This document shows positions 1 through 32,702 of a stretch of 32,702 bases of DNA, in pieces; position 1 is the stretch's first letter, and the number at the start of each line of letters is the position of its first letter. Both the position numbers and the translations under genes were made by a program. The DNA is from Alphaproteobacteria bacterium (GTDB lineage: Bacteria; Pseudomonadota; Alphaproteobacteria; Micropepsales; Micropepsaceae), in contig JAFAVP010000097.1 of assembly GCA_019242395.1 (NCBI GenBank), forward strand, positions 1 through 32,702, read 5' to 3'. The notes under the pieces are model-generated. The model was not told where the DNA came from and made no database searches. It saw only the letters and a list, made by a program, of their open reading frames with translations.

Positions 1-72
1 TTCTACAGCGAAGACCTGCACCACGGCCAGCGCATCCAAGGCCTGACGATCCGCAATCCGTTTCGTGCCTGA
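1..72 (+). CDS. C-terminal end of an unidentified protein (partial)
   Basis: An open frame runs from the left edge to a TGA at 70-72 and encodes 23 residues, starting FYSEDLHHGQRI and ending RNPFRA. Codon use is like that of the genuine genes nearby. The start and nearly all of the protein lie outside the window, so no domain can be named. It could be a chance open frame, but it is followed on the same strand by another gene. Confidence 0.4.
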   Translation, partial: FYSEDLHHGQRIQGLTIRNPFRA

Positions 73-132
73 CAACACGATAGGCTCGTCACTAGATTCC
101 GGGAAATGACCATGTAACTTGGGCAGAGTATC

Positions 133-519
133 TTGTCGGTAGTCTCAGGCTTCTTGTTGATAGGCGTACTCTCTGCCGGGCCTGACATAGCAATGCAGAA
201 AGTGGGGGTATTCCCGCCAGCGAGCAGGCCGCAAGACTTTACGACTGCGATGTTGCTTCTCGCGACTTTTTATCGGTGCTTAGCAGGAGTGATTGGTAGC
301 TACGTTACCGCACGCCTCGCGCCCAAGCGTCCCATGCTTCACGGCCTGGTTCTCGGTATGCTCAGCATCGCAGTTGCCGGGTCTGCGGCAGTGTTGATGT
401 GGCACTACGGACCTAACTGGTATCCTATTGCACTGGTCGTGACCGCACTTCCATGCGCTTGGTTAGGAGGCGCCCTCGCGTCGCGACAATCGCGAAAGCC
501 TGCCGTTCTGATAAGCTAA
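133..519 (+). CDS. Small four-helix membrane protein, function unknown (start uncertain)
   Basis: A 128-residue hydrophobic protein with about four membrane segments, near residues 2-22, 39-62, 71-92 and 96-114. The conserved-looking RPMLHG and WYPIALVV stretches resemble uncharacterised membrane proteins known from many Proteobacteria; this is recalled, not searched. The start is a weak TTG with no clear ribosome-binding site. In the same frame ATG codons lie upstream at 106 and 112, but a TAA at 115-117 directly follows the second. The codons after it (LGQSIL) read like the normal family N-terminus, so the gene may carry a nonsense mutation or may begin late. It converges on the carboxylase gene, 2 bases away. 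Confidence 0.6.
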   Translation: MSVVSGFLLIGVLSAGPDIAMQKVGVFPPASRPQDFTTAMLLLATFYRCLAGVIGSYVTARLAPKRPMLHGLVLGMLSIAVAGSAAVLMWHYGPNWYPIALVVTALPCAWLGGALASRQSRKPAVLIS

Positions 520-521
520 GG

Positions 522-2114
522 TCACATCCTGAACACGCCGAATTTGGTGTCAGGGATCGGAGCGTTGAGGCAGGCGGACAAAGCGAGAGACAGCACGCGC
601 CGGGTGTCCGCAGGGGCGATGATGCCGTCGTCCCACAGCCGCGCGGTGGCGTAGTACGGATTGCCCTCGTCTTCGTATTTCTGGCGGATCGGCGCCTTGA
701 AGGCTTCGGCCTGTTCCGGCGTCCACTTCTCAGCATCACGATGCACGGTGGCCAGCACGCTCGCCGCCTGTTCGCCGCCCATCACGCTGATGCGCGAATT
801 GGGCCAGCTGAAAAGGAAGCGGGGCGAATAGGCGCGGCCGCACATGCCGTAATTTCCCGCGCCGTAACTCCCGCCGACGATCAGCGTGATCTTCGGCACC
901 TGCGCGCACGCCACCGCCGTCACCATCTTGGCGCCGTCTTTCGCAATACCGCCTGCTTCGTATTTGCGGCCCACCATGAAGCCTGCGATGTTCTGCAGGA
1001 ACAGCAACGGAATGCGCCGCTGGCAGCACAGCTCGATGAAGTGCGCGGCCTTCATCGCGCTCTCGGAAAACAGGATGCCGTTGTTGGCGACGATGCCGAC
1101 CGGCATGCCCTCGATATGCGCAAAGCCGGTGACCAAAGTGGTGCCGTATGTTTTCTTGAATTCATCGAGCTCGGAGGCATCCACCAGGCGGGCGATCACC
1201 TCGCGCACATCGTATTGCGTCATCAAGGATTGCGGCACGATGCCGTTCAGTTCAGCGGTGTCGTACGCCGGCGCGCGCGGTTCGCGCAGCGGAATGTCCG
1301 GCTCTTTCCGGTAATTCAGGTTCGACACAATGCGCCGCGCGATGGCGAGCGCGTGCGTGTCGTCATTGGCGTAATGGTCGGCAACGCCGCTCACTTTGGC
1401 GTGCACATCCGCGCCGCCCAATTCTTCCGCGGTCACCACTTCGCCGGTGGCCGCCTTCACCAGCGGCGGGCCGCCAAGGAAGATGGTGCCCTGCCCCTTC
1501 ACGATGATGGTTTCGTCGCTCATCGCCGGCACATAGGCGCCGCCCGCGGTGCACGAGCCCATCACGCTGGCGATTTGCGGAATGCCTGCGGCCGATAGCG
1601 TCGCCTGGTTGAAGAAGATGCGGCCGAAATGCTCTCTGTCCGGAAAGATCTCCGCCTGGTTCGGCAGATTGGCGCCGCCGGAATCCACCAGATAGATGCA
1701 GGGGAGCCGGTTCTCGCGCGCGATCTCCTGCGCCCGCAGATGCTTCTTCACGGTAATGGGATAGTAGGTGCCACCCTTGATGGTGGCGTCATTGCAGACG
1801 ATGACGCATTCGCGCCCCATCACCCGGCCGATGCCCGTGATGATGCCCGCGGCGTGGATGTCGCCCTCGTACATGCCGTTGGCGGCGAGCGGCGAGAGCT
1901 CGAGGAAGGGAGAGCCGGGATCGATCAGCCGCTCCACCCGCTCGCGCGGCAGCAGCTTGCCGCGGTCGGTATGGCGCTTGCGGCTTTTTTCGTCGCCGCC
2001 CAGCGCCGCCCGCGCCATCTTCTCCTTCAGCTCGGCGACGAGCTTCCCCATCGCCTCCGCATTTGCCTTGAAGGCGGGAGAGTTAGACGAGATGGTTGAT
2101 TTGATGGCGGGCAC
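522..2114 (-). CDS. mccB: Methylcrotonoyl-CoA carboxylase, beta (carboxyltransferase) subunit
   Basis: Transfers the carboxyl group from biotin to 3-methylcrotonyl-CoA in leucine breakdown; the alpha subunit carries biotin carboxylase and biotin. The 530-residue protein has the two crotonase-like halves of acyl-CoA carboxyltransferases. The N half has [31 protein letters not shown] and [16 protein letters not shown]; the C half has [19 protein letters not shown] and [20 protein letters not shown]. The [16 protein letters not shown] run and SWPN are typical of methylcrotonoyl rather than propionyl enzymes. A GTG start at 2114 is preferred: AGGGG (2126-2122) lies 7 bases ahead of it, and the following PAIKSTIS matches family N-termini. 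The longer ATG at 2135 falls inside a repeat element. No alpha subunit is adjacent, so mccA must be elsewhere. Confidence 0.93.
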
Positions 2115-2129
2115 TACAATTCCCCTCAT

Positions 2130-2184
2130 TGTCATCCCCGGCCGAGCAATGCGACAGCGTTGCGAGGGGAAGGGGACCCAGGTG
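2130..2184 (+). repeat. REP-like palindromic repeat, left copy
   Basis: The element starts with TGTCATCCCCGG (2130-2141) and ends with AAGGGGACCCAGGTG (2170-2184). The middle holds a small imperfect hairpin (GCAATGC / GCGTTGC). Both ends recur in exact reverse complement at 2729-2787. It abuts the ribosome-binding site of mccB and contains the spurious upstream ATG of that frame. This layout of conserved ends with a variable stem is typical of alphaproteobacterial intergenic repeats. Confidence 0.75.
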
Positions 2185-2245
2185 GTCAGGTCAGCCGCAA
2201 TGTTAAGAGGGATTCGAGCAAATCGGAAAGGCTATACTCTACGCC

Positions 2246-2647
2246 CTATTTCGCTTCTGGAGCGACCGCTTCTGCAGTCGCCACGATCTCCGCGGCACAT
2301 TGGCCCATTTGGTAGTCCCAACAAGTTCCTTGCGCTCTTGTGATTGGCTTGGGATCGTTCGCGCTGCGTCCAAAGTCCACAAAATATGTGACGCGGGTAT
2401 GCTGACCAACTTCTTCCCACAAGGCCGGTGAAACGATGAGGTACAGCGTTCCAGGCTCATTGGCGCTTGTAAGTGACAGACGCTTAGAATGCTTGACCGC
2501 AGCCTCTATGCTGTCGCGCAGCTTGTTCGTGAGGCGGTCGTCAGACTGCTTCCACACTTGCACAGGATAGGGAGTAGTAGCGCTCAGCGCCGCGGCCACC
2601 ACTGGAATCGCGAACAGGCTCGCGACGATTCTTGCCCAACGTTTCAC
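2246..2647 (-). CDS. Small secreted protein, function unknown
   Basis: A GTG start at 2647 gives 133 residues beginning VKRWARIVASLFAIPVVAAA, a plausible Sec signal peptide with cleavage near LSA-TT. A longer reading to 2731 adds an unlikely N-terminus that runs towards the repeat element. The mature protein is about 110 residues, with two cysteines (GTCWDYQMGQC) near the C-terminus that could pair. No family is recognised. The gene sits between two inverted repeat copies (2130-2184 and 2729-2787), and its base composition looks less GC-rich than its neighbours by eye. Confidence 0.6.
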   Translation of the reverse strand: MKRWARIVASLFAIPVVAAALSATTPYPVQVWKQSDDRLTNKLRDSIEAAVKHSKRLSLTSANEPGTLYLIVSPALWEEVGQHTRVTYFVDFGRSANDPKPITRAQGTCWDYQMGQCAAEIVATAEAVAPEAK

Positions 2648-2728
2648 GCCATGAGCATAGCGGAACTCCCGCTTCGGAAGCCATGACAGGAACAGCAAGG
2701 CTAGCCGCGGACTCTCGGTCAGCGCGGG

Positions 2729-2787
2729 CACCTGGGTCCCCTTCCCTCAAACCGCGCGAGATCGCGCGGTTCTCGCCGGGGATGACA
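2729..2787 (-). repeat. REP-like palindromic repeat, right (inverted) copy
   Basis: CACCTGGGTCCCCTT (2729-2743) and CCGGGGATGACA (2776-2787) are exact reverse complements of the two ends of the 2130-2184 element. Between them is a perfect 9-bp hairpin, AACCGCGCG / CGCGCGGTT (2750-2758 and 2763-2771), unrelated in sequence to the hairpin of the left copy. The two copies point outward and bracket about 545 bp. Confidence 0.75.
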
Positions 2788-2834
2788 GTGCGAGTTAAGG
2801 CTTGCTATGCGCTCAGACCATCTTTTGACATTTG

Positions 2835-2849
2835 TGCTCAGTTGGAGCA
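2835..2849. promoter_or_regulatory. Palindromic operator-like site, upstream of nadA (distal)
   Basis: TGCTCAGTTGGAGCA is a perfect 5-bp inverted repeat with a 5-base spacer. A second copy of the same pattern lies about 63 bp downstream at 2895-2915. A repressor acting on nadABC, such as NadQ in Alphaproteobacteria, is the natural candidate, but the match to any published motif was not checked. Confidence 0.55.
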
Positions 2850-2861
2850 TCAATTTCCGCG

Positions 2862-2879
2862 CCGGCCTTGAAGGCCGGT
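2862..2879. other. Hairpin between the two nadA operator-like sites
   Basis: A GC-rich inverted repeat (CCGGCCTT then AAGGCCGG, with almost no loop) lies between the two palindromes upstream of nadA. It has no strong T-run, so it is not a clear terminator. Its role is unknown. Confidence 0.4.
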
Positions 2880-2894
2880 GGTTTCGGACTACAT

Positions 2895-2915
2895 TTATAC
2901 TCAAATAGAGCATAA
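2895..2915 (+). promoter_or_regulatory. Operator-like palindrome overlapping the likely -10 of nadABC
   Basis: The 21-bp site has arms TTATACTC and GAGCATAA, complementary at 7 of 8 positions, around a 5-base AT-rich spacer. TATACT (2896-2901) inside the left arm is a good -10 hexamer and would put the transcript start about 20 bases ahead of the nadA ATG. A protein bound here would cover the -10, which suggests repression. No clear -35 is visible. Confidence 0.6.
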
Positions 2916-2927
2916 AGGGCGCTCGAA

Positions 2928-3977
2928 ATGGAAATGGCCACCTCCGCGATCGGTCTCCCTTTCACGCCCGAGATCGCGCTGAGCACGCGTGCGCTTTACG
3001 AGCGGGTCTCCCATGTGGTGCCGGAGATAGAATGGGCCGTGCACGCGCCCTATGTGGACGCCATCAACCGGCTGAAGCGGCAGAAGAACGCAGTGATCCT
3101 CGCCCACAATTACATGACGCCGGAGATCTTCCACTGCGTCGCCGACTTCGTGGGCGACTCGCTGCAGCTGGCGCGTGAGGCGGCGCGCACTGACGCGAAA
3201 CTGATCGTACAGGCCGGCGTGCACTTCATGGCGGAAACCTCGAAAATTCTTTCGCCGGACAAAACCGTGCTGATTCCGGACTTGCGCGCAGGATGTTCGC
3301 TGGCCGCCTCCATCACCGGCGCCGATGTGCGGCTGCTGAAAGAGAAATATCCCGGGCTGCCGGTCGTCACCTATGTGAACACATCCGCCGAGGTGAAGGC
3401 GGAAAGCGATGTGTGCTGCACATCCTCCAACGCGGTGGCGGTGGTGGAAGACATCGCGCGCGAGCGCGGTGTGGACACCGTGATCATGATCCCGGACGAA
3501 TATCTGGCGGCAAATGTCGCGAAGCAGACGCCGGTGAAGATTATTTCCTGGAAGGGCCGCTGCGAAGTGCATGAGCGCTTTTCCGCCACCGATATTCGCG
3601 GCTACCGCGAGGCCAATCCCCGCGTCGTCGTGCTGGCGCATCCCGAATGCCCGCCGGAGGTGGTGGCGGAAGCAGATTTCGCGGGATCCACCTCGGCGAT
3701 GATCTCCTATGTTGGTAAGAAGCGGCCCGCTCGCGTTGTGCTGGTGACCGAATGCTCCATGAGCGACAACGTGGCGGTGGAATTCCCCGAAGTGGATTTC
3801 GTGCGGCCGTGCAATTTGTGCCCGCACATGAAGCGGATCACCCTGCCCGGCATTCTGCACTCGCTAGAAACAATGACACACGAAGTGACGGTCGATCCCG
3901 CCATTGCCTCCCGCGCCCGCGCCGCCGTCGAGCGCATGCTGGCGCTGAAAACGGGTCCGCAGCGCGCCGCCGCTTAG
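2928..3977 (+). CDS. nadA: Quinolinate synthase A
   Basis: Condenses iminoaspartate with dihydroxyacetone phosphate to give quinolinate, the second step of de novo NAD synthesis; a cytoplasmic [4Fe-4S] enzyme. The 349-residue protein has the three cluster cysteines in their family contexts: C123 (AGCSLA), C212 (GRCEVH) and C298 (LCPHMKR). [20 protein letters not shown] and CTSSNAV are further family motifs. The ATG at 2928 has a modest AAAGGG 8-9 bases upstream; a second ATG at 2934 is possible. One base separates its stop from the nadB ATG, so the three nad genes form one operon, behind the two palindromic sites described upstream. Confidence 0.96.
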
Positions 3978-3978
3978 G

Positions 3979-5553
3979 ATGCACACCGACAACATCATTG
4001 AGTGCAAGGGCGCCCTTATTCTGGGCGCCGGGCTTGCCGGATTATTCACCGCGCTGAAGCTGGCGCCCTATCCGGCCACCGTCATTGCCGGGGCGCGGCC
4101 GGGGCATTCCGGCTCGAGTGCCTGGGCGCAGGGGGGCATCGCTGCGGCCGTGGGCAAAGCCGACAGCTGGCAAGCGCACGCGCGGGACACCATCGCGGCC
4201 GGTGCCGGCGCCTGCGACTCCAAAATTGTCGAGATGGTCACGCGGGAAGCGGCCGCGCGCATCGAGGATTTGATCGCGTTCGGTGCGCCATTCGACCGCA
4301 ACGCTGACGGTTCATTGGCCCTGGGCCGTGAAGCCGCACACTCCGCCGCGCGCATCGTGCATGTGACCGGCGACCGTGCCGGCGCGGAAGTTTCGCGGGT
4401 GTTGGCAGAGCGGGCGCTCGCCACACCCTCCATCACCTTGTGCGAAGGCTTCCACGCCATCGAACTTGCGCTGGAGAACGGCCGCGTCGCGGGCGTGTTC
4501 GCACGCTACGGGTGCGGCGCGGACACGAGGCTGGTGCTCTTCCGTAGCAACGCGGTGATCTTCGCCACCGGCGGCATCGGCGCGCTGTACCCCGTGACCA
4601 CCAATCCGCTGGAATCGCGTGGCGAAGGTTTGGGGATGGCGGCGCGGGCGGGTGCGGCGATTGCCGATGCCGAATTCGTGCAGTTCCATCCCACGGCGAT
4701 CGCCATCGGCCGCGATCCCGCGCCGCTCGCCACCGAAGCGCTGCGCGGCGAAGGCGCCGTGCTGGTCGATGAAACCGGCCGGCGTTTTATGCCCGCGGCG
4801 CATCCGGATGCTGAGCTGGCGCCGCGCGACGTGGTGGCGCGCGCCATCCACCGCGAGATCGCGAACGGTCATCGCGTATTCCTCGATTGCCGCGAGGCAA
4901 TCGGTGAGAGATTCGAGCGCGTGTTTCCGACCGTGTACGCGGCCTGCATGTCCGCTGGAATCAATCCCACAGTCCAACCGATTCCGGTGGCGCCGGCGGC
5001 GCACTATCACATGGGCGGCATCGCCACGGACGCAAACGGCCGTTCATCGCTGGACCGATTGTGGGCGGTTGGCGAGTGCGCCTCAACCGGCCTCCACGGT
5101 GCCAACCGCCTCGCCTCCAACTCATTGCTCGAAGCCCTGGTGTTTGGCGCCCGCGCGGCGGAGGACGTGCGCGGCAGCGTCGCGCCTCGATTGCAAGCGA
5201 GCGCGCCGCTTTCACCACCGCACTTTGCGCCCGCGCCACCCCCGCAGGTGTTGCGCGATGCAATGACTCGGCATCTGGGTTTGGAGCGGAACGAGGCAGG
5301 CATCCAGGCGGCCCTTGCCACGATTACGGCTGTCGAACGCGCCGCGAATGGCGAGCCCTCGCTTCTCAACATGACGGCGGCTGCCAAGCTCGTTGCCGCC
5401 GCAGCCCTTGTCCGTCGCGAAAGCCGCGGCGCCCACTTCCGCGGCGATTATCCGCAGACAGATGCGGTGTTCACACGCACTATCCTGACGCTCGCCGAAG
5501 CTAACCGCCTGCCAGACGCTGGCAAGCGCGCGCGCATGCACGGGCACTCATGA
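3979..5553 (+). CDS. nadB: L-aspartate oxidase
   Basis: FAD enzyme that oxidises L-aspartate to iminoaspartate, the substrate passed to NadA. The 524-residue protein begins with the dinucleotide-binding motif ALILGAGLAGLFTAL (about residues 12-26). It continues with SSAWAQGGIAAA, FVQFHPTA and the catalytic-region AAHYHMGGI, and then the FAD-contacting GLHGANRLASNSLLE. Its length is a little under the usual 530-540, with a shorter helical tail. The gene starts 1 base after nadA, and its TGA overlaps the nadC ATG (ATGA at 5550-5553), indicating translational coupling. Confidence 0.95.
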   Translation: MHTDNIIECKGALILGAGLAGLFTALKLAPYPATVIAGARPGHSGSSAWAQGGIAAAVGKADSWQAHARDTIAAGAGACDSKIVEMVTREAAARIEDLIAFGAPFDRNADGSLALGREAAHSAARIVHVTGDRAGAEVSRVLAERALATPSITLCEGFHAIELALENGRVAGVFARYGCGADTRLVLFRSNAVIFATGGIGALYPVTTNPLESRGEGLGMAARAGAAIADAEFVQFHPTAIAIGRDPAPLATEALRGEGAVLVDETGRRFMPAAHPDAELAPRDVVARAIHREIANGHRVFLDCREAIGERFERVFPTVYAACMSAGINPTVQPIPVAPAAHYHMGGIATDANGRSSLDRLWAVGECASTGLHGANRLASNSLLEALVFGARAAEDVRGSVAPRLQASAPLSPPHFAPAPPPQVLRDAMTRHLGLERNEAGIQAALATITAVERAANGEPSLLNMTAAAKLVAAAALVRRESRGAHFRGDYPQTDAVFTRTILTLAEANRLPDAGKRARMHGHS

Positions 5554-6410
5554 GTCTCGCCCTGCCGTTTACGCGGGCGCCGGAAGCGGCGCTTGTCGAA
5601 CCGATTGTCCGCCGCGCGCTGGAAGAAGATCTGGGCCGCGGCGGCGACATCACCAGCGCGCTGATCATCCCTGACGATCGACAGATCACGGCGCGGCTGG
5701 TGGCGCGCAAAGCGGGCACGGTTGCCGGTTTGATCGCTGCGGAATGCGCCTTCCGGCTGGTGGACTCCTCCATCAGCTTTCAGTGCGAGCTGCCCGACGG
5801 ATCCCCATGCGCCACGGGCAGCGAAATAGCGCACATCGCCGGGCCGGCGCGCGCGATCCTAACGGCGGAGCGCGTGGCGCTAAATTTCGTGGGGCACCTT
5901 TCCGGAATTGCCACCGCCACGCATGCGTTGGTCAGTGCCGTGAAAGGCACCAAGGCCAAGATCGTGGATACCCGCAAAACCACGCCTGGGTTACGCCTAC
6001 TGGAGAAATACGCCGTACGCTGCGGGGGCGGCTTCAATCACCGTTCCGGCCTGGATGACGCCATTCTCATCAAGGACAACCACATCGCTGTGGCCGGCTC
6101 GATCACAGAAGCCGTGCGCCGCGCGCGTGTGGGCGTCGCTCATATGATGAAGATCGAGGTCGAAGTAGACACACTGCCCCAACTGGAGGAGGCACTCTTA
6201 GTTGGTGTTGACACCATTCTGCTCGACAACATGAGTGTCGATGACCTGCGCCGGGCTGTCGCTCTGAACAGGGGGCGTGCCCTGCTGGAGGCTTCCGGAG
6301 GGGTTACCCTGGGCAGCGTCCGCGGCATTGCCGAGACTGGCGTGGATTACATTTCCTCCGGTGCCATCACTCACTCCGCTCCGAGCCTGGACGTCGGACT
6401 CGATCTCTGA
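5550..6410 (+). CDS. nadC: Nicotinate-nucleotide pyrophosphorylase (quinolinate phosphoribosyltransferase)
   Basis: Converts quinolinate and PRPP to nicotinate mononucleotide, completing the three-step entry into NAD synthesis. The 286 residues show EEDLGRGGDITS near the N-terminus, the TRKTTPGLRLLEKYAV motif, CGGGFNHRSGLDDAILIKDNHI, the VEV-x-LPQLEEAL segment and the C-terminal EASGGVTL...YISSGAITHS. The start overlaps the nadB stop. The last 213 bases are also read, on the other strand, as the C-terminal tail of a SleB-family hydrolase. Confidence 0.96.
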   Translation: MSLALPFTRAPEAALVEPIVRRALEEDLGRGGDITSALIIPDDRQITARLVARKAGTVAGLIAAECAFRLVDSSISFQCELPDGSPCATGSEIAHIAGPARAILTAERVALNFVGHLSGIATATHALVSAVKGTKAKIVDTRKTTPGLRLLEKYAVRCGGGFNHRSGLDDAILIKDNHIAVAGSITEAVRRARVGVAHMMKIEVEVDTLPQLEEALLVGVDTILLDNMSVDDLRRAVALNRGRALLEASGGVTLGSVRGIAETGVDYISSGAITHSAPSLDVGLDL

Positions 6411-7151
6411 CGCTGAGAGCACCGGGGTCTGCGGAAGCGCCACTCGCCGGACTTGCACGGGCGCGCTTCCGGACCGGCGATAGAAGACGTTGTTGCCGAT
6501 CGTGGCGGTGGGCACCATCCCCGGCCAGTCTGCCGCGATGCGGGCCGCGTGGAAGGATATCGCATCTTGGGTGATGTTGGTCAGCGGCATCACCCCGTTG
6601 ATGATCTGAGTCGCAAGACGTACTGCCCGGTTCCATTCCCAAGCCACCCGGGGCCTGCTCATGGTCCCGTCACACACGAACGAGAATTGGCAAGAGGAGC
6701 GGGTGCCCTGGTGCACAACGCCGCAAATGGAATGCGGGTAGCCCGCTCGGTGCGTCCGGCGTACCACCACTTCGGCAATGGCTTGCTGGCCCAGCGTGCC
6801 TTGCCCCCGCGCTTCGTAGTACAGCGCTTCGGCCAGGCACGAGGTTTCGGCCGCCAGATTCTCCAGCGCTACAGTTATCTTCAAGCGGCCAAAAAGGCCT
6901 GGAGCGGGCCGTGGTGCCGGAGTTACCTCAGGAGCTGGGGCTGCTAAGTCACTATGATCGTCCACCTGAACCTGCGGAACGGCTTCAGCCTCCAGAATGG
7001 CAGGACGGAACCGAGCAACCTTGGGGGCGTTGGAAACGGTGGTGGTGGTTGCATAGGCGGTCAAACCGCCCGCCGTCGCGAGCGTCAAGAAAACAGCCCC
7101 TGCGAGGCTGAGGTCGGCGCGCCTGAATGCGTCGATCGGTCTGTAGGGCAT
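6198..7151 (-). CDS. Cell wall hydrolase, SleB family, with a long tail antisense to nadC
   Basis: A 317-residue protein with an N-terminal membrane anchor or signal segment (about residues 14-34), a Pro/Ala-rich linker (65-88) and a SleB/Hydrolase_2 domain at about 102-226. The motif LAEALYYEARGQG (106-118) contains the presumed catalytic glutamate, and later VVHQGTRSSCQFSF, AVRLATQIINGV and GNNVFYRR match the family. Known members cleave peptidoglycan. Residues after about 235 are low-complexity and Gly/Ser/Gln/Val-rich with no domain. From residue 248 onward the codons lie on the strand opposite the conserved nadC gene, so this tail probably arose by loss of an earlier stop codon. The upstream gene is hom on the same strand. 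Confidence 0.85.
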   Translation of the reverse strand: MPYRPIDAFRRADLSLAGAVFLTLATAGGLTAYATTTTVSNAPKVARFRPAILEAEAVPQVQVDDHSDLAAPAPEVTPAPRPAPGLFGRLKITVALENLAAETSCLAEALYYEARGQGTLGQQAIAEVVVRRTHRAGYPHSICGVVHQGTRSSCQFSFVCDGTMSRPRVAWEWNRAVRLATQIINGVMPLTNITQDAISFHAARIAADWPGMVPTATIGNNVFYRRSGSAPVQVRRVALPQTPVLSASEIESDVQARSGVSDGTGGNVIHASLGNAADAAQGNPSGSLQQGTPPVQSDSPAQVIDTHVVEQNGVNTN

Positions 7152-7267
7152 ACGCAGATACTCTCTCGGATATGGCGTTACGACGTTGGTCCGAACGGCC
7201 GCCCCGCCCTCGCGGCCACAACCGAAGCTGCCAAGCTACGCGGAAATGGTCAAATGAAAATTGCTCA

Positions 7268-7290
7268 AAAGATGACGAGTCGTCACCTTT
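7268..7290 (-). terminator. Near-perfect palindrome after hom; possible terminator
   Basis: AAAGATGACGA (7268-7278), then one G, then TCGTCACCTTT (7280-7290): an inverted repeat with one mismatch. On the minus strand the hairpin is followed by TTTTGAGC, which fits a weak intrinsic terminator after hom. It also lies in the upstream region of the SleB gene and could be a protein-binding site. Confidence 0.4.
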
Positions 7291-7319
7291 CTCACCGTCC
7301 TAACAGGGGTGCGGGCACT

Positions 7320-8609
7320 CTAGCTGGCTTCGATCGGAATCATGCAAGGCGGGCCTAACACCATATCGGACGCGTTAATGGCCTCTAGCGCGCGCATCAC
7401 GTTGGTCTCCGGACAGTGGTGTGTGACCATGACAATCGCGACTGGCTCGCCCGGACGCCGGCCACGCTGAATCATGCTTTCTATGGAGACGTTCTCACGC
7501 GCCAGATGGCCGGCGATCTCGGCCAGCACGCCCGGCAAGTCCCGCACGTCGAACCGCAAATAATGTGGGCACGGATGCGCTTCGGGGGGAGCTGCCGGTA
7601 ACGAATGCAGGTCTTTGGCGGGACGGCCGAAAGCGGGCCCGCTTTCTCCACGCGCGATGTCGACGATATCCGAGATGACCGCTGAGGTGGTCGGCTCTTC
7701 TCCGGCGCCACGGCCCTCGAAGGTGAACGGGCCGGCCGCGCCAGCGTGCGCCACAACAGCATTGAACACCGAATCCACATCAGCAAGTGGGGTCCCAAGA
7801 CGCACCAATGCCGGCTGCACCCGTTGATCCAGGCCGCTCGGTGTTTTCCTCGCTATACCAAGAAGTTTTATCCGATAGCTGAACTCTTTTGCGAAGGCGA
7901 TATCAGCGCGCGAAATATGACGGATACCTTGGATTCGGATCGCCTCCATGTCCGGGGGAACGCCAAACGCGAGCGCCGACAGAAGGGCCAGTTTGTGAGC
8001 GGTGTCTCCGCCCCCGACGTCGAGTTCTGGATCGGCCTCGGCAAAGCCCCGTGCCTGGGCCTCCGCGAGCACCTCGGCAAAGGAGCGGCCAGTGGCTTCC
8101 ATCTGCGTGAGGATATAGTTGCAGGTGCCGTTCAGGATTCCGCGGATAGCATCGATCCCATACGTGATGAGGCTCTGACGCAGCCCTTTCACAATCGGGA
8201 TTCCCCCAGCAGCGGCCGCCTCAAAACGCAATGGGACACCTTCTTTCTCTGCTAGAGCTGCTAGCCGTGCGCCGTGGTAGGCAAGCAGGGCCTTGTTCGC
8301 GGTTACGACCGCTTTCTGCGCTTGGAGAGACGCTTCGATGAGGCCAAGGGCAGGCTGCCCCTGGCCTCCTATGACTTCCACCACCAGATCGGCGTTTGTT
8401 TGCGCCAACGAAACCGGCTCTTCGATCCACGGCAGATGCGAGATGTCCGTGCGGCGCGGTTTGGCGCGATCCCGGGCACAGACCGCAACGAGCTGGAGTT
8501 TCCGGCCTGCGCGCTGCGCAAGTTCCTGCCCCCGTGTGAGAAGGATTTGAGCGACGCCGCCACCCACATGTCCAAGGCCAGCCAGCGCAATCCGGAACGT
8601 GCCCGTCAT
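7320..8609 (-). CDS. hom: Homoserine dehydrogenase
   Basis: Reduces aspartate semialdehyde to homoserine, the branch point to threonine and methionine; the metY-type gene at 19461 uses an activated homoserine. The 429 residues have an N-terminal NAD(P)-binding motif (ALAGLGHVGGGV, about 8-19) and TANKALLA around 103-110. The catalytic domain has GILNGTCNYIL and EADPELDVGGGDTAHKLALL, and a C-terminal ACT domain occupies about 350-425 (YLRFDVRDLPGVLAEIAGHL), typical of feedback regulation by threonine. TAGGAG lies about 6 bases before the ATG. It starts 31 bases after the OmpA-like gene, so the two are probably co-transcribed. Confidence 0.95.
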   Translation of the reverse strand: MTGTFRIALAGLGHVGGGVAQILLTRGQELAQRAGRKLQLVAVCARDRAKPRRTDISHLPWIEEPVSLAQTNADLVVEVIGGQGQPALGLIEASLQAQKAVVTANKALLAYHGARLAALAEKEGVPLRFEAAAAGGIPIVKGLRQSLITYGIDAIRGILNGTCNYILTQMEATGRSFAEVLAEAQARGFAEADPELDVGGGDTAHKLALLSALAFGVPPDMEAIRIQGIRHISRADIAFAKEFSYRIKLLGIARKTPSGLDQRVQPALVRLGTPLADVDSVFNAVVAHAGAAGPFTFEGRGAGEEPTTSAVISDIVDIARGESGPAFGRPAKDLHSLPAAPPEAHPCPHYLRFDVRDLPGVLAEIAGHLARENVSIESMIQRGRRPGEPVAIVMVTHHCPETNVMRALEAINASDMVLGPPCMIPIEAS

Positions 8610-8640
8610 TTCACGCTCCTACGGCGCGCACGTCGTACGA

Positions 8641-9729
8641 TCAACTTTGCAGAAAAATTTCAGCGCGGCGTTGCTCGTCCGCTGCCAGGGTGCTCTCGGC
8701 ATCCACCAAAACATGGCTGGCCGGAACACCTTGCCTGATCAATTCTCGCGCGACGGCGGTCGCGCAGGCCTGCGACCGATCAAAACTCTGCATAAGCTGT
8801 CTGTCTGGCGAGAGCCCTGGCGCGCCGCTGGCGGAGTGTCCCACTACGCGAACATACCCGCCTTTGGCTTTGAAGGCGGTCACCGCGGCTTGCACCTGGG
8901 CGATGCCCTTCTCGTCGAGTGCCAGGGTCTGCGCCGGAAAAGACACGACAGCAGCAGGCGTGCTTGAAAACGTCATGGCCGGGGCCGCTGGAGCAAGCGA
9001 TGCGAACCGTTGGTCGTGTTGGATCATCGCTGTGCCCGCGATCTGCGCAACGGCCGGATCAAGCGCCGGCGCATGGGAGGGCTGGAAACCGAATGCGGCA
9101 TCGTTCTGTGCGGCAGCCGCCGGTGCCGGAACAGCAAGCGGAGCACTGGCGAGCGGGGATTGCCCGACCGCCGTAGCGGCCGGCGTTGAGGCCGCCTGTG
9201 CGTTCGGTCCACCTGCTTCGGCCGGTAATGTGCCTGGCATGGCAGTTACCCCTCTGTCCTGTACAGGAGTAGCAGGGGCAGTCGCAGAAGAAGCCGCAGG
9301 CTGATCTGTTGGCAACGGTGACGCGGACGAGGCCAGGGTTGTTTCCGCCGAGGCTGCTGGAGGCGGCGCCGCCGCTGGCTCGCTACCGGCCTGTAATGCC
9401 TCAGCGCTGTATTGTGCCTGTGCACGATCAGCGACCAAGCCGTTCGCGACTTGCTTCTGCTCATCCATCGACGACGTGGTGGGCGCCTTGCTCGGGGTGT
9501 CGGCCAGAACTGGATATTTGTCGCTGGCTTCCGCAACCGTCGTTCCCTGCGAGGAACTCTCGTTTGCCGCCGCTGCCCCGGAACTGTCGCTGGGAGCGGT
9601 AGAAGGCTCATTGGCGGAGCTTCCCCAGGTCGTGGGATCGACCCAATCCGGGACGCTGGAACAGGCGGTACCGGTTGCGGCCAAAAGCGCGAGCGTCAGA
9701 GCACGCAGAAGCGATCGCGATGCGGACAT
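8641..9729 (-). CDS. OmpA-like outer membrane lipoprotein
   Basis: A 362-residue protein. The ATG at 9729 is preceded by GGAG at 6 bases, so the longer reading to 9759 is rejected. The N-terminus SLLRALTLALLAATGTAC is a signal peptide ending in an atypical lipobox, so lipid attachment is likely but not certain. A long Ala/Pro/Ser-rich low-complexity region (about 25-240) could span the periplasm or peptidoglycan. The C-terminal 110 residues resemble an OmpA/MotB peptidoglycan-binding domain: VRVVGHSASGAP, then SFDRSQACATAVARELIRQGVPASHV, ending RRAEIFLQS. It is divergent from phaC and directly upstream of hom. A specific partner is not evident. Confidence 0.75.
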   Translation of the reverse strand: MSASRSLLRALTLALLAATGTACSSVPDWVDPTTWGSSANEPSTAPSDSSGAAAANESSSQGTTVAEASDKYPVLADTPSKAPTTSSMDEQKQVANGLVADRAQAQYSAEALQAGSEPAAAPPPAASAETTLASSASPLPTDQPAASSATAPATPVQDRGVTAMPGTLPAEAGGPNAQAASTPAATAVGQSPLASAPLAVPAPAAAAQNDAAFGFQPSHAPALDPAVAQIAGTAMIQHDQRFASLAPAAPAMTFSSTPAAVVSFPAQTLALDEKGIAQVQAAVTAFKAKGGYVRVVGHSASGAPGLSPDRQLMQSFDRSQACATAVARELIRQGVPASHVLVDAESTLAADEQRRAEIFLQS

Positions 9730-9902
9730 TTGCAACTCCGTGTGACGCAGCCTCGCCAACCCAGCCGGTTCGTATAGCCGCGAGGCGCGGCAACGGCAAA
9801 TCGGCTGAAACCACAGTTTCGGGTTATCCCCCCTGCGCCAATGTGCCTTGCCGCACCGCAGCGGCGGGCGGTATGAACCGCGGGAAAGATTCCGGAAAAT
9901 TG

Positions 9903-11855
9903 ATGAGCACCGCAGAGAAAACCAGTTCGCGCGCCGAAGCCGCCAAAGCGGGGGTTGCCAACGGCAGACCCGACTATCGGGTCGGTGACCCGGGCGCGTT
10001 TGCCCGCAACATGGTGGAAGTGGGCATCCAGTCTCAACGGCTGCTCAGCGAATTCGCGCGCCACCAGGCGGAAAAGTTCGGCAGCAATCAGCCACTTGAT
10101 CCGCTCAATCTTACCGGTGCGTTTATGGATTTGCTGAGGGGAATCGTTGCCGACCCTGCAGTGATCATGGAAGCACAGTTTCAGTTGTGGCGTGACTATA
10201 TGGGCCTCTGGGAGCGCACGGCGCGGCGGATGATTGGTGGGGCGACCGAGCCCGGGGTTGAGCCCGCACGCGGAGACAAGCGCTTCCGAGACAAGGATTG
10301 GCAGGAAAACCAGGTCTTCGACTTCATCAAACAGAGCTATCTGCTCACGGCCAACTGGATGCAGAGCACGGTCGCGCAGGTGCACGGGCTGGACGACAAA
10401 CAGCGCCGCCGGATTTCCTTTTACACCAAGCAGTTTGCCGACGCGATCGCGCCGACCAATTTCGTGCTCACCAATCCAGAAGTGCTGCGCGCGACGCTGG
10501 AGTCCAATGGCGAAAATCTGGTGAAGGGGCTGGAGCACCTGCTGCAGGATCTGGATCGCGGCGGCGGCGATGTCGCCATCCGACAGACGCAGGATGTGTT
10601 CAAGGTTGGGGAGAATATCGCCACGGCGCCCGGCAAGGTGGTGTTCCGCAACGAGTTGATCGAGCTGTTGCAGTACGACCCCACAACAGAACAGGTTTAC
10701 GAGATTCCCCTGCTCATTTTCCCGCCCTGGATCAACAAGTTCTATATCCTCGATCTGCGGCCGGAGAATTCCTTCATCCGTTGGGCGGTGTCGCGCGGCT
10801 ATACGGTGTTCGTCGCCTCCTGGGTGAATCCGGACAAGCGGCTCGCGAAGCGCAGCTTCGAAGACTACATGCGCGAAGGCATCTTCGCGGGCCTGGACGC
10901 GGTGCAGGCCGCTACCGGCGCGAAGAAAATCAACTGCATCGGCTACTGCATCGGCGGCACGTTACTTTCCGCTACCCTCGCCTACATGGCGGCGAAGGGC
11001 GACGAGCGCGTGAATTCCGCTACCTTCTTCGCCGCACAGGCCGATTTCAGCGAAGCGGGCGATCTGCAGATCTTCATCGACGAAGAACAACTGGAGGCCC
11101 TTAAGCAGCAGATGGAGAATTCCGGCGGCGTCCTGGAAGGCGGCAAGATGGCCACGACCTTCAACATGCTGCGCGCCAACGATCTCATCTGGGGCTTCGT
11201 GGTGAACAACTACCTGCTCGGCAAGGAGCCTGCGCCTTTCGATCTGTTGTACTGGAATTCCGATACGACGCGCATGCCGGAGGCCTGCCATCTCTATTAC
11301 CTGCGCGAGTTCTACAAGAACAATGCGCTGGCGAAGGGGGAGCTTAGTTTCAGCGGGGTTAAGCTCGATCTTTCCAAGGTGAAGATTCCGATCTACCTGC
11401 AGAGCGCGCGCGAGGACCACATCGCGCCGTTCCGCTCGGTGTACAAATCGACGAAATTGTTCGGCGGACCGGTGCGCTTCATCATTGCGGGCAGTGGCCA
11501 CATCGCCGGGGTGATCAATCATCCGGACGCGAAGAAATATCAGTACTGGACGAACGACGCCTACGGCGCGGTGGTGAACGCGGGCAACGGCAAAACCGCC
11601 ACTACGAAATCTAAAGCGAAAGCAGCGAAGGCCGCAAACGGATCGAGCGCATTAGAGATGCGGCAGCCCTATCCCACCGCCGTGGAAGAGTGGTGGGAGG
11701 GAGCGACCGAACATCCGGGCTCGTGGTGGCCGGATTGGGATGCTTGGCTGTCAAAGCAGTCGGGCAAAAAGATCGCCGCGCGCAAACCGGGCGACGGCAA
11801 GCTGAAGGTGCTCGGCCCCGCCCCCGGCACCTACGTCCTCACCAAGGCGCAATAG
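9903..11855 (+). CDS. phaC: Class I poly(3-hydroxyalkanoate) synthase
   Basis: Polymerises 3-hydroxyacyl-CoA into PHA granules. The 650-residue protein carries the PHA synthase N-terminal domain (about 85-260) followed by an alpha/beta-hydrolase core. The catalytic triad is visible as C349 in the lipase-box-like GYCIGG, D505 in SAREDHIAPF and H533 in GSGHIAG. The 28-residue Asp-His spacing equals that of the Cupriavidus enzyme. YWNSDTTRMPEACHLYYLREFY and the C-terminal GSWWPDWDAWL are also typical. An Ala/Lys-rich insert lies near 560-585. The ATG at 9903 is chosen because the protein is then of normal size; ATG 9873 is possible, and no strong ribosome-binding site decides between them. No phaA or phaB is adjacent. 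Confidence 0.95.
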   Translation: MSTAEKTSSRAEAAKAGVANGRPDYRVGDPGAFARNMVEVGIQSQRLLSEFARHQAEKFGSNQPLDPLNLTGAFMDLLRGIVADPAVIMEAQFQLWRDYMGLWERTARRMIGGATEPGVEPARGDKRFRDKDWQENQVFDFIKQSYLLTANWMQSTVAQVHGLDDKQRRRISFYTKQFADAIAPTNFVLTNPEVLRATLESNGENLVKGLEHLLQDLDRGGGDVAIRQTQDVFKVGENIATAPGKVVFRNELIELLQYDPTTEQVYEIPLLIFPPWINKFYILDLRPENSFIRWAVSRGYTVFVASWVNPDKRLAKRSFEDYMREGIFAGLDAVQAATGAKKINCIGYCIGGTLLSATLAYMAAKGDERVNSATFFAAQADFSEAGDLQIFIDEEQLEALKQQMENSGGVLEGGKMATTFNMLRANDLIWGFVVNNYLLGKEPAPFDLLYWNSDTTRMPEACHLYYLREFYKNNALAKGELSFSGVKLDLSKVKIPIYLQSAREDHIAPFRSVYKSTKLFGGPVRFIIAGSGHIAGVINHPDAKKYQYWTNDAYGAVVNAGNGKTATTKSKAKAAKAANGSSALEMRQPYPTAVEEWWEGATEHPGSWWPDWDAWLSKQSGKKIAARKPGDGKLKVLGPAPGTYVLTKAQ

Positions 11856-11868
11856 GCACAAACAAAGT

Positions 11869-11983
11869 TGTCATGGTCCGCGCATGCGGACCCACCCAGT
11901 AGCGCGCGTCCGCGCGCGCTAATCAGTCATTGCGGCGCAGACGCGCCGCCGCTGGGTGGCCCGGTCAAGCCGGGCCATGACAA
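11869..11983. repeat. REPIN-like inverted pair of palindromic repeats
   Basis: Outer arms TTGTCATGG (11869-11877) and CCATGACAA (11975-11983) and inner arms CCACCCAG and CTGGGTGG are exact inverted matches. Each half encloses its own hairpin: TCCGC-GCAT-GCGGA on the left and CCCGG-TCAAG-CCGGG on the right. The middle (11904-11949) contains further GC-rich palindromes. The element lies between two convergent genes, phaC and the serine hydrolase, where it may also act as a bidirectional transcription end. Confidence 0.75.
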
Positions 11984-12015
11984 AGGGGGATGTTCGCGGC
12001 GCTCAACTACCGTAG

Positions 12016-13191
12016 CTATCGCGCGAGCGCTGCCTCCAGCAGCCGCACGAATTCGGCCTTCCGGGAGTCGTCGAGCCAGCGGACCACGGCAACGAGATCG
12101 TGCTGGTAATCGATGAAGACGATGTTGTCGCCGTTGCCGAGGAACATCACGGCATCTTCGCGCGCCGCCGGCAGCAGCTTGCGGCCGGTGTTCAGGAACC
12201 AGTTCATGAAGCCGTATTCAGGATTCTGCGGCGTGGGCGTCTTCGCCATCTTCACCCACTGCTCCGAGAAGATTTGCTTGTCGCCCCAGCGGCCGTTGTG
12301 GAGGCCCAGCAAACCCATGCGGGCGAGATCGCGGGCCGAGATGAACATGCCGCCGCCCCAGTGCCCGCCTCCGGGCGGCACGGGAATGCGCCTGCCGTCG
12401 ATCGTCACCCACGCGTTGTCATAGTTCTCCCAATGCCAGGTGTTGGAGGCGCCAATCGGGTCCATCACATATTGCTTCAGCACTTCCGGCAGCGGCTGCC
12501 TCCACAAGTAAGTGAGGGCTAGTGCCAGCGCGTTCACTCGCACGTCGGAATACTTCCACTGCTGCCCCACCGCCGGCGGACCGGCGGCAAGCTCCGTCCA
12601 CGGATGTTCGCCGGGCCGGTCCGCCCACCACGGCTTACCCCACATGGTGCCGATCCAGCCGGAGGTTTGCCGCAGCATCTGATCCCAGGTGATCGGCCGG
12701 TTGTGCGGCAGCTCGAAATCCGGCGAGGGATGCACGTAGTCGAGCACACGATCATGCACATCCCGGATCATGTGGCGGTCGAAGGCCACGCCGGCGACAG
12801 AGGAGAGAAACGTCTTCGTCACCGAATGGGTCATGTCGACGGCGTGGGTATCGCCCCATTCGGCCACGATGTAGCCGTGACGGACGATCAGGCCGTTCGC
12901 GGGCGCGTGCGGCGTCAGCGGGCCGATGGGACTGGAGAACGGCTCCTTCGCGAACTGCAGGGGAATGGTAATCCGCTGGTCGCGTTGGTCGATGACACCG
13001 TCCAGCTCCGGGGACAGCTTGGCCTCATGCGCCACGGCGAAATCGATGGCGGCCCTGAGCTTGACCGCGTCAATCCCTTCTTCAGACGGTGTGCGCGTCG
13101 CCCACCGATCACCGCGTGGTGGAAAGTAGTCGGTGGCTCCCGCTCCCCCGCCAAAGAGCAGCAGAATCGCTGCTGCGCAAATCGTTTTCAT
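12016..13191 (-). CDS. Secreted serine hydrolase, beta-lactamase (class C-like) family
   Basis: The 391-residue protein starts with a signal peptide (MKTICAAAILLLFGGGAGA). The SxxK motif is S123-V-T-K126 in MTHSVTKTFLSSVAG, and the second motif is Y214-S-D216 (KYSDVRVN), a common Y-x-D/N variant. GGGHWGGGMFISARDLARMGLLGL and the FLGNGDNIVFID segment fit the C-terminal half of PF00144 proteins, which include esterases, DD-peptidases and beta-lactamases. The substrate cannot be read from the sequence, and true beta-lactamase activity is not implied. It is divergent from the cupin gene, 78 bp apart, so the two may share a control region. Confidence 0.85.
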   Translation of the reverse strand: MKTICAAAILLLFGGGAGATDYFPPRGDRWATRTPSEEGIDAVKLRAAIDFAVAHEAKLSPELDGVIDQRDQRITIPLQFAKEPFSSPIGPLTPHAPANGLIVRHGYIVAEWGDTHAVDMTHSVTKTFLSSVAGVAFDRHMIRDVHDRVLDYVHPSPDFELPHNRPITWDQMLRQTSGWIGTMWGKPWWADRPGEHPWTELAAGPPAVGQQWKYSDVRVNALALALTYLWRQPLPEVLKQYVMDPIGASNTWHWENYDNAWVTIDGRRIPVPPGGGHWGGGMFISARDLARMGLLGLHNGRWGDKQIFSEQWVKMAKTPTPQNPEYGFMNWFLNTGRKLLPAAREDAVMFLGNGDNIVFIDYQHDLVAVVRWLDDSRKAEFVRLLEAALAR

Positions 13192-13269
13192 GAACGCATC
13201 TCGTTGATTTCGGCCACACTAGGAATTGCCACGGCGATGCCGCAAGCTTTGCGGTGAACGGAGGTCGTC

Positions 13270-13755
13270 ATGCGCCTACGAATACTGTTGGCCCTCACGC
13301 TCGTTGCGAGCGCCACCCTCGGCACAACGGCGTCAGGAGAGCCGGATCGTTTCGGGGTAACGTATGTGCCTGGCGGCGCATCGCGCGTGGCCATCGAGAA
13401 AGCGGCAAATCAGGCGGACGGGAGCGCCTGGATCGACTACGTGCGTAAAGCCGAGCATTCGACGCTCGTCGTGCGCCGCACCAAGCCAGGCCGCGCCGAA
13501 GTGCACACCGAATTGACGGATGTTTGGTACGTCATCGACGGTGGCGGAACGCTGGTCACTGGCGGCAAGCTCGTAGATGCGAAGACCATCGCGCCGGGCG
13601 AGTTGCGCGCGCGCGCTTCCAGCGGCGGTATCGCGCGGCACATCGGCAAGGGCGACCTGCTCGACATTCCCGCCGGCGTGCCACACTGGGTGAGAGGCAT
13701 CGATGGTAAGGAACTCGTTTACTTGACTGTGAAGGTCGCAACGCCGCCGCGCTAA
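13270..13755 (+). CDS. Secreted cupin-domain protein
   Basis: A 161-residue protein with a signal peptide (MRLRILLALTLVASATLG). It has one cupin barrel: motif 1 is around EVHTELTDVWYVIDGGGTL and motif 2 around KGDLLDIPAGVPHWV. Single histidines in each motif could help bind a metal, but the usual HxH of motif 1 is not complete. The start is well supported by GGAGG (13260-13264), 5 bases before the ATG. Function is unknown; a periplasmic location is inferred. It ends 3 bases from the convergent argC stop. Confidence 0.75.
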   Translation: MRLRILLALTLVASATLGTTASGEPDRFGVTYVPGGASRVAIEKAANQADGSAWIDYVRKAEHSTLVVRRTKPGRAEVHTELTDVWYVIDGGGTLVTGGKLVDAKTIAPGELRARASSGGIARHIGKGDLLDIPAGVPHWVRGIDGKELVYLTVKVATPPR

Positions 13756-13758
13756 GCG

Positions 13759-14772
13759 TCACAACAGCCCGGTGGTTTCCGGCAGACCCAGCATGAGATT
13801 GAGGTTCTGAACGGCAGCGCCGGCGGCCCCCTTGCCGAGATTGTCCAGCACGGCGATCAGCCGCGCCTGCTGCGTCCTGTCATTCCCGAAGACGAACAGC
13901 TTCATCCCATTGGTGAGCCGCAGCAGCTCGGCATCAAGAGTCTGAGTGGGCGCGGTGTGTTCCAACGCTTTCGGCGCGACTGGCCGTCCGTCGCGATGTG
14001 CTTTCGGCGCCTCCAGTGGCGTATCGAACGCGGCGACTTCGACCAGCTTCTCGCCGCGGTAGGCTTCGCTCAACACGCGATGCACATCGAACACGGTCGG
14101 CTTGCCAGGCAAAGCCCACAACTGCAGCGGCACCTCCACGATCATGCCCCGATAGAAGCGCCCCACCATCGGCGCGAATACGGGAGCATGCGCAAGACCA
14201 GCGTGCTTCTGCATCTCCGGCACATGCTTGTGCGCAAGGGTTAGTCCGTAGGTGCGCACGACTGTCTCTACGTGGCGCGGCGAGCTGCGGTCTTCGAACT
14301 CTTCGATCATAGCCTTGCCACCGCCCGAATAGCCGGAGACGGCGTTTACGGTCAGAGGGAAGTCGGCCGGAATGATGCCGGACCGGACCAAGGGCCGCAC
14401 CAACGCCAGGAAGCCTGTGGAGTAGCATCCGGGATTGCTCACGCGATTCGCCGCCGCAGTCCGCTCGCGCTGCCCGCGATCGAGTTCGGGAAATCCGAAC
14501 ACCCAATCCGGCGCCGTGCGATGGGCCGTCGATGCATCGATCACGCGCACCGCCGGGTCCTCGATCATCGCAACCGCCTCTTTCGCCGCCTCATCCGGCA
14601 GACAAAGGATCACGAGATCGGCTTCGTTCAGCGCCTCACGGCGTACCTGCGCATTCTTTCGCCCCGTTCCTGAAAGCCGTAGAAGCCGGAGGTCACCTCG
14701 CTCCTCCAAGCGTTCGCCGATTTCAAGACCGGTGGTCCCGGCCGCCCCATCTATGAAGACCGTGGCTACCAT
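13759..14772 (-). CDS. argC: N-acetyl-gamma-glutamyl-phosphate reductase, type 2
   Basis: Reduces N-acetylglutamyl phosphate to the semialdehyde in arginine synthesis, using NADPH. The 337 residues start with a nucleotide-binding region, VFIDGAAGTTGLEIGERL. The catalytic cysteine is C116 in SNPGCYSTGFLALVRPL, followed by NAVSGYSGGGKAMIEEFE and the histidine in THAHKHVPEM-like LAHKHVPEMQKHAG. The short N-domain identifies the type 2 form usual in Alphaproteobacteria. In many relatives argC follows rplM-rpsI; here a hemerythrin gene and an oppositely oriented DUF805 gene lie in between. Confidence 0.95.
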   Translation of the reverse strand: MVATVFIDGAAGTTGLEIGERLEERGDLRLLRLSGTGRKNAQVRREALNEADLVILCLPDEAAKEAVAMIEDPAVRVIDASTAHRTAPDWVFGFPELDRGQRERTAAANRVSNPGCYSTGFLALVRPLVRSGIIPADFPLTVNAVSGYSGGGKAMIEEFEDRSSPRHVETVVRTYGLTLAHKHVPEMQKHAGLAHAPVFAPMVGRFYRGMIVEVPLQLWALPGKPTVFDVHRVLSEAYRGEKLVEVAAFDTPLEAPKAHRDGRPVAPKALEHTAPTQTLDAELLRLTNGMKLFVFGNDRTQQARLIAVLDNLGKGAAGAAVQNLNLMLGLPETTGLL

Positions 14773-14802
14773 GATTCAGGGGCGTGCTCCGCCGCTCAGA
14801 AT

Positions 14803-14831
14803 TTGACAGATTTGCAGCGCGCCTTTTAGCT
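14803..14831 (+). promoter_or_regulatory. Possible promoter of the DUF805 gene
   Basis: A consensus TTGACA (14803-14808) is followed, after 17 bases, by TTAGCT (14826-14831), which is a poor -10. The spacing and position ahead of the gene at 14881 are right, but the weak -10 keeps confidence low. Confidence 0.35.
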
Positions 14832-14880
14832 CAGATGTTGCGCGGTGCCGAGTCGGCCTGCCGCGGGCGAGGAGGGCGAA

Positions 14881-15378
14881 ATGGACGTCAACAAACTCTG
14901 GCAGAACTTTATCGACACCGTCCAGAATCACTACATGGATTTTTCCGGACGGGTTGGGCGTTCGCAATTCTGGTATTTCATCCTGGTGTGCGTGGCCGTC
15001 TCGCTTATCGCTGCGATCGTTGATGGCGTCATCGGCTTCCGCGTTCTTGGAGCGATTGTAGGGCTCTTTCTCCTGCTGCCAACGGCGGGAATGGCAACGC
15101 GCCGGGTTCAGGATACCGGGCGCAATGGCCAGATCGTCTGGATATGGGTGGTCATTGCGGCCATATTCTGGCTGATCTCGTTGCTGGCAGCGCTGAGCAG
15201 CCCCTTCGGCGCGCTCGCCTTTCTCTACTTTTTCCTGACCATCGGGTGGATCATCACGCTTGCCTATTTGGTGGTGACGATCGTGATCATCTACTTCTGT
15301 GTTCAACCTGGACAACTGGAACCGAACCAATTCGGTCCGCCACCGCCCGTGTTCAATCCAGGTCCAGCCACCGTCTGA
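14881..15378 (+). CDS. DUF805 inner membrane protein
   Basis: A 165-residue protein with the DUF805 signature: FSGRVGRSQFWYFILV near residues 21-36, a PTAGMATRRVQDTGRNG motif after the second helix, then further hydrophobic helices and a Pro-rich soluble tail (QPGQLEPNQFGPPPP). Four membrane segments are expected. Its function is unknown. GGAGGGCGAA directly precedes the ATG at 14881, ruling out longer readings. It is transcribed opposite to all its neighbours and ends at a strong hairpin shared with the convergent hemerythrin gene. Confidence 0.85.
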   Translation: MDVNKLWQNFIDTVQNHYMDFSGRVGRSQFWYFILVCVAVSLIAAIVDGVIGFRVLGAIVGLFLLLPTAGMATRRVQDTGRNGQIVWIWVVIAAIFWLISLLAALSSPFGALAFLYFFLTIGWIITLAYLVVTIVIIYFCVQPGQLEPNQFGPPPPVFNPGPATV

Positions 15379-15394
15379 GCTGGCGCCCCACAGA

Positions 15395-15417
15395 AAAGGG
15401 CGCCCGCGGCGCCCTTT
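15395..15417. terminator. Bidirectional intrinsic terminator
   Basis: A perfect 10-bp stem (AAAGGGCGCC, 15395-15404; GGCGCCCTTT, 15408-15417) with a 3-base loop lies 16 bases after the DUF805 stop and 14 bases after the hemerythrin stop on the other strand. A/T residues at both stem ends give a short U-run in either direction. Confidence 0.75.
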
Positions 15418-15431
15418 CCTTGCCGACTTGG

Positions 15432-15959
15432 CTACTGGGGCACTCTCACTTTTTTCTTCGCGGCTTCGAAGTCCCGATTCATTTGCTCACGCTGTTCGTC
15501 GGAGAAGTTGTCCTTCACGTCCGACCAGATACTGCTTTCCTCTTCCCGAATGTGATGATTGAGGAGTTCGCGGAGGACTTTCGCTGCGGCCGCGAACTCG
15601 ACGGTCCCGGCACTAGCCTTGCCCAAGGTCGCCAGCATCCGATCCGCCAGCCCATGCTCCAGATAGCCCTCCTCGCCATCCTGCTTTGCTTCCTTGTCTC
15701 TCAGGGCGCGCAAGGCATCGTAGACGACCTTCTCTTCCGCCCGTGAATGGGGCACCAGGGCCCCCTTGATCTGCTTCAGCAGCGACTTGCGTTCGGCGGC
15801 GCGCTCGCTGTCCACCAGCTTATCCAGGAGGAGCTGGACTTCGCGATGCTCTTTCTTGAGCTTCGTAAGAATATCCATGTCGCCCTGCGAATAGGTCGCG
15901 GGCGTCAATGCGCTTTGCGCTCTGCGCGCTGTAGTTCTGATAGTGCCTGCCAAGCTCAT
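15432..15959 (-). CDS. Hemerythrin HHE-domain protein
   Basis: The 175-residue protein has a basic N-terminal leader followed by a four-helix HHE domain. Candidate di-iron ligands are in KKEHREVQLLL, LVPHSRAEEKVVY, GYLEHGLAD and LLNHHIREEESSIW. Proteins of this type bind oxygen or respond to nitric oxide or redox stress; which applies here is not known. The ATG at 15959 has GAGGG about 4 bases upstream; an internal ATG at 15878 (MDILTKLKKEH) is an alternative that gives only the domain. It lies between rpsI and the DUF805 gene. Confidence 0.85.
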   Translation of the reverse strand: MSLAGTIRTTARRAQSALTPATYSQGDMDILTKLKKEHREVQLLLDKLVDSERAAERKSLLKQIKGALVPHSRAEEKVVYDALRALRDKEAKQDGEEGYLEHGLADRMLATLGKASAGTVEFAAAAKVLRELLNHHIREEESSIWSDVKDNFSDEQREQMNRDFEAAKKKVRVPQ

Positions 15960-15992
15960 AGGTCCCTCATCTGATGGCGAAAAGGGAACGCC

Positions 15993-16016
15993 AGCCCGGA
16001 ACGCAGGTTCCGGGCT
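15993..16016 (-). terminator. Hairpin after rpsI, likely end of the rplM-rpsI transcript
   Basis: AGCCCGGAAC (15993-16002) and GTTCCGGGCT (16007-16016) form a perfect 10-bp stem with a 4-base loop, 26 bases past the rpsI stop. The following T-run on the minus strand is weak (TTCCCTTTT after a short gap), so termination is probable rather than certain. Confidence 0.6.
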
Positions 16017-16041
16017 AAAGTCGCAAATGAGGAGTTCGCGG

Positions 16042-16527
16042 TTAGCGCTTCGAGAACTGGAAGCTGCGGCGGGCTTTCGGGTGACCGTACTTCTTGCGCT
16101 CGACCACGCGCGGATCGCGCGTCAGGAAGCCGCCGGGCTTCAGCACTGGTCTTAAGGTCGGCTCGAATGCTACCAGCGCCCGGGAAATCCCATGCCGCAC
16201 GGCGCCGGCCTGTCCAGAGAGTCCGCCACCGGAAACAGAGACCGTCACATCGAACTGCCCGTCACGGTTCGCCGCGACCAGAGGCTGGCGCAGTATCATG
16301 CGCAATACCGGGCGCGCGAAATAGACCTTCTCGTCTTTGCCGTTGACTGTAACACGGCCAAGCCCCGGCTTGATCCAAACACGGGCCACGGCATCCTTGC
16401 GCCGTCCCGTCGCGTAAGCCCTGCCCTGCTTGTCGCGGTTGGCCTTGGGCTGCTCCGTTTCGGCTGCCTGCGGCTTGGCCTTGATCAGAGTGGATTTCAG
16501 ATCGCCGAAGCTCTTAACGTCGGACAT
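16042..16527 (-). CDS. rpsI: 30S ribosomal protein S9
   Basis: The 161 residues include the S9 core: [54 protein letters not shown] and the invariant basic tail [18 protein letters not shown], which reaches the ribosomal P site. An N-terminal extension of about 30 residues is usual in Alphaproteobacteria. Its ATG overlaps the rplM stop, the standard coupled L13-S9 arrangement. Confidence 0.97.
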
Positions 16528-17003
16528 CAGGCTGCCTTCTTCCGGTAGTTGGCGTTCTTGGCGTTCAGCGCGCTGATATCAAGCGCCTGCGGCTGCTGTG
16601 CTGCATGCGGATGGTCGGCGCCAGGATAGACGCGCAGGTTAGAAAGTTGCTTGCGGCCGAGCGGACCACGCGGAAGCATCCGTTCAACGGCCTTCTCCAC
16701 CACGCGCTCCGGATGCTTGCCGCTCATAACGGCACCGGCCGTACGCTCTTTGATGCCGCCGATATAACCGGTGTGCCAGTGGTAAACCTTGTCTTTCAGC
16801 TTGTTTCCGGTGAGGAGAACCTTGGCGGCGTTGATGACGATGACGTTGTCGCCACAATCCATGTGGGGCGTGTAGGTCGGCTTGTGCTTTCCCCTAAGGC
16901 GCAGCGCGACCAAGGCTGCAAGGCGGCCCACGACAAGCCCCTCGGCATCGATCACCACCCACTTCTTCTCTATCTCGGAAGCTTTCGCCGAGTAGGTCTT
17001 CAT
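16527..17003 (-). CDS. rplM: 50S ribosomal protein L13
   Basis: The 158 residues begin [20 protein letters not shown] and continue with the L13 signatures [52 protein letters not shown] and [34 protein letters not shown]. It overlaps rpsI by 3 bases. Its ribosome-binding site lies in the 3' arm of a hairpin (17007-17029), described separately. Confidence 0.97.
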
Positions 17004-17006
17004 CCA

Positions 17007-17029
17007 GGTTCTCCCCGGGCGGGAGAACC
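17007..17029 (-). promoter_or_regulatory. Hairpin enclosing the rplM ribosome-binding site
   Basis: A perfect 9-bp inverted repeat (GGTTCTCCC / GGGAGAACC) with a 5-base loop lies 3 bases ahead of the rplM ATG. In the mRNA the Shine-Dalgarno GGGGAG forms the 3' arm, so folding would hide it. A second stem (CCGCCC with GGGCGG, about 17028-17048) shares two bases with the first, so the two may compete. This suggests translational control, possibly autoregulation by L13. Confidence 0.55.
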
Positions 17030-17049
17030 GCCCATTCGCGAAGGGCGGG

Positions 17050-17078
17050 CCTTTAGAGGCTAATGATCAAGGCGTCAA
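17050..17078 (-). promoter_or_regulatory. Candidate promoter of rplM-rpsI
   Basis: On the minus strand TTGACG (17078-17073) is followed after 17 bases by TAAAGG (17055-17050). The -35 is near consensus and the -10 weak. A start near 17043 would give a leader of about 40 bases containing the rplM hairpin. Confidence 0.45.
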
Positions 17079-17111
17079 GCCAAATTGGCAGCAGAGAGCC
17101 AAATTAAACAA

Positions 17112-17284
17112 TGCGGTATTATTCTACCGCAGCCGGGAAGGAGGAGGCGCGGCCACGAATCCCTCGCTCGCCGCGCCCGGAACCCGCGTCCTCGGGGACG
17201 CGGGAATGGAGGTGCAAGCGACGCCCGAGAGGGGGAAGAATCGGGCGCCGGCTCGCATCGCGCGCGGGACTTACCAGTCCCGCG
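17112..17284. other. Block of five consecutive hairpins between rplM and the PRC-barrel gene
   Basis: Inverted repeats follow one another: TGCGGTA/TACCGCA (17112-17131), GGCGCGGC/GCCGCGCC (17146-17177), CCCGCGTCC/GGACGCGGG (17183-17204), CGCCCGA/TCGGGCG (17222-17247) and CGCGGGAC/GTCCCGCG (17263-17284). The last spans the stop codon of the PRC-barrel gene and may be its terminator. The others have no evident coding role. The block could be a structured RNA, stacked terminators or repeat remnants. Confidence 0.5.
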
Positions 17285-17630
17285 GCACGTTATAGTACGT
17301 GTAAGAGGCCTGCCGGATTTGGCCATCATCCTTGGTAAGATCGTCCAGATCGTACGCGGGCGCTTTCTTGATCATGTCTTCAGACATGGGAACCACGTAG
17401 CCGCCTTTGTCCGGCTGGTAGTCCAGCATGGACCAGGGAACCGGGGCGTATTTCTCGCCCACGCCTAGCAGGCCGCCAAATCCCAATGCCGCATACAGGA
17501 TTTTGTCGGACTTCTTGTCCAGAACCACGTCCTCGACTGTGCCGATTTTGTCCCCGGCTGTGTTGTAGACAGGCGTGCCCTGAACCTTCGAGGCCAGGAT
17601 CGCGTTGGTGTGACCGCTTGCCGTCGGCAT
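17271..17630 (-). CDS. PRC-barrel domain protein
   Basis: A 119-residue soluble protein. The segment around residues 12-95 (SKVQGTPVYNTAGDKIGTVEDVVLDKKSDKILYAAL, given here as its overall pattern) is a PRC-barrel fold: a conserved G-x-x-V-Y-x-x-x-G-x-x-I-G-x-V-x-D pattern, then GGLLGVGEKYAPVPWSML. Small proteins of this type are common in Rhizobiales and of unclear role, perhaps stress related. GGAGATATGCA ahead of the ATG supports the start. Confidence 0.85.
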   Translation of the reverse strand: MPTASGHTNAILASKVQGTPVYNTAGDKIGTVEDVVLDKKSDKILYAALGFGGLLGVGEKYAPVPWSMLDYQPDKGGYVVPMSEDMIKKAPAYDLDDLTKDDGQIRQASYTYYNVPRDW

Positions 17631-17720
17631 TGCATATCTCCGTTGGTGGACTATGCCCTCCTAACGCCTCCCCAAAACGATTGTTCCGGCGGCTGACGCT
17701 AAGGATTTCGGGCGTGTGCA

Positions 17721-17749
17721 ATGACGCGGTGCACCGAAGCGTCTATAAG
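17721..17749 (+). promoter_or_regulatory. Promoter of the crotonase-family gene; probably leaderless transcript
   Basis: ATGACG (17721-17726), a 17-base spacer and TATAAG (17744-17749). Transcription starting 7-9 bases after the -10 would begin at or next to the ATG at 17758. No ribosome-binding site exists in that gap, which fits a leaderless mRNA. Confidence 0.5.
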
Positions 17750-17757
17750 ACCCACCC

Positions 17758-18558
17758 ATGAACATTTCGGTCTCCGAAGAGCTGGTGGCGAAATCGCACG
17801 CGGATGCGGTGCTGCGACTCACCATGAACCGGGCAGCGGCCCGCAATGCCCTCAGTACCGCCATGATGACGGCGCTGCAGCGCGCTTTGGACGGCGCCGC
17901 CGAAGATGACTCGCGCGCGATCCTGCTGGCGGCGGAGGGTTCGGCCTTTTGCGCCGGCCACGATCTGAAGGAAATGACGGCACTCCGCTCCGAGCCTGAC
18001 AGGGGCCGCGCCGCTTTCGAAGCCATTTTTGCGCAATGCTCGAAGCTGATGCAGACGATTGTGCGTCATCCGAAACCGGTGATCGCGCAGGTGCAGGGGA
18101 TTGCGACCGCCGCGGGCTGCCAGCTGGTGGCGAGCTGCGATTTGGCTATCGCCTCGGAAACTGCCTACTTCGCTACCCCGGGAGTTAACATAGGCCTGTT
18201 CTGCTCCACACCCATGGTGGCGCTCTCGCGCAATGTGTCGCGCAAAGAGGCGATGGAGATGCTGCTGACCGGCGAGATGATCTCTGCCGAACGCGCGCGA
18301 GAGATTGGTTTGGTGAACCGCGCCGTTCCTGCCGCTCAACTGGAGTCCGAAACCATGCAGCTCGCGCAACTCATCGCCTCCAAGCCGCGCGCGACCGTTA
18401 AGATCGGCAAAGAAGCGTTCTATCGCCAGCTCGAGATGTCTCTCAGCGACGCCTACGATTACGCTTCCCGCGCGATGACCGAAAACATGCTGCACGCTGA
18501 GTCTACAGAGGGCATTTGCGCCTTCCTCGAAAAACGCGAACCCCAATGGCCAGAGTAG
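17758..18558 (+). CDS. Crotonase-fold protein (annotated type: enoyl-CoA hydratase), probably not a hydratase
   Basis: The 266-residue protein has the crotonase fold: GSAFCAGHDLKEM (61-73) supplies one oxyanion-hole backbone, GIATAAGCQLVASCDLAIAS (114-133) the second, and the C-terminal helices follow. It resembles the ECHDC3-like group. The two catalytic glutamates of classical hydratases would align with Q122 (GCQL for GCEL) and G142 (PGVNIG for PE-x-x-x-G), so water addition to enoyl-CoA is doubtful; this alignment was done by eye. The start is the ATG with a -10 box just upstream. Its stop is immediately followed by the next gene's ATG. Confidence 0.85.
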   Translation: MNISVSEELVAKSHADAVLRLTMNRAAARNALSTAMMTALQRALDGAAEDDSRAILLAAEGSAFCAGHDLKEMTALRSEPDRGRAAFEAIFAQCSKLMQTIVRHPKPVIAQVQGIATAAGCQLVASCDLAIASETAYFATPGVNIGLFCSTPMVALSRNVSRKEAMEMLLTGEMISAERAREIGLVNRAVPAAQLESETMQLAQLIASKPRATVKIGKEAFYRQLEMSLSDAYDYASRAMTENMLHAESTEGICAFLEKREPQWPE

Positions 18559-19074
18559 ATGCCGAGCTACTCCGACGATCTCATCAAATCCGTGCTGCAC
18601 TCTACCAAGGTGATTGCCATGGTGGGCGCGAGCGGCAACGAGATGCGGCCCAGCTATTTCGCCATGATATACCTGCTGGCGAAGGGCTACATCATTCATC
18701 CGGTGAACCCCGGCCTCGTGGGAAAGGCGATTCTCGGCCGGCGCGTGTATGCGTCGCTCAAGGATGTGCCGCCGCCGGTGGACATGGTCGACATCTTCCG
18801 CGCTTCAGACGCGGCGCCCGGGATCGTGAAGGAAGCGCTGGAAGAGAAGGATCGGCTGGGTATCAAAACCGTTTGGATGCAGCTGGGGGTGATCAACGAG
18901 GAAGCGGCGGAGATGGCGCGCGCCGCTGGTCTCACCGTCATCATGGACCGCTGCCCGAAAATTGAATACGGCCGGCTCTCGGGCGAAATCGGCTGGATGG
19001 GAGTGAACCGGAAGGTGATCGACAACCGCAAGCCCTTGCTCTTCGCCAAAGGCGGCTCGCTGAAACGCGCATGA
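18559..19074 (+). CDS. CoA-binding domain protein (YccU type)
   Basis: The 171 residues form a single Rossmann-like CoA-binding domain: VIAMVGASGNEMRPSYFAM near 18-36, YIIHPVNPG at about 44-52, VDMVDIFRASDAAP and KTVWMQLGVINEEAAEMARAAGL, then DRCPKIEY. These match small stand-alone CoA-binding proteins whose role is not established. It starts on the base after the stop of the crotonase gene, so the two are co-translated. I recall the pair being found near metY and rplM-rpsI in related Alphaproteobacteria. Confidence 0.9.
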   Translation: MPSYSDDLIKSVLHSTKVIAMVGASGNEMRPSYFAMIYLLAKGYIIHPVNPGLVGKAILGRRVYASLKDVPPPVDMVDIFRASDAAPGIVKEALEEKDRLGIKTVWMQLGVINEEAAEMARAAGLTVIMDRCPKIEYGRLSGEIGWMGVNRKVIDNRKPLLFAKGGSLKRA

Positions 19075-19145
19075 CGCTCTTCAATGAGGGAAGCGGAACA
19101 CCTATGTCTCTTGTGAGTTCACTCGCCACCGGCTCGGAGGAAACC

Positions 19146-19394
19146 ATGAAACAGGCACTTTCCGTCTTCGCCGCTGCCGCAGTCTTGATGTTCGTCGGCA
19201 ACACGGCGGCGACCGCCAAAGGTTGCCTGAAGGGCGCCGTTGTCGGCGGCATCGCCGGACACTATGCCCATCATCATGCCGTCCTCGGCGCCATTGGCGG
19301 CTGCATTGTCGGTCACCATCTCGCACACAAGAGGGAGCAGGAGCAGAAGGCCGCCGCGCAAAAAGCCCAACAGAAGCAGCAGAACGCGCATTGA
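19146..19394 (+). CDS. Small glycine-zipper, histidine-rich exported protein
   Basis: An 82-residue protein; the ATG at 19146 is preceded by GGAGGAAACC. Residues 1-24 form a signal peptide (MKQALSVFAAAAVLMFVGNT). The core VVGGIAGHYAHHHAVLGAIGGCIVGHH alternates glycines in the glycine-zipper manner and carries six histidines, followed by a Gln/Lys/Ala-rich polar tail. It may insert in a membrane or bind metal; neither is shown. It is wedged between the CoA-binding gene and metY. Confidence 0.7.
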   Translation: MKQALSVFAAAAVLMFVGNTAATAKGCLKGAVVGGIAGHYAHHHAVLGAIGGCIVGHHLAHKREQEQKAAAQKAQQKQQNAH

Positions 19395-19460
19395 TCCGCC
19401 GCTCTGGTTGAGGCTCTCGGCACCGGATAGAACTGGTCCAGCTTCTTCCCGGAGACGATC

Positions 19461-20729
19461 ATGGCAGACTACGGATTCGATACCTTGGCGGTGCATGCGG
19501 GCGCCCAGCCCGATCCTGCAACCGGGGCCCGCGCCACGCCGATCTACCAGACCACCTCGTTCGTGTTCGAAGATGCCGACCACGCCGCCGCACTGTTCAA
19601 TCTGCAGGTCTTCGGCAACATCTATTCGCGGATCATGAATCCCACCAACGCGGTGCTGGAAGAACGCATCGCGGCGCTGGAAGGCGGCCGGTCGGGATTG
19701 GCGGTGGCCTCCGGCCATGCGGCGCAGCTGATCGCGTTCCACACGTTGATGCAGCCTGGCATGGAAATCGTCGCCGCGCGCCAGCTTTACGGCGGCTCGA
19801 TCAATCAGCTCTCACAAGGCTTCGCCAAATTCGACTGGCACGTGAAGTGGGCGGACGGCCGCGAGCCGGAATCCTTCCGCGCCGCGCTGAGCGACAAAAC
19901 GCGCGCGGTGTTCATCGAAAGCATCGCCAATCCCGGCGGCATGGTCACCGACATCGAAGCGATTGCGGCCATCGCGCACTCCGCGGGCGTGCCGCTGATT
20001 GTCGACAACACGTTTGCAACACCCTACCTCATCCGGCCGTTCGAATGGGGGGCCGATATCGTGGTGCACTCCGGCACGAAGTTTCTCGGCGGCCATGGAA
20101 ATTCGATCTGCGGCCTGATTGTCGACAGCGGTAAGTTCAACTGGGGCGGCGACAAGTTTCCCACCTTGTCGGAGCCCTGCCCGTCCTACGGCAGCATGCG
20201 GCTGTGGGAGACGTTCGGAGATTTGTCTTTCGCAATCGCCTGCCGCGTGCTGGGCCTGCGCGACCTTGGGCCGGCACTCTCGCCGATGAACGCGTTTCTG
20301 GTGCTACAGGGCATAGAGACGCTGCCGCTGCGCATGCAGCGCCATTGCGACAACGCGCTGACGGTGGCGCGCTGGCTCAAGCAGCACCCCAAAGCGGCTT
20401 GGGTGAACTACTCAGGCTTGGACGACAATCCATCCCACGGATTGGCCCGCAAATATTCCCCTAAGGGCGCCGGTGCGGTTTTCACCTTTGGCTTGACCGG
20501 AGGCTACGACGCAGGCGTGAAGCTGGTGAATTCCCTGAAGCTGTTCAGCCATCTCGCCAATGTTGGCGATGTGCGCAGCCTGATCATTCACCCGGCTTCC
20601 ACCACGCACCGCCAGTTGGCGCCGGAACAGCGCGCGCTGGCCGGCGCCGGCGACGACGTGGTGCGGCTGTCCATCGGCATCGAAACTGTCGACGACATCA
20701 TCGCCGACCTCGATCAGGCATTGGCGTAA
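19461..20729 (+). CDS. metY: O-acetylhomoserine sulfhydrylase (aminocarboxypropyltransferase)
   Basis: PLP enzyme that makes homocysteine from O-acetylhomoserine and sulfide, in methionine synthesis. The 422 residues show ARATPIYQTTSFVFEDADHAA, NIYSRIMNPTNAVLEERIAALEGG, SGHAAQLIAF, VDNTFATPYL and VHSGTKFLGGHG, with the PLP lysine at K207. GDVRSLIIHPASTTH near 372-386 is also typical. Length and motifs favour MetY over cystathionine synthases, though O-succinylhomoserine use (MetZ) is not excluded. CGGAGACG precedes the ATG. No SAM-II riboswitch pattern was recognised upstream. Confidence 0.93.
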   Translation: MADYGFDTLAVHAGAQPDPATGARATPIYQTTSFVFEDADHAAALFNLQVFGNIYSRIMNPTNAVLEERIAALEGGRSGLAVASGHAAQLIAFHTLMQPGMEIVAARQLYGGSINQLSQGFAKFDWHVKWADGREPESFRAALSDKTRAVFIESIANPGGMVTDIEAIAAIAHSAGVPLIVDNTFATPYLIRPFEWGADIVVHSGTKFLGGHGNSICGLIVDSGKFNWGGDKFPTLSEPCPSYGSMRLWETFGDLSFAIACRVLGLRDLGPALSPMNAFLVLQGIETLPLRMQRHCDNALTVARWLKQHPKAAWVNYSGLDDNPSHGLARKYSPKGAGAVFTFGLTGGYDAGVKLVNSLKLFSHLANVGDVRSLIIHPASTTHRQLAPEQRALAGAGDDVVRLSIGIETVDDIIADLDQALA

Positions 20730-20732
20730 GGA

Positions 20733-21266
20733 TTAGGGACCAACTTTGTAACCCTCATTAGGGTGGACCCAGATAACCGTCTCTGCAAAATCCGGCTGAG
20801 TTACGCCATCAACCGTGACGCTCGTGGTCAACTTGTTACCTTGCGGCAAATACGTCGTGCAGACCTCCTTGCCGAATCGTGCGGCCATCGAAGTCTCGAT
20901 TTGAGCCCGGAGCTGGGCTGCTTGGGCATCGGTCACAGATTTTCCCTGAACAAATATCTGCGCAGCATCCACATCTTGCTTACGCAAAGGCCCACATACC
21001 GCCTCTCCGCGGATTTCGACCGGAGAAATCGTTTTCATGACGATGAATTGCTGCGGGGATAAGAGAACTTCTGCTTGGTTCAGAATTTTACCATTGTGAT
21101 CAAAAGTGTAGCCCGCAAGTGCATTACAGGTCTTTCGCACGGCATCAGGCGAATAGCATTGCAAGCTACCCGTTCGAGCCTTTGCCAGAGGATCAGCGTT
21201 TGCGCTCGTGGCAGACACCATCCACATAAGCGTTAGAAAACCAAGAATTTCGGGCTGGTGGTTCAT
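20733..21266 (-). CDS. Secreted cysteine-containing protein coupled to ctaA, function unknown
   Basis: A 177-residue protein with a signal peptide (about 1-24, ending SANA). Four cysteines in the mature part (LQCYS, RKTCNAL, EAVCGPL, KEVCTTY) could form two disulfides. No family is recognised. The ATG overlaps the ctaA stop as ATGA (21263-21266), so it is probably translated with heme A synthase. Base composition is visibly more AT-rich than its neighbours, which may mean recent acquisition. Confidence 0.65.
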   Translation of the reverse strand: MNHQPEILGFLTLMWMVSATSANADPLAKARTGSLQCYSPDAVRKTCNALAGYTFDHNGKILNQAEVLLSPQQFIVMKTISPVEIRGEAVCGPLRKQDVDAAQIFVQGKSVTDAQAAQLRAQIETSMAARFGKEVCTTYLPQGNKLTTSVTVDGVTQPDFAETVIWVHPNEGYKVGP

Positions 21267-22429
21267 TTCATTCCCCCTTGTCCTGAGCTTCTACGCCTGA
21301 GCTCATACCAATGCCACAAGGCGGCGGAGAGGAGTGCGAGCGCGGTGAGCTGGTGCAGAGCTGATAAGAGTATTGGTGCCTGATTCAGCAGCGTTGTGAT
21401 CCCTAATGCTATCTGCGCGAAGGTGATGAGCAGGATGGCCCAGACGCTGGTCCGTGCAGGGCCAGTGACTTTCGCACGGATGGCGGACCACCACACCGCG
21501 ATTGCGCCAAGCGCGACGATGTAGGCGCCGATGCGGTGATCGAACTGCGCTAGTCCGGGGTTTTCGAAGAAGTTGATCCACCAGGGCGCGTTGAAGAACG
21601 GATGCTCCGGCAGGAAGCGCCCGTCCATCGACGGCCAGGTATTGTAGATCAGCCCTGCGTGCAGTCCCGCCACCAGCGCTCCCAGCAGCATTTGCAGGTA
21701 GATGAGGAGGGGGAAAACGAGTGCAAGGTCCCCCACCCGAACCGCCTTCGCTGACGCTTCGGCGGTTCGACCTCCCCACGTAGGGGGAGGTGAAATCTGG
21801 GTTTTCTGTTCACCTCCCGCTTGTGGGGAGGTCGGCGAGCGGAGCGAGCCGGGTGGGAGGCGCAAATATTCCAACGCCGTCCACAAGATGGCCGCGAACA
21901 GCAATAATGCGACACCGAGGTGAATCGCGAGGCGGTATTGCGAAACGGAAACACGCGTCTCCAGTCCGCTTTCGACCATCCACCAGCCGACGAAGCCTTG
22001 TAAGGCCCCCAGTGCGAACAGCACCACCATGCGCGGGACGTCGCGGCGCGTGATAGCGCCGGTCCATGCGAAAAGCAGGAATGGCAGCAGGAAGACGACT
22101 CCGATCAGCCGGCCGAGGAGCCGGTGCGTCCATTCCCACCGGTAGATGAACTGGAACTGCGCCAAGCTCATGCCCTGGTGCTCGTGGACGTACTGCGGAA
22201 TGCGCTGATATTTGTGGAAGGCATCGAGCCAGTCTGACTGCGACAGCGGCGGGATCGCGCCCATCACCGGATCCCATTCCGTGATGGATAGTCCGGAGCC
22301 GGTGAGCCGCGTCAGGCCGCCGATCACTACCATTCCGGCAATCATCAGCGCCACCACAATGAGCCACCAGCCGACAGCGCGGCGGGAGTGAAGCGCCTTC
22401 GAAGGCAGGCCGGCGGCAATAGCGATCAT
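21263..22429 (-). CDS. ctaA: Heme A synthase (Cox15/CtaA type) with an in-frame repeat insertion
   Basis: Oxidises heme O to heme A for cytochrome oxidase; an inner membrane protein. With the ATG at 22429 it has 388 residues and eight helices: about 19-38, 100-122, 132-153, 166-188, then 234-262, 294-316, 327-347 and 354-375. Candidate heme-ligand histidines are H102 (WTHRLLGR), H170 (AIHLGV), H298 (FDHRIGAY) and H359 (ALHQLTAL). Residues about 191-234 have no counterpart expected in the family and are encoded by a palindromic repeat (21730-21860) in the linker between the two four-helix halves. The longer start at 22573 is rejected because it overlaps the divergent gene's start. Confidence 0.93.
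   Translation of the reverse strand: MIAIAAGLPSKALHSRRAVGWWLIVVALMIAGMVVIGGLTRLTGSGLSITEWDPVMGAIPPLSQSDWLDAFHKYQRIPQYVHEHQGMSLAQFQFIYRWEWTHRLLGRLIGVVFLLPFLLFAWTGAITRRDVPRMVVLFALGALQGFVGWWMVESGLETRVSVSQYRLAIHLGVALLLFAAILWTALEYLRLPPGSLRSPTSPQAGGEQKTQISPPPTWGGRTAEASAKAVRVGDLALVFPLLIYLQMLLGALVAGLHAGLIYNTWPSMDGRFLPEHPFFNAPWWINFFENPGLAQFDHRIGAYIVALGAIAVWWSAIRAKVTGPARTSVWAILLITFAQIALGITTLLNQAPILLSALHQLTALALLSAALWHWYELRRRSSGQGGMK
21730..21860. repeat. Multi-hairpin palindromic element inserted in frame within ctaA
   Basis: Outer ends CCCACCCG (21732-21739) and CGGGTGGG (21850-21857) are inverted matches. Inside lie hairpins CGAACCGCC/GGCGGTTCG (21738-21769), ACCTCCCC/GGGGAGGT (21770-21791), ACCTCCC/GGGAGGT (21812-21832) and a short CGGC/GCCG stem. 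The two halves are inverted relatives, the layout of a REPIN. The same type of sequence is frequent between genes in Alphaproteobacteria; here it stays open in the ctaA frame and adds about 44 residues. Confidence 0.8.
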
Positions 22430-22523
22430 CGCTGGCGTGTTACCGGCTGGGACCAATTCCGTCCATGCGGCTTGAGCGGGGGCCCAAATCGCCGCATGCT
22501 GGCGTGGATTGGGGAGGCTAATC

Positions 22524-24263
22524 ATGCAAACGTCCAGAATAGTCGTAGCTGGCCTGCTGGCCGCATCCGCCATTTGCTCTCTTGCCTATGGCGCAGACGA
22601 ACATGCCGGCATGCCGACGCCGGCAGCCGTAGACTCCGGCATGGCCATGAAGATGACGTTGCCGCCGATGCCGGCCGTCTATCCGCAAGCCGGCAAGCAG
22701 GGTGCGCCGGTGCTCGCCGGTTACGGCGATCACCATCACACGATCACCACGTCAAATCCGCAGGCCCAGGCGTACTTCGATCAGGGCATACGGCTGCTGT
22801 TCGGCTTCAACCATGCCGAAGCCATCCGCTCCTTTCGCGAAGCGGCGAGGCTCGATCCCAATTGCGCCATGTGCTGGTGGGGGGTGGCGTTTGCGCTCGG
22901 CCCGAACATCAACCTGCCGATGCAGCCGGATGCCAATGCTCCCGCCATGGCAGCTGTGCAGATGGCGCGCGCCCTGGAACCGCATGCCTCGCCGGAAGAA
23001 GTGGCGTGGATCGAGGCCCTCGCTACGCGGTACTCCGCCGACCCGAAAGCCGATCGCCACGCACTGGACGAAGCGTTCGCACAGGCAATGGGCAAAGTAT
23101 GGGATCAACATCTGAATGACCTCGACGCGGGCGTGTTCTACGCAGAATCCATGATGGACACGCAGCCGTGGGACTACTGGCAGGAGGATCACACGACACC
23201 GAAGGGCCACGGCGCCGAGATCGATGCCACCTTGGATACCGTGCTCAAACGCGAGCCGCTGCATCCCGGCGCGCTGCATCTTTACATCCACGCCATGGAG
23301 GCTTCGAACACACCGGAACGCGCGGAAGCCGCCGCCGACAAGCTGGAGCCGCTGATGCCCTCGTCAGGGCACATCGTGCACATGCCGTCTCATATTTATT
23401 TTCGAGTAGGACGGTACCGAGATGCGGTTAAAGTGAACACGGCCGCAGCGCTAAAGGACGAGGAATACATCGCAGCCTGTCAGGCGCAGGGGTTCTACCC
23501 CCTCGCCTATTACAGCCACAATATCCACTTCCTCTGGACCTCTTCGGAAATGCTTGGGCGCTATCAGGCTGCGGAAGATGCCGGACAAAGGCTACAACGG
23601 GCAGCAGCGGCTGGCGCGCCGATGGCCGCAGCCATCCCACCCGTGCAACTATACCTGCTGGTGCCAGTCGTCACGGACATCCGGTTCGGAAAATGGGATA
23701 AAGCGTTGGCCGAGAAAATCCCGTCGCCCGATCTGAAGCTCGACCTCGCGATGTCCCACTACGGACGCGCGTTCGCCTATGCCAACAAGCATCAGTATAG
23801 GCGCGCGGCGAAGGAGCGGTCGGCCCTAGCCGCCATGATCGCCAAAAAGGAATTCGCCGAGATCGACGCCTTCCCTGTGCCAGGAACTCAAATGGCACAG
23901 GTCGCGCTGCACCTACTGGATGGTGAGATCGCGCGCATCAAGGGCAGAACCGCCGTCGCACTACATCATTTCAAGACAGCAAACGAACTCTACAAGGCGT
24001 TGCCCTACACCGAGCCTGATTACTGGTATCAGCCAGTCAGTCACATCTACGGCGCCGCGTTGCTTGCCGCAGGGAAACCGGCCGAAGCGGAAGCGGTCTA
24101 CCGCGAAAGCCTCACGGTTCACCGTTTGGATGGGTGGGCGCTCTACGGCCTCGCGCAGGCTCTGGAGGCAGAAGGCAAGACGAAAGAAGCAGCCGACACG
24201 AGGGCGCAATTCACCTCTGTCTGGCAGCTGGCGGATACGAAGCTCACCGCATCGCGCTTTTGA
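22524..24263 (+). CDS. Exported TPR-repeat protein with CxxC and a Met/His-rich N-terminus
   Basis: A 579-residue protein; GGGGAGG (22511-22517) lies 6 bases ahead of the ATG at 22524. Residues 1-24 are a signal peptide. Next comes a Met/His-rich stretch (HAGMP, GMAMKM, PPMP, GDHHHT). TPR-like helical repeats then follow to the end, including AYFDQGIRLLFGFNHAEAIRSF with PNCAMCWWG, ALHLYIHAMEAS, GHIVHMPSHIYFRVGRYRDA and YGAALLAAGKPAEAEAVYRES. The family is widespread but uncharacterised as far as I recall. Its position beside ctaA and ahead of a multicopper oxidase hints at copper or respiratory metabolism; this is inference. Confidence 0.8.
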   Translation: MQTSRIVVAGLLAASAICSLAYGADEHAGMPTPAAVDSGMAMKMTLPPMPAVYPQAGKQGAPVLAGYGDHHHTITTSNPQAQAYFDQGIRLLFGFNHAEAIRSFREAARLDPNCAMCWWGVAFALGPNINLPMQPDANAPAMAAVQMARALEPHASPEEVAWIEALATRYSADPKADRHALDEAFAQAMGKVWDQHLNDLDAGVFYAESMMDTQPWDYWQEDHTTPKGHGAEIDATLDTVLKREPLHPGALHLYIHAMEASNTPERAEAAADKLEPLMPSSGHIVHMPSHIYFRVGRYRDAVKVNTAAALKDEEYIAACQAQGFYPLAYYSHNIHFLWTSSEMLGRYQAAEDAGQRLQRAAAAGAPMAAAIPPVQLYLLVPVVTDIRFGKWDKALAEKIPSPDLKLDLAMSHYGRAFAYANKHQYRRAAKERSALAAMIAKKEFAEIDAFPVPGTQMAQVALHLLDGEIARIKGRTAVALHHFKTANELYKALPYTEPDYWYQPVSHIYGAALLAAGKPAEAEAVYRESLTVHRLDGWALYGLAQALEAEGKTKEAADTRAQFTSVWQLADTKLTASRF

Positions 24264-24269
24264 GCTGAT

Positions 24270-24509
24270 ATGGCGCTGCAGCCTCGTACAAAGAAATTGG
24301 TTGGCGTGATCACAACCCTCGCTTGGCTGGTGGTGTACATTATTCTTGCATGGGGCATAGGCATTCGCTTGCTGCCACACGCAGGCGGATTCGTGAAGTT
24401 CGCCTACTATGCTGTTGCAGGAATGGCGTGGATCGTTCCAGTCGGCCTGATGCTGCCGTGGATGTCGCGTGTGCCTGAGCAGAAGCCTGGCAGACATGGT
24501 AGGCCATAG
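24270..24509 (+). CDS. DUF2842 small membrane protein
   Basis: A 79-residue protein with two membrane helices (about 9-33 and 40-65): KKLVGVITTLAWLVVYIILAWGIG and FAYYAVAGMAWIVPVGLMLPWM, the pattern of DUF2842, a family largely confined to Alphaproteobacteria. Function is unknown. It starts 6 bases after the TPR gene and is probably co-transcribed with it. Confidence 0.8.
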   Translation: MALQPRTKKLVGVITTLAWLVVYIILAWGIGIRLLPHAGGFVKFAYYAVAGMAWIVPVGLMLPWMSRVPEQKPGRHGRP

Positions 24510-24710
24510 ACCAGGTACACCTTTGCGGACGTAGCCGAACGCCAACGGTTCGACATCAATGGCTGGTCATTAGCATGTGGCATCGCAGGTGCGCTAATTG
24601 GCGCGAGTTACAACCGCGACGGCCACGTGAAACGGATGCGGCTGTGCGGATACGCGAAGGCTTGGTTCCAGCGGCACGCGGGGTGCGCCAGCTTGCGGGT
24701 TGGGCACCCG
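24510..24710. other. 201-bp gap with no recognised feature
   Basis: The region lies between the convergent DUF2842 and multicopper oxidase genes. No convincing gene, repeat or strong terminator hairpin was seen. Short GC-rich inverted segments near 24680-24715 are too weak to call. Confidence 0.4.
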
Positions 24711-26453
24711 CTATCTTGAAGCTCTAGCCTGTCTCGACCCGCCCCCGCCGGAATCTGCCTGCGGTACACGGGCGGCATACTTCGCTTTGCTGCCAACTGT
24801 CTTTGGGAGCACACGGATGATTGCCATCATACCACCGTCTTCATGGTCCAGAATGTGGCAGTGGTAGACGAAATCGCCCGTCACCGCGCCCCGGAAATCC
24901 ATGCGGACCTTGATGCTCGGATATTTCTTGCTGACGCCATCCCAGTACGGCACCTGGTAGGTGTCGTAAAACTGCCGGGCTTCTTTGCTGACCGGTTTTC
25001 CATTCACCTCCAGCAACAGAAAATGAATCTGGTGTATATGGAATTCGTGCAGTTCGACCGTGCGGTTCTCGATGATCCAGTCCTCTACCGCCCCGCGCGT
25101 GGTGGTAATTGATGGAGGATTATTCGGGTCATAGAGCACTGGCGTTTCTCCATCTACGGTGATGAAGAAGAGCATGTGCTCGATTTCAGGCCTTCGCTTT
25201 CCTTGCGGTGGCTGCCGCCGGTTTTGCGCGAACACTTCCGAGAAGAACAGCTTCCGCTTGGCGGTCACCTTCGCATATGCCAGCTCTTCGAACCGCTGCG
25301 GGCGGGGAGCGGCACTTGGCGCGGGCATATTCCTCAGGTGGGGAGCTTTCGCGCTCGTCTGAACGATGGCCATCTGCCGGGCCGGCAGATAATCGCCGGC
25401 GGGGCCGCTATCGATGTGGTTGGTGATTAAAGCCGCCTGTTTTACCGTGCTATCCGGGGCTGTGACCACCGCTTCCACACGCCCGCCAGGCGGAATGAGG
25501 AGGTGATTTTCCGTAATGACTGTTCCCTGACGTTTGCCGTCCTGCGATCCGGTGGGAACACCGTCTAGGGCCACGACCTGCAGCGGTTGTGCCTTTCCAT
25601 CATACAGGAGTTGCAGGTCGAGAATGGAGTTGGCTGTAGCGTTGGCAATTCGCCAGAATTCTTTCTTCCCGGCCTGCATTTTCATGACCGCGGGAGTGTA
25701 GTGAGGCCAAATGAGAGGGACATAATTGATCGATAGATCCCAGAAAGGCGCCGGGCCTGGGCTGGTGTTGGGTCCTCCCGTGCCAATAACTGCAGAGAGC
25801 GGCTGATCACGCAGAACCAGCAATCTTTCCGGCAATCCGGCCACGATCGGTTGAAGGTTTTCAATGCCTTCGACGACAATCGCCCCAGACGCTCCCCCCT
25901 GAACGTGCGGCGAAGATACGCCGTGAATGTGTGGGTGATACCAGTATAGCCCCGGAGGTTCGTTGGGGGGGATTTTGATCTTGTACTGAAAGGTCTGTCC
26001 AGAATTGATCAGTGTACGAACGACTTCGTCGCTGTGGCACCGGGGCGAGGCGTTTATGCCATGGAAGTGCATATTGGTCGATGTCAATGTCATTTGACGG
26101 GCGCCGCACTTCACGCCGCTCTTATTTGTCATGACCTCCGATCCGCCTCCCGGTACAGTGGGAAGCATGTTGGTCAGGCTGACAATGATCGTGTCGCCGG
26201 GATTTACGTGCAGCGTCGGAGATTCCGCACCGTCGGCCGTTTGGAAGCAGAACAGGGTCAGGCCCGTATCCCCGACCGTGGTATAGTAGTTGAGCGCGAC
26301 ATTCAGCGTTCCATTGCTGCTGAACAGATCGGGGGGCGGCGTTACTTCATCCCCCGGCGTGCCACGGGCGCAAGGGTTTTGGGACCCAGCATATCCGGGA
26401 GTGGCAAACGCCAGTCCCGCCAACACCAGCAGAGAGCTGATAATGCGTCCCAT
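24711..26453 (-). CDS. Secreted multicopper oxidase
   Basis: A 580-residue three-cupredoxin-domain oxidase with a signal peptide (about 1-22). All four copper-ligand motifs are present: NMHFHG (128-132), WYHPHIHG (171-178), HEFHIHQIHF (469-478) and YHCHILDHEDGGMM (530-543). The type 1 cysteine is C532 and the axial methionine M542. It couples oxidation of a substrate, either an organic compound or Cu(I)/Mn(II), to reduction of O2 to water; the substrate is not readable. The ATG at 26453 is chosen because GGGAGGG lies 7 bases before it; the GTG at 26459 is too close. It lies 57 bases downstream of the kelch gene. Confidence 0.92.
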   Translation of the reverse strand: MGRIISSLLVLAGLAFATPGYAGSQNPCARGTPGDEVTPPPDLFSSNGTLNVALNYYTTVGDTGLTLFCFQTADGAESPTLHVNPGDTIIVSLTNMLPTVPGGGSEVMTNKSGVKCGARQMTLTSTNMHFHGINASPRCHSDEVVRTLINSGQTFQYKIKIPPNEPPGLYWYHPHIHGVSSPHVQGGASGAIVVEGIENLQPIVAGLPERLLVLRDQPLSAVIGTGGPNTSPGPAPFWDLSINYVPLIWPHYTPAVMKMQAGKKEFWRIANATANSILDLQLLYDGKAQPLQVVALDGVPTGSQDGKRQGTVITENHLLIPPGGRVEAVVTAPDSTVKQAALITNHIDSGPAGDYLPARQMAIVQTSAKAPHLRNMPAPSAAPRPQRFEELAYAKVTAKRKLFFSEVFAQNRRQPPQGKRRPEIEHMLFFITVDGETPVLYDPNNPPSITTTRGAVEDWIIENRTVELHEFHIHQIHFLLLEVNGKPVSKEARQFYDTYQVPYWDGVSKKYPSIKVRMDFRGAVTGDFVYHCHILDHEDGGMMAIIRVLPKTVGSKAKYAARVPQADSGGGGSRQARASR

Positions 26454-26475
26454 TTTCACACCCTCCCAAAATTGA

Positions 26476-26505
26476 GGCGCGCCAATGGTCGTGCCATGGC
26501 GCGCC
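26476..26505 (-). other. Strong hairpin between the kelch and multicopper oxidase genes
   Basis: GGCGCGCC (26476-26483), a bulged A, ATGG, loop TCGTG, then CCAT and GGCGCGCC (26494-26505): 12 paired bases in the 51-bp intercistronic gap. There is no good T-run in the minus-strand direction, so it may be an RNA processing or stability element, or a partial terminator that sets unequal expression. Confidence 0.6.
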
Positions 26506-26510
26506 CGTCC

Positions 26511-27959
26511 TTAGTTCACTGTGATAGACACTGGGTCCGAAGGGATGCCGTTCGCCACAACCACGAGGCTGCTTGCCCCCGTTTCGATACCCGACGGAAC
26601 ATCGAAATTGGTCGACACTGTCGCGTTACCAGTTGCCACGCCCATCGTGCTGTGATCGTGCGTCCGGGCATAGAAGACATGACCAGATGCGTTGTTTGTG
26701 ATGCGCACCAGTGGATAGTTGGTGTACGTCATCAACTCGTCACCGAACCCATTCGCCTGGGACAGTCCGTTAAACTGCGTACCCGAAATCTGGTAGGTTG
26801 AACCGCGCTTCACGCTGGACGGGGCGCTGCTGATGGTTGGCTGCCAAGCTGCCTTATACGTGCCGCTTGCCTGGTACACCGCGTCGCCGCCAAGCAGGAC
26901 TTCGCCGCTCGGCAGAATCATCAAGCTCTCCCCGCAGATACAAGCGGATTGCGCATTGAGCTTCTTGCCATCGAATTCGTAGGCGGTGCCACTATTTCCT
27001 GCGACGAGAACGTTGCCGTTCGGCAGCAACGAGGCGAAGCTGTCGCCCGCGTCATCTCCGCTTGGAAAATCGGGGCCGGCTGTCCAGCTATTCAAGTCGG
27101 GATGGTAGACCGCAGTATGCCCCCGGTCGGAGCCGCTGCAGGGCTCTCCACCGTTACAGGCGCCTGTCGCGAAGACAGTGCCATCCGGGCGCAGGATCGC
27201 CGGCCCAGTCTCCCCGGGCGGATGATAGCATTTTTGCTTCTTTCCATAGGTGACACAATCGCAGCACGGCGGAGACTTCAACGAAGAGGGCGTCTGCCCT
27301 GCGTCCTGCCAAATCCCATTGGCGGGGAAATAGCGCTCCGTATGGGGAGCATCCTTGACGTCCACAACCAACAGGCTGCCGTCGGGCAACAGTACCGGGC
27401 CTTCTTCGGAGTTGAAATCATTCTTCCCCTTGGTCGACAGTGCTGTCCAGGTCATTGTGGAAGGATCCAGCGCCGCCATACGCGTGTTCAACTTGTCCAG
27501 GACGAAATAGCGGCCGTCGGCCAGCACACCCGCGCCGGAGTCGCCGATGTAATGCCATTTCGGCGGGGGGTTCAGCTTCGTCCACGTGTTTTTCGTGGGA
27601 TCGTAGATTTCGCCGCGATTGGTAAGTTCAAAATTTCCAAAGGTGTACTCGCCGCCCTGGACGACCACCCGCCCATCAGCCAGCACTGCGGATGAAAAGG
27701 CGTATGGACCATAGTCGGAGGGCAAATCCGCGGCCCGGCTCCAGGTTCCGTTCACATAGCTGCCCTTGTTGTCCGGCGTCAGAATGTACCAATGTGTTTC
27801 CGTAAAGGATTGGCCAAGCACCCGGCCATCGGTTAGTTGAAAGGCGATATCGACCCCTTCGGGCGCCTGATTCTTCAGATTGACGATCGTGCCCGCGCTC
27901 GCCGTTCCGGCCAGAAGACACAAACCCATTCCGGCAAACACCAGACTTCTGCCGAACAT
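26511..27959 (-). CDS. Secreted kelch/galactose-oxidase-like beta-propeller with C-terminal Ig-like domain
   Basis: A 482-residue protein: signal peptide (about 1-22), then repeated LADGRVVVQGG / LLPDGSLLVVD / LRPDGTVFATGA / LLPNGNVLVAGN / LPSGEVLLGGD strands, each a propeller blade. A C-terminal domain (about 380-482) with TYQISGTQFNG, YPLVRITN and ARTHDHSTMGV resembles the domain after the propeller of galactose and glyoxal oxidases. The Tyr-His pair that binds copper in those enzymes (YHS) seems replaced by GDS at GDSFASLLP, so copper-radical activity is doubtful. Cysteines cluster at PPCCDCVTYGKKQKC, GACNGGEPC and SACICG. It is directly upstream of the multicopper oxidase. Confidence 0.8.
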   Translation of the reverse strand: MFGRSLVFAGMGLCLLAGTASAGTIVNLKNQAPEGVDIAFQLTDGRVLGQSFTETHWYILTPDNKGSYVNGTWSRAADLPSDYGPYAFSSAVLADGRVVVQGGEYTFGNFELTNRGEIYDPTKNTWTKLNPPPKWHYIGDSGAGVLADGRYFVLDKLNTRMAALDPSTMTWTALSTKGKNDFNSEEGPVLLPDGSLLVVDVKDAPHTERYFPANGIWQDAGQTPSSLKSPPCCDCVTYGKKQKCYHPPGETGPAILRPDGTVFATGACNGGEPCSGSDRGHTAVYHPDLNSWTAGPDFPSGDDAGDSFASLLPNGNVLVAGNSGTAYEFDGKKLNAQSACICGESLMILPSGEVLLGGDAVYQASGTYKAAWQPTISSAPSSVKRGSTYQISGTQFNGLSQANGFGDELMTYTNYPLVRITNNASGHVFYARTHDHSTMGVATGNATVSTNFDVPSGIETGASSLVVVANGIPSDPVSITVN

Positions 27960-28034
27960 CCCTGCACCCCTTTTTCAAAAGCGGCCGGACATTACAGAAG
28001 GTCCACGACCAAAGCTAGCCCATTGGGGGGGCGC

Positions 28035-30155
28035 TTACTCTCCAGCTTCCAACAACAGGAGAAGCAGGGAGCGGCCGCTCACTTCATAAATATCCGCAAA
28101 GGAAAAGGTTCGGGCCCCGTCGTGTTCGGGCACGTTCGTGTCCAGGAGCAGCTGCCACGCACGTCCTCCCGGACTTTCCGGGAAGGCAAAACGCACGACG
28201 TCGTGATATCCGTTGAGAACCATCAAAAGAGTAGCATTCTGCCCACGCCTTCGAATTCCTGTGGTCTGAGCGCGGCCATCCATGAGCATGCCAAAACATT
28301 TCATGTTCGCATCCTCCCACTCCTCCTGGAGCATCTCGAAGCCGTTTGCGTTAATCCAGGTTACGTCCTTTACCCCCAATTCCTCGTTGTACTCTCCAGT
28401 GAAAAAACGGTTGCGGCGGAGTATTGGATACTTGTGCCGCAATGCGATCAAGGTTTGTACGAAGCGGACCTGCGCGCGAGCGTCGCCACCAAGTTCCCAA
28501 TCGAGCCAGCTGATCTCGTTGTCCTGGCAATAGGCGTTGTTGTTACCGTTTTGGGTGCGGCCGAATTCGTCTCCTGCCAGCAGCATCGGAGTGCCCTGCG
28601 CAAGCAGTAATGTGGCCAGCACATTGCGCATCTGCCGCCTACGAAGCGCGGTAATGCTGGGATCGTCTGTCTGCCCCTCTGCTCCACAATTCCATGAACG
28701 GTTGTCCGAGTTTCCGTCCCGATTGTCCTCGCCGTTCTCTTGGTTGTGCTTCTCATTGTAGCTCACGAGGTCATTCAACGTAAAACCATCGTGCGCAGTG
28801 ACGAAATTGACGGACGCCCACGGCTTCCGCCCTTCCCGGCTGAAAATCTCTGCGGACGCACAAAGCCGGGCAGCCAGAACATTGGCCGGTGCCTCTTCGC
28901 GCCAAAAATCCCGGACTGTGTCCCGGAATTTGTCGTTCCATTCCGCCCACCCTGGCGGAAACCCCCCGACCTGATATCCCCCTGGTCCGCAGTCCCACGG
29001 CTCTGCAATCAGTTTGACCGTGCCGATCACCGGGTCCTGCGATACGGCTTTCAGAAATCCACTCTGCTCGTCGAAGCCATAGTGCTCGCGCGCGAGGATC
29101 GTGCCCAGGTCAAAACGGAATCCATCCACGCGCATCTCCTCGACCCAGTAGCGCAGACTATCCATGACCATCTGTATGACGCGCGGATGGCTGAGATTGA
29201 CAGTGTTCCCCGTGCCCGTATCGTTGATATAGTGTCGGGGATTGTCGGGAAGCAGCCGGTAGTAGCTCGCATTGTCGACACCCTTGAACGAAAGCGTAGG
29301 CCCGAGTTCGTTACCTTCCGCGGTGTGATTGTAGACGACGTCCAGGATCACTTCGAGACCGGCTTCATGGTAGCGGGCGACCATCTCCTTGAATTCCCGC
29401 AAGGAATTGGGGACATCAGCGGCATAGCGAGGATCTGGCGCGAAGAATCCGATGCTGTTGTAGCCCCAATAATTGCAGAGCCCTCTCTCGAGCAGATAGT
29501 TGTCATCGACAAACGTGTGGATCGGAAGCAGTTCGACTGAGGTCACGCCCAGCGACTTGATATAGGCCACGACTTCCGGCGCCCCGAAGCCTGCATAGGT
29601 ACCGCGCAAGTGTTCTGGTACCTGAGGGTGGAGCTTCGTAAAGCCTTTGATATGCGCTTCATAAAGAATGGTGCGGTCCCATGGAACTGATCGGCCTTCA
29701 GGACCGCGGCGCCAGTCGAAATTGGGATCCACCACAACACACCGGGGCACGAAAGGGGCGCTATCCCGGTCATCGAAGGTGAGATCATCGCCGGATTCCA
29801 TCCGGTATCCGAACACGGCCGGATTCCACGCAAGCTGACCTGCGTGTGCACGGGCATAGGGATCCAGCACGAGCTTGTTTGGGTTGAATCGGTGACCGGC
29901 CGCAGGCTCATACGGCCCGTGTATGCGATAACCATAGAAGGTGGCGGGGCCGACGTCGGGCAGATACCCGTGGAATATCTGGTTCGTATATTCGGGGAGT
30001 TCCACGCGTTCGACTTCTTTCTCGCCGTCGCCCGCAAAAATGCAGACTTCCACCTTGCTCGCATTGGCGGAAAACAGCGCGAAGTTGGTGCCATTGCCGT
30101 CCCAGGTCGCGCCAAGGGGATGCGGTAAACCTTCGCGAATCCGTGAGATGGTCAA
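28035..30155 (-). CDS. glgX: Glycogen debranching enzyme
   Basis: Cleaves alpha-1,6 branches of phosphorylase-trimmed glycogen. The 706 residues have an N-terminal CBM48 region (PLGATWDGNGTNFALFSANA), then a GH13 barrel. The catalytic residues are visible in DGFRFDLG (nucleophile Asp), LIAEPWD (acid Glu) and FVTAHDGFTLNDLVSY (transition-state Asp), with VVYNHTAEG for conserved region I. The start is an uncommon TTG at 30155, supported by GAGGG a few bases upstream and by the N-terminus matching the family. No other glycogen genes are nearby. The kelch gene follows after 75 bp on the same strand. Confidence 0.95.
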   Translation of the reverse strand: MTISRIREGLPHPLGATWDGNGTNFALFSANASKVEVCIFAGDGEKEVERVELPEYTNQIFHGYLPDVGPATFYGYRIHGPYEPAAGHRFNPNKLVLDPYARAHAGQLAWNPAVFGYRMESGDDLTFDDRDSAPFVPRCVVVDPNFDWRRGPEGRSVPWDRTILYEAHIKGFTKLHPQVPEHLRGTYAGFGAPEVVAYIKSLGVTSVELLPIHTFVDDNYLLERGLCNYWGYNSIGFFAPDPRYAADVPNSLREFKEMVARYHEAGLEVILDVVYNHTAEGNELGPTLSFKGVDNASYYRLLPDNPRHYINDTGTGNTVNLSHPRVIQMVMDSLRYWVEEMRVDGFRFDLGTILAREHYGFDEQSGFLKAVSQDPVIGTVKLIAEPWDCGPGGYQVGGFPPGWAEWNDKFRDTVRDFWREEAPANVLAARLCASAEIFSREGRKPWASVNFVTAHDGFTLNDLVSYNEKHNQENGEDNRDGNSDNRSWNCGAEGQTDDPSITALRRRQMRNVLATLLLAQGTPMLLAGDEFGRTQNGNNNAYCQDNEISWLDWELGGDARAQVRFVQTLIALRHKYPILRRNRFFTGEYNEELGVKDVTWINANGFEMLQEEWEDANMKCFGMLMDGRAQTTGIRRRGQNATLLMVLNGYHDVVRFAFPESPGGRAWQLLLDTNVPEHDGARTFSFADIYEVSGRSLLLLLLEAGE

Positions 30156-30304
30156 GTTGCCCTCGTCGCCGCCAGCCCTCGCGGTGGCAAGTCAACGAAC
30201 ACAACCGCCTCCTGTTCCGGTAAGAATTCGGAGAAATTGGCGAGTTGCAATCATAGGCGTAGCGGAAGCCGCAATTAAGATCCGCTTATGCTGCAGCGGC
30301 CCCC

Positions 30305-31999
30305 GTGCTAGAGAGCACCAGAGTAGCTGAGTGTCCCCAACTGAGTCCGCGCATAGTCTCCGCCTTAGATCCGTTCGCTACTGCTGCCGCCAACCTGAAC
30401 GCACGGCGGACGGTTGCCAGTGTCCGGTTGCGGCATCTGCTTGGCAGCCTCCAGGCAGCGGCGCCGGATCGGGTAGAGCATGCGCTTCGACAATATCTCG
30501 CTACCGCTCCTGACGATCCTGACGCGCTCGCCCACCTGGCATACACAATTGTAGGAAGAGGACGCCCCAAAGAGGCTGCTGCGCTCCTCCACCGCGCCCT
30601 TGAGCTCGCGCCCGACTTTTTGGCAGCCCGTTACAATTATGCGGAGTTGCTGCTCAACCTGAATCGCTTCGAGTTGGCATCGGCGGAAACGAACCGCCTG
30701 CTCGCCGAAGATGGCAGTAATCCACTATTCCGGCTTCTGAGAGCCCGGACGCATGAGAGCCTCGGAGAGATAGAGCAGGCACGCACAATTGCCCAAGGAC
30801 TAGTACACGACTATCCCTTACACCCGGACTCTTGGATGACTTTTGGCCATGCCTCGCGCGCGTCGGGACATCAGGAGCAAGCGATTGCCGCTTACCGCAG
30901 GGCCATAGAGCTGAAGCCAACCTTCGGCCTTGCGTACAACAATCTCGCGCACCTGAAGACGTTTCGGTTCAGCGAAGCCGAAATCGCCTCCATGGTGCAG
31001 GCCCTGAAGCGATCCGACCTCACGCCGGAGGACCGCAGCAATCTGCAATTCGCCTTTGCCAAAAGCTGCGAGGATCGCGCCGATTATGCGCGCGCCTTCG
31101 AATTCTACGCCAAGGCGAACGCCGCGATGCGGCTGCGCTTTGTCTACGATGCCGACGCGATCACCGCAGGAACGCGCCGTACCAAAGCCGCATTTACACG
31201 CGATTTCTTCGAACAGCGGAGCGGCTGGGGCTGCCCTGCCCCTGATCCGATTTTCATCGTCGGGCGCCAGCGCTCCGGCTCCACCCTGCTCGAGCAGATT
31301 CTCGCCAGCCACTCGGCGATCGAAGGCACCACCGAGCTGCCCTACATTCCGGAGATCGTGGGTGAGATTGCCGATGTGGAGGGCACGGGCGGCGCCAATT
31401 ATTTCGAGAACCTGGCGAAGCTGTCGCCGGAGCAGCTCGCACGTTTCGGCGAGCAGTATCTTCAGCGGTCGCAGCTGCATCGAAAAGCTGGCAAGCCGTT
31501 CTTCATCGACAAGGATCCCGGCAATCATTTTCACGTCGGCCTGATCGCGCTCATCCTGCCAAATGCCAAGATCATCGATGCGAGGCGGAACCCGGCGGCC
31601 GCGTGCTGGTCGCAGTTCACGCTCCAGTTCAAGATGACCAATCTGCGGCTCACCGAATTCGCCCGCGCGTGGCGCGACTATGCCGAGCTTATGGCGCACT
31701 TCGATGCCGTGCTGTCCGGCAAGGTTCATCGCGTCATCTATGAAGACCTCGTCACGAACACTGAAGCGGAAGTGCGCCGGCTGCTGGAGTATCTCGGCCT
31801 TCCCTTCGAAGAAAGCTGTTTACGATTCTATGAGACCGAGCGCGCGGTTATGACCCCGAGTTCGGAGCAGGTGCGCCGCCCCATCAACCGTCAGGCCATC
31901 GATCACTGGCGCCACTTCGAACCGTGGCTCGGCCCGATGCTCAAGACCTTGGGAGAGGCGTTCACCTTGTATCCGGCGGTGCCGCCTGAATGGAGGTAA
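30305..31999 (+). CDS. TPR-sulfotransferase fusion protein
   Basis: A 564-residue protein. Residues about 55-275 form TPR repeats (DPDALAHLAYTIVGRGRPKEAAALL, PDFLAARYNYAELLLNLNRFELA, AIAAYRRAIELKPTFGLAYNNLA). The C half (about 313-555) is a PAPS-dependent sulfotransferase: 5'-phosphosulfate loop IFIVGRQRSGSTLLEQILASH (318-336) and the 3'-phosphate region IIDARRNPAAACWSQF. Such proteins resemble tyrosylprotein sulfotransferases and are common in Alphaproteobacteria; the acceptor is unknown. The GTG start at 30305 lacks a clear ribosome-binding site, so the N-terminus is uncertain. It is divergent from glgX. Confidence 0.87.
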   Translation: MLESTRVAECPQLSPRIVSALDPFATAAANLNARRTVASVRLRHLLGSLQAAAPDRVEHALRQYLATAPDDPDALAHLAYTIVGRGRPKEAAALLHRALELAPDFLAARYNYAELLLNLNRFELASAETNRLLAEDGSNPLFRLLRARTHESLGEIEQARTIAQGLVHDYPLHPDSWMTFGHASRASGHQEQAIAAYRRAIELKPTFGLAYNNLAHLKTFRFSEAEIASMVQALKRSDLTPEDRSNLQFAFAKSCEDRADYARAFEFYAKANAAMRLRFVYDADAITAGTRRTKAAFTRDFFEQRSGWGCPAPDPIFIVGRQRSGSTLLEQILASHSAIEGTTELPYIPEIVGEIADVEGTGGANYFENLAKLSPEQLARFGEQYLQRSQLHRKAGKPFFIDKDPGNHFHVGLIALILPNAKIIDARRNPAAACWSQFTLQFKMTNLRLTEFARAWRDYAELMAHFDAVLSGKVHRVIYEDLVTNTEAEVRRLLEYLGLPFEESCLRFYETERAVMTPSSEQVRRPINRQAIDHWRHFEPWLGPMLKTLGEAFTLYPAVPPEWR

Positions 32000-32322
32000 C
32001 CAGCATCCAGACAGCTGCCGACTGCACCACAAATACTTCAGTTCAGCCTGCCGGGCCGCCTCGGCAAGGCAATCCCAACGGGGCGCGCGCCTTGGCGCTC
32101 TACAGGGCTGAGAATGGCAATGAGGCGGGTTGCGAGGGCGCAAGGCGCGAAGCGGACAAGTTCGCCAGCGATATGCGCGACTTTGTTGCTCCGCTCATTC
32201 GGGAAGGCTTCTCTGACGCGGCCATCGCGGCGGCGCTCAATGAGGAAGGAATTGAGACCCGGCGCGGCGCGCACTGGCATGAAAACAGTGTCCGCCGCCT
32301 TCGGGATCGGCTCGCAATTTGA
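31990..32322 (+). CDS. Small protein with a recombinase-type DNA-binding domain
   Basis: A 110-residue protein whose C-terminal half, FVAPLIREGFSDAAIAAALN then EEGIETRRGAHWHENSVRRL, matches the 'Recombinase' helical domain found after the catalytic domain of large serine recombinases. No catalytic domain is present. The N-terminal 60 residues are polar and unremarkable. The ATG at 31990 overlaps the end of the sulfotransferase gene by 10 bases. Small proteins like this occur in Rhizobiales; it may be a DNA-binding regulator or a recombinase remnant. Confidence 0.65.
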   Translation: MEVTSIQTAADCTTNTSVQPAGPPRQGNPNGARALALYRAENGNEAGCEGARREADKFASDMRDFVAPLIREGFSDAAIAAALNEEGIETRRGAHWHENSVRRLRDRLAI

Positions 32323-32469
32323 GGGGTAGGGGTCCCCGTGACCGGCCCGTAAGGGGTTTGGCAAACGGGGCCTCAGAGGCTTCCGGATGCAACTGTGACC
32401 CGTAGAGGCTTGGAACAAGTCTGCGACCGGCCATGTTGCGCTGATCTAAAATTGCCGATGAATAGTGAG

Positions 32470-32487
32470 CCTCCACGAATCAGGAGG
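32470..32487 (+). promoter_or_regulatory. Small hairpin overlapping the ribosome-binding site of the 32-residue gene
   Basis: CCTCC (32470-32474) can pair with GGAGG (32483-32487), the Shine-Dalgarno of the short gene at 32493, across an 8-base loop. The stem is only 5 bp, so any regulatory effect is speculative. Confidence 0.3.
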
Positions 32488-32492
32488 TGAGC

Positions 32493-32591
32493 ATGACTCG
32501 CTGGTGGCTCTCACGTTTGGCAGGCGGTGTAACGTTGTTAGCATCTGTCCTTGCGATAATTGATATCCTGCGGCATTGGACGGGATGGTAG
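32493..32591 (+). CDS. 32-residue single-helix membrane peptide
   Basis: ATG at 32493 with AGGAGGTGA 2 bases upstream, a near-perfect ribosome-binding site, and stop TAG at 32589-32591. The peptide has the N-terminus MTRWWLSRLAGG, a hydrophobic stretch VTLLASVLAIIDIL and a tail RHWTGW. One membrane helix flanked by Trp and Arg at both ends is typical of small bacterial membrane proteins. No family is recognised. Conservation would be needed to confirm it. Confidence 0.5.
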   Translation: MTRWWLSRLAGGVTLLASVLAIIDILRHWTGW

Positions 32592-32644
32592 TGGCGTCCT
32601 GACGCGGATCATAGTAGAAGCCGAGACGACTGCGGGGGCGGGGA

Positions 32645-32702
32645 ATGAGCACCAATTGTCCCAAACATTTGGCTGGGTTTGTGCTCAGTGCTTTTTGTAT
32701 TT
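32645..32702 (+). CDS. Start of a gene running off the right edge (partial)
   Basis: ATG at 32645 preceded by the purine-rich GGGGGCGGGGA. The 19 visible codons read MSTNCPKHLAGFVLSAFCI, which looks like the beginning of a signal peptide. The frame is open to the window end. Too little is present to identify it. Confidence 0.35.
   Translation, partial: MSTNCPKHLAGFVLSAFCI

Follow-up and report, generated by a model that had tools for sequence, protein, structure and literature searches.

An in-frame REP element in the heme A synthase gene, and other REP types in the same linker among its relatives

Rickettsia palindromic elements (RPEs), as described in excerpts from two papers (PMC10969869, PMC3733652), are multi-copy and lie in frame in conserved genes, to which they add tolerated stretches of peptide. 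In several bacteria, REP sequences tagged with GTAG or CGTC are found within genes, singly or as dimers, and different REPs stand at about the same place of recB in X. campestris and X. oryzae, again according to excerpts (PMC3733652). On the strength of these excerpts, recB of the two Xanthomonas is the nearest precedent seen for the situation in ctaA, the gene of heme A synthase, treated here. Searches of the open-access PMC literature showed no report of such recurrence over many species in a single loop of an enzyme for respiratory assembly.

The DNA analysed (the window) is a stretch of 32,702 nucleotides, contig C200 in a draft genome of 3.135 Mb and 295 contigs (G000, its own genome), and its genus is inferred to be Rhizomicrobium. 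The ctaA gene (21263-22573, minus strand) is an open ORF of 436 amino acids; its true start may be Met49 (codon 22427-22429), which agrees with the N-terminal beginnings of the relatives in the CtaA alignment. Domain and fold both place the product among the heme A synthases: COX15-CtaA (PF02628) is matched over its full length in Pfam (E 1.7e-103), and in Foldseek the AlphaFold model matches 6a2j, the B. subtilis enzyme (TM 0.51 by query, 0.69 by target), as well as 8aw5, the Aquifex heme A synthase. A sequence search of the PDB with CtaA gave no match. In the model, built from 49 sequences, helix 4 covers residues 212-237 and helix 5 residues 271-303, with a mean pLDDT of 49-53 across residues 241-270. 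The REP element is read as residues about 239-282 of the 436-residue ORF, and the insert is thus predicted to be a low-confidence linker joining helices 4 and 5, where the initial annotation had put it. This loop is presumably cytoplasmic, as follows from an eight-helix, N-inside topology. The claim of 44 extra residues at 191-234 holds for the position, which is the same when counted from Met49, and fails for the size as a net gain: the linker has 47 residues in G000 vs 12-22 in plain linkers of the genus, a gain of about 25-35. Between G000 and its sister species G041, the two halves of ctaA differ with dN 0.06/dS 0.87 and dN 0.07/dS 0.76; these ratios (∼0.07 and ∼0.10) show, at the level of sequence comparison, that both halves are under constraint. 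A small ORF between metY and ctaA (20733-21266, minus strand), without Pfam match, is absent in G041, where only ∼27 bases are left between the metY and ctaA matches.

The element (21730-21861) lies in frame inside ctaA, and its DNA makes up nearly the entire linker of G000. It consists of two inverted units that face each other, with the layout CCCCCACCCG-hairpin-CGACCTCCCC..GGGGGAGGTGAA, a 14-nt spacer (21795-21808) and the inverted counterpart; the outer ends are CCCCCACCCG and CGGGTGGG. Unit 1, the first in the reading direction (21809-21861, minus strand), has a hairpin at 21833-21851 with arms CGGC/GCCG, for which G041 has CGCG/CGCG, a paired change. Unit 2, the second (21730-21794, minus strand), has a hairpin at 21738-21769, with arms 21738-21746 and 21761-21769. 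A long inner stem (21768-21834) joins both units through arms 21768-21779/21823-21834, which are 100% identical as inverted arms, and 21782-21794/21809-21821, which are 92% identical. The reading frame is open through the whole element. The plus strand folds as DNA at -47.7 kcal/mol (z -6.79) and the coding strand folds as RNA at -84.7 kcal/mol (z -8.05), with none of 200 shuffles as good in either case; Rfam has no match across window positions 21000-23000. Arms, fold z and open ORF bear out the first reading of this DNA as a palindromic, REPIN-like element with inverted ends, in frame in ctaA. As a short, GC-rich, multi-copy palindrome, of a class found as singlets or inverted pairs, it corresponds to what is called a REP or REPIN.

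Its multi-copy nature appears from the search of its own genome, which gave 24 matches, the ctaA copy included; the other 23 lie at 13 places, of which 12 carry the REP core. The thirteenth, directly after a tRNA gene (L015, ∼1513; G000:C260:5937-5969), has just the 20-nt stem core of the ctaA element, without the rest of the REP. A pattern search of the fetched loci of this genome found 18 full units of the same type (type A), which vary in their stems; one of the 18 belongs to ctaA. The gene context of the REP sites was judged from ORFs and Pfam, without a gene caller. By this measure, none of the 12 other sites is shown to lie inside a gene: three of the 10 ORFs scanned at eight sites have a Pfam domain, the REP being ahead of the domain each time, and the remaining four sites have short open frames. 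Proteins of the Y1_Tnp family occur in 18 of 69 genomes of the genus, with one in G000; the 3,315-base contig that holds this sole match, a short one, has no type-A unit.

A CtaA match is present in 60 of the 69 genomes of the genus, and 58 linkers were read (L054 and L055 have no readable linker). Sorted by eye, 45 of the 58 are plain (36-66 nt), so that most relatives lack the segment in the alignment. Outside the genus, all 24 linkers read in the family (27 genomes) measure 42-54 nt, and all 30 read in Phenylobacterium measure 48 nt (58 of 60 genomes have a match, and 30 loci were read). One linker of Phenylobacterium (L193, peptide LPSPWGGR), considered as REP-like, proved ordinary, the 30 linkers being all of the same length and the four printed sharing the peptide. 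The other 13 linkers of the genus hold REP or REP-like DNA, plain and decayed linkers having been told apart by eye. G000 and G041 carry the same element at the same place of ctaA. The linkers of G033 and G014 hold single units of the same family in opposite orientations, those of G032, G008, G007, G027, G012 and G009 hold other REP types, and those of G048 and G045 hold one common REP-like variant. G029 has a decayed remnant that resembles the unit of G033. Both checks proposed at the outset, for further copies in the genome and for a gap in the relatives, thus support the reading as an insertion, with a refinement: 11 relatives have a segment of other DNA there, itself REP or REP-like in ten and a decayed remnant in one, so that the linker reads as a recurrent landing site instead of the scene of a single event.

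Comparison of the linkers with other ctaA neighbourhoods by blast recovered types A and C only, and whole genomes were therefore searched for the other types. Copies elsewhere in the genome exist for 10 of the 13 linkers (G000, G041, G033, G014, G027, G012, G009, G032, G008 and G007). Whole-genome matches of the linker type number 16 in G027, 5 in G012, 29 in G009, 9 in G032, 75 in G008 and 23 in G007, counts in which the copy in ctaA is included and a single copy is often scored on both strands. Beyond ctaA, G048 has one 23-nt match, G045 has none, and G029 has none with the query used. Twelve of the 13 REP or REP-like linkers are multiples of three in length. The exception is G007 (L038), whose linker of 121 nt contains NN and does not keep the frame; a gap in the assembly is the most likely cause.

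A second gene, trmB, behaves similarly. In G041, one of six other fetched REP sites falls in trmB (PF02390), with two different REPs in frame. Site 1 lies between an N-terminal segment conserved in the genus and the Pfam domain, and site 2 within the domain. In the best 30 of the 65 genomes with a match, site 1 has at least 33 nt in 12 of 29 readable loci (6-12 nt in the others) and site 2 at least 24 nt in 6 of 30 (6-15 nt in the others). All long inserts at both sites are multiples of three. A REP-type core (6-nt arm rule) occurs in 8 of the 12 long inserts at site 1, in 5 of the 6 at site 2 and in none of the short ones. The loci concerned include L281, L287-L292, L296, L301 and L310, and, for site 1, the single-contig genomes G051 and G052; TrmB of G000 is plain. 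The share of TrmB with REPs is biased upward, because the query itself carried REP peptides. Over both genes, all 28 inserts examined (11 in ctaA, 17 in trmB; G007 and G029 are outside this set) are open and have a length divisible by three. As many REPs can also be read through in the two other forward frames (46-79%), an open frame alone says little. The REP pairs at site 1 of G022 and its relative G023 (L288 and L310) align better with one of them reversed (119 of 130 positions identical, score 153) than in the same direction (108 of 126 positions, score 77); the pair was either flipped in place or inserted anew.

Among 44 other REP sites in the fetched loci, 20 have an open frame of at least 40 aa on both sides; 10 ORFs of these were scanned with Pfam, a further four of the 20 being sites of the window's own genome, scanned separately. 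Three of the 10 have a domain, and the REP lies within it only in TrmB of G041 (second site). A stretch of 1.2 Mb of G051 has 27 REP clusters, some of them lone short hairpins. Of 10 ORFs scanned over eight of these clusters, three have domains: for TrmB, it sits between the N-terminal segment conserved in the genus and the Pfam domain, and in LptE and in DUF559 with glyoxalase it lies ahead of the domain. In two genomes (L201 and L340), REPs stand directly before the DUF559 domain of an ORF.

The crowding of REPs in the ctaA linker was measured in 49 loci around ctaA (778,795 bases, own genome excluded), with a REP core defined as a 7-nt pyrimidine arm with at least five C, a perfect partner and a loop of 2-9. 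There are 18 core clusters in these loci vs three in one shuffle that kept base composition only. Eight of the 18 lie inside linkers, which make up 2,839 of the 778,795 bases (p about 1e-15); without G041, the count is 7 of 17 (p 2e-13). If REPs are confined to an intergenic tenth of the DNA, a fraction that is assumed, p is still 9e-7. Outside the linkers, a single cluster is spanned by an ORF of at least 60 aa on both sides (G041, L114 12460-12595). Its open frame has no Pfam match, and the cluster aligns to window positions 18554-18559, just before the start of a CoA-binding gene, where the own genome has no insert. Collectively, this suggests repeated arrival of different REP types, seen almost only in frame, at a small number of sites within conserved genes of the genus.

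The sequence of the element itself is unevenly conserved. Between G000 and G041, only 2 of 63 nt differ in unit 2, which is almost unchanged, whereas 8 of 48 differ in unit 1, including the paired stem change, and 10 of 18 in the diverged spacer. Synonymous changes number 1 of 20 in unit 2 vs 118 of 231 in the two halves of ctaA (Fisher p 2.8e-5); when these halves are divided into 265 windows of 21 codons, every window lies higher than unit 2. The stem of unit 2 was found in no other REP unit compared. Gene conversion was considered and set aside, as comparison with the 17 remaining full type-A units of G000 and with the five units seen in G041 outside ctaA gave no donor. The conservation could reflect selection on the hairpin, recent exchange between the lineages or an unseen donor. 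Two other possibly orthologous linker pairs show no such synonymous conservation. The coding strand folds with z -3.8 or lower in 7 of the 13 REP or REP-like linkers and less strongly in L046 (-2.9), L031 (-2.1), L036 (-1.8) and L030, L037 and L029 (between -1.0 and -0.3); the lowest value among the 45 plain linkers is -2.6.

These data are very probably explained by entry of a REP element into the linker DNA of ctaA in the common ancestor of G000 and G041, its retention in frame and occupation of the same loop by other REP types in other species of the genus. The element, a small, non-autonomous, multi-copy palindrome, would have arrived by transposition, perhaps by a Y1/RAYT-type enzyme. It would have been retained because it left the frame open and merely lengthened a flexible loop, and the CtaA protein is presumably functional, with the segment still in it. 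The requirement for an uninterrupted frame may filter what stays and then protect it from deletion, and the two trmB sites would behave likewise.

An assembly artefact, with a repeat misjoined into ctaA, is hardly credible: the draft does consist of 295 contigs and repeats are where assemblies fail, but the element also stands at this position in G041, with substitutions of its own and an intact frame, and trmB inserts are present in two single-contig genomes. It is possible, though not probable, that one ancient REP in the linker was overwritten by the current REP family of each genome, by conversion or by insertion of REP into REP, and was lost in the plain lineages. Most REP types do share a general build, G045 and G048 have their common variant and G008 and G007 are alike in build. 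A CtaA tree built without the linker (58 rows of the genus and five of the family) shows REP-bearing rows scattered amid plain ones. The fewest changes that account for the ten confirmed cases are six in presence and eight in type (11 in type with the weak cases added), counts that do not separate gain from loss; with 37 of 60 inner branches starred, the backbone is partly weak, so that one old insertion followed by losses or replacements could resemble several. Against a single origin, the plain linkers interspersed with the REP-bearing ones have about the length of the family linkers (42-54 nt), and the types differ in sequence, unit number and orientation.

Repeated entry of REPs into a tolerant loop leaves one feature to be accounted for: a REP density above that of intergenic DNA is not expected from tolerance by itself, and a preference, slow loss or selection has to be added. 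A preference of the transposition machinery for the ctaA loop and the trmB sites, which would then be safe harbours within coding sequence, is rather doubtful: the excess of REP cores over the expectation for the assumed intergenic tenth and the use of the same sites by different types in two genes agree with it, but REPs begin at different points of the linker, and inspection by eye shows no shared target word. Selection could act if the hairpin were kept for its action in DNA or mRNA, for example by making translation slower at the junction of the two four-helix halves. The strong mRNA folds and the near absence of synonymous change in unit 2 point this way; six of the 13 linkers lack such a fold, 45 members of the genus manage without any REP and two other pairs lack the conservation, which makes a hairpin role quite improbable. 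The two ideas can be combined, in that safe-harbour loops (the ctaA linker and the two trmB sites) would be revisited by REPs, in a way somewhat like that of homing introns and inteins, which go back to a single site, with the letters of the palindrome kept at the DNA or mRNA level in the service of the host gene; this, too, is distinctly unlikely. With entry into a tolerant loop and retention in frame as the preferred reading, the genus offers a replicated natural experiment, with the same gene and loop, different inserts, plain sisters and one decayed example. Questions open to study in it are which loops can accommodate mobile DNA, whether the reading frame shields such DNA from loss and whether mRNA hairpins between protein halves matter.

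Like the RPEs of Rickettsia, the ctaA element is a multi-copy palindrome that lies in frame in a gene, here one judged functional from dN/dS. The likeness is one of behaviour, and the element is set beside the RPEs by description, not classified among them. In contrast to RPEs, most of the hosts here are metagenome-assembled relatives of Rhizomicrobium, and several REP types occupy a single loop. The element resembles REPINs in having two inverted REP units, but these are arranged inside out, unlike those of most REP pairs in the same genome. It also departs from the tagged REPs: of 18 units searched up to 8 nt from their ends, none has GTAG or its complement and one has CGTC. In-frame palindromes are already known, and compared with the recB precedent, the recurrence in ctaA spans ten or more genomes and extends to a second gene; what is new is that, across a genus, REPs of different types have repeatedly occupied the same loop.
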